64,000 nt of DNA, taken from Spirochaetales bacterium (GTDB lineage: Bacteria; Spirochaetota; Spirochaetia; SZUA-6; DRHE01). Under the pieces are notes generated by a model. The model saw only the letters and a list, made by a program, of their open reading frames with translations. It was not told the origin of the DNA and did not search any database. Positions 1 through 64,000 of the stretch are shown here, in pieces; the stretch's first letter is position 1, and each line of letters starts with the position of its first letter. The stretch covers positions 1-64,000 of the forward strand of contig JAUWZD010000004.1 of the NCBI GenBank assembly GCA_030615505.1, given 5' to 3'. Made by a program: the position numbers and the translations under genes.

Positions 1-1
1 T

Positions 2-73
2 TTAAAGAACACGCCGGTCTTTGAAGAAGTGTGGAGAGAATGGGAGATAGCCTGTCGGAGAATATTTGCATAA
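2..73 (+). CDS. C-terminal tail of a gene cut by the left window edge (possible)
   Basis: Reading from base 2, the + strand is open for 23 codons and stops with TAA at 71-73. The peptide is rich in Trp, Glu and Arg (…VFEEVWREWEIACRRIF) and looks like an amphipathic C-terminal helix rather than random sequence. Only the tail is visible, so I cannot name the family. It would converge with the Sir2 remnant that follows. It could still be a chance open frame. Confidence 0.35.
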   Translation, partial: LKNTPVFEEVWREWEIACRRIFA

Positions 74-83
74 GGTATTTTTC

Positions 84-552
84 AATAACACAGAACGTTT
101 TTTTCTTTGAAAATTTTTTTGCAATTCACAGAAACGTAAAAATTCAAATACTTGCGTGATAAATAATTACAAGCTCTGTGCAGGGCAATTTATAGCACAG
201 AATCTATATTCTGTGTTATGAGCATTTTGAGCATCCCCCGCTGCTCCATGCGGGCCAGCACATAGTGGGCCTCGTTGGGCTTGGCTGAAGCGAAACTGTC
301 GTAGAATATTTCTTTTAACATGGGCCAGACAATTTCCGGATGCTTGCGGAAGTAGCCCAACTCAAACATGGCCGGGTCGTATTTGCTCCATAATCCGCCT
401 TCACCTCTGAAGGGCGGGATGCCGCTTTCAACGGATATCCCGGCTCCGGTGAAGGCGGTTAAGTACCGTGCTCCCTTAATAAGGTGGGCTGCCTCTTTGA
501 TGTTGTCCTGGATTTCCTGGGTAACAGGACTGGCTTCCATTACAATGTTCAT
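84..552. repeat. Direct duplication, copy A (Sir2 stub plus 3' flank)
   Basis: About 110 bp downstream of the truncated Sir2 stop (from near base 84), together with the coding part, match 3420-3861. The matching segments include the T-run stretch around 99-122, 'cttgcgtgataaataattac', and the palindrome at 196-215. The two copies lie in the same orientation about 3.3 kb apart and bracket two toxin-antitoxin modules. Confidence 0.75.
190..552 (-). pseudogene. Truncated Sir2-family NAD-dependent deacylase, copy A
   Basis: The 120-aa product carries the N-terminal half of a Sir2 (sirtuin) Rossmann domain: the NAD-binding motif TAFTGAGISVESGIPPFRG (about residues 32-50), then GLWSKYDP, and it breaks off in the motif that should read TQNIDxLH. 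The catalytic His and the whole C-terminal half with the zinc module are missing, so deacylase activity is not expected. The coding sequence ends inside a perfect 8-bp inverted repeat (196-203/208-215), which also supplies the stop region. A second copy with the same break lies at 3526-3861. Over the last 50 residues the two copies differ mainly at synonymous positions, so the truncation may be older than the duplication, or the stub may be maintained. The start may be the Met at residue 1 or 5. Confidence 0.75.
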
Positions 553-839
553 ATTTGAGCTAATGTTTAGGTCGTGTCAAGGTAAAAGGAGGGTCAAAGG
601 GTCAGCCCTGCATAAGGTGACTGAATAGATTAAAATATGCTTTTCGCCGGTTATTTTAATTTTTAAGCAAATCCAATATCTTTGGTGGCTTTTTTTATAC
701 TGACCATAGATAATGAATTATTACCATGAGAATGACATTGTAGCGCTAATATGATGAAGAGATGAGGCAAGACCAGTGGGAATATATTATTGAAGATCGA
801 CAGTAGTTAATAGTTTGGCAATTTTCTTACTTTTTAGCT

Positions 840-1180
840 CTGTATTACCCCAGCGCCCGGTACCTGAATCCACAGGTCGGCATGCGGGCCGGTCCGGATA
901 CGATGTCCCTTCGGGGGCCTTAAAGGACAGCACCCCTTAGCTGGTAGAACCTGCCGCCCGAGGAAAGCAGCAAGAGCCCCCAGCACTTACCACTTGAAGA
1001 GGAGGGCTTTTGGTAGCGACGAGTGAGGAGACATGTATGTCGAGGTGTGAGGAGCGAACCAAAACTGAACTACCTTTTGAGCATCCCCCCTCCCAGAATA
1101 CCATAGGATACCATAACGGGGGGTAAGCCGGGGGGGAGAGCACGAGTGGGGGCGGCAAGGGGTATGAGGGCAGGCCGGAG
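840..1180. other. GC-rich non-coding segment, possible relic of a structured mobile element
   Basis: The 553-1286 interval has no convincing gene. From about 840 to 1180 it becomes GC-rich and hairpin-prone, unlike its AT-rich surroundings. The phrase 'aaaggacagcacccc' near 926 recurs near 2537, and the G-rich string ending 'aggccggag' near 1170 resembles the one near 2580. Frames across it give Pro/Ser-rich shadow peptides only. I could not match it to a known ribozyme or element. Confidence 0.4.
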
Positions 1181-1286
1181 AGATGGGGGCCATTACTGTA
1201 AGGAAGCCCTCAGTTCTCAAACCCTTTGCTGAGGTGATAATAGCTGCTATTGGAGGAAAGCCAGGTAGGAATGTGAAAAACCTTCT

Positions 1287-1793
1287 TTATCTCTTAAGAG
1301 AATCGGCAATAGTTTTGAGGGGCAGAACGAGGGTTAACGGATGGGTTTCAAAAGCCATAAAGCCGTATCTGAGGTAGAATCTCTTTGCGTTTTCGTCAAT
1401 CGCATCAACCAGAACACAATGCGTGCCTACTTCGGAGGAAAGAGATAAAGCTCTGAGAAGAGCATCTCTTAGCAGGAAGCTGCCGATCCCTTTGCCTTGT
1501 GCTGAGAGATCGATAGCCAACCTTCCAATGCGCATAGCGGGAACAGGATACCGCGGCAGGCCTTTTTGCATTTCCCGGGGTAGATCTTGTAATTCGACCT
1601 GGGCCATACTTACTGTATAATAGCCTAACACTTTCTTGCGGTTTTCGTGTGAAACAGCTACAAAAGTTTTTCCAATACTTTTCTTATCATTCTGCAAAGC
1701 ATATCTTGCAAGATACTGATTAAGATTTTCTATACCACAGTCAAAATTATTTCTGTCTACAGTTGAATCTAAAAGATTGATGAGGATATCCAC
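1287..1793 (-). CDS. GNAT-family acetyltransferase toxin (TacT-like)
   Basis: This 168-aa single-domain GNAT protein resembles TacT/AtaT-type toxins, which acetylate the amino group of aminoacyl-tRNA and block translation. The acetyl-CoA loop RLAIDLSAQGKGIGSFLL lies at residues 91-108, with the Q/R-x-x-G-x-G pattern at 99-104. The conserved FYLRYGF, including the likely catalytic Tyr140, is at 139-145. It lies 5 bp downstream of a DUF1778 ribbon-helix-helix gene on the same strand, the standard antitoxin-first layout of the tacAT family. Length and motifs look intact. The precise target tRNA cannot be read from the sequence. Confidence 0.88.
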   Translation of the reverse strand: MDILINLLDSTVDRNNFDCGIENLNQYLARYALQNDKKSIGKTFVAVSHENRKKVLGYYTVSMAQVELQDLPREMQKGLPRYPVPAMRIGRLAIDLSAQGKGIGSFLLRDALLRALSLSSEVGTHCVLVDAIDENAKRFYLRYGFMAFETHPLTLVLPLKTIADSLKR

Positions 1794-1798
1794 TGGGT

Positions 1799-2074
1799 TT
1801 ACTGCAGTGGATGATTGCTTATCAAGTTGACTAGGTTCTTATTAGGCTTTGGAGGATTGGTAATGAGGGAATAAAAAAGCTCTTTATCCTTCCCGGTCAA
1901 AACTAGAGTCTCATGTTCTCCGATATCGTGTATTGCTGCCCTGAGAGAGTGGCGAAGAACGTAAGAACTGGTGCTCTCACCTAAAAGCTGAGCTGCTTTT
2001 TCAATAAGATTTTTGTTGTTCTTGTCAACCCGTATTTCAATTCTGTTTTGTTTCGTTGTATTTGTTTTGATCAT
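1799..2074 (-). CDS. DUF1778 (TacA-like) ribbon-helix-helix antitoxin
   Basis: A 91-aa protein with an N-terminal RHH DNA-binding segment (RIEIRVDKNNKNLIEKAAQL) and the DUF1778 helix containing SSYVLRHSLRAA. The C-terminal tail, rich in Asn, Lys and Pro (about 70-91), would wrap the toxin. It is translated just ahead of the GNAT toxin and by family precedent neutralises it and represses the operon. Upstream DNA contains two 'agtatacat' motifs (about 2095 and 2162) that could be operator half-sites, but this is weak. Confidence 0.85.
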   Translation of the reverse strand: MIKTNTTKQNRIEIRVDKNNKNLIEKAAQLLGESTSSYVLRHSLRAAIHDIGEHETLVLTGKDKELFYSLITNPPKPNKNLVNLISNHPLQ

Positions 2075-2215
2075 AATATCCTCACTTCATTATCAAGTAT
2101 ACATATTTGTACGGCAAATGTCCACACAAAGATTGATGATGAGGAATAATGAACATTTTCCAGTATACATTCCATTTATGGATATTTTTTTAGGTAAGGT
2201 TGCCCGAGGCAACTG

Positions 2216-2640
2216 ATCTGCTGTGCCAATTACAGGGTTCACCCGCTATCGGCACGGCGGTTAATTCCACATGGCCGGCTACGCTACGCTTCGCCCAAAT
2301 CTGGCGCATCTCCTGTAGGGGTATGAGTCTGTTGTGAGGTGTTCCCGATCAGATGTCTTTCCCCGGGCGCCGGACTTCGGCCATGCCCGCCATTATCCGC
2401 CATGCCAGCTGCCACTTCCGACGGAAGCCAGGCCCACCGAGCCACGGAGCTCACCCTCTGACTCCGCGGCCCCGGGTAGGCTCCCTGGTAGCAGCCTGCC
2501 TACGGTCGGCTTAAGGCAGCTACCCTTAGCAGGCCGTAAAGGACAGCACCCCCTTGGTGAAGGCAAGGGGGTGAGGGAAGGCCGGAGCGTCAGGAGCGCC
2601 AGGAGCGCCAGGAGCGCCAGGAGCGTAGCAAGGGGAATAG
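2216..2640. other. GC-rich non-coding segment with tandem repeats
   Basis: This stretch lies between the GNAT antitoxin and the RHH/PIN pair and has no convincing gene. It is GC-rich (CCCCGGGCGCCGG near 2362) and shares short phrases with 840-1180, such as 'aaaggacagcaccccc'. It ends in four tandem copies of a 9-bp unit (about 2590-2625). The composition differs sharply from the flanking AT-rich toxin-antitoxin genes and suggests a decayed mobile or structured element. Confidence 0.4.
2590..2625. repeat. Four tandem copies of a 9-bp unit (caggagcgc)
   Basis: Read directly: consecutive 'caggagcg(t/c)c' units just before the AT-rich promoter of the RHH/PIN module. This is a short minisatellite with no apparent coding role. 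Confidence 0.8.
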
Positions 2641-2679
2641 TCTTTAAGTAGTTTAAGGAAACTTTTTTGTTGTAAGAGA

Positions 2680-2718
2680 TTGATTTTTAAATTGCCTATA
2701 TGTATAATTTGTATATAC
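2680..2718 (+). promoter_or_regulatory. Sigma-70 promoter and candidate operator of the RHH/PIN module
   Basis: TTGATT at 2680-2685 and TATAAT at 2703-2708 are separated by 17 bp, with TG just before the -10. The self-complementary octamer GTATATAC at 2711-2718 directly follows and is a plausible RHH operator for autoregulation. This placement excludes an upstream in-frame ATG at 2700 as the antitoxin start. Confidence 0.65.
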
Positions 2719-2738
2719 GAGTTATACAGGAGAACGCT

Positions 2739-2984
2739 ATGGACAAGCAAATGATAATCAGGATTGATAAAGAAACTAAGGATAAATTCAGTAAAATTAC
2801 CAGAATAGAAGGTAAAACTGCTAGCGAGAAAGTTCGTGAGCTGGTTAATGCTTATATTGCAGAGAACGATTTATCCTCAGTTGTTGATGACCTATGGGAT
2901 AGAATTTCAAAAAAGATCAAGAAGAAAGGATTTAAGGAATCAGACATTGAACCTGCTATTAAAGAGGCCAGGGTTTCTAAATGA
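2739..2984 (+). CDS. Ribbon-helix-helix antitoxin of a PIN toxin
   Basis: An 81-aa protein starting at ATG 2739 behind the ribosome site 'caggag'. The upstream ATG at 2700 lies inside the promoter. The N-terminus KQMIIRIDKETKDKFSKI is a typical RHH strand plus helix. The second half is charged and helical and probably binds the toxin. Its stop overlaps the PIN gene start by 4 bp (ATGA at 2981-2984), so the two are translationally coupled. By family precedent it neutralises the nuclease and represses its own promoter. Confidence 0.8.
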   Translation: MDKQMIIRIDKETKDKFSKITRIEGKTASEKVRELVNAYIAENDLSSVVDDLWDRISKKIKKKGFKESDIEPAIKEARVSK

Positions 2985-3400
2985 GAATAGTAATTGACAC
3001 TGACGTCTTTGTGTCTTCATTTTTTAATCCCAAAGGTGCTCCAAAGAAAGTTATTGATTTATGGAAAACTGAAAAAGCTATCCTCTGTGTAACGGAAGAA
3101 ATTATTGAGGAGTATGTGGAAGTACTGATGAGGGTAGGTCTTTCGGGCGAACCTGAGCTGGCGGAATTACTAGGATTGTTTAAAAAGAAAAGTAATATAC
3201 TGTTTTTCGCTTCAACCCCCAAGCTTACTTTGATTCAAGATGATCCTGATGACAATAAATTTATAGAGTGTGCGGTTACGGCTCATGCCCGATATATTAT
3301 TTCTGGTGACAAACATTTATTAGGTTTGAATAGATATCAGGATATCCAAGTCCTTGCACCTGCAGATTTATTAAATGTTAAATCTTTACTTGCAGGATAA
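2981..3400 (+). CDS. PIN-domain toxin (putative TA system toxin, COG1569-type)
   Basis: A 139-aa PIN nuclease. The acidic metal-binding residues are visible: Asp6 in VIDTDVF, Glu near 40-44 in TEEIIEEY, the DDPDDNKFIECA motif at 87-98, and Asp110 in SGDKHLL. PIN toxins of this type cleave RNA (tRNA, rRNA or mRNA). The gene is complete and coupled by an ATGA overlap to the RHH antitoxin. It ends just before the second Sir2 duplication block. Confidence 0.87.
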   Translation: MRIVIDTDVFVSSFFNPKGAPKKVIDLWKTEKAILCVTEEIIEEYVEVLMRVGLSGEPELAELLGLFKKKSNILFFASTPKLTLIQDDPDDNKFIECAVTAHARYIISGDKHLLGLNRYQDIQVLAPADLLNVKSLLAG

Positions 3401-3419
3401 AGGCTTGTATTTTGATTTT

Positions 3420-3861
3420 CAATAAAACAGAACGTTTTTTCTTTGAAAAATTTTTTGCAACTCACAGAAATGTAAAATTTCAAGTGCTTGCGTGATAAAT
3501 AATTACAAGCCCTGTGCAGGGTAATTTATAGCACAGAATCTATATTCTGTGCTATGAGCATTTTGAGCAGGCCCCGCTGCTCCATGCGGGCCAGTACATA
3601 GTGGGCCTCGTTGGGCTTAGCTGAAGCGAAGCTGTCATAGAATATCTCTTTTAACATGGGCCAGACAATTTCCGGATGCTTGCGGAAGTAGCCCAGCTCA
3701 AAAATGGCAGGGTCGTATTTGCTCCATAATCCGTTTTCACCACGAAAAGGGGGTATCTCGCTTTCAATGGAGATGCCGGCGCCGGTGAAGGCTGTAAGGT
3801 AGCTGGCACCCCTTATCAGACGGGCCGCATCCTCTATGTTTACATGTATCTCTTGCTGCAT
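3420..3861. repeat. Direct duplication, copy B (Sir2 stub plus 3' flank)
   Basis: This is the partner of 84-552. It has the same AT-rich flank, the same perfect inverted repeat (3532-3551, 8-bp arms, CTAT loop) and the same Sir2 stub. Homology fades around the stub's start codon. Confidence 0.75.
3526..3861 (-). pseudogene. Truncated Sir2-family deacylase, copy B
   Basis: The 111-aa product is a near twin of the 190-552 stub, with TAFTGAGISIESEIPPFRG and the same last residue after QNIDSV. The Gly before PPFRG in copy A (ESGIPPF) is Glu here. It lacks the catalytic His and the zinc module. It lies about 125 bp downstream of the PIN toxin stop and converges with it. The 3862-4069 interval behind it is AT-rich and shows nothing recognisable. 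Confidence 0.75.
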
Positions 3862-4069
3862 TTTATGATATTAACCCAACATTGCCTAGTTTAAGTGATT
3901 ATGCATTGATGTCAAGTTTCCAAATTGCTCTAACAATATCTAAATTTTCACTTCATCCAAAGATTTTTCGACTATACCTCACTTGCATTGACATTTGAGG
4001 AACTGGAAATTATATTAATTCTATTCTTAAATGTATAAGATAGCGTTGATTACTCAAGACTGATATATA

Positions 4070-4876
4070 ATGATATTGTTCCAAGGACATAGACTCATCC
4101 TGATTGTACTTTTATTTCTGGCCTTGGTTTCGTTTTCTTTAACCATAATCATGATTGGATGGTCGGTACTTTCAAAGGGCCTTATACAGCTGGGAGAATC
4201 TTTGCAGAAGTTTGCCACTATCTTCCTGGGCATATTTATAGCGGCCACCCCATTCATGTTGATTGGGACTCTGGTCTCGGGGTTCATCGAGCATTTTGTT
4301 AGTGAAGCTCAACTTAAACGATTCATCCCTGGAAGGGGAATAGCAGCAGCCTCAAGTGTTCTGTTAGGTCTTATTTTCCCTGTATGTGAATGCGGGGTGG
4401 TACCGGTCACCAGGCGGCTCATTAGAAAGGGTGCACCCTTGTCTACCGGAATTGCCTTTATGCTGGCGGCGCCTGTAATTAACCCGGTGGCTATTGTCTC
4501 CACCTGGGCCGCATTCGGTTTTGGGCGTATACTGTTGTGTAGGGTCCTTCTGGCTGGGTGCATAACCGGGCTGGTAGGTATAGTTTTCAATCTGTGCTCG
4601 AATCCGGAAGAGGTAATGTTAAACAGTCAGGATGCATTGCCTAAATGTGCTTCAGGCGGTCGACTCGATTGGAGTTTTACTGTGAGATTCAACCATTCCT
4701 TGATGATCGCAGGTAAGGAATTCTGTGAGATGGGGCGCTAACTGGTTGTAGGAGCGCTATTAGCAGCCATTATGCAGACCATCGTTCCTCAGACTGCTAT
4801 CCTTGCCATCGGACAGGATCCGATCTCTTCAGTGACGGTGATGCCTCAACCTGAGGATCCTTACCTTTATCCATAA
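4070..4876 (+). pseudogene. Broken permease of the YraQ/ArsP (DUF318, COG0701) family
   Basis: The first 223 codons give a multi-span permease: a hydrophobic start, then GIFIAATPFMLIGTLVSGF and the family motif FPVCECGVVPVTRRLIRKG, followed by LAAPVINPVAIVSTWAAF. The frame meets TAA at 4739-4741 where family members have Tyr, and then continues as LVVGALLAAIMQTIVPQTA. A single C-to-A change (TAC to TAA) explains the stop. After about 4850 the family similarity is lost and a second stop follows near 4876, so a deletion also removed part of the C-terminal half. A nearby ORF (4884-4982, MKRFNVTMLSLMALIALLTG…) may be the last transmembrane helix in another frame. The gene borders an insertion sequence. 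Confidence 0.75.
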
Positions 4877-4883
4877 GCTTAAG

Positions 4884-4982
4884 ATGAAACGCTTTAATGT
4901 AACAATGCTAAGCTTAATGGCTCTAATAGCACTGCTGACTGGTATAGTTATTGCCCGAGGTGCTCTAGTACTACAGCGATAG
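4884..4982 (+). pseudogene. Hydrophobic ORF, probable C-terminal scrap of the permease
   Basis: A 32-codon frame encodes one strongly hydrophobic helix preceded by KRF. This resembles the terminal helix of COG0701 permeases. It sits in a different frame from the upstream part and just before the insertion sequence. It could instead be a chance frame. Confidence 0.35.
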
Positions 4983-5107
4983 ATCCCTATAGACAAAGAA
5001 TTCCGCTTGTAGTATAATACTCCCTTGTAGGCTCCTCAGGCTCTTGAGGATAGAAGCGCACTCTACATGATAAGCCGATCAGATACTATCTGAACGGTAC
5101 ACCAGAG

Positions 5108-7126
5108 GTGCGCACACCGCAGAAGGAGTGCTACAAGGGAGTCAAGCTGAAGTATAGCATGCAGGCGGGTATGGTGGAAAGCGATTGTAAGCTTATCGGG
5201 AAGTTCGAGGGCTCGCTGAGGGAACTGGAGCCTGTGGAGATAAGGCTTGTAGATGATAAGGCCCACGAAAAGTTGTGGAACCGGGTGGTAAGAGACTATC
5301 ACTACCTCGGCCACAAGAGGATTCCCGGAAGAAGGTTGAAATATATTCTGTATGCCCGCGACCAGGTTATCGGAGCTATGGGCTGGAAGAGTGGTTCTTT
5401 GAAGCTTGAGGCTCGGGACTGCTTTATCGGCTGGTCTGCAGAACAACGCAAGCAGTATCTGGATCATGTAGTAAATAACAATCGCTTACTGATCTTCCAG
5501 TGGCTGAAAGTGAAGAACCTGGCCTCCCACGTGCTGGGGCGAGCCATGCAGATGGTAGTCAGGGATTGGCAGAACCGCTATGGGGTGGGGCCATGGGTAC
5601 TGGAGACCTTTATCGATGGAAGTAGATTTCGTGGTAGCTGCTACAGGGGTGCCAATTGGAAGCTGGTCGGCTACACGAAAGGATATGGAAAACAAGGCAA
5701 GGGCTATCACTATCACGGTCAGAAGAAGGAGGTATATGTCTATGTAGTAGAGCCGGAGTTTCGAAGGATCATTGGGTGTAACAGACGCAGCTATTCTCAG
5801 AAGCGGAGCCTGATAAAAGAGAAAAGGAGCAAGCTGCGTATGGTGATTCAAGAGCTTGGATTTAATCCTGAGCTGATCTATTGGACACAGATCGGCCCAG
5901 AGATGACAGAGAAGATGGCCGATGAGCTGGTAGAGTTTCACGATCTGTTTGCCGATTTTTTCCGCCGCCCTGAGCCACGGCTGTTAGGGTTGAGCTATCT
6001 GATGGGGCTTCTCAGCGATCTTCGGCGCAAGACCATGGAGGCGATAGCGCTGGCCTTTGAAGGAGAGACTCGGGTCAGAAGCATGCAAAACTTCTTTAGC
6101 CGCTATCCATGGGATGACCGACGAATGTTAGCCCGTTGTGCCGAACTGCTGGCAGAAGAGATTGACACAGAAAATGGAATGTATATCGTAGACAGCACAG
6201 AAATACAGAAGAAAGGTGAAGAATCGGTAGGAGTGGCGAGACAATACTGTGGGAATCGAGGTAAGGTGGAGAACTGCCAGTCGGGAGTATTTGTGGGTTA
6301 CACCAGCACGATTGGGTACGGGCTTGTAGACAGGCAGCTGTATATGCCCGAGCGCTGGTTTAGTGAAGAGTATGCTGAGAGGCGCAGCCGGTGTGGAGTG
6401 CCGCGCGGGCTGGAGTTCAAGAGCAAGATTGATATAGCCCTTGAGTTGTTGGATAGACAAATTCAAAGCGGGATCTTTCGAAGCAAATGGATAGGTTGTG
6501 ATTCGGCTTTTGGTGTCAACCAGATTTTTCGCGACCGGGTAGCGAGCTGGGGCAAGTATTACCTTGCCGCAGTTCCGGCGAACACAAAGGTTTGGCCCTT
6601 GCCGCAGGAAGCAGGGGTAAGTGAGCAAGAAGAGAAACAGTTACAGGGCTTCGAGGTCCGCCGGCTTTTAGAAAGCCCCGAAAGAGAGTGGAATCAGGTG
6701 ATCCTTGCCGAAGGGACGAAAGGTCCTATTGTAGCCCAAGTAAGCATCCTGCGTGTGAGGGAGAATAGGAAAGGAAGACCTGGGCCGGAGGCGTGGTTGA
6801 TTATCAGAACATTGGAAGGTAGAAAAGTAAGGTACTATCTAAGCAACGCCCCCGAGAGCACCCCGAGGGCTGAGTTATACCAGGCGCTGGTAATGAGGTG
6901 GCCGATCGAGCAATGTTTTGAAGACGGCAAAAAGTATCTGGGTATGGATCATTACGAGCACCGCAACTGGAGAAGCTGGCATCGGCACATGCTGTATGTG
7001 TTTCTGGCGCTGCTGTTTCTATTACGGCTACGGCTGAAATATAAAAAAAACTCCAACCCTCACCCTTCCCCAAGTGCAGACACTTTTAATCGAAGTATTG
7101 GACTCAAGACGGCTCGACAGACGTGA
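5108..7126 (+). CDS. Transposase: DUF4338 (DruA-like) N-terminus fused to DDE domain
   Basis: Residues about 40-230 match DUF4338, the domain of Druantia DruA (YHYLGHKRIPGRRLKY, ETFIDGSRFRGSCYRGANW, GYGKQGKGYHYHGQ). From about 310 on it is an IS701/IS4-like RNase H transposase. The likely catalytic triad is Asp362 (IVDSTE), Asp465 (IGCDSAFG) and Glu601 (WPIEQCFEDGKKYLG), and VGVARQYCGNRGKVENCQ is the hallmark segment. It starts with GTG. The frame is open upstream to 5054 without a start codon, so the real start is uncertain. The natural C-terminus appears to lie in another frame after an A8 run (7043-7050): LPQVQTLLIEVLDSRR…YRSHRKKKLLKL, ending at 7226. The printed C-terminus from about residue 646 is therefore probably out of frame. 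Confidence 0.85.
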   Translation: MRTPQKECYKGVKLKYSMQAGMVESDCKLIGKFEGSLRELEPVEIRLVDDKAHEKLWNRVVRDYHYLGHKRIPGRRLKYILYARDQVIGAMGWKSGSLKLEARDCFIGWSAEQRKQYLDHVVNNNRLLIFQWLKVKNLASHVLGRAMQMVVRDWQNRYGVGPWVLETFIDGSRFRGSCYRGANWKLVGYTKGYGKQGKGYHYHGQKKEVYVYVVEPEFRRIIGCNRRSYSQKRSLIKEKRSKLRMVIQELGFNPELIYWTQIGPEMTEKMADELVEFHDLFADFFRRPEPRLLGLSYLMGLLSDLRRKTMEAIALAFEGETRVRSMQNFFSRYPWDDRRMLARCAELLAEEIDTENGMYIVDSTEIQKKGEESVGVARQYCGNRGKVENCQSGVFVGYTSTIGYGLVDRQLYMPERWFSEEYAERRSRCGVPRGLEFKSKIDIALELLDRQIQSGIFRSKWIGCDSAFGVNQIFRDRVASWGKYYLAAVPANTKVWPLPQEAGVSEQEEKQLQGFEVRRLLESPEREWNQVILAEGTKGPIVAQVSILRVRENRKGRPGPEAWLIIRTLEGRKVRYYLSNAPESTPRAELYQALVMRWPIEQCFEDGKKYLGMDHYEHRNWRSWHRHMLYVFLALLFLLRLRLKYKKNSNPHPSPSADTFNRSIGLKTARQT

Positions 7127-7226
7127 GGCTTGGCGGATCGTGGCATACCACACCAGGCGAAACGATCAGGCGTACAGATCCCACAGAAAAAAGAAGCTCC
7201 TCAAGCTGGGCAGACTCCTGGAGTGA
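7043..7226 (+). other. Frameshift site (A8) and displaced transposase C-terminus
   Basis: Eight A residues at 7043-7050 precede a frame that reads a sensible basic C-terminus (RIVAYHTRRNDQAYRSHRKK) and ends at TGA 7224-7226. Changing frame at the A-run restores a longer transposase. This could be transcriptional slippage, a real indel, or an assembly error. Confidence 0.6.
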
Positions 7227-7250
7227 AAGCAGCCTTAAGAAGAAGCCTAC

Positions 7251-7619
7251 TCGCCAACCCCACAGAATATTTGCCTATCTTTTTTCTTGACTGAATCTCA
7301 AAAAGTATCATTTGCCTTGTCGGGAGTCGAAGATTTGTGTAGGGTCCTTAGCAGTTCGCCCCTGGCCTATCAGGATCGCGGCAAAATCCGATTGTAGCGA
7401 TTTTTATACTATCCAAACACGCTTAGATGTACATTTGAGCATGTTTGCGGTAATTAATTTCTTTGTTTGGCTGTCTTCTTTATGACTTTTACGCAGTCCT
7501 GCCTGACCTATACTCGGTCTTGTTGAAGCTTCGCCTCCCTTCAGTCCTCAGGCGAGCTTAGGCTGATCAGCAATAGTTTTCGGCCGTGGAAGGGTTCTTT
7601 ATAGAGTGATGTATCGCTT
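7251..7619. other. Non-coding stretch without recognisable genes
   Basis: This stretch lies between the insertion sequence and the reverse transcriptase remnant. I see no sustained reading frame, RNA gene or clear repeat. It is most likely debris of the same mobile elements. Confidence 0.4.
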
Positions 7620-7793
7620 GCGCCCGGTCTAGATGGTATAACAGCAAATGAATATGCTGTGAACCTTAAAAGCCTCTACCAGCATAAGCACAGTGGGCAG
7701 TATGAAGCACCTCCTGTAAAGCAGGTATGACTTGAGAAACAGGTATGACTTGAGAAAGAGGATAAAAGCAGGAGACCGATCAGTATTCAGACA
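7620..7793 (+). pseudogene. Remnant of a group II intron reverse transcriptase
   Basis: The frame from 7620 reads APGLDGITANEYAVNLK and then GQYEAPPVKQV. This is the start of the intron-encoded RT domain, where full proteins read GAPGVDGxTxxEYExNL…GxYxPxPVRRVxIPK. After a stop (7728-7730) and an 18-bp tandem duplication, the same frame resumes with EKEDKSRRPISIQ, the RT segment that follows. Both ends are missing and there is no maturase or catalytic YADD. No intact ribozyme domain is recognised nearby. Confidence 0.6.
7722..7757. repeat. Exact 18-bp tandem duplication inside the RT remnant
   Basis: 'caggtatgacttgagaaa' occurs twice head to tail (7722-7739 and 7740-7757). It keeps the reading frame (six codons) but repeats a TGA codon. 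Confidence 0.9.
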
Positions 7794-7866
7794 GTGATTC
7801 CATACTGCACCTCACTCAGCAGGCTTTGGGAGGCTTTAGGGTGGTTTTAAAATTACTGAAATAATT

Positions 7867-8991
7867 TCAGAAGGAAAAATCTGTATCCTTGAAGAAATCC
7901 GACTCACTTCCTTCAAAGAGGTCTGTAGGGAAGGAACCTTCATTCCGCCTGGCATAGAGCTTGATGATGTAGCGTACCTTAGCAATTTTTTTCCTCAATT
8001 CGCTCTTCTCCTGTTTAAACCTCATAAAGAAATTCGCACTTGAGAGACCGGGTTGGATGAGGCCTCTGCCATACCCCTGCTTATAGTAGTACTCCAATTC
8101 CACCAGCCTGAAATATACACGCTCAAAGATGAAAAGGACCTTCCTTATGGCGAATAGATGACGTATAATTTTCTTTTTCTCCCTCATTATATCCATACTG
8201 CTGCCCACTGTGCCTTTGCGATCCTCTTCATACCATTTGTTTAGAATGGCCTGTTCCCTCATTAAGTTCTGATAGGTGGAGGCGAACCTGCGCTTGTATT
8301 GGTTGTAGCGGGCTGCATAATTTTTGATTGCCTTCAGGGCATTCACCTTGAATACTTCGAGTCGCTCCGCATACCAGTCCTTCCTGAATTTCCTCAAATC
8401 GGATACGGCTACAGGAATTTCCCGGAGCAGCTCTCCCGGGCGTTTTTCAACCGCTTTGCCCGGTTCAGCAAAGAGTTCATTCCCCTCATTGTCCCGGCAG
8501 GAAACCTTACCCTCCTCGCAGGTAATTAATATCTCCCCTGCCGGATTGGAGGTAACATCAAATGAAGTGCCCCGCACACCCATTGCCGCAGACTCTGTCT
8601 TAACCTCTATTTCCCGATTGCCCGATATTTTTTTGACCTTAATTGAAAGAGTACCGCTGATCATTCCAAGGGTTGTTCTTTCATTTCTGCCTATCTTATT
8701 GATTTCAAAAAAGAATGTTGTATTAGGAGAAACCTTGATATTAAAACTGGGACATCTTGGAGAAGTGATGTCCACTTCGGCGAATCCCGTGTCATCGGTG
8801 CTCATAAGATCGAAATTTTCGATCTCCATGCCAATGAATACGTACCCAGACTCGATAGTTTCGCTGTTGCGCACAACCTCTATGCCGTCTTCCAGATAGA
8901 CAATTTCACCTATTTGATCCTCGGTAAAAATTGAAGAGACACCTGTAAGAAGCAGAGCTAAAATTAATATGGATGTCTTTATTCTATTCAC
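7867..8991 (-). CDS. Secreted FecR-domain protein
   Basis: A 374-aa protein with an N-terminal signal peptide (about 1-23, hydrophobic ILILALLLTGVSSIF). The FecR domain follows (about 30-195), ending in the recognisable AAMGVRGTSFDV segment and an acidic EGKVSCRDNEGNE turn. The rest (about 200-374) is charged, probably helical, and rich in Tyr, Arg and Lys. Unlike classical FecR there is no membrane anchor linked to an anti-sigma region, so it is more likely a periplasmic or envelope scaffold, a type common in spirochaetes. The start is GTG with a GGGAGG ribosome site. It lies 11 bp downstream of the radical SAM gene and may share its transcript. Confidence 0.75.
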   Translation of the reverse strand: MNRIKTSILILALLLTGVSSIFTEDQIGEIVYLEDGIEVVRNSETIESGYVFIGMEIENFDLMSTDDTGFAEVDITSPRCPSFNIKVSPNTTFFFEINKIGRNERTTLGMISGTLSIKVKKISGNREIEVKTESAAMGVRGTSFDVTSNPAGEILITCEEGKVSCRDNEGNELFAEPGKAVEKRPGELLREIPVAVSDLRKFRKDWYAERLEVFKVNALKAIKNYAARYNQYKRRFASTYQNLMREQAILNKWYEEDRKGTVGSSMDIMREKKKIIRHLFAIRKVLFIFERVYFRLVELEYYYKQGYGRGLIQPGLSSANFFMRFKQEKSELRKKIAKVRYIIKLYARRNEGSFPTDLFEGSESDFFKDTDFSF

Positions 8992-9002
8992 GATCAGCCT
9001 CC

Positions 9003-10139
9003 CTATTTTAAACCTTCTGCATGTTTAAATATATCACGCACTCCGGGGATTTCCCGGGGAATTTTCCCAAAAACATTATTCCAAACAGCCGGGCTCTCCA
9101 TACAGAGATAGACCGGCCCGCTAAACAGGCAGCGAAGTTTCTCATATATATAACGGTATATTTCGCTTCGCACCCTCTGAAGATAGCGGTATTTGCCGTC
9201 TCTACAGGGTACAAACTCCTCCAGGAAGAAGTCCTGTATACCTGATATACACAGCTTTTCTTTAAGTTCTTCTGTATACCGCATCGTTCCCATGCTTATC
9301 CAGGCAATTTTATCACTTGGGATGCCTCTTAAAGAATCAATAACTGTTTCATACAGCTCCTCCCAATTTTCAGTAAGGATAAGGGGATCGAAGTGGAATG
9401 AAATATAGTAATCATTCTCCGCAGCTTTCCTGGCCGCCTCAATTCGCTGTTCCAGGGAGCTGGATATACCCTCATAGGCGGATATCATGGATTGAGGGTT
9501 CAGGGAAAAGCCTATAACTGTATTGCCTTTAGGTTCTATATTAAGGAGGTGGTCAACAAAATGGGTTTTGGTTTTCAGTTCAAAGTAGAGATTTGTAATG
9601 GATGCCAGGGACCGGATGAAGAGCTTTGAGAGTTCAAAAACAGGATCCAGGAGGAGGGAATCTCCGGTCTCACCGGTTCCTACCCTTAAGACTCTATTAT
9701 AATTCCTTCGGGCAAGCGTCTTAATTTTAGAGATTGACACCTCCGGATCGAGATATACGGTTACAGGAGAGAAATTCAGATAGCTTTTCATAATACAGTA
9801 TTCACAGCCTAATGGACAGCCCAGATAAAGATCTACCGTAATATAGTTACAGCACAGATGCCCAACAAGGGCAGGCTTCTCAGTCTGCCTCCAAGGTGCG
9901 GCTCGTAAGAGCCGCCAATTTGATCCCGGACACCGGGTTACTGTTTCACCTTTAGGCCGGCATATAAAAAGAGTGTGTTGATTTAAATCCTTTTCAGGGA
10001 TCTCATGCTTATCCTGTACTATAGTAATTGGGAGTCCCTTAAGTTTTTCCAGGGCTTTGTTAAGAAGATCGGGCCTGCCGAGATCCTGTTCTATATAGAT
10101 TCTCCGGAATAGATCAACGCAGGAGAGCGAAGAGCTCAT
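9003..10139 (-). CDS. Radical SAM protein of the spore photoproduct lyase-like family
   Basis: A 378-aa protein with the radical SAM cluster motif YLGCPLGCEYCIMKSY (Cx3CxxC, about residues 106-116) and a downstream GTGETGDSLLLDP strand, as in SPL-family proteins. Spore photoproduct lyase repairs thymine dimers by SAM-derived radicals. In a non-spore-former the substrate is unknown, so I name only the family. Its start overlaps the preceding hypothetical gene by 26 bp, and the FecR gene follows closely, suggesting one operon. Confidence 0.8.
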   Translation of the reverse strand: MSSSLSCVDLFRRIYIEQDLGRPDLLNKALEKLKGLPITIVQDKHEIPEKDLNQHTLFICRPKGETVTRCPGSNWRLLRAAPWRQTEKPALVGHLCCNYITVDLYLGCPLGCEYCIMKSYLNFSPVTVYLDPEVSISKIKTLARRNYNRVLRVGTGETGDSLLLDPVFELSKLFIRSLASITNLYFELKTKTHFVDHLLNIEPKGNTVIGFSLNPQSMISAYEGISSSLEQRIEAARKAAENDYYISFHFDPLILTENWEELYETVIDSLRGIPSDKIAWISMGTMRYTEELKEKLCISGIQDFFLEEFVPCRDGKYRYLQRVRSEIYRYIYEKLRCLFSGPVYLCMESPAVWNNVFGKIPREIPGVRDIFKHAEGLK

Positions 10140-11019
10140 CGCATTTCCCCTTTAAATTTGCCAGGGCATGAATCTTACCGGCAAGGTTTTTACTGTTGTT
10201 GAAGTTGAAACTTACAGAAAAGGAGTCGCCCTCAAAAAAGGAGGGAGCCTCAAGCCTGATACCCGTTCCTTTAAAAATCGAGTTCCGGAGCAAATCAAAC
10301 CGGTCTTCCATTTGGGAAAGTTCAGGATAGCGGAGCCGGGTGATCATTTCTAAGGGATTGCCGGCAGTTAATGCTCTTTCTAAAGAAGACAGTATCTCCA
10401 GGTTGTTCATTCTCTTTTTAAGTATAATTTCAGAAAGGCGTAACAGAAATAGGCGGCGGCTGCTGAAGGAGAATAGCTTTTTCTTCTCTGCTTCATGCAT
10501 GAGCAGAAAAACGGCTTCGGGTATATACCTTGCTTTTAGAGCTGTTTTTAGATCTAATAGCTGTTCGGCTACGAGCTGTTTGAGAGAGGGGTTTAACTGA
10601 GAAAAGCTTTCTATCTTATCAGCCAAATTCGGATCTTCTCTACCTTCAATAAGGCCAGAAAGCTCACCCAAACCGGGTGCATCATCTACACTTCTCAACA
10701 GCATGAACATATTTTCCTTTTCTATCCATGAGTATCTGCCCGGTCTTGCCTCCAGCTTAAGGGCTAACTTCAGCATTTCTTTAATTGTCAAGCCCCCTAC
10801 ATTCTTACAGAAGAGTTCTTCCTCCCCGAGCTCAGAGGCAGCGTACAGGATGTGGAACCCCCATACCAGGTTCTCTCTGCACACGAGAAGGGGGGAGTAG
10901 AGACCCAACTGAAGGAGCTCGCGGCTTGGGATCTCACTTTTACAAAAGATATCCAGATTTTTTTTTAAGCCCTCCAGTGTTCCGATTGAGAGTCTCTGTT
11001 CCTTTGATAACTTTATCAT
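10114..11019 (-). CDS. Uncharacterised 301-aa protein paired with the radical SAM gene
   Basis: I do not recognise a family. The protein is soluble, mostly helical and Leu/Glu-rich, with no signal peptide or membrane segment. The middle (about 150-240) contains several heptad-like stretches (LLMHEAEKKKLFSFSSRRLFLLRLSEIIL is typical). Its last codons overlap the SPL-like radical SAM gene by 26 bp, which suggests translational coupling and a partner role, for example substrate recruitment. That is inference only. Confidence 0.6.
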   Translation of the reverse strand: MIKLSKEQRLSIGTLEGLKKNLDIFCKSEIPSRELLQLGLYSPLLVCRENLVWGFHILYAASELGEEELFCKNVGGLTIKEMLKLALKLEARPGRYSWIEKENMFMLLRSVDDAPGLGELSGLIEGREDPNLADKIESFSQLNPSLKQLVAEQLLDLKTALKARYIPEAVFLLMHEAEKKKLFSFSSRRLFLLRLSEIILKKRMNNLEILSSLERALTAGNPLEMITRLRYPELSQMEDRFDLLRNSIFKGTGIRLEAPSFFEGDSFSVSFNFNNSKNLAGKIHALANLKGKCDELFALLR

Positions 11020-11078
11020 AATCTAAAAGTAGCAGAGTTTATTGCTTTATCCAATAGATGGAAGTGATACAGCAGATG

Positions 11079-11894
11079 TCACGGGCTCAACAGGGGGGTG
11101 AGGTAGTTCATCGAGGCTTCAAGGTCTTCAATAAAATTGTTTTTGATATTACCCTCGATAGCAAGACCGCCCTTATAATCCATTTTCTTAAGAAATCGAA
11201 TGATTTGCGCAAAATCAATGGCACCCAGGCCCGGGAAGTACCTGTTATTATCTGAAATATGAAGCGATTCGTAGCAGTGGGCATATCTTTTTAAGGCCTC
11301 GTACATATTGCTTTCTTCAATATTCATATGAAAGGTATCGGGAAGCAGGCGGATATATCTATTCTCCCAATCCCTAATTAATTCATATGTATCTTCCAGG
11401 CTGTTTGCAACGGCGGATTCATAGCGATTAGTGGCTTCCACAAGAAGCGGAACTTTCTTATTCCAGGCATATGGCGCGATCTGCTCAAGAGATTCTGAAA
11501 AAAACTCTCTTGTCCGGTCTGCGTTCCGGCTGGGGCCCCCTTTGAAAAACCCCAGGATGACTCCCGCTTCCATTTTTGCTGAAAAATCAATAATCTCAAT
11601 ACATTTTTGAACTGCGGCCTGCCTGATCTCGGGATTATTATGGGAGAGTGACAGGTTAAATGCCTTCGCCGCGGCCCCTGAGGCAAACATGGTGAATTTA
11701 AGCCCGTACTCTTTAAGGAATGCGTTTAAATTTTCCTTATCTATGAGCTCAGGCCTTGCGATATTCAGCTCAACCCCGAAAAAGCCGTAATTCTGAAGCA
11801 GGGAGATGTTTTTTTTGAATTCCTCATCCTTTCTGAAATTTTCCGGAAGTGTGAGCTGAATGGACAGAGGATAGCTGTATTTATGCTCTTTCAT
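11079..11894 (-). CDS. Sugar phosphate isomerase/epimerase (TIM barrel)
   Basis: A 271-aa AP_endonuc_2/xylose isomerase-like barrel. The start is taken as ATG 11894, which has GGAGA six bases upstream, rather than an in-frame ATG nine codons earlier. Signature elements are the barrel strand YGFFGVELNIARPEL, ILGFFKGGPS, VPLLVEATNRYES (metal Glu), LLPDTFHMNIEESNM (Asp/His of the metal site) and YKGGLAIEGNI. Substrates in this family are usually ketoses or inositol-related sugars. The exact one is not readable here. Confidence 0.8.
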   Translation of the reverse strand: MKEHKYSYPLSIQLTLPENFRKDEEFKKNISLLQNYGFFGVELNIARPELIDKENLNAFLKEYGLKFTMFASGAAAKAFNLSLSHNNPEIRQAAVQKCIEIIDFSAKMEAGVILGFFKGGPSRNADRTREFFSESLEQIAPYAWNKKVPLLVEATNRYESAVANSLEDTYELIRDWENRYIRLLPDTFHMNIEESNMYEALKRYAHCYESLHISDNNRYFPGLGAIDFAQIIRFLKKMDYKGGLAIEGNIKNNFIEDLEASMNYLTPLLSP

Positions 11895-11981
11895 AATGTC
11901 TCCATGGCGGTGGGTGTTCACCTGAATTTCTTCTATTCCTTAAGTCGGAAAAAGTCAAGTCTGGCACTTGTTTTAGTTTCC

Positions 11982-12010
11982 TTGACGTAGGAAATTTGTC
12001 GTGCTACACT
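11982..12010 (+). promoter_or_regulatory. Sigma-70 promoter of the LysM lipoprotein gene
   Basis: TTGACG (11982-11987), a 17-bp spacer, then TACACT (12005-12010). It lies 34 bp upstream of the ATG at 12044, which has GGGGGAG ahead of it. Confidence 0.7.
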
Positions 12011-12043
12011 ATCAATATAAAGCTTCCGCAAAAGGGGGAGAAG

Positions 12044-13447
12044 ATGATGCGTCGTTATGTTAAATTTATTGGTATAGCTCTATTTGCCTATTTGCTTATT
12101 AACTGTCCATCCGTTCCAGAGGTAGTAGAAGAGGAAAAACCAGTTCCGGAAAAAGTAGCGGAAGTGCCTGAGGAGAAACCGCCGGAAAAGGCTCCTCCAG
12201 AGCCGCCGCCGGAAAAGGTAAAACCCATAGAGGATAGTGAGATTCTCCGGGCACAGAATGCGATAGCCCGTGCTAAAGAGGCGGATGCCGAATACTTTGA
12301 GCCTGAAATCCTTGGTGAAGCGGAGGACGCTTTAAGCATGGCCGTGAAACTTAAAGATTCGGATCCCGGGACCGCCCGGAAGCACCTTAAGGAAGCAAAG
12401 GAGAAGGCGGATATCGCCTATAATTCATCCGTTGCCAAGGCAGTGGAAGCCCTGCGGGCACGCATGGAACGCCTTATAACACAGTTGAAATCCATTGAGG
12501 CCCATCTATTTCTTCCCTCTGAGTACCGGGATGCAGTTTCAGGAGGTGAGAAGGCGGAGGATCTTTTTGCCAAAGGGGATATTGTCGAGGCCAGGGAGCA
12601 GGCTTTCGTAGCTTTGGCGGATATGTCCAACCTCAATGAACGCTTGAGTGAACGTCTTCGCTGGGTAAGTATATTGAAGCGGGATATCAATCAGTATCTA
12701 GAGGAAGCGGAACGCCTCCAGGCTCATATACGCGCTCCCGAGCAGTTTAAGAGAGTTAATCAGCTCTACCTGGAGGGAATTGAGGCCTATCAGAAATATC
12801 AGCTCTTTAAGAGCGAAGAGACTCTGGGCAGTGCCAGAGAAGCTGCTTTAGCACTTATCAAGCGGTCTCAACTTGCGGCTGCGCAAGAGAGAGAAAAAGC
12901 TAGAAATCTAATGCTGGAAGTGATGCGGGAGATTGAAAAAGCCTCTGAATTAAGTGTGGTAACGGATGAGGGAACCGTAATTGAGCCGGAACCCTGGTCC
13001 GGGGAAGATCTTTTACCGGAGGAAGTAGAAGCGGAAGAGCAATCAGATAAAGGGGGCTCGGATCAATCATTCCTCATTCCCCAGGATGGAGAAACCGCAG
13101 TCCTTGGAGAGATAACTGAAGAAAATTTGCTGACCCAGGCAAAGGAGTTGTGGAAGAAGGGCGTTGAAGAATGGAATAAGGGGAACTATAGATTTGCAGA
13201 GGAATATTTTACAGAATCCCGAAAACTCGTTGAGGCCTATAAGAACCAGGCTGTAAACACGGATTATCCCGTTTACTTAGTGCGTCTCATACCGGAGAGG
13301 CGGGACTGTCTGTGGAGAATTGCAGAGTATGCTTATATATACGGGAATCCTTACCTATGGCCCAAAATTTGGAGAAGGAATAGAAAACTGATTCAGCATC
13401 CGGATCTTATCTACCCGGGGTGGAAACTGGTTATTCCTCCGGAATAA
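12044..13447 (+). CDS. LysM-domain envelope lipoprotein with helical repeats
   Basis: A 467-aa protein starting at ATG 12044, since an earlier TTG lies in the promoter. The N-terminal hydrophobic segment ends in LLINC, a relaxed spirochaetal lipobox. A Pro/Glu-rich linker follows (about 25-65), then long charged helices with an Ala/Glu repeat pattern, much like DUF4398-type stalks (about 70-300). Near the C-terminus a LysM-like module (YLVRLIPERRDCLWRIAEYAY… HPDLIYPGWKLVIPPE, about 410-467) should bind peptidoglycan. The likely role is tethering the outer envelope to the cell wall. It converges with the PMM gene 10 bp away. Confidence 0.8.
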   Translation: MMRRYVKFIGIALFAYLLINCPSVPEVVEEEKPVPEKVAEVPEEKPPEKAPPEPPPEKVKPIEDSEILRAQNAIARAKEADAEYFEPEILGEAEDALSMAVKLKDSDPGTARKHLKEAKEKADIAYNSSVAKAVEALRARMERLITQLKSIEAHLFLPSEYRDAVSGGEKAEDLFAKGDIVEAREQAFVALADMSNLNERLSERLRWVSILKRDINQYLEEAERLQAHIRAPEQFKRVNQLYLEGIEAYQKYQLFKSEETLGSAREAALALIKRSQLAAAQEREKARNLMLEVMREIEKASELSVVTDEGTVIEPEPWSGEDLLPEEVEAEEQSDKGGSDQSFLIPQDGETAVLGEITEENLLTQAKELWKKGVEEWNKGNYRFAEEYFTESRKLVEAYKNQAVNTDYPVYLVRLIPERRDCLWRIAEYAYIYGNPYLWPKIWRRNRKLIQHPDLIYPGWKLVIPPE

Positions 13448-13457
13448 GAAGGAAGCT

Positions 13458-14798
13458 TCAGGCATCCAATTCTTTAATTTTGTCTGTCAGCTCGGCGGTT
13501 TTATGCTTTAGTTCCTGAGATGTTTCCGCTTCAACAACTAATCTCAAGTAGGGCTCGGTATTTGATTTTCTTATATTGAACCACCAGGTAGGAAAATCAA
13601 CACGGATGCCATCGATGTCGGTTAAACGGCCGTGCTTGTAATCGGCCATTACCTGATTGATAATCAAGTCCTTTTTGTTGACCTGGAAGTTAATTTCCCC
13701 GGAAAAATAGTATTTCTTTATGCTCCTTATCAGTTCTGAAAAGGGAACTTTCTCCACAGATAGAACGGAGAGAGCTAAGAGGGAGGCGATCATACCGGAG
13801 TCACAGTAATAGTTATCCTGAAAATAGTAGTGACCGGCCAGTTCCCCTCCGAAGATGCCTTTTCTTTCTCTGAGCAGCTGTTTGGCATGGGAATGTCCCA
13901 CTTTGCAGATGACCGGATTTCCTCCAAGCTCTTCAATGAACTCAACTACACTCCGTGATGAGCGAACATCATATGTAACAACCGAGCCGCGAGGAGCAAA
14001 TTCAGCATGCCTGAAGAAATAGATACCCAAAAGCGCCGTGATCAGATCCGGGGATACAAAACGCCCGGTTTCATCGATGAACATCACGCGATCCGCATCT
14101 CCGTCAAAACAGAGACCGAGATCTGCCTTTTCTTCTAAAGTCCGTTTTTTAAGATCGTTTAAGTTTTTCTCAATCAGGGGATTGGGAGGATGATGGGGAA
14201 ATGTACCGTCAGCTTTATCGTACATGGTAATGATCTCAGCATCCAGGTCTTTTATAATATCGTGGATAAAAATTGAGGCCATACCATCTGAGCAATCCAC
14301 CACGGCTTTAATTCCCTTGATTCTCTTTTTAAAGGGCTTTAGATGCTTCAGGTAATTTTTTCTTATATTTAGAGTTTGTATTCTGCCCCTGCTTGTGGAA
14401 GGTATAGGGGTTTCTGATACCATGGATTCTAATTTATTGAGACCCGTATCATAGCCTACGGGAACGGCATTTTCCCTGGAGATTTTAAGGCCGTTATACT
14501 CAGGGGGGTTATGGGATGCGGTGATCATAATACTGCCGTCGAATTTATAACTGGCTGTGGCGAAATAGATAGAAGGGGTTGAGCAGAGTCCTATATCCGT
14601 TACATCGCAGCCTGCATCCATAATGCCCCTGCTCAGGAAGGAGAAGACTTCTTCCGAGCTCGCCCGGGCATCCCGGCCGACAACAATGCTCTGCGCCCCC
14701 AACAGGGAGGGAAGAAAGAAACCGATTCTGTAGACTAACCCCTTATCCCATTCCTTATTGTAGATTCCCCGTATATCGTAGGATTTAAAAACAGACAT
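13458..14798 (-). CDS. Phosphomannomutase/phosphoglucomutase
   Basis: A 446-aa alpha-D-phosphohexomutase that interconverts hexose 1- and 6-phosphates. All four domain signatures are present: the phosphoserine loop TASHNPPEYNG with Ser95, the Mg2+ loop DGDADRV (232-238), the sugar-binding loop GGELAGHYYF (about 313), and the phosphate-binding RKSNTEPYLRLVVE near the C-terminus. AlgC/ManB-type members accept mannose and glucose, feeding GDP-mannose or UDP-glucose glycans. The neighbourhood does not show which is preferred. Confidence 0.9.
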   Translation of the reverse strand: MSVFKSYDIRGIYNKEWDKGLVYRIGFFLPSLLGAQSIVVGRDARASSEEVFSFLSRGIMDAGCDVTDIGLCSTPSIYFATASYKFDGSIMITASHNPPEYNGLKISRENAVPVGYDTGLNKLESMVSETPIPSTSRGRIQTLNIRKNYLKHLKPFKKRIKGIKAVVDCSDGMASIFIHDIIKDLDAEIITMYDKADGTFPHHPPNPLIEKNLNDLKKRTLEEKADLGLCFDGDADRVMFIDETGRFVSPDLITALLGIYFFRHAEFAPRGSVVTYDVRSSRSVVEFIEELGGNPVICKVGHSHAKQLLRERKGIFGGELAGHYYFQDNYYCDSGMIASLLALSVLSVEKVPFSELIRSIKKYYFSGEINFQVNKKDLIINQVMADYKHGRLTDIDGIRVDFPTWWFNIRKSNTEPYLRLVVEAETSQELKHKTAELTDKIKELDA

Positions 14799-14819
14799 TC
14801 GCTGTATGCTCTCCTTTAC

Positions 14820-14848
14820 TTGCTTTCTTCTATTTTATATGATATAAA
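14820..14848 (+). promoter_or_regulatory. Sigma-70 promoter of the outer membrane protein gene
   Basis: TTGCTT (14820-14825), 17 bp, TATAAA (14843-14848), then the strong ribosome site GGAGGTG before ATG 14882. Confidence 0.65.
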
Positions 14849-14881
14849 ATAAAAAAATCAAAGCTAAAATATGGAGGTGTT

Positions 14882-15514
14882 ATGAAAAAGCTAATTCTAT
14901 TGGTATTGGTCCTGCTTCTTGTTGTATCCGGCGCGCTTTTCGGCCAGTATAATAAAAACATAAAAGCAGGAAATTTTATGTTGGGCGGAGGACTGTCCTT
15001 CAGTCCTTATATGCAGAATCGCAAGTTTGAATTCGGCGGAGAGGAGGTTGCGGCAGCTAAATATACACAATTTGCTATTGCTGCGAATGCATTGGGCGGC
15101 TACTTTGTGACGGACGGGCTTGAGATCGGTTTAGCCTTTTTCTTTGATTATTATAATACAAAGTATAAAGAGTCGGAAAATGTCTATATTGATATGTATT
15201 ACGGCATCGGTCCGCAGGTTTGTTATTTTTTCGATCTGGGCGGCTCTCTGGCTCCCTATGTGAGTGCGGCTGTACTCTATCGAGGCAGCACTGAAAAAAC
15301 CAAGCCCGCCGGAGGAGGGGGTACAACGTCTAAAACAAGCGGTTTTGTTATTGAGCCTCGCGCCGGAGTCAATATTTTCATTACTGATTCAGTGGCCTTT
15401 GACCTGGGTTTATTCTTTAATTATATAATAAGAAAAGATCCGGATTCCGATCCTGAAGAGGTTAATAAATATATGATTATTGGCCTTTTAGCGGGCATAA
15501 ATGTATTCCTTTAA
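14882..15514 (+). CDS. Outer membrane beta-barrel protein
   Basis: A 210-aa protein with a clean signal peptide (KKLILLVLVLLLVVSGALFG, cleavage near 22). Alternating amphipathic beta strands rich in Gly and aromatic residues follow, and it ends in a strand finishing …GLLAGINVFL with a C-terminal hydrophobic residue. The size and strand pattern fit an 8-stranded OmpA/OmpX-like porin domain (OMP_b-brl family). The function cannot be deduced. It has its own promoter and converges with the following three-domain enzyme 14 bp away. Confidence 0.75.
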   Translation: MKKLILLVLVLLLVVSGALFGQYNKNIKAGNFMLGGGLSFSPYMQNRKFEFGGEEVAAAKYTQFAIAANALGGYFVTDGLEIGLAFFFDYYNTKYKESENVYIDMYYGIGPQVCYFFDLGGSLAPYVSAAVLYRGSTEKTKPAGGGGTTSKTSGFVIEPRAGVNIFITDSVAFDLGLFFNYIIRKDPDSDPEEVNKYMIIGLLAGINVFL

Positions 15515-15528
15515 AAGGCAAAAGAGCT

Positions 15529-17601
15529 TTACTTAGAGCCCTGGGGCTGAACCTCTTCGAGCATATTGAGATATTTCTCTGATTCAGCCCACAGGCGGGT
15601 GAGCACACGCAAGTTATCGACACATAACAGTCCTTTTTCCTGAAAATCGCATTTCTTAAAAGTGCCTGTAATGCCCACAAACTCAATGCCTTTATTTTTT
15701 GCAAACTCGCTGTCCTTAAAAGAATCACCTGCAAAGAGCACCTCATCGGGCCGCAGGTTGTAATGCTCGAGGATGAAATCGATCTGCCTGCTTTTTTGAA
15801 AATCCGGCTTAAGACCGAAGTATCCGTCAACCAGCCCATGGATCCTGTTTGAACGTAAGTATTCGTTTATGATCTCCTGCGGTGTGCTGCTGCAGACGAA
15901 CAGCGGGATTTTCTTCCTTTTAAAGAATTTCAGTGCACGAATGACTTCGGGAAAGAGGGGATGATCCATAACGCTTTTACGCTTCTCAGCCTCAAAAGAG
16001 GATATTACATGCCGGTTCTTTGTATGATTCGGAAAGATCAATTCCATCTGGCTGGCAAAATCCAGCCCTGAGGTTTCAAGGTATTTTCTCCTGGCCTCCT
16101 CTTCGGAGATATTGTAGTTCTCAACCATCAGGCGGGTGGCCAAATCCGTCAGGAAGGGCATTGTGTCAGCAACCGTTCCGTCAAAATCTAAAATTACAGC
16201 CCTGATCTCGCGCTTTACCAGCAAGTCTTTCTTAAAAGAAAATTTCCAGGATATAAAAACCCGCTTCAGTACTATTGCATTGGAGATCGCGGCTAATAGA
16301 AACAAGGCAATAAGAACAGAGATCGGGTGAAGAGCTGCCATCACGCCTCCTGAGAAAAGAATGAACAACCTGAGATCTCTTCCCCTTCCTGCTGTAATCC
16401 ATCTTCCCTTATATCGGTAATTGAAATCTGCTAAGGATTTAGCTGAGGTATAGCTGACCATCACATTCCCAACTATTGCCAGACCGGAGATTAAAAAAAT
16501 CAACGGTACCCCGGGACCCCCAAGCAGGCGCAGGCTTTCCGATGAGGTCAGGGAATAGCAGAACATACCGAAGATGATGAAACAATCTGTGTATCGATCC
16601 AGTACGGCATCAAAGAATTTGCCAAAAGATGACTCCATTTTTTTAAGACGAGCGATCTCTCCATCGCAGCCGTCCAATATACTTGCCAATTGTACTAAAA
16701 TCCCACCTATTATTGCTTTGTGAAAAAGGAAGAATAAGGCGGCTAAGATTCCTGCAGCAGCGCTTATCATTGTAACTATATTCGGAGTAATTCTATTAAA
16801 GAGTTTTAAGATCAATGGTGTAAAAAGACGGGTTGAGACCTTCCTGTTGATTTTTCTGGAAATCCAGCCGTCAGAAGGTTTTGTTAAAGTCCTGTAGAGC
16901 ATCTTTTTAGCCTTTTTCCAGTCCTCAGGCGTATCGATGTCCATCCAGTAATGGTCCTTAATATCGAAGATTCTATCCTTCCCTTGATCAGAAAGGATCT
17001 TCATACCTCCTGAAAGGGAAGAGTCGCCCTTCCGGGAACTCTCTTCGAGAGCCCGAAAGATACAGGGAGAACAGAGAAACATCCCGGTATCGTAGGCATT
17101 GTACTCTTTAATATTTTTACCGATATCCAGAATCGTAAGGTCTTTTACGAGCACTTTCGTGACATCATTTACATCGATAAGCTTATTTCCCGAGATTTTA
17201 AAGTCAGCTGCCAATACTACTTCGTCATCTATATCTGATGTCTTAATCAGGTCGATCAGGGTTGCTTCTTCGAAGATGTGGTCTGCCATTAACAGGATAA
17301 AATTCTCATGGAGAAAATTCTTCGCCTTCAGTACGGATATACCGTTTTCTTTGCTTTGCCATTCATCGTTTCGGATAAAATGTATCTTTAGATTTTTTCG
17401 TAAGGAAAGATGTGAGAGAAACTCCTCGACCTTTTCTGTCTTGTAACCGGTCACGACATAAAATTCATTAATGCCTGCTCTTTGGGCAGTAAGGATTGTG
17501 CGTTCAATTAACTTAAGACCCAAAAGAGGAAGAAGAGGCTTGGGAACTCCTACATGAGATAGTCTGTTGCCTTGACCGGCAGCAATGATTAAACATTTCA
17601 T
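15529..17601 (-). CDS. Fused nucleotidylyltransferase / CDP-alcohol phosphotransferase / HAD phosphatase
   Basis: A 690-aa protein with three enzymes in line. Residues 1-235 are a sugar/inositol-phosphate cytidylyltransferase (AAGQGNRLSHVGVPKPL at 7-23; LLMADHIF at 103-110). Residues about 245-450 are a membrane CDP-alcohol phosphotransferase with the complete DGxxDG..AR…G…D…D signature: Asp310, Asp313, Gly327, Asp331 and Asp335. Residues about 466-680 are a HAD phosphatase (DFDGTVADT at 472-480, SSTPQE, FAGDSFKDSEFA). The first two domains follow the layout of IPCT/DIPPS, which makes CDP-inositol and condenses it with inositol-1-phosphate to di-myo-inositol-phosphate phosphate. The HAD domain could supply the final dephosphorylation. 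Alternatives are synthesis of another polyol phosphodiester or an inositol lipid. No inositol-phosphate synthase gene is in the window. Confidence 0.82.
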   Translation of the reverse strand: MKCLIIAAGQGNRLSHVGVPKPLLPLLGLKLIERTILTAQRAGINEFYVVTGYKTEKVEEFLSHLSLRKNLKIHFIRNDEWQSKENGISVLKAKNFLHENFILLMADHIFEEATLIDLIKTSDIDDEVVLAADFKISGNKLIDVNDVTKVLVKDLTILDIGKNIKEYNAYDTGMFLCSPCIFRALEESSRKGDSSLSGGMKILSDQGKDRIFDIKDHYWMDIDTPEDWKKAKKMLYRTLTKPSDGWISRKINRKVSTRLFTPLILKLFNRITPNIVTMISAAAGILAALFFLFHKAIIGGILVQLASILDGCDGEIARLKKMESSFGKFFDAVLDRYTDCFIIFGMFCYSLTSSESLRLLGGPGVPLIFLISGLAIVGNVMVSYTSAKSLADFNYRYKGRWITAGRGRDLRLFILFSGGVMAALHPISVLIALFLLAAISNAIVLKRVFISWKFSFKKDLLVKREIRAVILDFDGTVADTMPFLTDLATRLMVENYNISEEEARRKYLETSGLDFASQMELIFPNHTKNRHVISSFEAEKRKSVMDHPLFPEVIRALKFFKRKKIPLFVCSSTPQEIINEYLRSNRIHGLVDGYFGLKPDFQKSRQIDFILEHYNLRPDEVLFAGDSFKDSEFAKNKGIEFVGITGTFKKCDFQEKGLLCVDNLRVLTRLWAESEKYLNMLEEVQPQGSK

Positions 17602-17823
17602 TTACAGTCCTTTTCCATCCTTTTCACTGCAGCGGTCCGGTTTGCTTCGAGCTTGGATTATTTTTTGAATACTGGAACGCCTATCTTCGGTATATCCTTG
17701 CGGAATGCCTTCGTGCAGCGATGGGATATTATATCACGGATACTTGATTTGTGCTATAATATAACAATTCTATTTAGATAAATAACAGATTACATTTAAA
17801 CACTAAAAGCAGGGAGGCATAAT
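17602..17823. promoter_or_regulatory. Divergent intergenic region
   Basis: These 222 bp separate the fused transferase (minus) from the Gfo/Idh dehydrogenase (plus). A TATAAT at 17755-17760 lies about 60 bp before the plus-strand ATG, but no good -35 partner at 16-18 bp is visible. The plus gene has a GGGAGG ribosome site. Confidence 0.35.
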
Positions 17824-18870
17824 ATGGGTTATGGTTTCGGTATTATAGGACTGGGTCTTATTGCGGACTTCCACGCAAGGGCAGTTCAGGCTATGAAAAA
17901 CGGCGAGCTCCTTGCCTGCTGCTCCAGGAGCCAGGATAAAGCAGATGCCTTTGGTGAAAAATTTCAGTGCACGGGTTATTCAAGCCTCAAAGAATTCCTG
18001 GCTCATCCCGGCCTGGATGTGGTAACCATCTGCACACCATCGGGTGCGCATCTTGATCCATCCTTAGCGGCAATTGAGTCGGGGAAGCATATCATAGTTG
18101 AGAAACCCCTGGAGATAACGTTGAATCGGTGTGACGAAATTATTGAAGCCGGCAGGAGAAAGAGTGTAACAATTGCAGGTATATTTCCATCCCGATTCTA
18201 TGAGGTCGTTCATGTAGTGAAGCACGCTGTTGATAGGGGCAGGTTCGGAAGCATGGTTTTGGGGGATGCCTATGTAAAATGGTTCAGAAGCCAGGCCTAT
18301 TACGATGAAGGCGGTTGGAAAGGAACATTAAAGTTTGACGGCGGAGGGGCTCTCATGAACCAGTCCATTCATGCAGTCGATCTACTACAGTGGTTTATGG
18401 GTCCTGTGGATTCTGTACAGGCATTCATCGGGACCCTTGGTCATGAAAGGATCGAGGTCGAGGATGTGGCAGTGGCAGCCCTGCATTTTAAAAACGGTGC
18501 CCTGGGCGTTATCGAGGGTTCCACGGCCGTGTATCCCGGTTTCTTAAAGAGGATTGAAATATCAGGAACAGAGGGGAGTGCCGTTTTAGAAGAAGAAAAT
18601 CTTAAGGAATGGATTTTCTCTGAAGAGGCTAAAGAGGATGAAGAAATCAGAAGAAAATTTTCAGCCAAACCGGAGACCGGCGGCGGCGCCGCTGATCCTG
18701 CTGCGATCGGTTTCCATGGACATCAGAAGCAGTTTGAAGATATGGTGGAAGCCCTTGATAAGGGTAAAAGCCCCCTGGTAGACGGAGCCGAGGCCAGAAA
18801 AGCGGTGGAAATAATTCTTGCTATTTATAAGAGCTCAAAGCAGGGAAGGCCGGTAAAACTCCCCTTATAG
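17824..18870 (+). CDS. Gfo/Idh/MocA-family NAD(P)-dependent oxidoreductase
   Basis: A 348-aa protein with an N-terminal Rossmann fold (GFGIIGLGLIADFHARA, residues 4-20), the family motif IIVEKPLEI with the conserved Lys (about 97-100), and a C-terminal alpha/beta substrate domain (GGGALMNQSIHAVDLLQWFMG, with the conserved His). Members oxidise or reduce sugars, inositols or UDP-sugars. It is divergent from the CDP-inositol-type fusion, so an inositol-related substrate is possible but unproven. Its end overlaps the convergent DUF554 gene by 6 bp. Confidence 0.85.
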   Translation: MGYGFGIIGLGLIADFHARAVQAMKNGELLACCSRSQDKADAFGEKFQCTGYSSLKEFLAHPGLDVVTICTPSGAHLDPSLAAIESGKHIIVEKPLEITLNRCDEIIEAGRRKSVTIAGIFPSRFYEVVHVVKHAVDRGRFGSMVLGDAYVKWFRSQAYYDEGGWKGTLKFDGGGALMNQSIHAVDLLQWFMGPVDSVQAFIGTLGHERIEVEDVAVAALHFKNGALGVIEGSTAVYPGFLKRIEISGTEGSAVLEEENLKEWIFSEEAKEDEEIRRKFSAKPETGGGAADPAAIGFHGHQKQFEDMVEALDKGKSPLVDGAEARKAVEIILAIYKSSKQGRPVKLPL

Positions 18871-19566
18871 GCTGATGGGGAGTACAGGTTCTAAAAATAT
18901 AAGACCGACTATAATAAGCAGGGCGGGAAGAAAGTTGGCGGTTTTTATTTTTGCCAGGCCTATAAGGTTGATTCCTATCATAATAACCAGCACGCCCCCT
19001 ACACCGGTCAATTCTCCAAGCAGCAGTTCATTAACCATAGGTTTAATAACACCTGCCAGCAGGGTTAATCCCCCCTGGTAGACCAGTATTGTTAAACTTG
19101 AGAAACCGACACCTATTCCTAAAGCAGCGGTCAGCATTATTGCCATAAAGCCGTCCATAACAGATTTAGTGAGTATAAGATCGTAATCCCCCTCAACTCC
19201 CGCCTTAAATGCTCCCACCAGGGCCATGGCGCCCACACAGAAGATCACCGAAGCGGTGAGGAAGGCATAGCTGAAGTCTTTCCCGGAGCTCTTCCGGGCA
19301 AAGCGGTCTTTCAAGAATTCACCCAGCTTCAGGATCCCACCCTCGATATTCCACCATTCGCCCAGGATGCCCCCCAGGATGAGGGCTAAGGCCAGATATA
19401 CGATCCTTGAAGTCTCTAAGGACATTTTTATTCCTAAAACCAAGGCCATGAATCCGGCTCCGATATAGACTATGGATTTGAAGGAATCATTTATCCTGGT
19501 ATGAAGGAAAAGGCCCAATATCGAGCCGAATATAACAGCAGCGCAATTGACAAATGTAGCGATCAT
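18865..19566 (-). CDS. DUF554-family membrane protein
   Basis: A 233-aa integral membrane protein with about six hydrophobic segments, opening with FVNCAAVIFGSILGLFLH. Internal Gly-rich helices (GAGFMALVLGIKMSLET; ALALILGGILGEWWNIE) are typical of DUF554 (YdfK/YqgA-like). The family is thought to be a transporter but no substrate is established. It is convergent with the dehydrogenase and divergent from aroDE. Confidence 0.82.
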   Translation of the reverse strand: MIATFVNCAAVIFGSILGLFLHTRINDSFKSIVYIGAGFMALVLGIKMSLETSRIVYLALALILGGILGEWWNIEGGILKLGEFLKDRFARKSSGKDFSYAFLTASVIFCVGAMALVGAFKAGVEGDYDLILTKSVMDGFMAIMLTAALGIGVGFSSLTILVYQGGLTLLAGVIKPMVNELLLGELTGVGGVLVIMIGINLIGLAKIKTANFLPALLIIVGLIFLEPVLPISL

Positions 19567-19640
19567 AGATTAGGACTATAGCGTATGCGGAAGGGATTGA
19601 AAAGCAGAAAGACGGTTTGGAAGCATGGAGGGGATTTATA

Positions 19641-21158
19641 ATGCCTGAAAGCCGGCTTTGTCTATCTTTAACCGGCAAGACCCTCAGATCGAATCTTGAT
19701 TGCATCTCCAAATACAGGAAGAAGATCGATATGGTTGAGCTCAGGGCGGATTTCCTGAAACCTTCCGAGCTGGGCTCAATTCAAAGATTTCCAGGCAAGT
19801 GCGATCTCCCGGTTATTTTCACCGTAAGACTGCATAGGGATGGCGGGTATTTTTCAGGCAAAGAGAAAGACCGCCGTAAACTCCTCTCGGAAGCTGCAGG
19901 CAGTGGGTACAGCTATATTGATATTGAGGAAGATCTGGTTGATAGAGAATTGGAGCATCATATCCGGAAAAACGGAGCAAGGATAATCCGTTCCATACAT
20001 GATTTCTCAGGCGTGCCCGGAAATCTGGCAGGACGTATCAGGAATCTATCACATAATCCCGCTGACATTCCCAAAGCTGCCGTAATGCCTCAGAATACAC
20101 TCGAGCTCTTAAGACTCATAGAGATATTTCAGGATCTTGAAACTAGTCAGAAGATCTTGATCGGCATGGGCGAATTGGGGCTCCTCACAAGGGTCCTGGC
20201 CCCAAAGCTGGGTTCCTGGTTGAGTTACTGCTCCAGCCCGGAAAAAGAGGCGGCTCCCGGCCATCTGGACCCCGATCAGCTTATAGACCTGTACCGCTTC
20301 AAAAGTATCGATGCCTCAACTCAAATTTTCGGTGTTATTGGTAATCCGATCCGGCACTCTCTGTCACCTCAAATTCATAATTACGGATATAAGGTTTTAG
20401 GGATTAATGCCGTATATCTGCCTTTATTAGTGGAAGATCTGGAGAGCTTCTTCCGTTTAGCGGATATTTTAAGGATTAAAGGGTTGTCCGTTACTCTCCC
20501 CCTTAAAGAGTCTGTTATATCACACCTGGCCGAGCAGGATGAACGCCTGGGATCAATCGGCGCCTGCAACACCCTGGTTCGAAAAGCTTCCGGCTGGTAC
20601 GGTACCAATACGGATGTTGATGGCTTCTTGAAACCACTTAAAACAATGTGTCTAAATAAGGAGCTTACGGACAGGCCTCAAGCCGGGGAATTCGGTCCCG
20701 GACCCAGGCTGAAAGCCACCGTGATAGGCGCCGGCGGAGCGGCGCGTTCTGTGGTCTATGCCCTCAATCAATGCGGCATTAAGCCGCTTATACTGAACCG
20801 GACTACAGAAAGGGCTGAAAGTCTGGCCCGCAGATTCGGATGTCCCTATTCCGGCATAGATGCACAGGGGTATGCCTTAATAGAAGAATATTCGGATCTT
20901 ATTGTCCAGAGTACCAGTGTGGGTATGGAACCTCAAGCAGGGGGAGATCCGCTTCCGGATTACAGGTTCAAGGGAACTGAATTGGTGTACGATCTGGTTT
21001 ATAAACCTCATTTAACCAGGTTCTTACAGAGGGCCCAGGATGCAGGCTGCAGGATCATCCCGGGCCTGGAAATGTTGAAAAGCCAGGCAGAAGCCCAATT
21101 CAAGCTGTTCACCGGAAGGGAGTATCCTATATATTCCGTTTCACGCTATAACAATTAA
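19641..21158 (+). CDS. aroDE: Bifunctional 3-dehydroquinate dehydratase / shikimate dehydrogenase
   Basis: A 505-aa protein starting at ATG 19641, with GGAGGGG seven bases upstream. An upstream TTG is disfavoured. Residues 1-215 are a type I dehydroquinase: Glu33 and Arg35 in ELRADFL, catalytic His120 in RSIHDFSG, and the Schiff-base Lys145 in ADIPKAAVM. From about 222 it is AroE: VIGNPIRHSLSP binds shikimate, Lys in SVTLPLKES is catalytic, followed by GTNTDVDGF and the NADP loop VIGAGGAARSVVYAL. It carries out two consecutive steps of chorismate biosynthesis. The fusion is known from plants, chlamydiae and some bacteria. A class V aminotransferase follows after 22 bp. Confidence 0.92.
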   Translation: MPESRLCLSLTGKTLRSNLDCISKYRKKIDMVELRADFLKPSELGSIQRFPGKCDLPVIFTVRLHRDGGYFSGKEKDRRKLLSEAAGSGYSYIDIEEDLVDRELEHHIRKNGARIIRSIHDFSGVPGNLAGRIRNLSHNPADIPKAAVMPQNTLELLRLIEIFQDLETSQKILIGMGELGLLTRVLAPKLGSWLSYCSSPEKEAAPGHLDPDQLIDLYRFKSIDASTQIFGVIGNPIRHSLSPQIHNYGYKVLGINAVYLPLLVEDLESFFRLADILRIKGLSVTLPLKESVISHLAEQDERLGSIGACNTLVRKASGWYGTNTDVDGFLKPLKTMCLNKELTDRPQAGEFGPGPRLKATVIGAGGAARSVVYALNQCGIKPLILNRTTERAESLARRFGCPYSGIDAQGYALIEEYSDLIVQSTSVGMEPQAGGDPLPDYRFKGTELVYDLVYKPHLTRFLQRAQDAGCRIIPGLEMLKSQAEAQFKLFTGREYPIYSVSRYNN

Positions 21159-21180
21159 AAGGAGGAGTTTATACCCAATT

Positions 21181-22260
21181 ATGAAACATAAGAAACTTTT
21201 TATTCCCGGGCCTGTTGAAGTTGATGAGGCAGTACTGCAGATACTTTCAACACCTATGATCGGACATAGAAGCAGTGAATACAGTGAGCTTCAAGAGCGG
21301 ATTACTTTGAAGCTTCAGAACCTGATGTATACGACAAACCCGATTATTCTTTCTGCATCTTCCGGTACGGGTTTGATGGAAATGGCCATTCGATGCACAA
21401 CCGTTAAAAGGGCTATTGTTTTTTCCGTCGGCGCCTTCGGGAATAGATGGTTTGAAATTGCTAAAGGAAGCGGTATTCCGGCGGATAAACACGAGGTAGA
21501 GTGGGGAACAGGTATAACTCCTGGGATTGTGGATGAGTATTTGGCCACAGGCAGGTATGATGCAGCAACCCTGACCCATAATGAGACCTCTACAGGAGTG
21601 ATGAACCATCTGGATGAGCTGTCTGAGGTGTTCAGGAACTATCCTGATGTGGTCTGGTGTGCAGACACTGTATCTTCACTGGGCGGGGTAAAGATAGAGG
21701 TGGACAGGCTGGGAATTGATGTGTGCGTATCATCCAGCCAGAAGGCCCTGGGGCTTCCACCGGGATTGAGCTTAGCTTCGATATCTGAAAAAGCTCAAGC
21801 CAGGGCTAAAGAGGTAAAAAACAGGGGGTACTACTTCGATATGCTCCTGCTGCTGAAATATATTTTAGAGAGGAATTTTCAATATCCCTCAACACCATCT
21901 CTCCCGCATATTTATGCACTTGATTTTCAACTGGATAGAATCCTTAAAGAAGGGCTGGAAGCGCGATTCGCCCGGCATAGAGAGCTGGCCGGATATGTCC
22001 GCTCCTGGGCAAAGAAATATTTCAAGCTATTCACTCAGGAAGATTTTGCCTCAGATACGGTTACCTGTATCCGGAACTCAAGGGATATTTCGTTTAAGGA
22101 TCTTAATGCCCGGCTCAGTGAACGGGGCTTTATGATTTCTAATGGCTACGGAAGATTAAAGGAAAAAACATTCAGGATTGCTCATATGGCTGATATGCAG
22201 ATTTCTGATTTAGAGGAATTGACTCAACATATAGAAGATATCCTGCAATTGAGGTGTTAG
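21181..22260 (+). CDS. Class V aminotransferase (alanine-glyoxylate/serine-pyruvate type)
   Basis: A 359-aa PLP enzyme of the SPT/AGT group. The PLP-binding Lys is K188 in VSSSQKALGLPPG, Asp162 in WCADTVSSLGG contacts the pyridine nitrogen, and the N-terminus KLFIPGPVEV is diagnostic. Strong ribosome site AAGGAGGAG. It probably sits in the aroDE operon (22-bp gap). Donor and acceptor could be serine/pyruvate, alanine/glyoxylate or phosphonate-like; the sequence alone does not decide. Confidence 0.85.
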   Translation: MKHKKLFIPGPVEVDEAVLQILSTPMIGHRSSEYSELQERITLKLQNLMYTTNPIILSASSGTGLMEMAIRCTTVKRAIVFSVGAFGNRWFEIAKGSGIPADKHEVEWGTGITPGIVDEYLATGRYDAATLTHNETSTGVMNHLDELSEVFRNYPDVVWCADTVSSLGGVKIEVDRLGIDVCVSSSQKALGLPPGLSLASISEKAQARAKEVKNRGYYFDMLLLLKYILERNFQYPSTPSLPHIYALDFQLDRILKEGLEARFARHRELAGYVRSWAKKYFKLFTQEDFASDTVTCIRNSRDISFKDLNARLSERGFMISNGYGRLKEKTFRIAHMADMQISDLEELTQHIEDILQLRC

Positions 22261-22308
22261 TCTTAGTAACTTTCCATCCCTCTATTTATTTTTTTTAAAT
22301 TTTACATC

Positions 22309-22337
22309 TTGACTTTCAAAGCCTTTTTATTTTAGTT
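22309..22337 (+). promoter_or_regulatory. Candidate promoter of the carboxyltransferase operon
   Basis: TTGACT (22309-22314) with a poor -10 (TTAGTT or TAGTTT) 17-18 bp downstream, in an AT-rich gap after the aminotransferase. ATG 22368 follows GGGAG. Confidence 0.4.
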
Positions 22338-22367
22338 TCTTTCATTAAATCGGTGATGGGAGTGATT

Positions 22368-23918
22368 ATGGCTGTAGAAAAAAGGATAACTGTTTTAGAT
22401 GAAAAAGAGGCTGAGATTCGTAAAATGGGAGGCAAGGAACAGATCGATAAACAGCATGCTAAGGGTAAGATGACAGCCAGGGAAAGAGCCGATGCGTTTT
22501 TTGACACAGGAACCTTTAGAGAGATCGATGCCTTTGTAAAGCACAGGAGCGTAAGCTTCGGGCTTGATAAGCTCTCAATTCCGGCTGACGGCGTTATTAC
22601 AGGCCACGGCCGGGTAAACGGTCGGCCTGTGTTTGCCTTTTTCCAGGATTTCACTGTGCGGGGCGGTTCCCTCGGTGAAATGCATGCGCATAAGATCTGC
22701 AAGCTCCTGGACCTTGCCCTGAAGGCAGGAAGACCGGTCATCGGTTTTAACGACTCAGGCGGTGCGCGCATTCAGGAAGGAATCGATGCGCTCCGCGGCT
22801 ATGGAGAAATATTTTTTCGGAATGCCCGGGCCTCCGGGGTTATTCCTCAAATTTCAGTTATCATGGGACCTTGTGCAGGAGGCGCGGTCTATTCACCGGC
22901 AATGACCGACTGGGTCTTTATGGTAAAGAAAACAAGTTATATGTACATTACAGGACCGCAGGTGATCAAAGCTGTAACCGGCGAGACTACAGACCACGAA
23001 GCTTTAGGTGGGGCTGAGGCCCATAATACGAAGAGCGGAAATGGCCATTTTGCTTGTGAAAGCGAGCAGGATGCATTTAAGCAGGTAAAGGTACTCCTGA
23101 GCTTTTTACCCAACAACAATATGGAGGATCCGCCTGTATCCGATTCTAAAGATCTTCCTGATCGGCTTTGCCCTGAACTGGATACAGTCATTCCTGGTGA
23201 TAGTAGACAGGTTTACGATATGAAACAGGTTATCCGGTCGGTGGTTGATAACGGCTTTTTCTTTGAGCCCCAGGCCTTGTATGCAGGGAATGTCATTACT
23301 GCTTTTGCCCGCCTTCAGGGGCAGCCGGTGGGAATTATTGCCAATCAACCCAGTGTTCTGGCAGGATGTTTGGATATTAACGCTTCGGATAAAGCCAGCC
23401 GCTTTATTAGATCCTGCGATGCGTTCAATATTCCATTAATTACCTTTACCGATGTACCGGGTTACCTGCCGGGTACTGACCAGGAATGGGGTGGAATAAT
23501 TCGCCACGGCGCGAAACTGCTCTGGAGCTACTCCGAAGCAACGGTTCCCAAATTAACCGTCATTACTCGTAAAGCTTACGGCGGAGCCTATATAGCCATG
23601 AGCTCCCGGCATTTAGGTGCGGATATGGTATTCGCCTGGCCCTCGGCCGAGATAGCGGTTATGGGTGCTGAGGGGGCGATTAACATCCTGTACCGCCGGG
23701 AAATCAACGCTGCGGCTGATCCTCAAGCCATGCGGAAAGAAAAGATCGAAGAGTATGAAAGCCTTCTCTACAACCCCTACATCGCAGCCAGTAGAGGCTA
23801 TATCGATGCGGTTATCCTGCCCAGGGAGACCCGGGCTCGCCTGATTGAGGCATTGGCTTTACTTAAGACAAAATCAGAGACCCTGCCTCCTAAAAAGCAT
23901 GGGAACATTCCGGTTTAG
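22368..23918 (+). CDS. Acyl-CoA carboxylase beta / methylmalonyl-CoA carboxyltransferase 12S subunit
   Basis: A 516-aa protein starting at ATG 22368 after GGGAG. It has the twin crotonase-like carboxyltransferase halves of PccB/MmdA: GGARIQEGIDALRGYGEIF and MGPCAGGAVYSPAMTDW (first oxyanion hole), then FTDVPGYLPGTDQEWGGI and RKAYGGAYIAMSSRHLGAD in the second. It transfers carboxyl between biotin and propionyl- or methylmalonyl-CoA. The operon continues with a 60-aa subunit and an OadA-like protein carrying biotin. No biotin carboxylase or membrane OadB is encoded nearby, which favours a transcarboxylase or an unlinked sodium pump. Confidence 0.9.
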   Translation: MAVEKRITVLDEKEAEIRKMGGKEQIDKQHAKGKMTARERADAFFDTGTFREIDAFVKHRSVSFGLDKLSIPADGVITGHGRVNGRPVFAFFQDFTVRGGSLGEMHAHKICKLLDLALKAGRPVIGFNDSGGARIQEGIDALRGYGEIFFRNARASGVIPQISVIMGPCAGGAVYSPAMTDWVFMVKKTSYMYITGPQVIKAVTGETTDHEALGGAEAHNTKSGNGHFACESEQDAFKQVKVLLSFLPNNNMEDPPVSDSKDLPDRLCPELDTVIPGDSRQVYDMKQVIRSVVDNGFFFEPQALYAGNVITAFARLQGQPVGIIANQPSVLAGCLDINASDKASRFIRSCDAFNIPLITFTDVPGYLPGTDQEWGGIIRHGAKLLWSYSEATVPKLTVITRKAYGGAYIAMSSRHLGADMVFAWPSAEIAVMGAEGAINILYRREINAAADPQAMRKEKIEEYESLLYNPYIAASRGYIDAVILPRETRARLIEALALLKTKSETLPPKKHGNIPV

Positions 23919-23928
23919 GGGGAGATAA

Positions 23929-24111
23929 GTGGATAAGAAATTAGCTGCCGCTGTTACCGGTGTTCTATATTCCATGATGAGTGAGGAAGATCAAGCTGTT
24001 TATCCCGCTTCATCCCGGACATCTGAAGAGCCCAGCCCATGGGCGCTTCATGGACGCCAGACCATTATGCAGATGAGAAGCCTGCTGCAGAGGCGTGTAT
24101 TAAAGCGTTAA
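23929..24111 (+). CDS. Small carboxyltransferase-associated subunit (OadG/MmdD C-terminus-like)
   Basis: A 60-aa protein starting with GTG behind GGGGAG. The C-terminus has the motif SPWALHGRQTIMQMRSLLQR, which resembles the C-terminal tail of OadG/MmdD-type decarboxylase subunits. The N-terminal transmembrane helix of OadG is absent. It may help assemble the carboxyltransferase and biotin subunits. It is tightly packed between its two larger partners. Confidence 0.65.
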   Translation: MDKKLAAAVTGVLYSMMSEEDQAVYPASSRTSEEPSPWALHGRQTIMQMRSLLQRRVLKR

Positions 24112-24139
24112 GTATTGAATCAATTATAAGGAGAAGCAT

Positions 24140-26134
24140 ATGACCTTTGACAGGCATGGAAAGCTGGAAATAACCAATATGAACTACGATCCTGATCGTC
24201 CCGCTTCCGGGCGGCCCGTAAAGATTCAGGATCTGACCTTCCGGGACGGGCATCAATCCCTCTTTGCAACTAGAGGGCGCACAGAGGATATGCTCATCAT
24301 AGCCGGGGAAATAGACAAGGTGGGTTTTTATTCTATGGAAGTGTGGGGGGGCGCCACCTTTGATACCACGCACCGTTACCTGAATGAGGATCCCTGGGAA
24401 AGACTTAAGACCCTGAAAAAGCATATTGTTAAGACACCTTTTTCTATGCTCTTACGCGGACAGAACCTGGTTGGCTACAGAAACTACCCCGATGATGTGG
24501 TAGAGGCCTTTGTCCAGAGAGCCTGCGACAACGGCATCGATATTTTCCGGGTTTTTGATGCACTGAATGATTTTAGAAATTTCCAGACTGCTGTTAAAAT
24601 TATTAAAAAGAATAAAAAGCATTTTCAGGGCACTATCTGCTACTCCTTAACCGAGCCCCGGATGGGTGGGGATGTGTACACCCTGGAGTATTACTTAGAA
24701 AAAGCAAAAGCCCTGGAAGAAATGGGCGCAGATTCTATCTGTATTAAGGATATGGCCGGCCTGATAGCTCCCTATGATGCCTATAATCTAATTCGGGCTC
24801 TAAAAGAGAAGGTTTCCCTGCCCATACATCTTCATACACATTTTACCTCAGGCATGGCTGACCTTTCACTCATGAAGGCTGTGGAAGCGGGAGTAGACAT
24901 CATAGATACCTGTTTGGCTCCTTTTGCCTACCGCAGCTCTCATCCGGCGATTGAGCCCCTCGTGGTCAGTCTCTGGGGAACCAACCGGGATACGGGATTA
25001 GATATAAATCGGCTTGTTCGACTTGGGGAGGAACTGGAGAAGATAATTCCCAAGTATCGCCATTTCGAGAATAAGACCAGATTTTCAATTATTGATCCGA
25101 ATGTCATCCTGCATCAGACCCCCGGCGGCATGCTGTCAAACCTGGTTAACCAGCTAAAGCAGATGGGCGAACTGGACAAGCTGGAAAAAGTATTCGAAGC
25201 GCTTCCCAGGGTAAGGAAAGATCTCGGTCAGGTTCCGCTTGTGACCCCGACCAGCCAGATTGTGGGAACTCAGACTGTTAACAACGTGCTCTTTGATTCA
25301 GGATCGGAGCAGTATACGAAGATCACCCAGCAGGTGAAAGACCTCTGCTACGGACTCTACGGCCAAACACCCCGGCCGCTTAATAAGGAGTTACAGAAGA
25401 AGGCCCTAAAGGATTATCTGCGCGGTCAGGAGCCTATTACTGTAAGACCGGGGGAGACATTAGAAGCTGAGATGGAAACTGCTAAAAGGCATATAAAGGA
25501 TCTTGCTAAAAATGTGGATGACCTTTTAATCTTTGCTATGTTTCCCGTTACAGGCAGGCGTTTTCTTAATTGGAAATACGGCCTGGAGGAGCCGCCTAAG
25601 GAGGTTAAAGCCAAAAGCATTGAGGATGTTCAGAATGAGAATAACCTGATCGAGAAAGCTTTATCGGGCAAGCTTGAGGAAAAAACAGAAAGGCAGGTCC
25701 TGCCTAAACCGGATTCCGTAAGGGCATTTGATGTGTACGTAGATGGTGAGTACTATAAGGTGGAGGTAAATGAGGCAGGTATGCCCTCTGGATTAAGACA
25801 GAACGCTGATGCTTTCGCTACAGGCGCTGCAGCACCTTCGGTATCACCGAATAAACAGGCATTCCAGGCGCCGAGCCTTGAGAAGCATGAAGCTAAGAAG
25901 CAGCAGGGTGTGGGAGAACGGGCCGTCCTCTCACCCATGCCCGGGATGATAATAAGCTATGAAAAAAAAGTCGGAGACCCCGTAAAAAAGGGAGAGACCA
26001 TTGCAATTGTGGAGGCAATGAAAATGCACAATAATATTGAGGCGATTTGTGATGTCATTATAGGGGAAATACTCTTTAAAGAAGGAGATTCAGTAGCCAA
26101 AGAAGATATCCTCTGCATTATTAAGGAGGATTAA
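24140..26134 (+). CDS. Biotin-dependent pyruvate/oxaloacetate carboxyltransferase (OadA/PycB-like, 5S + biotin carrier)
   Basis: A 664-aa protein. Residues about 28-300 form the HMGL-like TIM barrel (QDLTFRDGHQSLFATR; metal site HLHTHFTSG), followed by the conserved carboxylase domain (about 310-490). A Pro/Ala linker leads to a biotinyl domain ending in VEAMKMHNN, with the biotin Lys at about 628. It moves carboxyl between pyruvate/oxaloacetate and biotin. Together with the 12S-like subunit this recreates the parts of Propionibacterium transcarboxylase (12S, 5S, 1.3S), with 5S and 1.3S fused. Confidence 0.92.
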   Translation: MTFDRHGKLEITNMNYDPDRPASGRPVKIQDLTFRDGHQSLFATRGRTEDMLIIAGEIDKVGFYSMEVWGGATFDTTHRYLNEDPWERLKTLKKHIVKTPFSMLLRGQNLVGYRNYPDDVVEAFVQRACDNGIDIFRVFDALNDFRNFQTAVKIIKKNKKHFQGTICYSLTEPRMGGDVYTLEYYLEKAKALEEMGADSICIKDMAGLIAPYDAYNLIRALKEKVSLPIHLHTHFTSGMADLSLMKAVEAGVDIIDTCLAPFAYRSSHPAIEPLVVSLWGTNRDTGLDINRLVRLGEELEKIIPKYRHFENKTRFSIIDPNVILHQTPGGMLSNLVNQLKQMGELDKLEKVFEALPRVRKDLGQVPLVTPTSQIVGTQTVNNVLFDSGSEQYTKITQQVKDLCYGLYGQTPRPLNKELQKKALKDYLRGQEPITVRPGETLEAEMETAKRHIKDLAKNVDDLLIFAMFPVTGRRFLNWKYGLEEPPKEVKAKSIEDVQNENNLIEKALSGKLEEKTERQVLPKPDSVRAFDVYVDGEYYKVEVNEAGMPSGLRQNADAFATGAAAPSVSPNKQAFQAPSLEKHEAKKQQGVGERAVLSPMPGMIISYEKKVGDPVKKGETIAIVEAMKMHNNIEAICDVIIGEILFKEGDSVAKEDILCIIKED

Positions 26135-26162
26135 TGATGGAAGAGATCCTGCTGTTCAAACA

Positions 26163-27401
26163 CTAACCTTTATTAAGCATATCCCGAATAATCTTCCGGT
26201 TATCCATAAGGGAGCTGACACTGCGGTGGGAATGGATACGATAGATGCTTCTGGAGAACAGATTGGCAATGTTGGTAGATATATACCATTCTCGATCCAG
26301 GAGATTATGATCATGCCAGACAGCATTCGTTCCTATAAGACGGTGGAAAAGATTATCTCTGTAGGCGTCTTCAAAGTCCTGAATAGCTGAACCACTGAAA
26401 ACCGGCAAACTCACGGCGCAGATAACCTTCTCTGCCCCCCGATCTTTTAAGGCTTTCATGGCTTTTAACAGGGTGCCGCCCGTACCGAGTATATCATCCG
26501 CCATAAAGACCGTTTTTCCTTTCACGGATCCCAGCAGTCTAATCCTGGCAATATTGTTTTGCCTGGCGCTTTTAGATATTCTGGTGTAGTCCCGCTCTTT
26601 ATAAATCATGCCCAGGGGTTTGTTCAGTGAGGTAGAGAAGAACTTATTTCTGTCTATAGAGCCTGTATCTGGAGATATCATTACCAGATCCGGGTTTTTA
26701 AGGTCTATGACCGATGCCAATGCTTTAAGAATCTGGTAGGAAGCATGGAGATTTTCCACAAGGAGATGATTAAAGCTGTTTTCGATCTCTTTTGAGTGAA
26801 GATCCAAAGTGATAATACGGGTTACTCCGAAGTGTTCAAGCATTTGCCCAACCCGGGCAGCGGTTAAACCTTCTCTTCCTTTTTTCTTATGCTGGCGGGA
26901 ATAGGGATAGGTGGGCAGAACCACGGTGACATTCCTTGCCCCTGCCTGGTGGACGGCGTCTACTGTAGTCAGAAGGCAGAAAATATGGTCATTGACCGAT
27001 AGGATATGTTTTTCATTTTCCATGTTATTAAATGAAAGGGGATACTGATTTTCCACATCCTGGATGATGTAAACATCCATATTCCTAACTGTAGTGCCGA
27101 TCTCTGTCTTAAACTCTCCATTTGCAAAACGGGTAAAATGGGCGGGAATGTTGAAACTGAACTTACGGAATTTATCAACCGGCTGGTCCAGGTTTAAGGT
27201 CGTAGGTCTCAAATCTATCGATAGATTTATCTGTCTTATTATATCTTCCTTAGCAAGTGAGTATTTCTCGGACAAAATCTGGACTTTCTTCCGGAATCTT
27301 CCCTCAGATATTTCCTCGAGATCAGAAATTACTATTTCACTAAACTTCGCCCCTCCGGGGCAGGCAAGTATTCCGATCTGGCCGGGATTTAAATAGATCA
27401 T
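26163..27401 (-). CDS. prs: Ribose-phosphate pyrophosphokinase (PRPP synthetase)
   Basis: A 412-aa Prs-family enzyme making PRPP from ribose-5-phosphate and ATP for purine, pyrimidine, His and Trp synthesis. Landmarks are FANGEFKTEIG, the catalytic-flap region LPTYPYSRQHKKKGREGLTAAR, and the PRPP loop VFMADDILGTGGTLLKA (about 298-314). It is about 90 aa longer than classical Prs because of an N-terminal extension (about 1-75), so it belongs to the long, divergent form. It converges with the carboxyltransferase operon. Confidence 0.87.
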   Translation of the reverse strand: MIYLNPGQIGILACPGGAKFSEIVISDLEEISEGRFRKKVQILSEKYSLAKEDIIRQINLSIDLRPTTLNLDQPVDKFRKFSFNIPAHFTRFANGEFKTEIGTTVRNMDVYIIQDVENQYPLSFNNMENEKHILSVNDHIFCLLTTVDAVHQAGARNVTVVLPTYPYSRQHKKKGREGLTAARVGQMLEHFGVTRIITLDLHSKEIENSFNHLLVENLHASYQILKALASVIDLKNPDLVMISPDTGSIDRNKFFSTSLNKPLGMIYKERDYTRISKSARQNNIARIRLLGSVKGKTVFMADDILGTGGTLLKAMKALKDRGAEKVICAVSLPVFSGSAIQDFEDAYRDNLFHRLIGTNAVWHDHNLLDREWYISTNIANLFSRSIYRIHSHRSVSSLMDNRKIIRDMLNKG

Positions 27402-27782
27402 AATTTTATCCCGGTGATTTTACTGACTACAGGCATGCTTCCTCCTTGTTGATGTCGGGATCCCCGTGCCTATATTCAAAGTTTCACCGGTCCAACTTTA
27501 TAGCCGGACCTCAGGTATGTTTCAGCGACATGAGAGCTGATAAAACCGGCCTACCCTGTAACCAGGTCCTTCATATAGCAAGACAATAACATTCGCTTCA
27601 ATATAGGTCAAGATCACGTATAAGAAAGCTGTTTCAGTCAGAAACTGATCTTGCAGCGGGCGTATGCCGTATAAATAACCATAAATGAAAGCTTCGGAAG
27701 GATTTTTTCCCTGTATTTTTAGTAAAAATCACACCCCTGTCTGCCGAATATTACAATTAGTAGGAGAGGAACAGGCAACACA
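27402..27782. other. 381-bp intergenic region
   Basis: This is the divergent gap between prs and the propeller/deacetylase-like gene. I see no open frame or RNA gene. A TATAAA near 27670 lacks a properly spaced -35. A ribosome site AGGAGAGG precedes the TTG start at 27783. Confidence 0.4.
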
Positions 27783-30068
27783 TTGAAAAGGCTGGTTATA
27801 CTCTTTATTTTTGTAAGTATGTGCACAGGAATTGCCTGTGCGGAACTTAGGTTTTCTGATCTGGCTCTATCAAAAAACGATACTCTTCTATTCCGGGCTT
27901 CAGTGGACAGCCCGGGCTACGGTTCGTATGATACTCTTTTTCTTTCGGACCTTAAAAAATCCTCTTTAAAGCAGCTTACCTTCTTTCCGGAGAGGGTTGT
28001 CTTCCTCAAGGATAAGAAGATACTGCAGATTCAGAACCGTTTTGGTGTGTTTCGGACCGATTCTGAGCTCAAAAGCATTCAGCCCATAGATACCTTCCCC
28101 TCCTTTGTAACAGACAGCCGGGTTGAGAGCGGAAAGCTGATTCCGATTCAGATTTCTCCAAACGGTCAGTATCTTCTGTATATGAAGCAGACATCCGCTG
28201 CATTCGGAAGCCTGGTCTTATTCGATCTTCAAAATGCAGAAGAAACGGTTATCTCAAAGAAGATTGAAATGTCTTTAAAATCAGCCCCGGCTATCTGGTC
28301 ATCGGATTCAAGCTTTCTCATTTACTGTAAAGAGGGAAGTCTATACTATTTCTCCCTCAGCCAGATTAAGGAAAAACGGCTCATTGCTGAAGAGTACAGG
28401 CGCATCGGAGAGGGGCAGATCAGCAATGTCCGGTGGGGTAAGGGAAGCAGCCTCTACTATATTTCAGGTTCCTTAATCTACCGGCTGGACAGCCGTGAGC
28501 TTTTTACCCGGGCACTTTACTCAGGCTATCTCAAGATAGGAAGGATCAGAGGCAAAATACCCTTTAACTTTGATTCTAACTTTGACAGCTTCTGGATATC
28601 TCCCGACGGCCGGAATATTCTGTTGAACAAAGGTGGAAGAAATATATTCCTCTACATATTATCCAGTGAGGATTTCCTCTCCATTGGGGATTCCCAATCT
28701 CTTCCCTATCTTTACCTCCCCAGGAATACACGGATAAAAGAGATCTTTTGGACTGCTTCCGGAACCATCACCGTTCTATCAGAGTCAATTAAAAGGGGAA
28801 AGAATCATACTGCAGCCTTCCGTCTCAAGATTTCTGGAAACAGCATCAATACCTCATTCAAGCCCATAATTGATGATGAGGTACTGGGCTTCGTTCTCTC
28901 GCCTGATGAGGAAATCATGGCGGTTATAAAGACTGATCGGGTTATTCTTAAAAATTATGAAACATGGGTAACAAAAGAAGAGCACCATCATCCGGAACCT
29001 CACCATGTTCTATGGGCTTCGGAGGATGAAATAATTGTAGCCGGCGCCTATATTTCTGAGATTTGGAATATTAAAAGCGGCAGTACCAGGGTCATTACCA
29101 TTTCACAGCCGGACCAATTCGGGTTTTCAGAGCATGAGGATAGGATCTTGTTAAAGACAAAAGAACTATCTTTCAGCACAAGCTCCGAAGCATGTTATTG
29201 GGAAAGGATCAGTTCCTTTAATAAACAGGAAGAGGAGCAAACTTCAGAACTTTTTAGAGTATACTTAGAGCTCTCAACACACATCGATTACAGTAATATG
29301 GTTATGATTAGAGATGTGAGAGGTTTTGGCACAAGGCCTCTCTTAAAATTAGAGGATCCTCAGTATGAAGTGTATCCCACCGAGGATGAACCTGTAGATT
29401 TTGTGAATTTTTCCCATGGCTCAAGAATCAGGCAGAGAGAAGTTTCTTTAGTATTTAATGCTATTGATTCCATCGAGGGATTAACATCTATTTTCAATAC
29501 ATTGAGTGAGTATAATGTGCGCTGTACATTTTTCATTAACGGTGAAGTAATCCGCCGCTATCCGGATGCTGTTAAAGAGATCGCGGAATCCGGCCATGAA
29601 GCAGGCTCCTTGTTTTATATCCATTTTAATATGACTGATTCTAGATTCCACCTGGATAAGGAGTTCATTAAGAGGGGGCTTGCCCGGAATGAGGATGATT
29701 ATTTTAAGATTACAGACAGGGAGCTCTCGCTTCTCTGGCATGCTCCCTACTACTTCATCAATTCTGAATTAATTGAAGCCTCCAAAGAAATGAATTACAC
29801 TCATATTGGCAGAGATATCGATTCACTGGATTGGGTAACAGATAGCATGAGTATTATGGCCCCTGGCATATATTTACCCTCTGCTCAGCTTGTTGAGCGC
29901 ATTATTGATCTGAAAATGCCCGGCTCGATCATTCCCATTATGGTCGGCACTCCTGACGGAGAGAGGGTTGATTATCTCTTTCAAAAGCTTGATATTCTAA
30001 TAGATGGATTACTTAAATTAGGATATTCTATAGTTCCGGTAACGACATTAATCGAGCATGCAAAATAG
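27783..30068 (+). CDS. Secreted beta-propeller protein with degenerate NodB-like deacetylase domain
   Basis: A 761-aa protein starting at TTG 27783 with a signal peptide (LVILFIFVSMCTGIACA). Residues about 25-480 are repeated TolB/WD-like blades (ISPNGQYLLYM, WSSDSSFLIYC, ISPDGRNILLN). Residues about 540-755 resemble polysaccharide deacetylases: the strand VSLVFNAID, then NVRCTFFINGEVIRRYPD and AESGHEAGS. The metal-binding residues look altered: TFDD is replaced by VFNA, and only one His of HxxxH seems kept. It may therefore be a binding module rather than an active deacetylase. Location is periplasm or surface. Confidence 0.7.
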   Translation: MKRLVILFIFVSMCTGIACAELRFSDLALSKNDTLLFRASVDSPGYGSYDTLFLSDLKKSSLKQLTFFPERVVFLKDKKILQIQNRFGVFRTDSELKSIQPIDTFPSFVTDSRVESGKLIPIQISPNGQYLLYMKQTSAAFGSLVLFDLQNAEETVISKKIEMSLKSAPAIWSSDSSFLIYCKEGSLYYFSLSQIKEKRLIAEEYRRIGEGQISNVRWGKGSSLYYISGSLIYRLDSRELFTRALYSGYLKIGRIRGKIPFNFDSNFDSFWISPDGRNILLNKGGRNIFLYILSSEDFLSIGDSQSLPYLYLPRNTRIKEIFWTASGTITVLSESIKRGKNHTAAFRLKISGNSINTSFKPIIDDEVLGFVLSPDEEIMAVIKTDRVILKNYETWVTKEEHHHPEPHHVLWASEDEIIVAGAYISEIWNIKSGSTRVITISQPDQFGFSEHEDRILLKTKELSFSTSSEACYWERISSFNKQEEEQTSELFRVYLELSTHIDYSNMVMIRDVRGFGTRPLLKLEDPQYEVYPTEDEPVDFVNFSHGSRIRQREVSLVFNAIDSIEGLTSIFNTLSEYNVRCTFFINGEVIRRYPDAVKEIAESGHEAGSLFYIHFNMTDSRFHLDKEFIKRGLARNEDDYFKITDRELSLLWHAPYYFINSELIEASKEMNYTHIGRDIDSLDWVTDSMSIMAPGIYLPSAQLVERIIDLKMPGSIIPIMVGTPDGERVDYLFQKLDILIDGLLKLGYSIVPVTTLIEHAK

Positions 30069-30071
30069 CGC

Positions 30072-30126
30072 AGCCTTCGGCCGCATCCGATTTTTTTTAA
30101 AAAAAATCTTGTTTTTTTAACAAGAT
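30072..30126 (+). terminator. Terminator region after the propeller gene
   Basis: There is an imperfect stem 'gcagcc-ttc-ggccgc' near 30071 and then a perfect 8-bp stem 'atcttgtt/aacaagat' (30106-30126) in a T-rich context. Either could stop transcription before fliS. Confidence 0.5.
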
Positions 30127-30150
30127 ATCGGGCTTTAATAGTATAGAGTA

Positions 30151-30179
30151 TTGAAAATGATGATATAAAGGACTAAAAT
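30151..30179 (+). promoter_or_regulatory. Sigma-70 promoter of the fliS operon
   Basis: TTGAAA (30151-30156), 17 bp, TAAAAT (30174-30179), about 37 bp before the TTG start of fliS. It is a housekeeping-type rather than a sigma-28 promoter. Confidence 0.55.
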
Positions 30180-30215
30180 TCCTTTGTAAATATGAAAGAG
30201 AGGGAATGAGTAGCT

Positions 30216-30644
30216 TTGAGTAAAATGGATCCACTGAAATCGTACAGAGAAACCCAGATAAAAACGGCTGCCCAGAGCAAGTTGATTCTTATGCTTTATG
30301 ACGGCGCCATTAAGAATATCAATCTGTCCTTAGAGATTCTTAACAAGAAGCACAAAGAATTTGACCAGACCAGCAATCTTATTATTAAAGTACAGGATAT
30401 CGTTACGGAACTTATGGTATCACTGGATTTTGAAAGAGGCGGAGAGATCGCTAAAAACCTGTTCAATGTATATATGTATATGAATCGACGGCTTTTAGAC
30501 GCGAATATCAAAAAAACAGCCCAGCCGCTTAATGATGTAAAAAAATTGCTCCTGGAATTAAGAGATGCCTGGGCAGAAGTGGCTTTAAAAAAGGGACTGG
30601 AGAGTCATTCCGGAAGAGCAGGCGGAGTAAATATAGCCGGCTGA
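30216..30644 (+). CDS. fliS: Flagellar export chaperone FliS
   Basis: A 142-aa protein with the FliS family pattern: YRETQIKTAAQSKLILMLYDGAIKNINLS at the N-terminus and VKKLLLELRDAWAEV near the end. FliS binds flagellin in the cytoplasm, prevents premature polymerisation and delivers it to the export gate. The start is TTG 30216; ATG 30225 is an alternative. The downstream FlgN-like gene begins 25 bp later. Confidence 0.9.
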   Translation: MSKMDPLKSYRETQIKTAAQSKLILMLYDGAIKNINLSLEILNKKHKEFDQTSNLIIKVQDIVTELMVSLDFERGGEIAKNLFNVYMYMNRRLLDANIKKTAQPLNDVKKLLLELRDAWAEVALKKGLESHSGRAGGVNIAG

Positions 30645-30669
30645 TTAAGGGATGAGCTAAGAAGAAAGT

Positions 30670-31128
30670 ATGTTATCGACTGCGGATCATATCGAAGAAA
30701 GCCTTCACATACTCAAGCGTCTGCGTCAATGCCTCTTACAGCAGAGGGAGAAGTTCAGCAGTTATCTAAACTTATTGGCAGTGGAGGAGAAAGCAATCAT
30801 AAGCGGGGATGCCGAGAAAATAGAGAATCACATACAATTAGAGCAGTCTATTGTACAGGAAATTTTTACCCTCCAGCAGGTAATCAACCCCTTAGAAGAT
30901 CTGTACAGCAGGGCCTATCCGGAAGGGGAGGAATCCATTCCGGAATTAAAGGGATCTCTTGACCGCTTAAGGGAAAAGGTTCTCCTGCGAAATGAGAGCA
31001 ACAGGAGATTGCTGAAAGAACAGTTAAATGATCTTCTAAAGGAGATCAAATGTCTTAAACGGCGATACAGGAATTCTTCTCCCTACTCAAATATCCCAGT
31101 CCCCAGCTTAGTAGATATTACTTCATGA
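30670..31128 (+). CDS. FlgN-like flagellar chaperone
   Basis: A 152-aa helical coiled-coil protein (RLRQCLLQQREKFSSYLNLLAVEEKAII, typical FlgN helix with Glu-Lys-rich heptads). It sits between fliS and polA. The start 'atgttatc' comes after GAAGAAAG. The family chaperones the hook-filament junction proteins FlgK and FlgL. The assignment rests on fold pattern and its neighbour rather than on strict motifs. Its stop overlaps the polA ATG by 4 bp. Confidence 0.7.
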   Translation: MLSTADHIEESLHILKRLRQCLLQQREKFSSYLNLLAVEEKAIISGDAEKIENHIQLEQSIVQEIFTLQQVINPLEDLYSRAYPEGEESIPELKGSLDRLREKVLLRNESNRRLLKEQLNDLLKEIKCLKRRYRNSSPYSNIPVPSLVDITS

Positions 31129-33821
31129 TTGAGCCACTCTACCTTATTGATGGGTACGGCCTGATCTACAGGTCCTACTTCGCTTTTATGAACAAACCCC
31201 TGTTCAATCCTGAAGGAAAGAACTCTTCGGCTGTTTATGGATTCTTTCGAGCCTTATTTCAGTTGATAGGGCTTAAAAATCCCTCTTATCTGGCTGTGAT
31301 TATGGATTCCCGTGTTCCTACCTTCAGGCACGAAAAATATCCGGCTTATAAGGCCAACCGGGAAAAAGCGCCGGAAGACCTTCATGCCCAGGTTCCGGTT
31401 ATCGAACAGATACTCAAGGCTTTAGGGATTACTAGCCTGATGAAAGACGGTTTTGAAGCGGATGATCTTATTGCAACCCTGTCCGCCCGATGTCAAAAGG
31501 AAAATAGAGACTGTTACATCCTCTCCGGAGATAAGGATATACTTCAAGTAGTCGGAAACGGTGTATTTGTGCTCAATACACCTAAGGGCTCAAGTAAGTT
31601 CGATACACTGGGAAGGGAGGAGGTATTTGAGGCGCGGGGAATCTATCCCGAACAGGTAGTGGATTACCTGGCTCTCACAGGCGATCAGTCAGACAATATT
31701 CCTGGAGTGCCCGGAGTTGGTAAAAAGACAGCCTTAGAGCTTCTCTCCCAATATGCTGATCTTGAAGCAATATATAAAAACCTTGAAGCTGTCAGACCGG
31801 AGGGCCTGAAAAAAAAGTTAGTCTCGGGCAGGGAAAATGCCTTTTTAAGCAGGGAACTGGTCATGCTTCGAAAAGATGTGCCACTGTCGATAGATATCAA
31901 ATCCCTTGGAATACATTCTCTGAAAAAGGAAGAGGCGATTCCTCTTTTCGCCCGGCAGGGAATGAAAAACTTAGTCGAGGAATTGGGAGGGAAAATCGAA
32001 GAAATCAGGCCCTTGAGGCAACTTAAATCCGGAAGCCACGAGACAATTCTGGATGAATCTGCTCTCGGCCGCTGGATAGGGGAAGCAAAGAAGAAGAAGC
32101 TCTTTGCCTTTGATACTGAAACAAACAGCCTCGATGAGATGAAAGCTGACCCTTTAGGGTTCTCTTTAGCCACAGAGGCGGGAAAAGCCTGTTATATTCC
32201 CATCAAGGCCGTGGATGTGGACCCTCTGCCAAACGACGTGGTATTCAGATCCTTAAAAGGTCTGCTTGAAGATCCCGATCTTTTGCTTATCGGTCAGAAT
32301 ATAAAGTACGATTTTAAGGTGATGCAGCGCTGGGGCATCACTATAAAAAACAGGCTCTTTGATACCATGATTGCCGCCTGGCTTATAGACAGCGAATATT
32401 TCTCTTTCAGTATGGATGCTTTGGCATTAAAATATTTGCAGTATAAGACCATACACTACAAGGATGTAGTGGGGAAAGAGCAGAAACGAACCCTGGCAGA
32501 TGTAGATATCGTACAGGCAACTGATTACTCTGCAGAGGATGCTGATATCACCTATCAGCTCTTTGAGGTTTTTTCCGATAAGCTAAAAGAAGAAGGATTA
32601 ACAAGGATTTTTCATGATCTGGAAATGCCCCTGATAAGAATCTTAGCCTATATGGAATTAACGGGCATCAGGCTGGATTGTGAGCAGCTTCTCTCCTACA
32701 GGCGGGAGCTTAAGGAGCAGCTTGACGAAATCGAGGAGGAGATTTTCATCCTGTGCGGCCGCAGGTTCAATATACGATCAACCAGGGAGCTGCAGTATGT
32801 GCTCTTTGAGGAGCGCAAATTAAAGCCTGTAAAAAAAACCAAAACCGGGAAGTTTTCAACTGATAACTATGTTTTGGAGGAGCTTGCCCGGGAGGATGAA
32901 GTTCCTGAGAAGGTCCTTAAACACCGCCTGATGACCAAGCTAAAATCCACCTATGTGGATGCCCTGCCCCTATTAGTTAATCCAACGACCCGCCGCCTCC
33001 ATACTCACTATCGTCAGACCGGAGCAGCCACGGGGCGACTGTCCAGCGTAGATCCGAATCTGCAGAATATACCTGTAAGGGAAGAATCGGGCAGGCGTAT
33101 CAGATCTGCCTTTATCCCGGAAGAGGGGTTTACATTTTTAAGCGCGGATTATTCCCAGATAGAGCTGGTGGTGCTGGCTCACCTTTCTCAGGATGAGATG
33201 CTCATAAAAGCCTTCCGGGAAGGCAGGGATATTCACCGGCAGACGGCAGGGATTATCTTCGATATTCCGGAACAAGAAGTAACACAGGCCCAGAGGCGGA
33301 TCGGGAAGACCATAAACTTCGGTGTTATCTATGGAATGTCCTCTTTCAGGCTGGCCAGGGATTTAAAGCTGGGCCGGAAAGAGGCGGATGAGTTTATAAG
33401 CCGCTATTTCCAGAGATATTCAGGTGTGAGGCGATTCAAAGACCAGACCATCAGGAAGGCTGAAGCGGATGGTTATGTTGAAACTTTTATGGGCCGGAGG
33501 CGGTCTCTGCTCTATATTAACAGCAGAAACAAAACCGAAAAGATGGCTGCCGAACGGGTGGCTGTTAACTCTCCCATCCAGGGCGGTGCTGCGGATATTG
33601 TAAAAAGGGCCATGCTGAATGTGACCCATAGATTGCTTGAAGAGGGATTGGAGGCGAGGCTTCTGCTTCAGGTGCATGATGAATTAATATTTGAGGTAAA
33701 AGAAGAAAAAGCAGCGGAAGTTCAGGAAATCGTTAAAGCTGCCATGGAAAATGCCGTTTCTCTTTCTCTGCCCTTAATGGTAAAGATTGAAATCGGAAAA
33801 AGCTGGGGTGACATCCATTAG
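31125..33821 (+). CDS. polA: DNA polymerase I
   Basis: An 898-aa protein with three domains. The 5'-3' exonuclease (1-290) has YAYKANRE-like YPAYKANREKAP, GFEADDLIATL and SGDKDILQV. The 3'-5' exonuclease (about 305-490) has FDTETNSLDE, so proofreading residues appear present. The family A polymerase (about 500-898) has motif A LSADYSQIELVVLAHLS, motif B RRIGKTINFGVIYGMS and motif C LLQVHDELIFEV. It acts in Okazaki fragment processing and repair. The ATGA overlap with flgN indicates coupling; coaE overlaps its 3' end. Confidence 0.95.
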   Translation: MIEPLYLIDGYGLIYRSYFAFMNKPLFNPEGKNSSAVYGFFRALFQLIGLKNPSYLAVIMDSRVPTFRHEKYPAYKANREKAPEDLHAQVPVIEQILKALGITSLMKDGFEADDLIATLSARCQKENRDCYILSGDKDILQVVGNGVFVLNTPKGSSKFDTLGREEVFEARGIYPEQVVDYLALTGDQSDNIPGVPGVGKKTALELLSQYADLEAIYKNLEAVRPEGLKKKLVSGRENAFLSRELVMLRKDVPLSIDIKSLGIHSLKKEEAIPLFARQGMKNLVEELGGKIEEIRPLRQLKSGSHETILDESALGRWIGEAKKKKLFAFDTETNSLDEMKADPLGFSLATEAGKACYIPIKAVDVDPLPNDVVFRSLKGLLEDPDLLLIGQNIKYDFKVMQRWGITIKNRLFDTMIAAWLIDSEYFSFSMDALALKYLQYKTIHYKDVVGKEQKRTLADVDIVQATDYSAEDADITYQLFEVFSDKLKEEGLTRIFHDLEMPLIRILAYMELTGIRLDCEQLLSYRRELKEQLDEIEEEIFILCGRRFNIRSTRELQYVLFEERKLKPVKKTKTGKFSTDNYVLEELAREDEVPEKVLKHRLMTKLKSTYVDALPLLVNPTTRRLHTHYRQTGAATGRLSSVDPNLQNIPVREESGRRIRSAFIPEEGFTFLSADYSQIELVVLAHLSQDEMLIKAFREGRDIHRQTAGIIFDIPEQEVTQAQRRIGKTINFGVIYGMSSFRLARDLKLGRKEADEFISRYFQRYSGVRRFKDQTIRKAEADGYVETFMGRRRSLLYINSRNKTEKMAAERVAVNSPIQGGAADIVKRAMLNVTHRLLEEGLEARLLLQVHDELIFEVKEEKAAEVQEIVKAAMENAVSLSLPLMVKIEIGKSWGDIH

Positions 33822-34431
33822 TGCAGATGTGATATGGGGAGTGGCCGGAAAGTACTGTGCTGGGAAGAATGCCCTCATCAGATTTCTGATACAGAAGGGA
33901 TTCTCCGTAATTGACTGTGACCGGATTGGCCATCAGGTACTCAAGAGGGAAAAGCAGAAAAAAAGGGTTTTAAAGCGTTTCGGAGCACAGGTATTGACCA
34001 CAGATGGAGAGATAGATCGAAAGGAGCTGGGAAAACTGGTATTCAGGTATTCCTGCGCCAGAAGGGATCTGGAGAAGATTCTTCATCCCGAAATGGTTAA
34101 AGAGGTCAAATCCCGGCTTGAAACCCTTAAGCGGCCTGTAGCAATTAATGCCGCCGTTCTCTTCAGGATGGGTCTGCAGCAATTTTGCAGCCTGGTTATC
34201 TGTGTACAGGCTCCCCTTACCGTACGGCTCTTCAGAGCCATTAAACGGGACAGGCTCTCATTTAGCCAGGCCCTGATGAGGATTTTATCCCAGAGAAGAA
34301 TCTGTCCTAAATTCAATGTAAATGGGGTCGATATTTACAGTATGAAGAACAATGGAAGTTTGATCCAATTGCAAGAACAGGCTCATGAATTACTCAAGGA
34401 GAGAGGAATCAAGGAACTTCATCATGGATAA
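33787..34431 (+). CDS. coaE: Dephospho-CoA kinase
   Basis: A 214-aa protein phosphorylating dephospho-CoA at the last step of CoA synthesis. It has FSVIDCDRIGHQVL and HPEMVKEVKSRLE, both CoaE landmarks. The P-loop reads GVAGKYCAGKNALI, with Asn instead of Ser/Thr after GK; I recall similar loops in treponemal CoaE. The TTG start at 33787 lies inside polA. A GTG at 33808 is possible. Confidence 0.85.
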   Translation: MKSEKAGVTSISADVIWGVAGKYCAGKNALIRFLIQKGFSVIDCDRIGHQVLKREKQKKRVLKRFGAQVLTTDGEIDRKELGKLVFRYSCARRDLEKILHPEMVKEVKSRLETLKRPVAINAAVLFRMGLQQFCSLVICVQAPLTVRLFRAIKRDRLSFSQALMRILSQRRICPKFNVNGVDIYSMKNNGSLIQLQEQAHELLKERGIKELHHG

Positions 34432-35080
34432 GCATAAAATTCTCTGGGTAATATTTTCCGTTAGTTTATTGCTGATAGTAATTCTTGCCGGGGGATTGTA
34501 TTTCCTCCGGCCGATACCTCAAGATAGAATGGATACAGCCTCACAGGAGGCTCCCTTGTTTCAGGAATTCGATATCTTTGAGTATGTTCGCGGGAAACAG
34601 GAACTGCCGGGTCTGCAGACTCTGAAGACAGATGAAGAGGAACCGGAGGAGTTGGTAATTGTTGTGGGTGAGAAGGTCGAAGAGAAGGAAGGAAAAGAGG
34701 CTGTTATTAAAGCGCCACCGAAAATAGAACAGATTCGCCCATCTGTTAAACCTAAACCTAAGCCCCCGGTATCTACTCCTATTTCAAAGCAAAAACCCAA
34801 ACCAGCGCCAAGACAGGTTAAGGTCAATGAATATTGGATACAGACCGGATCTTATAAGAGTCATTACAGAGCGGAGCTCATGGCAAACCTACTGGCTGAG
34901 CAGGGGCTGGCAGGGGCAATAACAATACGTGAGATTGGGGGGCAAACCTATTACAGGGTTCGCATAGGTCCTTATACAAGCAAATGGGAAGCGGAAAAGT
35001 TTCTATCCTGGGTTAAAGCCATTCAGGGACTGGAATCCAGCTATGTCTCCTTAGTACATTCCAAACGCTCCATTCCCTGA
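34424..35080 (+). CDS. Membrane-anchored SPOR-domain protein
   Basis: A 218-aa protein starting at ATG 34424, overlapping coaE. It has a single N-terminal transmembrane helix (about 8-28), a Pro/Lys/Glu-rich periplasmic linker (60-140) and a C-terminal SPOR domain (YWIQTGSYKSHYRAELMANLL… YYRVRIGPYTSKWEAEKFL). SPOR domains bind septal peptidoglycan stripped of stem peptides, so a role in division is likely. The layout is like FtsN/DedD. Confidence 0.85.
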   Translation: MDKHKILWVIFSVSLLLIVILAGGLYFLRPIPQDRMDTASQEAPLFQEFDIFEYVRGKQELPGLQTLKTDEEEPEELVIVVGEKVEEKEGKEAVIKAPPKIEQIRPSVKPKPKPPVSTPISKQKPKPAPRQVKVNEYWIQTGSYKSHYRAELMANLLAEQGLAGAITIREIGGQTYYRVRIGPYTSKWEAEKFLSWVKAIQGLESSYVSLVHSKRSIP

Positions 35081-35089
35081 AAGCAGGGC

Positions 35090-35536
35090 ATGTTACTCAG
35101 CCCATCATTAATTACAGCCGTTGCCGTTCAGATACTCTGCCAGGCTTTTAAAGTTATCTACTATTCACTTAAAAAAAGACAATTGGACCTATCTTACTTC
35201 ATTTCTGCCGGCGGAATGCCCAGTGCTCATTCGGCCTTTGTGACTGCCCTTACCCTTTCTTTAGGCTTATATCACGGATTCATTTCCGAATTTTTTGCTA
35301 TTTCCTCTGTTTTTTCCCTTATAATTATCTACGACGCCATCAAACTTAGAGGCGCGGTCCAGAGTCATTCCCGGATACTGCTTAAGATCGTTCAATATTT
35401 ACCGGATCAGTTCCAGGGGGGAGATCAAAAAATACCACAGATGGTAGGCCATTCCCTGCCGGAGGTAATAGCCGGTCTTATTGTGGGTGGGGTTCTTTCT
35501 GGAATGCTTTTTTTATTCTTTAAGCACCTTAATTAA
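35090..35536 (+). CDS. Divergent PAP2 (DUF212) family membrane protein
   Basis: A 148-aa integral membrane protein with the family motif SAGGMPSAHSAFVTALTLSLGL, FGV-type acidic loop IIYDAIKLRGAVQSHSRIL and PEVIAGLIVG. It is related to acid phosphatase/PAP2 membrane enzymes, though the substrate is unknown. It starts 9 bp after the SPOR gene and overlaps the convergent nitroreductase by 24 bp. Confidence 0.85.
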   Translation: MLLSPSLITAVAVQILCQAFKVIYYSLKKRQLDLSYFISAGGMPSAHSAFVTALTLSLGLYHGFISEFFAISSVFSLIIIYDAIKLRGAVQSHSRILLKIVQYLPDQFQGGDQKIPQMVGHSLPEVIAGLIVGGVLSGMLFLFFKHLN

Positions 35537-36097
35537 CAGCTCATTGAGCGACCGCTTGGGGACATGATGGCTGCCGTCAGGTTCCCGATAATACTTGATT
35601 GAACCGTCTTCCCCGATATGCTCCAATACGACCTTCTCCACCGGTTTGCCAAGGGCAAGGACTAAAGCGATCTCAAGATTATCCTGAAGCTTCAGGATCT
35701 TACTCAGTTTATTTCTCAGAACGGATCCGAACATGCAGCCTCCAAATCCGAGGGAGGTGGCGCCCAGGAGCATTGTTTGAGCCGCAATACCTACGTCCAT
35801 ACCGGCGGATTCTTTAATTCTTTTGTCAATCAGGATGATAATATAAGCTGTAGGCCTCTCCGATGCATCGGGACCGGGCCAGTCCTTTAAATAACCTGCC
35901 CAGGAGAGGGTTTCGAATATCTTTTCATTCCATTCAGAAGAACAGCAGATTATATATTTCAGCGGCTGCATATTAGCAGCAGATGGTGTTCGCCGGGCCA
36001 GCTCAATCAAAGAGGTCAGGATTGAGCAGTCGATACTTTCGTTAGTGTTAAAGCGCCTGTAACTGCGTGTCCTGGTGACGAGGCTTTGAAATTTCAT
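35513..36097 (-). CDS. Nitroreductase-family flavoprotein (1)
   Basis: A 194-aa FMN-binding nitroreductase with TRRS-like YRRFNTNESID at the N-terminus, ARRTPSAANMQPLKY (FMN phosphate contacts) and GIAAQTMLLGATSLGFGGCMFGSV. Substrates are unknown. A second, shorter nitroreductase occurs at 39646. Confidence 0.87.
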   Translation of the reverse strand: MKFQSLVTRTRSYRRFNTNESIDCSILTSLIELARRTPSAANMQPLKYIICCSSEWNEKIFETLSWAGYLKDWPGPDASERPTAYIIILIDKRIKESAGMDVGIAAQTMLLGATSLGFGGCMFGSVLRNKLSKILKLQDNLEIALVLALGKPVEKVVLEHIGEDGSIKYYREPDGSHHVPKRSLNELLIKVLKE

Positions 36098-36120
36098 ATA
36101 TGTCCTCCTTAAAAAGATTT

Positions 36121-37293
36121 TTATGGCTTTTTCTTGAGGAGACTGGCCCTGGTCAGTCCGGATCCGGAGATACTCTGCCGGATGTGCGCCACAGCCTCTT
36201 CAACTTTTCTTTTTTTATTGAATGGATCGTCAAAGAGCTCCCATTGTGTGGACAGATCCTGTTTCTTGACATTGGCCGTGCCAACCCCAATCAGCCTGAC
36301 CGGTGTGCTGCCGTCCCATCGTTTTTTTAGCAATTCCGTAGCAATCGAATATATTTCATCCGAGGAGGTAATCCAGTGCTTTATGGTTTTCTGGCTGCCT
36401 GTGGTATTAAAATCAAAAAAGCGCAGCTTAAGACGCACCGTGTTAGTTTTCCACCCTCCCTTTATCAAACGGTACATTATCTGCTGGGAAAGCTCCAGTA
36501 TTGATCTTTTAATTGTGCTTTGATCATTTTTATCGCTTTCAAATGTAATTTCACTGCTTATGGAATGGCTTTTGGGCTTTTCCGGATATATATTTCCAGG
36601 ATCTTTCCCACGGGCAGCATTATAGAGATAGCGGCCGCATGCCTCCCCCATCATGGAACGGAGAATATCCTCAGGAATCTCTCGCAGGCGTTTTACTGAT
36701 CTTATGTTTAATTCCAGCAGGCGGGAGAGTGTTTTTTTCCCAACACCCCAGAGATCTTTGAGCTGCAATTTGTCTAAAAAGAGTATCTCTTCTCCCGGCT
36801 TTACCATGGTAAGCCCGTCGGGCTTACCATATTCTGAAGCCAGTTTAGCTAAATATTTATTTGGGGCGATCCCAACAGAAAGTATCAAGCCTGTTTCCTC
36901 GAAAATTTGTTTTTTAATTGTATCTGCCAGGGCAAGGGGCGGGCCGTAAAGACGCTTAGTACCGCTTAAATCTAAAAAGGCCTCATCAATTGAAATCTGT
37001 CTGAACACGGGCGTATACGATTCCAGGATCGACATAACGTGATCAGAAACCTGAAGATATCGCTCCATTCTGCCCGGTAAAAAAACGGCCTGAGGACATT
37101 TTCTATAAGCCTGGGAGATCGGCATAGCGGAGCGGATTCCGAAACGCCTCGCCTCGTATGAGCAGGAGGAAACAACACCCCTGCTGCCGGGACGAGCTCC
37201 AACAATAACCGGTTTACCTTTAATATTGGGATTATCGAGCTGTTCAACTGATGCATAAAAGGCATCTAAATCTACATGAAAGATAACTTTCAC
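36121..37293 (-). CDS. dinB: DNA polymerase IV (translesion)
   Basis: A 390-aa Y-family polymerase. It has HVDLDAFYASVEQLD at the N-terminus (catalytic Asp), the second acidic motif SIDEAFLDLSG, the fingers segment SSCSYEARRFGIRSAMP, two HhH motifs (LWGVGKKTLSRLLEL) and a little-finger domain up to about 340. The C-terminus lacks an obvious QLxLF clamp motif, but STQWELFDDP (about 356-365) is a plausible beta-clamp peptide. Confidence 0.93.
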   Translation of the reverse strand: MKVIFHVDLDAFYASVEQLDNPNIKGKPVIVGARPGSRGVVSSCSYEARRFGIRSAMPISQAYRKCPQAVFLPGRMERYLQVSDHVMSILESYTPVFRQISIDEAFLDLSGTKRLYGPPLALADTIKKQIFEETGLILSVGIAPNKYLAKLASEYGKPDGLTMVKPGEEILFLDKLQLKDLWGVGKKTLSRLLELNIRSVKRLREIPEDILRSMMGEACGRYLYNAARGKDPGNIYPEKPKSHSISSEITFESDKNDQSTIKRSILELSQQIMYRLIKGGWKTNTVRLKLRFFDFNTTGSQKTIKHWITSSDEIYSIATELLKKRWDGSTPVRLIGVGTANVKKQDLSTQWELFDDPFNKKRKVEEAVAHIRQSISGSGLTRASLLKKKP

Positions 37294-37367
37294 CCGATCT
37301 CCTTAAGTAAGAAAGATATCCTGTATAGAATTAATCCTAATGAGGGTTTAAAAAACTGTCAAATAGA

Positions 37368-39614
37368 TCATGTTTTAATATTTAGAGTGTTTTTAAAGGT
37401 GGAGCGTGAATTTATATCCTTATAGAGTGCGTAGATTTTAAAACCATCCGGAGAAGCTAAGTATTCTAAAGTAACTGTCAAATCAAATGTCATATCCCTG
37501 GGGAGTGTAAGTTGAACCAGAAGGGGAATGGGTGGATTTACTCCGATAAGGATTTGATATTCCCTGCCCCCCGGCTGCCGGATATAAGGAAAGTTGGAAT
37601 CAAAAAGGACAAATTCATCCTGGGCAATAAGAGTAAGTTTCAATCTGAAAGGATTCCCTTTAGGGACTAAAGCAAGGTTTATGTTTTTTCTATCTAGAAA
37701 ACCGGTACTGGACAGCTCTGTTTCCAGTATATCCGGAATCTCCGGCAGGGTAAGCTTAAAGGAGCCGGCATTAGTATCAAGTAATTTCATTTTCCTGTTA
37801 TTCAAGAGATACAATTTGCCAATGGGAGCGGGGCTGGAAAGTTTGAGATAATAGTCAGAGATTCTCCGATCAATGAAATACCGGGCTAAGATGGGCTGCT
37901 TATTCTTTTCATTATAGGGGGAATAGATCAGAAAGATGAGAAAAAGGATGAAAAGCATAAGGGAAAAAAATGCTACGATACTAAGGCGCCAGGTATTTCG
38001 CTTGATCCTTCCGGGAGAGCGTAGAATCATTCTTAACCGGATGAGCATCAGGATGAAGGGTATAAGTACGACCGCTAAAAGAAGATTGCCCCAGATTTTT
38101 GAGAGCAGTATAACCCGACAGAACTCTAGTTTGGGCAGTGCAAAAAGCTCAATAACGGTTTTAAGAATCCAATAGGGCGAAGCAAGGAAAAAGAGAATTT
38201 TCAAAGGTCTATTTGAAGTTGCTGAGAAGAGTAAGGTGAATGTAAGTGCCCATACGAAATAGTATGTAAAAGAAATATTGATAAGGGCCAATATCAGGAT
38301 ATCGAGCACAAGAAACAGTATGGCCGAAGCTGAATAGAAACTCCCATTTCGAGAGAAGTGAAGCTTCTTTAAAAAACCAAATAAACTAATGAATATAAGA
38401 AAAGGGAGGGTCAACTTAAATGCTAAAAAGAGAAGGGGAAACGCAGTCCAGAGTGTTTCCATACGGCGGATGCAGAGGATTCCTTCCAGCACCAGGGTTG
38501 AAATGAATAGAAGAGTAAAACTTATCAGGATGAAAACAGGTAAGTTCCAGATATTCCTGAATAGTGTTTTAAGATATTTTTTCATCATTTTCGAAAAAAT
38601 CAAGGCATACAGCAGGACGAGTGACATTATGGTGATAAGAATTATCAGATAGCTCCTCTCACCAATACTGAAATAAAAGTCACGGACCTGAAAGAACAGA
38701 TAATGACGGTCCCAGGTTTCCGGAATCCCCTCTTCAAAGGACTTCAGGAAGGTATTAAAAAAAAGATCAAATGAAAAAACCCAGTTTTCCCTTTCCATGG
38801 GGCTTATGCCTTTATATTCGCCTTCAAAGCATATTGCCGGGTAACCGGCGAATAAAAAGGGCTCGATGATCGTCCTCTTTGAATCGAGTCCAATCCTGAA
38901 GATTTGATTTTCATTCCCACGCACCAAAAAGAAGAGATCAGTTTCTTTCAATGCATCTGTACATCGTTCAAACAGCCAGTAGGGGGCGACAATTCCTCTG
39001 CCCCCGCCCCGGACATGAAGCCTTGAGGGTATGGTTTTCATGTTCAGATATAAGACCATGACCCGATATTCCGGGTAGAAATCGCGCAGGAACAGTCTGC
39101 TCCCCATAGGATAATCCGGTTCCTCACCATATTCGGCGCCAAGAAACAGCACTTTAACGGTGATTGGTGGTTTTTCAATCTTAAGCTGTTCTAAGATGCT
39201 CATAGCTAAAGCGATATTGATAGAGCAGTCGTATTCCTTATCTGCCTCTGGGGGATGATTCAAGGGTACGGCCAGAATCAAGGTATCCTCCGTTTTACCT
39301 GTGATGGTGGCTTCCAGGGATGAAGAAAATGAATGATTTAAATCAGACTCCTGAAAATCAAAGCGGTTAAAGGAGATATTATAATTCTTGAGCCGTTCTT
39401 CGATAAAGGCCAGAATCTCATTTTCCGCTTTTGATCCTTCAATTCTCGGATAATGAGATTGGAGCAAGGAAAGATCATTCATGATTACTCTTGGATCAGA
39501 CGGAATGGCAGACTGTGGGAAAATGTATTCGGGAAAAAACAGGAAAAGCAGTAATAGAAATTTTAGAAGCATGGGTAAGCTTAGAATAGCTGAGCAAAAA
39601 AATGATTGCAACAT
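37368..39614 (-). CDS. M28-like zinc peptidase fused to a polytopic membrane domain
   Basis: A 748-aa protein. An N-terminal signal/TM helix (about 13-33) precedes a M28 aminopeptidase-like domain (35-290) with LILAVPLNHPPEAD, YDCSINIALAMSIL and FLGAEYGEEPDYPMGSRLF. The zinc ligands are only partly conserved: the His is kept, but the AHxDS and DNxSG motifs are altered. About eight hydrophobic helices follow (330-560), then a C-terminal beta-rich domain (about 590-748) outside the membrane. The arrangement is like ER metallopeptidase-type membrane M28 proteins. Function is unknown. Confidence 0.72.
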   Translation of the reverse strand: MLQSFFCSAILSLPMLLKFLLLLFLFFPEYIFPQSAIPSDPRVIMNDLSLLQSHYPRIEGSKAENEILAFIEERLKNYNISFNRFDFQESDLNHSFSSSLEATITGKTEDTLILAVPLNHPPEADKEYDCSINIALAMSILEQLKIEKPPITVKVLFLGAEYGEEPDYPMGSRLFLRDFYPEYRVMVLYLNMKTIPSRLHVRGGGRGIVAPYWLFERCTDALKETDLFFLVRGNENQIFRIGLDSKRTIIEPFLFAGYPAICFEGEYKGISPMERENWVFSFDLFFNTFLKSFEEGIPETWDRHYLFFQVRDFYFSIGERSYLIILITIMSLVLLYALIFSKMMKKYLKTLFRNIWNLPVFILISFTLLFISTLVLEGILCIRRMETLWTAFPLLFLAFKLTLPFLIFISLFGFLKKLHFSRNGSFYSASAILFLVLDILILALINISFTYYFVWALTFTLLFSATSNRPLKILFFLASPYWILKTVIELFALPKLEFCRVILLSKIWGNLLLAVVLIPFILMLIRLRMILRSPGRIKRNTWRLSIVAFFSLMLFILFLIFLIYSPYNEKNKQPILARYFIDRRISDYYLKLSSPAPIGKLYLLNNRKMKLLDTNAGSFKLTLPEIPDILETELSSTGFLDRKNINLALVPKGNPFRLKLTLIAQDEFVLFDSNFPYIRQPGGREYQILIGVNPPIPLLVQLTLPRDMTFDLTVTLEYLASPDGFKIYALYKDINSRSTFKNTLNIKT

Positions 39615-39645
39615 ATAAGTTAATATTTTATTATTCAGGACTGTA

Positions 39646-40155
39646 ATGGAAGTAATGCTCCAGATACTAAAAAGACAGAGTATCAGAAAATATAAACCGG
39701 ATCCTGTTGAAAAAGAGAAGATAGAAAGAATTCTCGAAGCAGGAAGACTTGCTCCGTCCGCTAAGAACCGGCAGGAGTGGCGTTTTATAGTGATTCAGAA
39801 ACAAGAGCTTCGCAAACGTATACAGGAGGCAGCTTTCGGTCAGGATTCTGTTGGCGAAGCCCCTGTAATCATTACTATTTGCACCACGAATATCGGCTAC
39901 CGTATGCCGAACGGGCAGTTATCTTACCCGGTTGATTTAAGTATAGCCGCTTCCTTCATGCTCCTTCAGGCTGTGAGTGAGGGACTGGGCACATGCTGTA
40001 TTACCACTTTTAATGAAGAGACCGTAAAAGAAATCATCAACGCGCCCTATGCTATGCGTGTAGTAATGCTTTTGCTCATAGGATATGCTGGTGAAAAGCC
40101 CGAACCTACAGACAGAAAGAAGCTTAAAAGCATTGTTTCTTACGATCACTGGTAA
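39646..40155 (+). CDS. Nitroreductase-family flavoprotein (2)
   Basis: A 169-aa short nitroreductase (RQSIRKYKPDPVEKEKIERILEAGRLAPSAKNRQEWRFIV, continuing with LSIAASFMLLQAVSEGLGTCC). It binds FMN and reduces NAD(P)H-linked substrates. Its size is typical of the anaerobe-type short subfamily. It is divergent from the M28 gene and converges with PilZ. Confidence 0.88.
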   Translation: MEVMLQILKRQSIRKYKPDPVEKEKIERILEAGRLAPSAKNRQEWRFIVIQKQELRKRIQEAAFGQDSVGEAPVIITICTTNIGYRMPNGQLSYPVDLSIAASFMLLQAVSEGLGTCCITTFNEETVKEIINAPYAMRVVMLLLIGYAGEKPEPTDRKKLKSIVSYDHW

Positions 40156-40180
40156 TTCCGGCCGATAGATCTGTGTGCTG

Positions 40181-40510
40181 TCAAGTGTAGTACTCGTAGA
40201 GCTTCTGTAAATTCTCCTGGTTCTTATCACCCGGCTGAGGTTTGACTCTCCCGCCCACGGAGAAGTACATAGAATCAGAACGAGTCCAGATTACCTGGAA
40301 AATTACCTTACAATCCGGAATTCCTATTACTTTTCCAGGCTTGATTATTAGTGTCAATAAATCCTCTTTTTTTACAGGGAACTGTCTGATGAAGGAAATC
40401 TGACATCCCGATTCACTTACATCTCTTAAATAGCCGGGGATATTCTCCTCTACAAGAATAACATGAGCATAGGCCTTACTTCTATCTTCCCTTCTCATTT
40501 CATTCAGCAT
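40181..40510 (-). CDS. PilZ-domain protein (c-di-GMP receptor)
   Basis: A 109-aa protein with the PilZ pattern RREDR near the N-terminus (RxxxR) and, about 25 residues on, LRDVSESGCQISF (D/NxSxxG), which bind c-di-GMP. It starts inside the end of the HATPase gene (11-bp overlap), so the two are co-translated. It could link c-di-GMP levels to the HATPase/TPR signalling block. Confidence 0.82.
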   Translation of the reverse strand: MLNEMRREDRSKAYAHVILVEENIPGYLRDVSESGCQISFIRQFPVKKEDLLTLIIKPGKVIGIPDCKVIFQVIWTRSDSMYFSVGGRVKPQPGDKNQENLQKLYEYYT

Positions 40511-40985
40511 ATAGGTCTGCTCCTGTAGCTGCTTTAATAAGAGTTCCCAATATTGGACCGGAACTCCAGGCTACGGGTTCCTCATTTTTATTAAAAAAAA
40601 TAATCTCAAAGATTGGAAATGTTCTTTTAGCCAGCAGCAGGCCCATACCAAAGCGTAAATAGTTATGTTTTTTTTGATATTCTAAAAACTTAAGACCTGT
40701 ATTGTCGATATTATTGGGATCGTCCTCCAGGTTGTAGGGAAGATTACCGGGATCGAACCCTCCACCGAAATCTTTGATGCTTACCTCCAGATTGTTATCG
40801 TTAATATTGAAGGTTATAATTATATTTTTTTTAACATTTTTTTCCCTGTGCGCACGGAGCGAATTGCTGAGAAGCTCTAATACAGCATATCTTATATTAT
40901 CCTGCTCATTTATATAATCCGGAAAACTTAAATAGTTCAATATATCAAGGATATCCCGGAAATTCGCTTCCGGATAAATATTCAT
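40500..40985 (-). CDS. Stand-alone HATPase (histidine kinase-like ATP-binding) protein
   Basis: A 161-aa protein starting at ATG 40985 after a GGCGGG site. It has the GHKL ATPase boxes: N-box ELLSNSLRAH, G1 DFGGGFDPG and G2 RFGMGLLLAKR. No dimerisation or phospho-acceptor His domain is present, so it resembles anti-sigma or RsbW-type kinases rather than a sensor kinase. It is followed by a PilZ gene and divergent from the large TPR gene. An in-frame TTG at 41036 is an alternative start. Confidence 0.75.
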   Translation of the reverse strand: MNIYPEANFRDILDILNYLSFPDYINEQDNIRYAVLELLSNSLRAHREKNVKKNIIITFNINDNNLEVSIKDFGGGFDPGNLPYNLEDDPNNIDNTGLKFLEYQKKHNYLRFGMGLLLAKRTFPIFEIIFFNKNEEPVAWSSGPILGTLIKAATGADLYAE

Positions 40986-41014
40986 TTTTACCCGCCTGCT
41001 CGATTTTCCATGAA

Positions 41015-44000
41015 TTGAGAGAAAAGATTCATTCAAACAGATATACCTTTGAAAAACCAGTCATTTTATTGTTTAATGTAATTATGTTGTATCTTCTATT
41101 AAAGATATTTAATTATAAACAATTGCAAAAAGTAAACCAAGGCCTTACAGAGGATATCCAAAATAATTTAAAGAAAATAGCTGAATCAGCAGGAATCGCT
41201 TACTTAGGTAATCGTGATGGAAACCTGCTCTACGCTTTAGGAGATGAAAAAAGGCTCGATCCACAGAAGGCAATTGAGTCCGTACGGCAGTTTTATAAGC
41301 AGCTTCATAGTACTGAGGAAGATCTTTTCGGTTTTAACTTATTGGTATCTCTGCTGGATGAAGACTCCGAAACCGCCCAGAAAAAAATGAGAGAATCTCT
41401 CCTTACTATTAATAGCTATGAGGAAATCTGGCTTGAGGAAAAAGCTGAAATCTTTTTTTCAGGCCGTGTGGCATCGAGGAAAATCGAAGATTTCTGGCTT
41501 GTCCTTCCTCAGACAGGTTATGCTGCAGTTGCGCCGGACCGGCATAAAAATATCTGGGATAGAGAGGCATCAATAAAGAGGATTCTGAAAACTGTAATGT
41601 TAAAAGATACCATGTGTCTATATATTTCCGGTTCTAATGCTTCTGAAAGAAGACTCCTGGTTGATTCAGTTTTAAGCCGGTTTTTAGAAAAAACAAATGT
41701 AATGAATGTTCCCAGGATATTCACTCTATTTAATAGACGCTCTGTAATTCATCCATTTCTTAACAGCATTGATCCTGAGTTCTTGAACCTGGTTGATCAG
41801 TTTCTTTACAGGTATGAATTAAATGTTTGGAACGAGCTGGGAGATCTCCTTAGCTTCCTAAAAAACACACCTACCGGTAACATGTACCCTGATCATTTAA
41901 GCCAGGATTTTCATCTGGCCTATCAGCTCTATTTAATTGCCTATTTCCGGATGATGGAAGAGAATCTCCTACCCCCAATTCTAGTCTGTGAGGATATTGA
42001 AACCTATAATTCACATTCTCTTAAGGCCTTAAAGATTTTGCTTAAGGGTTTTTCCAGGCTTTCTTCATTTAAACCGATTCTTACCTCAGGGAAGAAAGGA
42101 ATGAAATGTGAGTTCAATTTCTTAAAAATACGTACTGTATCCATTCGTCCCTTAAGCCCGAAAAAAATCAGAGGCTTTTCCTCAAAACTAGTCCCCGCTC
42201 TGAATATCTCTGAGAAGGATAGTTTTCAGATTCAGAAATATACTAAAGGACACGTTATTCCGTTGGTTCACTTTCTTAAGATTTTGGAGAAGAGGGAACA
42301 GATCCCGGATGAGAATGGATCATTTTCATGGATTCATAATGCAGAAACTATAGCTTTATTTTCAGGACATCCCATTGCTGTTTCATGGTATTTCATAAAC
42401 TACCTTCCTGAGCACATGAAGAGATTCCTGTACATTATTTACCTGCAAGCAGGATTATTGAACCGCCTGCAGTTAACATCTTTTTTATATTCTCAAGGGT
42501 TGTCAGATGAAATAATTTTTCGATCACTAACAGATTTAATTCATTACGGCTTGATCGCCAGCGGTGAATACGTAATTCCCCTCTTTCCGGCAATTCGTGA
42601 AAAACTCAAGAAAAGCATAATAAGCTCGGAGAGCAATTTAGAAGAAGAATTTACTGAATTTTTAATCGGTCTGTGGAGGGGCGGCAGCTTTCCTCATTTA
42701 GTGCTTCTGTTTTTTTTCCTATTGAATATGAAAGAATCCCTTTCCAAGACGGCTGAAGCAAAATATGACAGGTATGCACTGGAGATTCTTGTCCAGACCC
42801 TGGAGCGGAAAATAGCCGAGTTGGATTTTGAAGGTGTACAGCTTTTATTAAATCAAAAACACCTAAGCCTTCTCTCTCTAAGTCCCGATGAACAGAGGGG
42901 TCTGAAACTCTTCATATACTCTGTAAAGATCAGATCAGCTCTGCTGTCAGGAAATATTCAGGAGGTTGAAGATCTTCATACTGAAGCTGTTGTCTTAAGC
43001 AGCGGATACAGGGTTAATCCTTTAAAGGGCAGACTATTCCTGCAGATTGCCCGTTTTTATGAAATGAAAGGAGATCCTGTTATTGCCCTGGATTGGGCTA
43101 AGAAATCGCTTATCCAGTTTCAGAACTCTGGGGTTCCTGGGTCTCAGGTTCCTTGGTCTCAGGTTCCTGGGGGAGAGCTCTTAGCCACTATTGAAATAGG
43201 ATCGGCTATGCTGGCTCTGGGAAAAATAGAGGAAGCTTTAGAATATTTTTCTTTCAGTGATCAGGTTCGAGACAGCTTGTTTCCTATTGAAGAGCTCCGT
43301 GCTTCAGCCCTTAAGGCTGTGGCACTGTTTATAAAAGGAAATCTCTCACGCGCTCAGACGGAGGTGCAAAAGGGGCTTGAGCAGGCTCAAGCTCTTAAGC
43401 GAAGGGAGTGGGAGCTTTTCTTGGACTTTCTGGACGCCAGGATTCTATTTGAGCTGGGCGCCTGCCAGGATGCAATTCCGGTTCTTCTGCGAGGTCTGGC
43501 AATGGCAGAGCTTTATTCCATTGAGCCGGCAAAGAAAATTTTTTATCGATGGCTGGGAAGATCCTACGCTTACATGGGCAGGCTTGAAACAGCAGAAAGT
43601 GTGCTTGATTCATGCGAAGATGCAGCCGAAAAGCTTTATTTTTTAGGAGAGGTCCATTTTTTCAGGGGGGATAATGCCAGGGCGCTTGAGGCCTGTGAAA
43701 GCGCCTCCTCTTTAACGGGAACTGAAGATCTCTATCCAGGCGAACGGATACTGTGGACTGATGGCTTTGCCGCTGTTGAAGGAAGATGCTTTTCCCTGCT
43801 GACCGGAAGCGCCCTGCTGATTCGGCTGATCCAATCATTTAAAGCCTATCTCCAGGGACTTGAAGGTGGCGTTGAGCAGGGGATTGAGCATTTATACAGG
43901 ATCACCCGCGGGGAGAAGATCCCTGAAGTGGATCCATATTTAAGTATTTATCATTATTTCTATGCCAGTACTCTTCCGGACGTGGGAAAAGGTGAGGTCG

Positions 44001-44152
44001 ATGACGGCCTGACCGTATTAAACAAGGCTTTGAAGCTATTACAGCATAGAGCAAGCAATATTGAGAATTCCACCATACGCTGGCAGTTTCTCCATAAGAA
44101 TTTCTGGAATGCCCGTCTGCTGGAAGAAGCTGAACGGAAGAGGCTCCTTTAA
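41015..44152 (+). CDS. Degenerate STAND-like NTPase with C-terminal TPR repeats
   Basis: About 1045 aa. The start is uncertain (TTG 41015, or ATG 41084). Residues 1-40 include a hydrophobic segment. About 190-400 look like a NACHT/AAA-type fold without a proper P-loop (LYISGSNASERRLLVDS) but with a Walker B-like ILVCEDIE. A winged-helix region (about 490-540, LNRLQLTSFLYSQGLSDEIIF) follows, then TPR-type helical pairs (about 570-1030). The architecture recalls MalT/LuxR-like or cyclase-linked regulators, with the ATPase probably inactive. An in-frame 15-bp repeat lies at 43132-43170. Role unknown, probably signalling scaffold. Confidence 0.6.
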   Translation: MREKIHSNRYTFEKPVILLFNVIMLYLLLKIFNYKQLQKVNQGLTEDIQNNLKKIAESAGIAYLGNRDGNLLYALGDEKRLDPQKAIESVRQFYKQLHSTEEDLFGFNLLVSLLDEDSETAQKKMRESLLTINSYEEIWLEEKAEIFFSGRVASRKIEDFWLVLPQTGYAAVAPDRHKNIWDREASIKRILKTVMLKDTMCLYISGSNASERRLLVDSVLSRFLEKTNVMNVPRIFTLFNRRSVIHPFLNSIDPEFLNLVDQFLYRYELNVWNELGDLLSFLKNTPTGNMYPDHLSQDFHLAYQLYLIAYFRMMEENLLPPILVCEDIETYNSHSLKALKILLKGFSRLSSFKPILTSGKKGMKCEFNFLKIRTVSIRPLSPKKIRGFSSKLVPALNISEKDSFQIQKYTKGHVIPLVHFLKILEKREQIPDENGSFSWIHNAETIALFSGHPIAVSWYFINYLPEHMKRFLYIIYLQAGLLNRLQLTSFLYSQGLSDEIIFRSLTDLIHYGLIASGEYVIPLFPAIREKLKKSIISSESNLEEEFTEFLIGLWRGGSFPHLVLLFFFLLNMKESLSKTAEAKYDRYALEILVQTLERKIAELDFEGVQLLLNQKHLSLLSLSPDEQRGLKLFIYSVKIRSALLSGNIQEVEDLHTEAVVLSSGYRVNPLKGRLFLQIARFYEMKGDPVIALDWAKKSLIQFQNSGVPGSQVPWSQVPGGELLATIEIGSAMLALGKIEEALEYFSFSDQVRDSLFPIEELRASALKAVALFIKGNLSRAQTEVQKGLEQAQALKRREWELFLDFLDARILFELGACQDAIPVLLRGLAMAELYSIEPAKKIFYRWLGRSYAYMGRLETAESVLDSCEDAAEKLYFLGEVHFFRGDNARALEACESASSLTGTEDLYPGERILWTDGFAAVEGRCFSLLTGSALLIRLIQSFKAYLQGLEGGVEQGIEHLYRITRGEKIPEVDPYLSIYHYFYASTLPDVGKGEVDDGLTVLNKALKLLQHRASNIENSTIRWQFLHKNFWNARLLEEAERKRLL
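43132..43170 (+). repeat. In-frame 15-bp tandem repeat (VPGSQ/VPWSQ/VPGGE)
   Basis: 'ggttcctgggtctca' repeats about 2.6 times inside the TPR gene, adding a Val-Pro-x-Ser-Gln loop between helices. Confidence 0.85.
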
Positions 44153-44163
44153 AGGAATATATT

Positions 44164-44262
44164 ATGTCAGCAACAAAAATCGGTATTGGGATTATTTGGG
44201 CAGGCAAGGCCGGTAAATTGGCAATAGAAATCGCAATTAAATCATTTAATTCGCAGGATTGA
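44164..44262 (+). CDS. Small 32-aa ORF between the TPR and AAA+ genes (possible)
   Basis: MSATKIGIGIIWAGKAGKLA… QD is preceded by AAGGAA seven bases from the ATG. It has an amphipathic Ile/Ala/Lys middle. The promoter of the next gene starts at its last codons. It may be a small membrane-binding peptide or chance. Confidence 0.4.
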   Translation: MSATKIGIGIIWAGKAGKLAIEIAIKSFNSQD

Positions 44263-44287
44263 CTAAAGGCTTGTTTGGGCTTATAAT
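44259..44287 (+). promoter_or_regulatory. Sigma-70 promoter of the AAA+ ATPase gene
   Basis: TTGACT (44259-44264), 17 bp, TATAAT (44282-44287). It is near-consensus and lies 28 bp before ATG 44315, which has GGGAGGGG. Confidence 0.8.
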
Positions 44288-44314
44288 TTTTAAGTCATCT
44301 TCTGGGAGGGGAAA

Positions 44315-46063
44315 ATGGCCGAACAATTAATTTTAAAAAGCCTGCCTTTTATTAAAATACTACCTGCCTGGGCACAGGAGCTGGCTTACAAATACTGCTC
44401 CAAAACAGCTAACCTCTATATAGTGCATGGAAATATCAGAGATTTTCTGCCCCACAGGATGAAGGATAATGAATTCAATTTTGTTAAGATTCAGGATTAT
44501 ATTGCGGAAGTTCTCTTCGGAAATCGCGATATTATAGTATTTTATGATCGTTCTTCAGGCGTGAGCTTCTGTACACCGGAAATGAAGAGAGGTTTTTTAA
44601 GGGAATTATCCTCATCCAACGGTCAGAATCGAGAGGATTTTCTTTCCAAGGATCCTGTAGAAGCCTTCCATTATCTGGAGAAATATTTCTATAAGAATGT
44701 TCCCAGAAAACGGCGTATTGTACTTATTGTCGATTATTCTGAAACAATAGTTCCTAATACGGATATTTCCAGGTACACGGATGAGGACCGCTACTGCTTA
44801 GTCACGCTCAATCGTTGGGCAAATGACCCAATATTTACAGAGGGGGATATCTCGATAATCCTGCTTACTGAGAATCTTGCTGATCTCAATATCAAGCTTG
44901 TGCGTTCACCCAGTACCATTAAAGTAAACATCCCTCTGCCTGATGAAATGGTGCGGGAGCGCTTTTTTAATTTTTTAGAGAGAGAAGAAAAACTCCTTTT
45001 GGAGCACAGGCTGTTTCCTAAAGAAGTTGCCCAACTGACCAGCGGGCTCAATTTAGTTAATATCTATCAACTGGCGGCTGAATCATATCAGGAGGATAGA
45101 CGGATTACTCGTGAGTATCTGCGCCTAAAGAAGAAGGAGATAATAGAAACTGAGGCGATCGGCCTTTTAGAGTTTATAGAGTCTGAGTATGATCTCTCAA
45201 TGGTGTCGGGACATGACTTTGTAAAAAAACGCTTTAAGAGTGCCGCCAGGGCTATAAAGCTCGGACGACTGGATGTTCTACCCATGGGTTATTTGATTGC
45301 CGGTGCGGTGGGAACCGGTAAATCCTTTATGGTCTCTGCTTTTGCCGGAGAGATAGGTATCCCTATAGTAAAGTTCCAGAACTTCAGGTCCAAATGGCAG
45401 GGAGTTACGGAAGCAAATCTGGAAAAAATATTGAATATTCTTAAAGCCATGGCCCCTGTGGGAGTAATGATCGATGAAGCCGATGCCTTTTTAGGTAATC
45501 GTAACCAGGAAGGCGATTCCGGTACCAGTAACAGGATCTTTGCTCAGATAGCTTCATTCATGGGCAATACCGAGTACAGGGGTAAGATTATCTGGTTTTT
45601 GATTACCTGCAGGCCGGATCTACTGCCCATCGATCTGAAACGCCAGGGCCGGGCAGAGGAGCATCTTGCTCTCTTCTATCCGGAGACCATAGCCGAGAAA
45701 GAGGAACTATTCCAAACCCTGGTAAGAAAATTAAAGCTGAAGATACAGAAAGTAAACATCATTGATCTCTTGCGGAGATACAATTTTGATTTTTCAGGTG
45801 CAGACTTAGAATCTGTGCTGATTCGCGCCAAATTATTAGCTGCCATGAATAATCATGTTTTTATCACGAAGAACGACCTGGAGGAAACCATTCGCGATTT
45901 TATCCCACCTGCCTATCCGCATGATATAGAGCTTCAAAATCTTGTAGCTGTTTTGGAGTGCACAAGCAGGGAGATGGTGCCCAAGAGATTTCAGAACCTG
46001 GAGAGAGGGAAGCTTATCTCGGAAATCAAGCAGCTCAAGATTCTTCTGGCTGAGAGAGAATAA
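44315..46063 (+). CDS. AAA+ ATPase (Ycf46-like)
   Basis: A 582-aa protein. The N-terminal half (1-300) is a non-enzymatic or P-loop-like region (ANLYIVHGNIRDFLP; RIVLIVDYSETIVP). The C-terminal half is a classical AAA module with Walker A GAVGTGKSF (about 330-338), pore-like SKWQGVTEANLE, Walker B GVMIDEADAFLGNR (about 383-396), sensor 1 ITCRPD and an arginine finger in RQGRAEEHL. I see no protease domain, so it is likely a remodelling ATPase working with the TPR genes that follow. It is transcribed from its own promoter. Confidence 0.8.
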   Translation: MAEQLILKSLPFIKILPAWAQELAYKYCSKTANLYIVHGNIRDFLPHRMKDNEFNFVKIQDYIAEVLFGNRDIIVFYDRSSGVSFCTPEMKRGFLRELSSSNGQNREDFLSKDPVEAFHYLEKYFYKNVPRKRRIVLIVDYSETIVPNTDISRYTDEDRYCLVTLNRWANDPIFTEGDISIILLTENLADLNIKLVRSPSTIKVNIPLPDEMVRERFFNFLEREEKLLLEHRLFPKEVAQLTSGLNLVNIYQLAAESYQEDRRITREYLRLKKKEIIETEAIGLLEFIESEYDLSMVSGHDFVKKRFKSAARAIKLGRLDVLPMGYLIAGAVGTGKSFMVSAFAGEIGIPIVKFQNFRSKWQGVTEANLEKILNILKAMAPVGVMIDEADAFLGNRNQEGDSGTSNRIFAQIASFMGNTEYRGKIIWFLITCRPDLLPIDLKRQGRAEEHLALFYPETIAEKEELFQTLVRKLKLKIQKVNIIDLLRRYNFDFSGADLESVLIRAKLLAAMNNHVFITKNDLEETIRDFIPPAYPHDIELQNLVAVLECTSREMVPKRFQNLERGKLISEIKQLKILLAERE

Positions 46064-46098
46064 GAGAAATTCGAATAAGTACATTGCCAGTGACTAAG

Positions 46099-46127
46099 TT
46101 GAAAAAAGCTCATAATCTACATATACT
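46099..46127 (+). promoter_or_regulatory. Sigma-70 promoter of the 115-aa/TPR pair
   Basis: TTGAAA (46099-46104), 17 bp, TATACT (46122-46127), 17 bp before ATG 46145. The leader is very short. Confidence 0.6.
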
Positions 46128-46144
46128 TCTTGTAGGTTTATTTT

Positions 46145-46492
46145 ATGAACGGAGAAGAAATTTTAAGTAAGTTGCCCCGGGATGGCTTTTTGAAGATTTC
46201 CCAGAGCAAGACAGTGGCTATGCCAAAGAAAGAAAGGGTGGCCCTTATCCGCAAGGGCAATGAGTTCTTTAATCAAAAAAATTATGATCTGGCAAAGAAA
46301 ATATTTCTTACTACAGGCTACACCGACGGATTGATTCGACTTGGAGATTACTACGATGAAAAGAAAATGCCTTTAGAGGCATTCAGAATGTACTTTTTGG
46401 CTCCTTATCCCAAGAAGGTCAATTACATGCTGGAAAAAATGGCAGGCATTATGAAAATGTGGCTTGCAGAGGAGACAAAAAAAAGTGATTAA
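46145..46492 (+). CDS. Uncharacterised 115-aa protein preceding a TPR gene
   Basis: I do not recognise a named family. The sequence is soluble and helical, with one TPR-like helix pair (KGNEFFNQKNYDLAKKIFLTTG, about 36-58). Its end overlaps the TPR gene's GTG start by 8 bp, so translation is coupled. It is probably a partner of that TPR protein. Confidence 0.6.
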   Translation: MNGEEILSKLPRDGFLKISQSKTVAMPKKERVALIRKGNEFFNQKNYDLAKKIFLTTGYTDGLIRLGDYYDEKKMPLEAFRMYFLAPYPKKVNYMLEKMAGIMKMWLAEETKKSD

Positions 46493-47603
46493 AGACGATA
46501 AGAGTTTAGAAACAGATAGTCAGCATATATCTGAGCTGTCCAAACAGGGCTACAGCTGTTTAAAAACGGGTAAATTTGAAGAAGCAGAGGTTTTTTTTAA
46601 GCGTATCTTAGAAACGGAAAGATTTAATAATTATGCCCTGGTCGGATTGGGAGAGGTCTTTAGAAAACGTGGCGACTTCGGTAGAGCAATGGAGAATTAC
46701 CAGCGCTGTTTAGACTATCACCCGGGTAATAAATATGCCTTGATCGGTCTTGCCGATTGTTACAGGGCTCTTAAATCCTACCAGAAGGCGATTGATATCT
46801 GGGAGCAGTATCTTGCACAGGATGATTACGATGTAACCGTACTGACTCGTATCGCTGATGCTTACAGGAAGGTAAAGAACTTTGAACGCTCCCGGGATAT
46901 ATACTTAAAGGTTTTGGAATTGGATCAGGATAATCCCTATGCCTTAAATGGACTGGGGCATCTGCACTTTGATTTCAGAATTTTTAATGAGTCCATCACC
47001 TACTGGGAGAGGATGCTTGTGGGTGATCCTGAAAATATCAGGGTACTGACCTCCCTTGGTAATTGCTATCGTAAGTTGAAGGACTTCCAGAAGGGAATGA
47101 CCTTCTTTGAGAGAGCCGAAGATCTTGAGCCCGGGAATTTTTATGCCCTTTTTGGAATTGCAGATTGTTATAGGGGTTTGAACGATCATAGAAAATCTTT
47201 AGATGCCTGGCAGGCAATCCTGGAATTTGATCCCCAGAATAAGGTCATCATGACCCGGGTGGGTGATGCCTACCGGAACATGGGAAAAACAGATATGGCT
47301 GAGGAATTTTATCACAAGGCTCTGGACTTAGAATTTGATCTTTATGCTGTTATAGGTCTTGCCATGATTAATAAAACCAGGGGAAACTATCTGGAGGCTA
47401 TTGAGTCCTTGACCGGGCTTTTAGTCCAGAATCCTAAGAATCACCGTTTAGTTATTGAAGTGGCGGACTGTCATATAAAACTGGGTCATACTCAGAGAGC
47501 TATGGATACTCTGACCCGGTTCTTACGGCAGGGCGGTAGGAATTCCTATGTCTCTGAGATGCTTGATAAGCTAAAGAAAGAAGCTGATTCCGGCCATGCT
47601 TAG
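46485..47603 (+). CDS. TPR-repeat protein
   Basis: A 372-aa protein starting at GTG 46485, with GGAG nine bases before; an upstream TTG lies in the previous gene. It is almost wholly tetratricopeptide repeats of 34 residues (roughly ten), with regular YxxAL/GLGxxYR patterns such as ALVGLGEVFRKRGDFGRAMENY. No signal peptide or catalytic domain. TPR proteins scaffold complexes, and the likely partners are the AAA+ ATPase and the 115-aa protein. Confidence 0.82.
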   Translation: MIKDDKSLETDSQHISELSKQGYSCLKTGKFEEAEVFFKRILETERFNNYALVGLGEVFRKRGDFGRAMENYQRCLDYHPGNKYALIGLADCYRALKSYQKAIDIWEQYLAQDDYDVTVLTRIADAYRKVKNFERSRDIYLKVLELDQDNPYALNGLGHLHFDFRIFNESITYWERMLVGDPENIRVLTSLGNCYRKLKDFQKGMTFFERAEDLEPGNFYALFGIADCYRGLNDHRKSLDAWQAILEFDPQNKVIMTRVGDAYRNMGKTDMAEEFYHKALDLEFDLYAVIGLAMINKTRGNYLEAIESLTGLLVQNPKNHRLVIEVADCHIKLGHTQRAMDTLTRFLRQGGRNSYVSEMLDKLKKEADSGHA

Positions 47604-47635
47604 CGATGAGTCCAAAGATATCCTTGCCATGAACC

Positions 47636-48079
47636 TTATTCCTGAAGCATATCCAGGTCTGCAAGATCCTGTTTTCTGCCGGCAGCCTTCTTGTTTCGTA
47701 TAAGATCGTGTTTACTTATAAAATAAGCCTTAACTTTACCGTATCGTGAGACAACCCTGTTTTTCCACACTTCCTCAAATGTGCAGCCGGCTATTGATGA
47801 CACAAGATCAATCCGTACAGGCTCATAACCGAGCTGTATTACCTGATCCCTGGTTGTGATATCATCTCTTGTAAGATCTAAGCTTTCAAATCCAAATTCC
47901 TTAAGGGTCTGAATAACTCTATCAGCATTTTCTTTGGTGGGTTCAACTAATATGTCCATATCTTTTGTATATCGTGGTTTAGCATGAAATGCCAGTGCAA
48001 ATGAACCTATGATGCAGTATTTAACACTATTTTTGTTTAATAATTTTAAGAAATCTTCGTAATCCTTTTCGACTTTCAT
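47636..48079 (-). CDS. Nucleotidyltransferase (minimal, AbiEii/MNT-like)
   Basis: A 147-aa protein from ATG 48079; an in-frame TTG at 48094 is the alternative start. The nucleotidyltransferase motif is GSFALAFHAKPRYTKDMDIL (GS…DxD, about 18-38 of this start), followed by LGYEPVRIDLVSS with the third Asp. Toxins of this superfamily transfer nucleotides to tRNA or other targets. The partner overlapping its 5' end may be the antitoxin. Confidence 0.75.
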   Translation of the reverse strand: MKVEKDYEDFLKLLNKNSVKYCIIGSFALAFHAKPRYTKDMDILVEPTKENADRVIQTLKEFGFESLDLTRDDITTRDQVIQLGYEPVRIDLVSSIAGCTFEEVWKNRVVSRYGKVKAYFISKHDLIRNKKAAGRKQDLADLDMLQE

Positions 48080-48224
48080 TCCCAAATTTCTCAAACGATT
48101 CTCTTAATTCTTGCACTATACTCAATCTTTCCTCAGGTGACAATGCTGAATAATACTCCCTCTCAGCCTTTTCCGCCTCGGTAATGCCGATTTTTCTATA
48201 CCAGATTCTGTTTTTCACAATCAA
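48027..48224 (-). CDS. Small partner of the nucleotidyltransferase (possible antitoxin)
   Basis: A 65-aa charged protein (AEKAEREYYSALSPEERLSIVQELRE) overlapping the start of the nucleotidyltransferase gene by about 50 bp. Size, order and charge fit a TA-type partner. I know no firm family for it. The start is M at 48224. Confidence 0.6.
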   Translation of the reverse strand: MIVKNRIWYRKIGITEAEKAEREYYSALSPEERLSIVQELRESFEKFGNESRKGLRRFLKIIKQK

Positions 48225-48319
48225 AGTCTATCAATTATTCCTGTTACTGTACATAAGGGTCTTTCCCTGTTGGAGGTACATTTAGACAGATACGCTCTTA
48301 TCTTTATCTCGTAGAGCTG

Positions 48320-50113
48320 TCAGTCAGGCTCTATAACGGCCCGGATGCGTCTGACTCCGGCAGATGAGGACTGCTCCTTTACAATACGGAATCGGCCCAG
48401 CGCACCGGTTCTTTCCACATGGGGACCTCCGCAGACCTCCCTGGAAAATCCTCCAATAGAGTATACTTTTACCTTCTCTTCATACTTGTCCCCGAACAGG
48501 GCAATGGCCCCATCAGCCTTAGCCTCCTGCAGGGTCATGGTATTAAAACTCACTGGAAGATCCCGACGGATCTGTTCATTAACAATCTCTTCTACTCGCT
48601 CGATCTGCTTAAGAGTTAATTTTTCAGGATATGAGAAATCGAATCTCAGCCGATCACTGGTTATATTGCTGCCCTTCTGCTGCACGTGATCCCCCAATTC
48701 CAGCCGTAAGGCCTTATGAAGGAGATGGGTCGCGGTGTGCAATTTTTTGACCATATCCGAGTGATCCGCCAATCCGCCTCTAAAGCTCTTCTCCGCACCG
48801 GACTTGGATATGGCCTGATGCTTTTTAAAAGCTGCCTGGAAGCCCTCCAGATCAACCTCCAGGCCGTTCTCAGCAGCCAGTTCCTGGGTAATTTCAATGG
48901 GAAAGCCGTAGGTGTCGTAGAGTCTAAAGGCTATTCTGCCGGGAAGGAGCTTTTTAGGATTCTTAAGAAGGTTTGGCAGGAGTTTTTCAAATTCACGTTC
49001 ACCCCTGCTGAGAGTCTGTAAAAACTTCTTTTCTTCAAGCTCCAGCTCATACAGAATCATTTTTTGACTGCGCCCAAGCTCAGGATATAATTTTTTGTAG
49101 ATCTCAACGGCAGCTAAAGCGGAGGAAAAGAGGAAATCCTTTTCCATGGAGAGCTTCCTTCCATGGCGTATGGCCCGGCGAATCAAGCGCCTGAGAATAT
49201 ATCCCTGTCCCAGATTTGACGGCTTTACAGCTTTTTCGTCGCCAAGGATAAATACAGCGGAGCGGACATGATCCGTAATGATTCTGATAGATTGATCGAT
49301 ATCAGGATCACTGCCGTAATTAATTCCTGCAGCCTCTTCAATAACACGTATGATGGGCATAAACAGCTCAGTCTCGAAAACAGTTTTTTTACCCTGCAGA
49401 ATAGCGCAGGTTCGCTCAATTCCCATACCCGTATCAACAGTTTTTTGATCCAGGGGAAGATATCTTCTTTCTGGGGTTTTATTGTATTGTATAAATACGT
49501 CGTTCCAGATTTCAAAATACTTGCCACAATAACATCCCGGACGGCAGTCCGGGGAACAGGGGGAAACCCCTGTATCAATAAACATCTCCGTATCCGGACC
49601 GCAGGGGCCTGTCTGTCCGGCCGGCCCCCACCAGTTATCCTCCCTACCTAAAAAGTAAATTCTCTCTTCCGGAATGCCTAAAGACAACCAGATATCTGCG
49701 GCCTCCCGGTCCTGGGGGACATCTGAATCCCCTTCAAATACCGTGACATGGAGATGATCAGGGGTAAAGCCAAGCCATTTTTCGCAAGTAAGGAATTCAT
49801 AACTGAATTCAATGGCTTCCTTCTTGAAATAGTCCCCTAAAGACCAGTTTCCCAGCATTTCAAAGAAGGTGAGATGGGTTTTATCTCCGACTGAATCAAT
49901 GTCACCGGTGCGTATGCATTTCTGGTAGTTTACAAGCCTCTTTCCACCGGGATGGAGTTCCCCCAGAATATAGGGTACTAAAGGATGCATGCCTGCAGTT
50001 GTAAAGAGCACAGTCGGATCGTTTTCCGGAATCAGTGACTTGCCGGATATTTCTCTATGTCCCTTTCCGCGGAAAAACTCGATGTATTTCTCTCTTAACT
50101 CTTGTGCGGTCAT
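48320..50113 (-). CDS. alaS: Alanyl-tRNA synthetase, short form
   Basis: A 597-aa protein. Catalytic core: LFTTAGMHPLVPYILG, NYQKCIRTGDIDSVG and motif 3 GRREDN-like GREDNWWGPAGQTGPCGP. Tyrosine/editing domain: HTATHLLHKALRLELG and RLRFDFSYP, ending with CGGPHVERTGALGRF. It stops after the editing domain with no C-terminal C-Ala region (usual bacterial length about 870 aa), like some spirochaete and clostridial enzymes. Charging and proofreading domains look intact. Confidence 0.95.
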   Translation of the reverse strand: MTAQELREKYIEFFRGKGHREISGKSLIPENDPTVLFTTAGMHPLVPYILGELHPGGKRLVNYQKCIRTGDIDSVGDKTHLTFFEMLGNWSLGDYFKKEAIEFSYEFLTCEKWLGFTPDHLHVTVFEGDSDVPQDREAADIWLSLGIPEERIYFLGREDNWWGPAGQTGPCGPDTEMFIDTGVSPCSPDCRPGCYCGKYFEIWNDVFIQYNKTPERRYLPLDQKTVDTGMGIERTCAILQGKKTVFETELFMPIIRVIEEAAGINYGSDPDIDQSIRIITDHVRSAVFILGDEKAVKPSNLGQGYILRRLIRRAIRHGRKLSMEKDFLFSSALAAVEIYKKLYPELGRSQKMILYELELEEKKFLQTLSRGEREFEKLLPNLLKNPKKLLPGRIAFRLYDTYGFPIEITQELAAENGLEVDLEGFQAAFKKHQAISKSGAEKSFRGGLADHSDMVKKLHTATHLLHKALRLELGDHVQQKGSNITSDRLRFDFSYPEKLTLKQIERVEEIVNEQIRRDLPVSFNTMTLQEAKADGAIALFGDKYEEKVKVYSIGGFSREVCGGPHVERTGALGRFRIVKEQSSSAGVRRIRAVIEPD

Positions 50114-50128
50114 CTTTTATGGAAGGAT

Positions 50129-50605
50129 TCAAATATCCTCAAACTCGCTGTCATCTTCGGTAAATTCGGGAAATACATAGGCTATTGTTCCGGACTTCCT
50201 GATTTTCATTTCAGCATATCCCTGGCTCACAAGCTTCTCCAGGTACTTCCTGGCTTCTTCTATGGAAAGGTTTCCCTCCAAAGCCACTTCACCGGGAGTG
50301 GCGATCCCCTTATTCTTTTTGGCGGTGCGGAGAATCACCCTCTCAGGAGATTCTTTTCCGGCAACCCTGGGATGCTGAACCTCAAGACCTTCAAATAGAG
50401 CCCGGCGATACTGAGGCCCGATATTGGCTTCGCTCACCATGGTTGGGATATAGAAGAAATCGAAGACTGCTCCTATCATACCGAGCCCTCCGGTCATAAA
50501 CCAGAGGAAACCGGTTCCGAATCGGCCTAAGTAGAACCTGTGCAGGCCTAAAGCACCGAATCCTGAGATGAACCACAAAAAGTAGGCTATCGAATTCTTA
50601 TACAC
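50129..50605 (-). CDS. TM2-domain protein with winged-helix C-terminus
   Basis: A 158-aa protein, start chosen as GTG 50605 after AGGGAGG; a further in-frame TTG lies upstream. It has a TM2 domain of two hydrophobic hairpins (SGFGALGLHRFYLGRFGTGFLWFMTGG) at the N-terminus, then a small winged-helix-like region (IATPGEVALEGNLSIEEARKYLEKL). TM2 proteins are small membrane proteins of unclear role; the wHTH part is unusual. Confidence 0.75.
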   Translation of the reverse strand: MYKNSIAYFLWFISGFGALGLHRFYLGRFGTGFLWFMTGGLGMIGAVFDFFYIPTMVSEANIGPQYRRALFEGLEVQHPRVAGKESPERVILRTAKKNKGIATPGEVALEGNLSIEEARKYLEKLVSQGYAEMKIRKSGTIAYVFPEFTEDDSEFEDI

Positions 50606-50659
50606 CCATGCCTCCCTATACACCAATAGATACCATTGATTCTGAAAATCCTCAAGGTT

Positions 50660-51958
50660 TTATGGATACAGTCTGGAAATAGTTCTGGGAAAGGGGATGG
50701 CTTCCCGAACATGCCTGATTCCACAGAGCCAGGTAACGGTTCTTTCCAGGCCTATTCCGAATCCGGAGTGAGGAACCGAGCCATACTCCCTAAGTTCCTT
50801 ATACCAGGTGTAGGCTTCTTCCGGCAGGTTCTCCTCATGTATGCGGCTGAGTAATTTTTGGTAGTCATCTTCCCTCTGGGAACCGCCTATAATCTCACCA
50901 TATCCTTCAGGAGCAAGCAGATCGGAGCAGAGCACCGTATCAGGATTATCCGGATTCTCCTTCATATAAAAGGCCTTGGCCTTTTTGGGATAATTCATGA
51001 TAAACACGGGTTTTTCGTGCTGCCCGGATAAAACTGTCTCGTCTTCAGCTCCAAGATCATCTCCCCACTGGATGGGGTGGCTCTTCTTCTGAAGGCTGCT
51101 CACGGCATCGTTGTAGTCCACTTTGGGGAAGGGAGGTGTAATCTTTTTTAGTTTCGCATTATCCCTGTCCAGAATCTTAAGCTCCTGATCACAGAGCTTA
51201 AGAATATCTTCTGCCAGTGTGCAGATCATATCCTCCTGTAGCTGCATATTACCCTCATTATCGAGATAAGCTACTTCCGCCTCCAGCATCCAGAATTCGG
51301 TGAGATGCCTGCGGGTTTTAGATTTTTCCGCTCGAAAGGTTGGCCCAAAATTGTAAACTTTACCAAAAGCCATGCAGGCTGCTTCAAGGTAAAGCTGTCC
51401 TGTCTGGGCTAAATAAGCATCTCCCAGATCGAAGTAGGAAATTGAAAAGAGAGTGCTTGGGTTCTCGCCGATTGAGCCTGTGATAATGGGTGTATCGATC
51501 AGAACATAGTTTCGACTGTTAAAGAAGTTTCTAAGAGTTATGATCGCCTGGTTTCTTATTCTTAAAATGGCTCCCGGACGGGTTGATCTAAGCCACAAAT
51601 GCCTGTTTTCTAAGAGAAAGTCTATTCCATGTTCTTTTTTAGCAATGGGATAGTCTTTGTCCGGGTTCTGAACTAAGATGATTCCTGAAACGGCTAGTTC
51701 ATAGCCTGTGGGGGCGCGTTCATCCTTTTTAACGGTTCCGTGAACCTTGATTGAAGCCTCCATTTTTATGGAGTTTAAAATTTCAAAGCTCGCCGAATCG
51801 CATTCGCCATTTACGGCCACTCCCTGCAGGCGGCCCGTGCCGTCCCGCAGTTGAAGAAAGTGAATTTTTCCCTTGGATCGGATATTGAAGAGCCATCCTG
51901 CAATTTCGATTTCCTGATTCTCATACTTCCCTATATCGGCAATCCATATTCTCTGCAT
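50660..51958 (-). CDS. asnS: Asparaginyl-tRNA synthetase
   Basis: A 432-aa class IIb synthetase. N-terminal OB-fold with IAGWLFNIRSKGKIHFLQLRDGTG, motif 2 NFGPTFRAEKSKTRRHLTEFWMLEAE, motif 3 GFGIGLERTVTWL. The second-half Asn-type signature (RHLTEFWMLEAEV) separates it from AspRS. It follows alaS and the TM2 gene on the same strand. Confidence 0.93.
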   Translation of the reverse strand: MQRIWIADIGKYENQEIEIAGWLFNIRSKGKIHFLQLRDGTGRLQGVAVNGECDSASFEILNSIKMEASIKVHGTVKKDERAPTGYELAVSGIILVQNPDKDYPIAKKEHGIDFLLENRHLWLRSTRPGAILRIRNQAIITLRNFFNSRNYVLIDTPIITGSIGENPSTLFSISYFDLGDAYLAQTGQLYLEAACMAFGKVYNFGPTFRAEKSKTRRHLTEFWMLEAEVAYLDNEGNMQLQEDMICTLAEDILKLCDQELKILDRDNAKLKKITPPFPKVDYNDAVSSLQKKSHPIQWGDDLGAEDETVLSGQHEKPVFIMNYPKKAKAFYMKENPDNPDTVLCSDLLAPEGYGEIIGGSQREDDYQKLLSRIHEENLPEEAYTWYKELREYGSVPHSGFGIGLERTVTWLCGIRHVREAIPFPRTISRLYP

Positions 51959-51972
51959 GTCAAGTCCTTACT

Positions 51973-52983
51973 CTAAAATACAAGACGGTCATCTCCTCTC
52001 GCCAGGGTAATTTCCCCTTTCTCAGCCTGGAGTCGTATATAATCAATAAATTCTTGTATAGCCTTATCGATCTCAGAGCGAAATACTGCGCCCAGGGCAT
52101 TATCTTCCTCCTTGATTATCTCTATTCGCCTGGAGGATATATTGTCCAGAATTCTTTTTCTCTGATCTTCATCCAGGCCTTTTAAAATGAGAGTAAGTTC
52201 CGAATCTGAATAGTCCCTCAATAGGCCCTGTATATCACGATCTGTGAGCTTTAGAAGAATATCAGCAGTAAACAGCCTTTTTTCAATTTCCTCAGTAAGA
52301 TCAATATCCTGTATTCTTAATTTTTCAAGTATTGTTCTTTCAGAATCAGGCGCCATATTCTTTAGTATCTCCACTAAAACGGATTTTCCATCGATCTCCT
52401 GCGTAACAATTTTGCCCTGAGCTCTGACTTTTTCCTTCAATACTCCCTCTATTCTGCGCAATACTTCAGGATTAATTTTTTCAAGCCGCGCAATTCGAGC
52501 CGTTACCTGCTTCTGCAGATCCGCGGGGAGAGATGAGAGAATCTCAGCCGCCTTCCCAGGACTTAGATGAGGCAGTATGACCGAAATAGATGGAGCGGAT
52601 TCATGCTTTAGGAGCAGTTTTACCTGTTCAATATCCAGATCCATAAAAAAGGCAAAGGGATGAGGAGCAGTCCTCTCGATGATCTTATCTACAATAGCCC
52701 CTCCCTTTTCCTCGCCAAAAGCGGCAACGACTATTTCCCTGGCTTTTACGATTCCCCCGCGGGCAATGAGATCCTTGGTTTTTACAAGATAGCCAAACTC
52801 TTCCAATACCCTGGAAGCTTCCCGGCCGCTGAGCTCTTCTAAACCGGAGATCTCCTCAGATATTCCGGCTACCTCCTGTTCCGTAAGGTGTTTGAGTACT
52901 CTGGCTGCCTCCTCCTTGCCCAGTAACATGAGAAAACGCGCCGCCTTCTGATAATTTTTATCCCCTGACCCGGATGGTTTCAT
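51973..52983 (-). CDS. fliG: Flagellar motor switch protein FliG
   Basis: A 336-aa protein starting at ATG 52983, with AAGG upstream. N domain (KAARFLMLLGKEEAARVLKHL), middle EHPQ-like motif region (MDLDIEQVKLLLKHESAPSISVILPHLSPGKAAEIL), and a C-terminal charged torque helix (RIEIIKEEDNALGAVFRSEID). FliG sits in the C-ring and drives rotation with MotA. Spirochaetes often have two FliG; this could be either copy. Confidence 0.9.
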   Translation of the reverse strand: MKPSGSGDKNYQKAARFLMLLGKEEAARVLKHLTEQEVAGISEEISGLEELSGREASRVLEEFGYLVKTKDLIARGGIVKAREIVVAAFGEEKGGAIVDKIIERTAPHPFAFFMDLDIEQVKLLLKHESAPSISVILPHLSPGKAAEILSSLPADLQKQVTARIARLEKINPEVLRRIEGVLKEKVRAQGKIVTQEIDGKSVLVEILKNMAPDSERTILEKLRIQDIDLTEEIEKRLFTADILLKLTDRDIQGLLRDYSDSELTLILKGLDEDQRKRILDNISSRRIEIIKEEDNALGAVFRSEIDKAIQEFIDYIRLQAEKGEITLARGDDRLVF

Positions 52984-53038
52984 GACCTTACATAATAGCA
53001 TCGGAGTGTGTATGGGTCAATTAGGAGTATTAAGAGTC

Positions 53039-54091
53039 TTAAGAACCGGAAAGCGTAAAACTCAAGTAGATCTCATCGATCAGCTCGGGCAGAGGAAGAG
53101 GAGAGCAGTTATGGCGAACACAGGGGGTATTAATGATGAACCCGGAATCCAGGGATTCGTTTCCTAAAAAAGTTTCAGCTTGTTCCGGATCCTCTCTGTT
53201 CATCAGTACATTCCAGAGCACCCGCAGTACGGAAACTGCCTGGCGTAGAGCCTGCTCATATAGATCCGGAAAGCTGTACGTATATTTAAGGCTGCTGTCA
53301 CACGGGTGAAGCCACACATTCCCTTTTAGATTAAGGAAATCGATATGAGTCGGAATGTTCATAGGATGCATCAGAGCCAGGCGCCTGCGATGATCTCCGG
53401 AATTTTTCTCCCTGATATAGATTAACTGCCTGTAATGGGGATGTTGAGGATCGGTTACTGTGTAGAAGAAGAGAGTATCTTTATATGCATTCTCCAGCCG
53501 TTTACGGTCCCTCGATTTATAATGAATATTTGGATAACTGGCATGCAGAGCCTTAAGTAGAGTCTTGATTATCTGGTAGGGAAGGTATTCGCCGCAGTAA
53601 ATCAGGGGCAGAAAGTTGAAATCCCGGATATCCTTACCTCTTCTGATTTTAAGAATCAGAACATCAAGTATTCTCTCAAAAAAGGCGTGACAGCGGTAGT
53701 ACTTTTGACTATCGTTATCCTCCGGATCAACCCAGCCGGAATAATAGTTGATAAAGGGATGTGTCTTCCGATCCAGAACAGCATGCGTTGCAAAGCCTAA
53801 AATATAAGCCACAATGGGCAGTGGAGGAGTATTTTGGGGACCTGTACGCTTCTGGCGAAACGCCTCCAGAATCATATTTTTAACGAGCCTTCCGTAACCC
53901 TCATTATGGGTTATAATTCCATATTTAAGACCTGTGGGTTTTGTTCGCTGATTATGATAGAAGAAATCAGTCCCCTGGGCTCCGAATCGGAAGATATTTC
54001 CGTGCTGATTGAGTAATATTTTCCCCCTTCGCCGGAAAGCCCGAGCCAGGGCTTCCTCTGCGAATATAAGGTGACTTATCTGAGCAGGCAT
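53039..54091 (-). CDS. Zinc-dependent phospholipase C-like protein
   Basis: A 350-aa protein of the zinc-dependent phospholipase C/S1-P1 nuclease-like family: ISHLIFAEEALARA and GAQGTDFFYHNQRT near the N-terminus, ILGFATHAVLDRKTHPFINYYSG with zinc-binding His and Asp. No signal peptide, so it is probably cytoplasmic. It is of the type often annotated in spirochaetes, with unknown substrate. Confidence 0.75.
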   Translation of the reverse strand: MPAQISHLIFAEEALARAFRRRGKILLNQHGNIFRFGAQGTDFFYHNQRTKPTGLKYGIITHNEGYGRLVKNMILEAFRQKRTGPQNTPPLPIVAYILGFATHAVLDRKTHPFINYYSGWVDPEDNDSQKYYRCHAFFERILDVLILKIRRGKDIRDFNFLPLIYCGEYLPYQIIKTLLKALHASYPNIHYKSRDRKRLENAYKDTLFFYTVTDPQHPHYRQLIYIREKNSGDHRRRLALMHPMNIPTHIDFLNLKGNVWLHPCDSSLKYTYSFPDLYEQALRQAVSVLRVLWNVLMNREDPEQAETFLGNESLDSGFIINTPCVRHNCSPLPLPELIDEIYLSFTLSGS

Positions 54092-54260
54092 TTATCTTAC
54101 AGTAAAGTTAATATTAATATCCCCGGCTGACAAGGCAGGAAAATCCTCTCTGTGAACTCTGTGTGCTCGGTGGCTTCTTTTGGTTTCGGCCGGAGGCTGC
54201 GATATGTAATTATAATATTAATATGTCAGGACCCTGCTTGAGCGTCCCCGGCCATCGTGC

Positions 54261-54289
54261 TTGACAAATTTGTATAAAGTTGTTAGGGT
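54261..54289 (+). promoter_or_regulatory. Promoter of the tRNA-Phe gene
   Basis: TTGACA (54261-54266), 17 bp, TAGGGT (54284-54289), then the mature tRNA begins at 54302. The rest of the 54092-54301 gap shows nothing else. Confidence 0.7.
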
Positions 54290-54301
54290 GGTTCAGCACT
54301 T

Positions 54302-54374
<73 letters not shown>

Positions 54375-54376
54375 CG

Positions 54377-54400
54377 GCCCCCATCTTTAGGGGGCTTTTT
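54377..54400 (+). terminator. Rho-independent terminator after tRNA-Phe
   Basis: Stem GCCCCC/GGGGGC with the 7-nt loop ATCTTTA, followed by five T. It lies 3 nt after the tRNA. Confidence 0.88.
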
Positions 54401-54433
54401 AATATCCAGCCGGCTTAAGTCATGAGTCTGCTT

Positions 54434-55147
54434 TTAAGGAACTGCGTAGTAAGGACCCGTAATGAGGCCCAGGCTTTTATCCTCAAGATAAGTGTAAACC
54501 CTAAAACTGAAACCCTCCTTTAAAGCATTATTTGTCCGGACAATTTCCTGGATAGACACACTTTTTGACTCCACGGGGAGAGATCTGAAGTAATTCTGAT
54601 CTTTGTTATAGAGCCACAGGGCATAGGAGTCCGCCCTGCCCGACACTAAGATCTCCCCATTTTCAATGGAAACTGAAGGAATATAGCGCCTGTAGGCCTT
54701 CAGGAGACTGGGCTTAAGAAAGATCGTCTGTTCAGCCTCATCTCCACCTATATCCTGTAAAAGAATCCTGTACTCTCCTGCAGGCAGTGGAGAGCCGTCG
54801 GGCATGGAAATAGTACTGCTGCCGATCCAGGTGGCATCGCCTGAAGTTGATTTAAGCCAGGATTCACTGTCTATGCACCAGAAGAGCTCTTCAGAGTCGT
54901 TTATAAGGTAGATTTCCTCAAGATCTTCAAATCCGTCCGGATCGTTTGCCTGTACAAAGAGAGTCAGGGATTGATAGAGAATATCTTTTTCCTGATCATC
55001 AACCAGATTTATCTGCCAGAATACTCTGACAATTTCCGGGGGTTTCCCGGTGCAGCCCGATATAGGGATCAGGGTGCCAATTAATATAATGCCAATTAAT
55101 ATAATGAAAGATAATAAATTCGCTTTTTTTATTAGATCATCTATCAT
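54434..55147 (-). CDS. Lipoprotein of unknown function
   Basis: A 237-aa protein with an N-terminal hydrophobic segment ending in the lipobox ISGC (Cys about residue 32). Beta-rich body with Trp/Tyr and no known motif I can name. It overlaps the thymidine-kinase-like gene by 4 bp (ATGA), so the pair is coupled. Probably membrane-anchored in the periplasm. Confidence 0.7.
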   Translation of the reverse strand: MIDDLIKKANLLSFIILIGIILIGTLIPISGCTGKPPEIVRVFWQINLVDDQEKDILYQSLTLFVQANDPDGFEDLEEIYLINDSEELFWCIDSESWLKSTSGDATWIGSSTISMPDGSPLPAGEYRILLQDIGGDEAEQTIFLKPSLLKAYRRYIPSVSIENGEILVSGRADSYALWLYNKDQNYFRSLPVESKSVSIQEIVRTNNALKEGFSFRVYTYLEDKSLGLITGPYYAVP

Positions 55148-56238
55148 AAGACGCGCCTGTTGTCTTTGAGTATTTTTTTTATATAGTCCTCATCCAGGTT
55201 CAACTCATCCATGAGGAAAATAAACTGCTCACGGCTGATCAGATTATGCTCGCTGTATAAAAATATAAGGGCCTTTTCAGCAATACAGGGTACCTTTAAA
55301 GCGTTCATCATAACAGATGTATAATTTTCTTTTTTTGAAAAATTGTTATAAAGGGCTGAATCATCAATGGAATTCTTAATGAGCCCCAGCTCAGATTTTA
55401 AGGGTTCCAGATTTCCCGATGATGCCTCATCCCCGAGTGGTTTCAGGATTAAGAAGGTATATTCCTTTCCAGGCAGATAGTGGTGAGTATCGCAGCGTGT
55501 GCAATAGTTGGGCTCCCGGGGGTCTGATTTCTCCTTGTCACCGCCTATGATAATTAAGGGATCAAAATATAGTGCCGGACATTCCTCTCCCTTGTTCAAG
55601 TAGAAGCGGTAGGTATAGAAGGAGTCCTCAAGGCAATCGGGATGTTCGCAGTAGGCGGTAAGTGGGAAAATGTCCGTGGCTGTCTCTAAAAGAAGCCTTG
55701 TTGTAGAATTAAAAATCTCTTTACGGAAATTGAGAGCCAGGGTGGGGAAAATAAAGATAAGCCCCCGTCTTTCGGATTCGTTCTCTATAACATAGGCCAG
55801 TCTTTCTTCATAAAAGTTAGCTTCATCAATAATCCAGGTTCCTACATGTGGATTCCGGCCGATCACTTCCTCTAAGTCAAATGAATCCTGAATCTCGGCA
55901 ATGCTCTGCCCGCAGCGCTCATAACCTCCACGGTAAGGAAGGGCATCGGAAGGATAATCCGGAAAGCGCTCCCTGTCTAAAGAAGTGCGGATAAAAAATA
56001 CTCTTCGCCGGTCAGCGCCGGCCAGAGAAGTATATCTTGCAGACGCATCACTCCTTTTTAAAGCTACCTGAGAGTCCCTCCAGACCCTGGAGGAGTACTC
56101 GGTTTTGCCGGACCCCATTGGGCCGATAACCAGTATTCTGCGGCGTGGCCTTTTAAAATCGAAGTGGTTAAATGAGCTGTGGATTCTGATTTCAGGAAAT
56201 CCCAGGCTTTTTAAAAAGTGTGTTGTTTCTTGATCCAT
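55144..56238 (-). CDS. Large thymidine-kinase-like P-loop protein
   Basis: A 364-aa relative of the TK1 thymidine kinase group. P-loop VIGPMGSGKTEYS (about 38-50), Walker B WIIDEANFYEERL, and the zinc-lasso element: AYCEHPDC, then FDPLIIIGGDKEKSDPREPNYCTRCDTHH, matching the TK1 ending (DPVxxIGGxxxYxxxCxxC). Typical TK is about 190-200 aa. Here an N-terminal extension and an inserted region add about 150 aa. It may phosphorylate deoxythymidine, or a changed substrate. It is transcribed just upstream of a coupled lipoprotein gene. Confidence 0.75.
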   Translation of the reverse strand: MDQETTHFLKSLGFPEIRIHSSFNHFDFKRPRRRILVIGPMGSGKTEYSSRVWRDSQVALKRSDASARYTSLAGADRRRVFFIRTSLDRERFPDYPSDALPYRGGYERCGQSIAEIQDSFDLEEVIGRNPHVGTWIIDEANFYEERLAYVIENESERRGLIFIFPTLALNFRKEIFNSTTRLLLETATDIFPLTAYCEHPDCLEDSFYTYRFYLNKGEECPALYFDPLIIIGGDKEKSDPREPNYCTRCDTHHYLPGKEYTFLILKPLGDEASSGNLEPLKSELGLIKNSIDDSALYNNFSKKENYTSVMMNALKVPCIAEKALIFLYSEHNLISREQFIFLMDELNLDEDYIKKILKDNRRVL

Positions 56239-56518
56239 GGCTTAGGACATATTAGATATGATAGCCGGTTAAAGTCAATCCGCAGGTATTTACAATTTAG
56301 AATTAAACATTAAGAGAATATAATTATAGTCGAAATTATAAATGTTCGTATGAAAAGAAAAGTTAGATTTTCAATACATGCAAAAAGAAGAATGCAACTT
56401 TACAACATCAGTTAATTTAGAACTCAGTGATTTTAATTTTAAGCAAACGATTACTCCATAAGCTGGGTCCTGTATAACTGTTAAAAATTCACCTTTTTAT
56501 TAGATTATTATGCCCTGA
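56239..56518. other. 280-bp intergenic region
   Basis: Between the TK-like gene and the restriction operon. Apart from a 21-codon scrap (56350-56415) I see no gene or RNA. Confidence 0.4.
56350..56415 (+). pseudogene. 21-codon scrap resembling the start of a DUF4258 protein
   Basis: MKRKVRFSIHAKRRMQLYNIS then a stop. FSxHAxxRMxxxxIS is the opening of DUF4258 domains, which are often TA-linked. It is too short to be functional. Confidence 0.3.
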
Positions 56519-57247
56519 TCACAGCTTAAATGAGGCTGCGTTGTTTTTTAACCAATCTATTTGTTTCCGGTAATTTAGAAGAACGGATGCTAAAAGTTTC
56601 CAGTAACTGGGTGAATGATTTTTTATCTTCAAATGGCACATCTCATGTACAACTACATAATCAATAACAGAGATAGGGGCCATCACAGTTTTCCAGTTGA
56701 ATCTCAAAGTTCCGTTTTTGGAGCAACTGCCCCAACGCTTTTTCTGATCTTTAATTATGATGCCCGTAGGGTAAACTCCTAATTGCTTTTTATGCCGGTT
56801 AACCCTCTGCTCGATTTTTTCTCGCGCACTAGAAAAATACCATTTTACTAATTTTTCCCTTATTATTTCTTGTTTCTCTTTTGTCTCCAGGTATTTATTA
56901 ACAGCTATATAAATTCTTCTGCCAATTATTTGAGGTTTCTCTGTATCTATACAAGTCTCTTCCACAACTTTCAATCGATAAGTGCGACCCAAAAACAATA
57001 ACTGCTCACCGCTTACATACTCTTTCACAGGAAATTTTTCTACTAAACTCAGAAAATACTTCTTTTTTTCAATAATCCAGCGAGCTTTTTTTTGGACCAT
57101 TTCTTTTATGGCTTGTATTGTCATATGATGTGGCGCCAGCACAACAACTTCAGAATCCGGTGTTACAGTAATTGCTACCGTTTTTGCTCGCTTCCTTCGC
57201 TCGATAGTATATGTTATCTGCTGTTGTCCGTATTGCACAAGCTCCAT
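56519..57247 (-). CDS. YgjP-like (DUF45/M48-type) metallopeptidase, 3' end of the hsd operon
   Basis: A 242-aa protein from ATG 57247, directly following the hsdR stop (57249-57251); a longer upstream frame is disfavoured. It contains the zinc motif HEMCHLKIKNHSPSYW (HExxH, about 195-200, third ligand His further on) and the DUF45 pattern KKRWGSCSKNGTLRFNW. Such genes are often next to type I restriction loci. Function is unproven. Confidence 0.8.
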   Translation of the reverse strand: MELVQYGQQQITYTIERRKRAKTVAITVTPDSEVVVLAPHHMTIQAIKEMVQKKARWIIEKKKYFLSLVEKFPVKEYVSGEQLLFLGRTYRLKVVEETCIDTEKPQIIGRRIYIAVNKYLETKEKQEIIREKLVKWYFSSAREKIEQRVNRHKKQLGVYPTGIIIKDQKKRWGSCSKNGTLRFNWKTVMAPISVIDYVVVHEMCHLKIKNHSPSYWKLLASVLLNYRKQIDWLKNNAASFKL

Positions 57248-57248
57248 A

Positions 57249-60200
57249 TCAATCACTGAATCGCGACCTGGCCAATTCCATAGCTTCCCGGGTAAAAATT
57301 TCAAAATGTTCGGATGAAAATTTTTTATTTAGGATACAATTCTTGATTTCTCTACGCATTTCTTTTTGGATATCCTCTTTTTCTGCCCAATCAATTACAA
57401 TTCTGCTTTTTATAACTTCAACGATTTCCCTTGACAAGGAGCTCATCTTTACATCGTCTCCGGCAAAAAGTTCATTTTTATAAGGTTCCAATAAGCCGTA
57501 AAAGGCAAACTCGTCCATTGTTAACCCTTTTTCTTTGGCTATCTCCTCTCGTCTCTCTTCCTTCTTTTTCAGCTTAACCAAATTCTTGAGTAATTCAGCT
57601 TCATCTTTACGCCTCTTCCTATCAGTTTCGATAACAATCTCCAATTGATCCTTAAGGGATTCATAGTAGTGCGGGTCTTCAGCAATCTTTGCGGTAATGG
57701 TTTCCCGAAGTGCGTATTCAATATGGCTGGCCTTAGCTTTTCCGCTCCCTTTAATGTTAAGTTTCTCTTCGAAATCTGGAGCGGTTATATTAACAGGAGC
57801 AAGGATTTCTTCCATGCCTGTATCAAGAATATGGGCATGAATGAGCTTTTCAACTTTTCTGCTGATACTTTCCATACTAAATCGGTTATCGCGGTATAGA
57901 TTACGCGCACCTTCCCGGATCATGCCGAGAAACTTGAAATCTTCTATAAAGGGCTCGACGCAGGGGTCTGGCATGAGGATATCCATACTTCTTGCAAACT
58001 CACGGAAGATTAATTCAAAATAAGAGCGAATATCTTTAGGTAGAAGAATTTCCAGGCACTGCTGAATTACTTCCTCAGGCTTTCCATCACGCTTTATTTT
58101 TTTAAACAGAGCTATCGCTTTTTTATGCGCTTCTTTCAGAGCAGCCAGTTCATTATTAATATCATCAATGCTGAAAAACCCTTTAAGGTCTTCCTCGTCA
58201 AAAATTGCCAGAGATTCAGCCAGTTCCTTACCGATGCCTATGTAATCAACAACGAGTCCAAAGTTCTTACGTTGATTGGGACGATTCGTACGAGCCACTG
58301 CCTGGAGGAGAGTATGTTCTTTCATTCTTTGATCCAGGTACATGGTCTGGAGAATGGGAGCGTCAAAACCGGTTAACAACTTGTCACAGACTATCAGAAT
58401 CTTTAAATTACAAGCCGGATCCTGGAATATCTCCTTTCCTGTTATACGATCCTCTTCCGACGGGGATCTGCGGTATTTATCTTTCCACTCTTTCGGGTCT
58501 TCGTTATTTACCGTCATCACGATTGTGGACCAGGAAGGATCGATCAGCCTGTCAAGAGCCTCTTTGTACATTACTGCTGTTCGCCGATTGGCGGTCACGA
58601 TCATTGCTTTAAAACCGTTTGGGGTTATTTTCTTTTGATAATGATTAACAATATCAAGCGCTATACGCTCAATCCTTCGCGGAGCGCTGAGCACAGTGTC
58701 GAGGGTTGCGTATCGTCTCTTTATTTCAGCCAGCTCTTCCTTTGTCTTCTTGGGAAACAAATTTTTAAGCAGATTATCGATAGTGTTACCTACAATATGA
58801 AGATTAGCCATACGACTCTCATACTTAATCGGGACAGTGGCGCCATCCTCAATAGACTGGTGCATATCGTATCGATCCAGATATTTTTCACCCGGTGCAC
58901 TAAAATGCCTGTAGGTATTACGATCCCTCTTATCGAGGGGAGTCCCGGTAAAGGCAAAAAGACTGGCGTTGGGCATGGCTTTACGCAAATTGAGGGCGAA
59001 ACTACCATATTGAGTTCTATGAGCTTCATCAGTCATGACGATGATATTTTCAGCAGTTGATAAGGGCTCCCCCAGTGGTTTTCTGAACTTCTGTACAGTA
59101 GTCATGATCGTATTCCCGGCACCTGTTTTGAGCAAATCATAGAGCTCCGGTCTATTTCGAGCCTGGATGGGATTGGGGAAACCGCAGTTCTCAAAGGTTC
59201 CGGTAATTTGATTGTCCAGCTTAATCCTGTCGGTTACAATTAAAATCACCGGATTTCTTAAGGCTTCTTCTTCCCTCCTTAATTTGACTGCGGCAAAAAC
59301 CATGATGAGAGACTTACCGGAACCCTGCCAGTGCCAGATAATCCCGCGTTTCTCATCATCGTGGAGAACCCTATTTACAAGTCTGTTCACCGCAGAATAC
59401 TGCTGATAGCGGCAGATCTTCTTTTCAACTTTAAGTTTTTCTTTACTGTAATCATAAACAATAAAATTCTGGATAATATCAAGAAGATTTCTCTTTTTAC
59501 AAAGCCCTGCTAACATAACCTCCTGCATAGGTGGGCTATCGCTTAAGTCTTTTTCTTCAATCAATCCCAACTCAAGCATTTCCTTTACCGAGGGATGTTC
59601 CGCCATGTTCGGCAGCTTTCCTCCGTTTAGATCCTTCCACTCATGATATTGATCTGAACTTGCCTCTATTGTCCCATATTGAGCGGCGAAAAGGTTACAA
59701 CCAATGAGGATTTCGTTTGTTCGAAAAAGCTGCGGAATATCTTTCTGGTAGCGGATTAGCTGGATTTTTGCATCCGCTACTTCTTTTTTCTTTGCCACCG
59801 GGTTCTTGCATTCAATAACGACTAAAGGAATTCCATTGACAAAAAGTACAATATCCGGCCGGTCCTGGATTCTTTGCCTTCGCACCCAGAATTGATTCAC
59901 TAGCAAAAACTCATTGTTTTCAGCATTCTTAAAATCGATGAAATGAACAGTAAGCTTTTGGCGCTTGGCCATCATGTCCTGGTCTACCGATATACCGGAG
60001 ATCAGGTATTTATGGAAAATACGATTCGCCTCTAACGTGCTTTCTTCCGGAATGTGGGATATCCTTCTTACAGCCTTTTCAATCGATTTATCGGTAAGCT
60101 CAGGATTGATCTCCACCAGTTTCTTTTTAAGACGATCTTCCAGAACAACATCCTTGCGCGATTTCCGGTCACAATCCTCGATCAATTCAGGGTCCAGTTG

Positions 60201-60293
60201 ATCGCCGTGAATGTGGATGTAGCCAAGCCGCTTAAGCTGCTCGATAGCGGGCTGCTCGGAAAGAGTGTCCTCGTTAAACTAAGCTTTCGGCAT
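57249..60293 (-). CDS. hsdR: Type I restriction enzyme R subunit with an amber codon at position 5
   Basis: The motor-nuclease of a type I R-M system. The natural frame begins MPKA-stop-FNEDTLSEQPAIEQLKR from ATG 60293, with TAG at 60281-60279 where relatives have Gln. The frame then runs unbroken to 57249; a downstream TTG start at 60185 would yield 978 aa. PD-(D/E)XK nuclease: RPDIVLFVNGIPLVVIECKNP. Helicase: WHWQGSGKSLIMVFAA (about residue 285 of the short form), DEAHRTQYGSF, and SF2 motifs (VARTNRPNQRKNFGLVVDY). Without suppression or reinitiation it would be off or truncated. It follows hsdS and precedes the YgjP-like gene. Confidence 0.88.
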
Positions 60294-60302
60294 AGTGCAT
60301 CC

Positions 60303-60438
60303 TTACGCTTTAACTCTTACCTTACCTGTTAATAAAACTTGCATCATACCCTTCTTAATTGTATCCAACCTCTCTTTATATGCAATCTCTTTTTCGATAT
60401 CGTTATCAATGGAGCATAGTATAGAAGCGATTTTTTTT
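60303..60438 (-). other. A8 tract and out-of-frame C-terminus of hsdS
   Basis: T8 at 60431-60438 (A8 on the coding strand). A one-base gain would reopen the frame to TAA at 60305-60303. Confidence 0.75.
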
Positions 60439-61543
60439 GTTCAGGAAGATGGGGGAGGGGTATAATAATTGATTCCAAATCTTCTCTAGGCAAGCCATTG
60501 ATAGAAGTACCTTGAATAAAGGATTGTATTTTTTGCGAATTCTTTATTAAGTACCAGTAGAGATATTCTGTATACACTTTTTCGCCTAGAAGGATTAGTC
60601 CTGTGATGTCCTGACTTATTGCGATATTAAATGGTGAAATGGCAATTTTACCGACACCGGTTCTGGTAACTACTAATAGACTCCCCTTTTGTATTATATT
60701 TGTAGAGCTGTTCTTAATTCCTTCTTCTGTCAAATATTTTCTTATTCTTCTAATCTTTTGATTATCAAAGTCCGCACCTGTTATCCAAGGAATTGTTCCA
60801 TCCCAATAACTATGATTATTTGTACTGGGAGTTCCGCCGTTAATGAAATTGTTAACTATGCTTTTAAGTTTTACAACTTCCAAATCCACCGGAATCTCAC
60901 CAATCTCCGTCTTTTTAAACTCTGCATGCCCAATACCTCTCGTAAGCAGTTGCTGTAAGAGCCCTTTTTTTAACTGTTTTTTCTTTTCAATAATTTTTAC
61001 CTTTTTCTCAATAAGCTCATCTAAAGCTAATAAGATTTCAGCAATCTTTTTTTGTTCAGGGAGAGGAGGAAATGGAATCTTTAAGTTGTGCAATACATCT
61101 TTATTAATTGCTTCAAAAGTACTTCCCTGGGATATTTTTTGCAGGACTTTTTTAAAACAATTCATTATAAAATACAAAAAATGGTTATCGATAATAATTC
61201 CTCTTATTCTTGCTAATCCCCTACCAATACAACATCTCTGCAGTGCAATATTCACATCACCTACTGGAGCGCGAACACTTACAAGAATATCTCCTTCTTC
61301 TGCTATTTGTTTGGGTGAATTGCACCATTTGTTTATATTTGGATATATGCTCCCGAATTCAGCTTTGCCTTGAAAGAAAGGGATGCCATTTTCATAGTCA
61401 AAGCAGTTTGAAGAGGGTGGAGACTGTCCCATTTTAATTTTTGCTACTGCGCTTAGTTTTCTAACTTCCCAATCTACAGGTATCTCGCCGATTTCCGTCT
61501 TTTTAAATTTCTTATCTGTCTGCAAACTATCTATTTGTTTCAA
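60344..61543 (-). CDS. hsdS: Type I specificity subunit, frameshifted at an A8 tract
   Basis: A 399-aa product with two target-recognition domains (about 15-175 and 215-380), each ended by a PLPEQKK coiled-coil helix. The first is normal (PPLPEQKKIAEILLALDELIEKK). The second reads PEQKKS and then runs out of frame after an A8 run (T8 at 60431-60438 on the + strand). One more A restores IASILCSIDNDIEKEIAYKERL… and a stop at 60303. The half-repeats FKKTEIGEIPVD(W/L)EV at 61463-61507 and 60874-60918 could recombine to exchange TRDs. The result is a likely phase-variable or decayed specificity subunit. Confidence 0.88.
   Translation of the reverse strand: MKQIDSLQTDKKFKKTEIGEIPVDWEVRKLSAVAKIKMGQSPPSSNCFDYENGIPFFQGKAEFGSIYPNINKWCNSPKQIAEEGDILVSVRAPVGDVNIALQRCCIGRGLARIRGIIIDNHFLYFIMNCFKKVLQKISQGSTFEAINKDVLHNLKIPFPPLPEQKKIAEILLALDELIEKKVKIIEKKKQLKKGLLQQLLTRGIGHAEFKKTEIGEIPVDLEVVKLKSIVNNFINGGTPSTNNHSYWDGTIPWITGADFDNQKIRRIRKYLTEEGIKNSSTNIIQKGSLLVVTRTGVGKIAISPFNIAISQDITGLILLGEKVYTEYLYWYLIKNSQKIQSFIQGTSINGLPREDLESIIIPLPHLPEQKKSLLYYAPLITISKKRLHIKRGWIQLRRV
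60874..60918 (-). repeat. Second hsdS FKKTEIGEIPVD repeat
   Basis: Near-identical DNA copy of 61463-61507, a possible recombination site between the two TRDs. Confidence 0.7.
61463..61507 (-). repeat. First hsdS FKKTEIGEIPVD repeat
   Basis: 45-bp partner of 60874-60918, encoding FKKTEIGEIPVDWEV at the beginning of the first TRD. Confidence 0.7.
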
Positions 61544-62579
61544 CCCGCGCTCCTAATACGTTAGTCATAAAGCTTTGAAACTCCTTTTCATAGTGATCGG
61601 GCTTGATATTGCCGCCGGGAAAAGCAGGCAAATCAAGGCCACTTTTTACAAATACATTACTTATCGTTTTCATCGATTCACGCAATTTTGAGCTTCGCAT
61701 ATAATCCGATTCCAAAATTTCTACTTTATTGATGACATCCCATACACTTTTAAGAGCTGAAAACAGGGCAATCCAATCAAGCCATACCGGAGGCTTAATT
61801 TCTTCAAAGTTTTTAATTACAAGAAACTCCCACCATCTCTTTTGAGACAGCCAGTACTCTATTTTTCTCTTTCCCCTTATCCTGGTCAAAATCAAACCTG
61901 ATTGAGCTAACTCAATTAAGGCATCCTGGATGCCTCTTACTGAGATCCCCACTGCACCGGCCACTTCGGAAGGATGACCCGCCTCGTGCGTCAGAAGATA
62001 GAGGATACATTCCGAGCGTGATCCGATACCGAAAAGACTCCTCAATAAAAAACGGATATTACTGCTTGTTGCTACATTTACAGGTTTGGACATTTTCTGT
62101 AAAGAAAACCCTTCCCTTATAAAGCTGTATTCTTGAAAAATTATAGATTGTTTTAAAGGTTCGGGAAAAGGAAGATCCTTTTTTAATTTAAAAAGCATTT
62201 CTTTATGAGTTATTACCCCAGGTTTTTCGAAAAAGCTTAGTGCTTCCCATTTGCGTCGGTGACTACTTACCTCATTAGATAAAAAAGAAGCAACTGCGCT
62301 CATTAAACGCTGCATATTTTTTTCTTCTGTTTTTAAAATCCCCCGAAGCCTCTGTATGTCGATCCATTTCCCGTTAATCACTAACCAGTCCAGTATCTCA
62401 TCGAATAATCGGGGTTCATAACGGGTCAGCTCAATGGAAAATATAATAAGAGCCTCCGGATCGATAACCCATTTATCTTCTGAATAAGCACCGCCTGCCA
62501 CGCCTAATGCCGACCACTGTCTCCAGAGAAAATCCAAAATATTATCCAGGAAAAAATATTTAAATTTTTTCTGCGACAT
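61527..62579 (-). CDS. Winged-helix protein embedded in the type I R-M operon
   Basis: A 350-aa protein. It has a long helical N-terminal part (about 1-190), a winged-helix domain (about 195-260: HPSEVAGAVGISVRGIQDALIELAQSGLILTRIRGKRKIEYWL) resembling ArsR-type readers, and a C-terminal helical tail. It overlaps the start of hsdS by 17 bp and follows a 39-aa ORF, so it belongs to the operon. It could regulate R-M expression, or take part in defence. I know no name for the family. Confidence 0.7.
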   Translation of the reverse strand: MSQKKFKYFFLDNILDFLWRQWSALGVAGGAYSEDKWVIDPEALIIFSIELTRYEPRLFDEILDWLVINGKWIDIQRLRGILKTEEKNMQRLMSAVASFLSNEVSSHRRKWEALSFFEKPGVITHKEMLFKLKKDLPFPEPLKQSIIFQEYSFIREGFSLQKMSKPVNVATSSNIRFLLRSLFGIGSRSECILYLLTHEAGHPSEVAGAVGISVRGIQDALIELAQSGLILTRIRGKRKIEYWLSQKRWWEFLVIKNFEEIKPPVWLDWIALFSALKSVWDVINKVEILESDYMRSSKLRESMKTISNVFVKSGLDLPAFPGGNIKPDHYEKEFQSFMTNVLGARVETNR

Positions 62580-62679
62580 TCGTGTATCCTGTTCTTTGTA
62601 GAAAATTTTTTAAAACCAATCTAAATCCTTCAGAAAGAGCCTGGAAAATGACCTCTATCTCCTCTTTCCCGTAAAGCAT
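62560..62679 (-). CDS. 39-aa ORF coupled to hsdM (possible)
   Basis: ATG 62679 lies 2 bp after the hsdM stop (TAATCATG) and the ORF overlaps the winged-helix gene start by 20 bp. Peptide MLYGKEEIEVIFQALSEGF… The tight coupling argues for translation. Function unknown. Confidence 0.55.
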   Translation of the reverse strand: MLYGKEEIEVIFQALSEGFRLVLKNFLQRTGYTNVAEKI

Positions 62680-62681
62680 GA

Positions 62682-64000
62682 TTAAACCTTGTAGTTGAGC
62701 TCTTTCAAATAGCCTGACACTCTGGCTTCAATGTTTTCATATTCCCTTTTCATCTCTTTGAGCTCATCAATAGTTTTTTGGATGTCAATAATCTCTTCTT
62801 CCTCAGTGATATCTATATATCGGGTTATGTTTAGATTGTAGTCATTTTCTCTGATTTCAATAAGAGAGACCGGTCGGCAGTATCTTTCTATTGTCCTATC
62901 TTCTTTAAATGCTGTAACTATCTTTTCAATGTCCTGTTGTCGCAATTTATTTTGCTTTTTTCCTTCTTGATAATCACTTGCACCGTACAGAAAAAAGACC
63001 TTGCCTCTTCTTTCTTTTGGCTTGTTTTTATTCAGAATAAAAAGGCATGCGGGGATACCAGCGCCATAGAATAATTTGGAGGGTAAGCCGATCACTGCTT
63101 CTAGAAGATCTTCTTCTAAAATGCCTATTTTTATTTTCTCCTCGGCACCGCCCCTAAATAAAACTCCGTGGGGCAGCACCACACCAACCTTACCTGCTGA
63201 GTTTACCGTGGCGATCATATGCTGAACAAATGCATAATCCCCATACCCCTTTGGAGGGATTCCGAATCTAAATCGCTTATAAGGATCATTCTGCGCAGTC
63301 TCATAGCCCCAATTTTTTAGAGAAAACGGTGGATTGGCGATGACGATATCGAACTGCTTTAATTTGCCACCGCTTAGAAGCTGAGGCTGTCTTAATGTGT
63401 CACTTCTTTTCACAACAGCACTTGGCAGACCATGGAGAAGTAGGTTCATCTTGCATATCGCCCATGTCCCCACGTTGATTTCTTGTCCGAATAACCCGAT
63501 GTTTTTAGGGTTTTGACCTTTTTCTCGTAAATGATAAACAGATTGAATCAGCATACCGCCGGAACCGCATGCAGGATCACAAATCCTCATTCTCTCTTTG
63601 GGATCCAAAATTTCCACAAGCACCTCTACAACCTCTTTGGGAGTGTAGAACTCCCCACCTTTTTTCCCGGCACTGGAAGCAAATTGAGCAATAAGATATT
63701 CATAAGCATCCATGAGAATATCCGGTTTTTCCAAATCCTCATTCTTAAGCGGCAAGGCGGAAAAATGATTGATTAGCTGGGAAAGAATATGATCCGGCAG
63801 TTTATCCTTGTCATTAAAAGTAACGGCTGAAAGAACCCCTTCCAGAGCTTCCGGATTCTCTTCTTCCAGGGCATCATTTGCCTTATCGATTGCACTGCCG
63901 AGATCCTGGGTTAAGGATTGAAGATACTTCCATCTGGACCTTTCGGGGACAAAAAAATCGTGATAGTCACGATCTTCCAGGGCAAGTTTTTGATCCCCTG
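62682..64000 (-). CDS. hsdM: Type I methyltransferase subunit HsdM, cut by the right window edge
   Basis: Complete C-terminus and catalytic core. Motif I DPACGSGGMLIQSVYHL, motif IV NPPFS in DIVIANPPFSLKNWG, and a PYKRFRFGIPPKGYGDYAFVQHM block typical of HsdM. A frame with a TTG at 63755 looks like a start, but the open frame continues upstream without a stop to base 63998 (RSRWKYLQSLTQDLGSAIDKAND…), which is the HsdM N-terminal helical domain. The real start is therefore beyond 64000. It adenine-methylates DNA with HsdS guidance. Confidence 0.93.
   Translation of the reverse strand, partial: GDQKLALEDRDYHDFFVPERSRWKYLQSLTQDLGSAIDKANDALEEENPEALEGVLSAVTFNDKDKLPDHILSQLINHFSALPLKNEDLEKPDILMDAYEYLIAQFASSAGKKGGEFYTPKEVVEVLVEILDPKERMRICDPACGSGGMLIQSVYHLREKGQNPKNIGLFGQEINVGTWAICKMNLLLHGLPSAVVKRSDTLRQPQLLSGGKLKQFDIVIANPPFSLKNWGYETAQNDPYKRFRFGIPPKGYGDYAFVQHMIATVNSAGKVGVVLPHGVLFRGGAEEKIKIGILEEDLLEAVIGLPSKLFYGAGIPACLFILNKNKPKERRGKVFFLYGASDYQEGKKQNKLRQQDIEKIVTAFKEDRTIERYCRPVSLIEIRENDYNLNITRYIDITEEEEIIDIQKTIDELKEMKREYENIEARVSGYLKELNYKV

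Follow-up and report, generated by a model that had tools for sequence, protein, structure and literature searches.

A fusion of an inositol-phosphate cytidylyltransferase-like domain, a CDP-alcohol phosphotransferase and an HAD phosphatase as a candidate di-myo-inositol phosphate synthase

Di-myo-inositol phosphate (DIP) was formerly taken as a marker of hot environments. IPCT/DIPPS, in which a CTP:inositol-1-phosphate cytidylyltransferase (IPCT) is followed by a CDP-alcohol phosphotransferase that makes the phosphorylated diester DIPP, is already known, including from non-thermophilic deep-sea archaea. In the A. fulgidus enzyme (PDB 4mnd), domains 1 and 2 are arranged as in the three-domain protein described here, with the same fold over 406 residues and the same catalytic and acceptor residues, but the enzyme comes from a hyperthermophile, lacks an HAD domain and is only about 34% identical to our protein. 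IPCT/DIPPS genes in non-thermophiles have previously been reported mainly for deep-sea Thaumarchaeota, whose two-domain proteins are likewise predicted to synthesize DIP (PMC7265257, PMC8397731, PMC10773090). No HAD domain has been reported for these proteins, and the DIPP phosphatase role has been given to the product of a nearby IMPase gene (PMC8397731, PMC7265257).

The gene cluster of Phocaeicola (Bacteroides) vulgatus and a gene fusion in Prevotella veroralis encode the same three activities, with the inositol-phosphate synthase (MIPS) nearby and CDP-inositol as the proposed intermediate (PMC9246714). These genes are separate or only partly fused, however, and a lipid has tentatively been proposed as the product; our comparison with them is by description and not by sequence. 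AF2299 (4o6m, 4o6n, 4q7c) also combines a cytidylyltransferase-type domain with a phosphotransferase, and the latter is the closest to ours by sequence (107 bits), but the cytidylyltransferase domain of AF2299 is vestigial, its donor is CDP-glycerol and it has no HAD. The phosphatidylinositol-phosphate (PIP) synthases (5d92, 6h53) share the phosphotransferase fold and the residues that bind the inositol-phosphate acceptor, but they have a lipid groove and a CDP-diacylglycerol donor, and the native enzyme has no fused domains. In the literature searched, mostly outside subscription journals, we found neither a description of the three-domain protein or of an HAD or HD phosphatase assignment, nor an established gene for the final phosphatase of DIP synthesis.

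Domain organization and active-site residues

The window, the whole 64,000-nucleotide stretch of DNA analyzed here, belongs to a metagenome-assembled genome (MAG) of the Spirochaetota (4.44 Mb, 93% complete). An ATG-started ORF of 690 amino acids occupies exactly positions 15529-17601 on the minus strand. A sequence-only reading of the window had described it as a three-enzyme fusion, and the fusion is real: Pfam places NTP_transf_3 at aa 3-130 (4.4e-12), CDP-OH_P_transf (PF01066) at aa 271-429 (9.4e-14) and HAD_2 at aa 469-644 (4.6e-20). Homologous ORFs with the same domain order and 50-60% identity are present on 17 further MAG contigs, so the fusion is not an artefact of assembly or of a frameshift.

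The top PDB match of the protein is A. fulgidus IPCT-DIPPS 4mnd (E 2e-55, aa 1-449). The best curated NCBIfam model is NF041135 (bifunctional IPCT/DIPPS), which covers aa 1-453 with 286 bits against a curated cut-off of 580; because this model takes its name from a single archaeal order, the low score excludes only the Thermococcales equivalog and not the wider family. An AlphaFold2 model built from an 80-row alignment had a mean pLDDT of 92 and a pTM of 0.75, and was used in place of a model from a three-row alignment, which was discarded (pLDDT 50). In a fold search, residues 1-454 of the model matched 4mnd with a Z score of 35.5 and an rmsd of 2.6 Å over 406 of 408 residues (34% identity), and the T. 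maritima inositol-1-phosphate CTP transferase (4jd0) matched with a Z score of 28.5. Sequence and fold, together with the MIPS operon context of the relatives described below, lead us to read domains 1 and 2 as IPCT/DIPPS, the pattern that the sequence-only reading had recognized.

The first domain (aa 1-240; 16882-17601, minus strand) resembles CTP:inositol-1-phosphate cytidylyltransferases, with matches to 2xme (E 7.5e-25), 4mnd and 4jd0, and its motifs G-x-G-x-R, K21-P22, D107 and W219-x-D-x-D are intact. Kinship with teichoic-acid or glycerol (TagD-type) cytidylyltransferases, the contrary placement named when the assignment was first made, was rejected: the top matches are of the NTP_transf type, and no TagD family is among the matches listed.

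The second domain (aa 241-456; 16234-16881, minus strand) is a DIPPS-like CDP-alcohol phosphotransferase, with matches to PF01066, 4mnd and AF2299, and has six membrane helices (aa 246-460) in the AlphaFold2 model. Its signature, D310-x2-D313-G-x2-A317-R318...G327-x3-D331-x3-D335 (16597-16674, minus strand), had been called complete, and a check of the alignment columns agrees. In PIP synthases, R155 and R195 (M. tuberculosis numbering) and S132 bind inositol phosphate, with R155 binding its phosphate, and Pro153 lines the lipid groove (PMC4634129). Alignment with the mycobacterial 6h53 places R411 (16369-16371), R447 (16261-16263) and S383 (16453-16455), all on the minus strand, at R155, R195 and S132, respectively, and D409 at Pro153. 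None of the four residues varies among the 18 three-domain proteins, and the Asp at the position of D409 is also present in 4mnd and AF2299.

Since S383, R411 and R447 are kept and D409 replaces the proline found with a CDP-diacylglycerol donor, inositol phosphate is the probable acceptor and a polar compound the probable donor, as in DIPP synthase. With inositol phosphate as the acceptor, the product should retain a phosphomonoester. The six predicted helices are consistent with a soluble acceptor, and the conservation of the inositol-phosphate residues, but not of the lipid-groove residue, favors a soluble DIP-like phosphodiester over a lipid product. S383 and R411 are missing in the separate phosphotransferases of other Spirochaetota, so the acceptor of those enzymes may differ.

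The third domain (aa 464-665; 15607-16212, minus strand) was delimited by the HAD_2 match and an 18-row alignment. HAD motifs I-IV (DxDGT, S, K and DS-x2-D) are present, motif I being D472-F-D474 (16180-16188, minus strand), with the nucleophile and the acid/base residue, and D472, D474, T476, S571, K603, D626 and D630 are invariant in 18 of 18 three-domain proteins. A profile of the domain matched only generic PGP-like HADs in the PDB. The fold search with the whole model is uninformative on the HAD fold, because the matches listed were mostly to domain 1.

Other features of the window include a 671-aa ORF with a DruA-like domain and a DDE_5 transposase domain (5108-7126, plus strand), a type I 3-dehydroquinase fused to a shikimate dehydrogenase (19617-21158, plus strand), and genes for the R and S subunits of a type I restriction system (57249-61543, minus strand).

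Distribution of the fusion

Relatives were collected by a profile scan of GTDB species genomes with a three-row alignment as the query; a single-sequence query found nothing. The scan identified 80 loci. The three-domain architecture occurs in 17 of these (L037-L051, L056 and L075), with a whole HAD in 16 and a contig end within the HAD in L046. The two-domain form is found in 62 loci, and the contig of L052, which is missing its 3' end, stops before the position of the HAD. By their names, the three-domain MAGs belong to Spirochaetes, Deltaproteobacteria/Desulfobacteraceae, Chloroflexi, Planctomycetota/Scalindua, KSB1 and Pseudomonadota. The three-domain form, which had been judged notable, is thus not unique to the window genome but occurs in marine-sediment bacteria of several phyla. 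Overall, MAGs of Nitrospina, ANME-1, Chloroflexota, Planctomycetota, Spirochaetota, SAR324 and others carry related genes, which in many cases share an operon with MIPS. Many of the carrier MAGs are apparently marine, judging by their record names.

A phylogenetic tree of the shared part contained one branch, with 99/100 support, dividing the three-domain from the two-domain proteins. The sister of the window protein is L037, from a Spirochaetales MAG (100/99). The A. fulgidus protein 4mnd joins the three-domain side, but through a very long branch, so the tree leaves the direction of change (gain or loss of the HAD) unpolarized.

In three of the three-domain proteins (L048:8001-10055, L050:8001-10055 and L051:3314-5368), the cytidylyltransferase no longer has its G-x-G-x-R motif; these loci, and no others, have a gene for a TagD/HldE-type nucleotidyltransferase upstream. 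By analogy with AF2299 and CDP-glycerol, these proteins may use another CDP-linked donor while retaining the HAD. A gene for a glycerophosphodiester phosphodiesterase (GDPD) occurs near the inositol gene in four loci (L040:6930-7760, L044:4942-5316, L056:10922-11761 and L114:6436-7317), possibly for turnover of the diester.

Candidate phosphatases and inositol supply

An HD-domain gene (PF13875/HD, about 190 aa) directly follows 51 of the 62 two-domain genes, mostly overlapping the gene end, and is adjacent to none of the three-domain genes. This overlapping gene for a DUF4202-like hydrolase is conserved across many phyla (L093:9307-9894 is an example), and its profile found no convincing relative in the PDB. 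Genome-wide, HD was found in 3 of 19 three-domain genomes (L052 included) versus 24 of 31 two-domain genomes (Fisher 2.8e-5). Of the three, G404 has a separate two-domain gene (L053) as well, and in G400 and G409 both HD and HAD are present. Conversely, all 10 three-domain genomes examined have the HAD subfamily of the fusion, as does 1 of 32 two-domain genomes, G419, which has no HD. The two hydrolases are therefore nearly mutually exclusive by genome, which makes both of them candidate DIPP phosphatases, and the exclusivity largely reflects one deep split in the tree and not many independent events.

Standalone HADs of the fusion subfamily occur in 25 of the sampled Spirochaetota genomes, and MIPS is present in 24 of these 25 versus 8 of 368 others, in families that are not independent. 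The Methanophagales locus L057 (6887-11808) contains MIPS, the two-domain gene, the HD gene, an unrelated ORF, an HAD remnant that lacks motif I, and finally an IMPase gene, an order that one might expect had HD taken the place of a fused HAD.

The invariant catalytic residues, the HD/HAD exclusivity, the gene order of L057 and the co-occurrence of standalone HADs with MIPS all suggest that the HAD works as a phosphatase of the inositol pathway, and the simplest reading is that it acts on DIPP. The suggestion that the appended HAD performs the missing dephosphorylation, made in the sequence-only reading, thus gains indirect support, from the acceptor site, from MIPS co-occurrence and from the replacement by HD. 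The HD hydrolase beside the two-domain IPCT/DIPPS genes is, by its position and distribution, a candidate for a second DIPP phosphatase.

MIPS (PF01658) is encoded in 43 of 50 carrier genomes and in 14 of 17 three-domain genomes, the window's own being excluded from both counts, and its background rate is 32 in 393 Spirochaetota genomes. In 45 loci, including the three-domain loci L042 and L056, MIPS is encoded within the locus itself, its gene usually lying immediately upstream. The expectation that the genome would encode an inositol-phosphate synthase was therefore borne out in most carriers but not in the window's own genome, where searches with PF07994 and PF01658 found none in the 93% complete MAG. 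Likewise, no MIPS was found in the Spirochaetota carriers G393, G402 and G417, in the KSB1 carrier G401, or in G419, G425 and G427.

The window genome has an IMPase-family gene and two PfkB-type kinases (L204:4562-5533 and L205:3837-4715), both of which show the R-x-G-R-G-D motif of pyrophosphate-dependent ribokinases. For the first kinase the top match is T. maritima TM0415 (174 bits), followed by 3w4s/4xf6, which we take to be the Thermococcus inositol kinase. TM0415 is a pyrophosphate-dependent myo-inositol kinase, and its product, Ins(1)P, is the opposite enantiomer to the one formed by MIPS (PMC5931981). For this reason we regard salvage of inositol by the two kinases as a possible, and not a probable, supply of inositol phosphate in the window genome. 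Such a route, if real, could consume the pyrophosphate released by IPCT. Among 19 three-domain genomes, a homologue of this TM0415-like kinase was found in 3 of the 4 without MIPS versus 1 of the 15 with MIPS (p 0.016, on small numbers). The kinases adjoining the genes in L051, L080, L084 and L093 have an ATP-type motif and not RxGRGD.

A gene for a Gfo/Idh/MocA-type dehydrogenase adjoins the three-domain gene in the window (17824-18870, plus strand), and another adjoins it in a second spirochaete (L008:2125-2943, minus strand). The window protein is nearest to inositol 2-dehydrogenase, at 145 bits, far under the cut-off of 355.

Proposed pathway and alternatives

To our knowledge, the source organism is not a known DIP producer. 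On balance we favor the interpretation that the window protein is a trifunctional DIP-type synthase; its domain identities and intact motifs are seen in the sequence, and its substrates and the HAD reaction are what we infer. Domain 1 would convert inositol-1-phosphate and CTP to CDP-inositol and pyrophosphate. The membrane domain would then move inositol phosphate from CDP-inositol onto a second inositol-1-phosphate, producing DIPP, and the HAD would hydrolyze the phosphomonoester that is left, so that DIP, a soluble osmolyte, would be the end product. In most relatives the inositol phosphate would come from the MIPS of the same genome, often the product of a neighboring gene; in the window MAG only inositol-kinase-like genes could supply it, conceivably from imported inositol through the TM0415-like kinase. 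The absence of MIPS from the window genome and from three other Spirochaetota carriers counts against this interpretation, as does the degraded cytidylyltransferase motif of L048, L050 and L051. The joint proposal, that the HAD is the DIPP phosphatase of a one-polypeptide DIP synthase and that HD is a second, unrelated DIPP phosphatase, is advanced tentatively, as plausible but short of probable.

An inositol phospholipid is reportedly made from CDP-inositol and a lipid alcohol in Rhodothermus marinus, in work said to be by Jorge in 2015, and a lipid product of this kind, with the HAD serving another lipid step, would be an alternative for the window protein. Inositol-lipid makers among Bacteroides and Prevotella have the three activities as separate genes beside MIPS (Heaver 2022, PMC9246714), a phosphotransferase-HAD fusion has been described in Prevotella veroralis (PMC9246714), and Spirochaetota with separate genes have an HAD beside an NTP transferase (L010, L013, L016, L028 and L183). 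We nevertheless consider a lipid product unlikely, as the window phosphotransferase has inositol-phosphate acceptor residues that the separate Spirochaetota enzymes lack, has Asp in place of Pro153, has only six helices where lipid-acceptor enzymes typically have more (PMC4634129), and groups with the DIPP synthase 4mnd by both sequence and fold. The inositol lipid headgroup that the sequence-only reading had left as an alternative is disfavored accordingly.

It is also conceivable that domains 1 and 2 are IPCT/DIPPS and that the HAD has a housekeeping role as a phosphatase of inositol phosphates or sugar phosphates, having been joined to them by chance or for the sake of regulation, with an IMPase finishing the pathway. 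An IMPase-family gene is directly downstream of the three-domain gene in L039, L048, L050, L051 and L056, where its product could be the DIPP phosphatase in the HAD's stead, and another is nearby in L057. The HAD superfamily is promiscuous, and the subfamily HAD of G419 is situated among sugar-metabolism genes. However, the fusion and the catalytic residues are retained over several phyla, two-domain genomes with the HD gene have no HAD, and the IMPase-like protein scores under all curated IMPase, CysQ and HisN cut-offs, so that a housekeeping role is improbable. A mixed diester such as glycerophosphoinositol, made with a CDP-glycerol-like donor produced elsewhere, would suit the three proteins with a degraded IPCT motif, which are exactly those with the upstream nucleotidyltransferase gene, and AF2299, with its vestigial cytidylyltransferase domain, does accommodate CDP-glycerol (PMC4634129). 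For the window protein and the remaining members, in which the motif is intact, we consider such a product very unlikely.

As a DIP-type synthase, the fusion would offer the HAD as a specific candidate for the final phosphatase of DIP synthesis, and the comparison with two-domain loci adds a second, the HD/DUF4202-type hydrolase. If both assignments are correct, the last step of DIP synthesis would be filled, and many non-thermophilic bacteria and archaea of sediments would make DIP-type solutes. A number of these producers, such as the organism of the window, would start from salvaged inositol by way of a pyrophosphate-dependent kinase.
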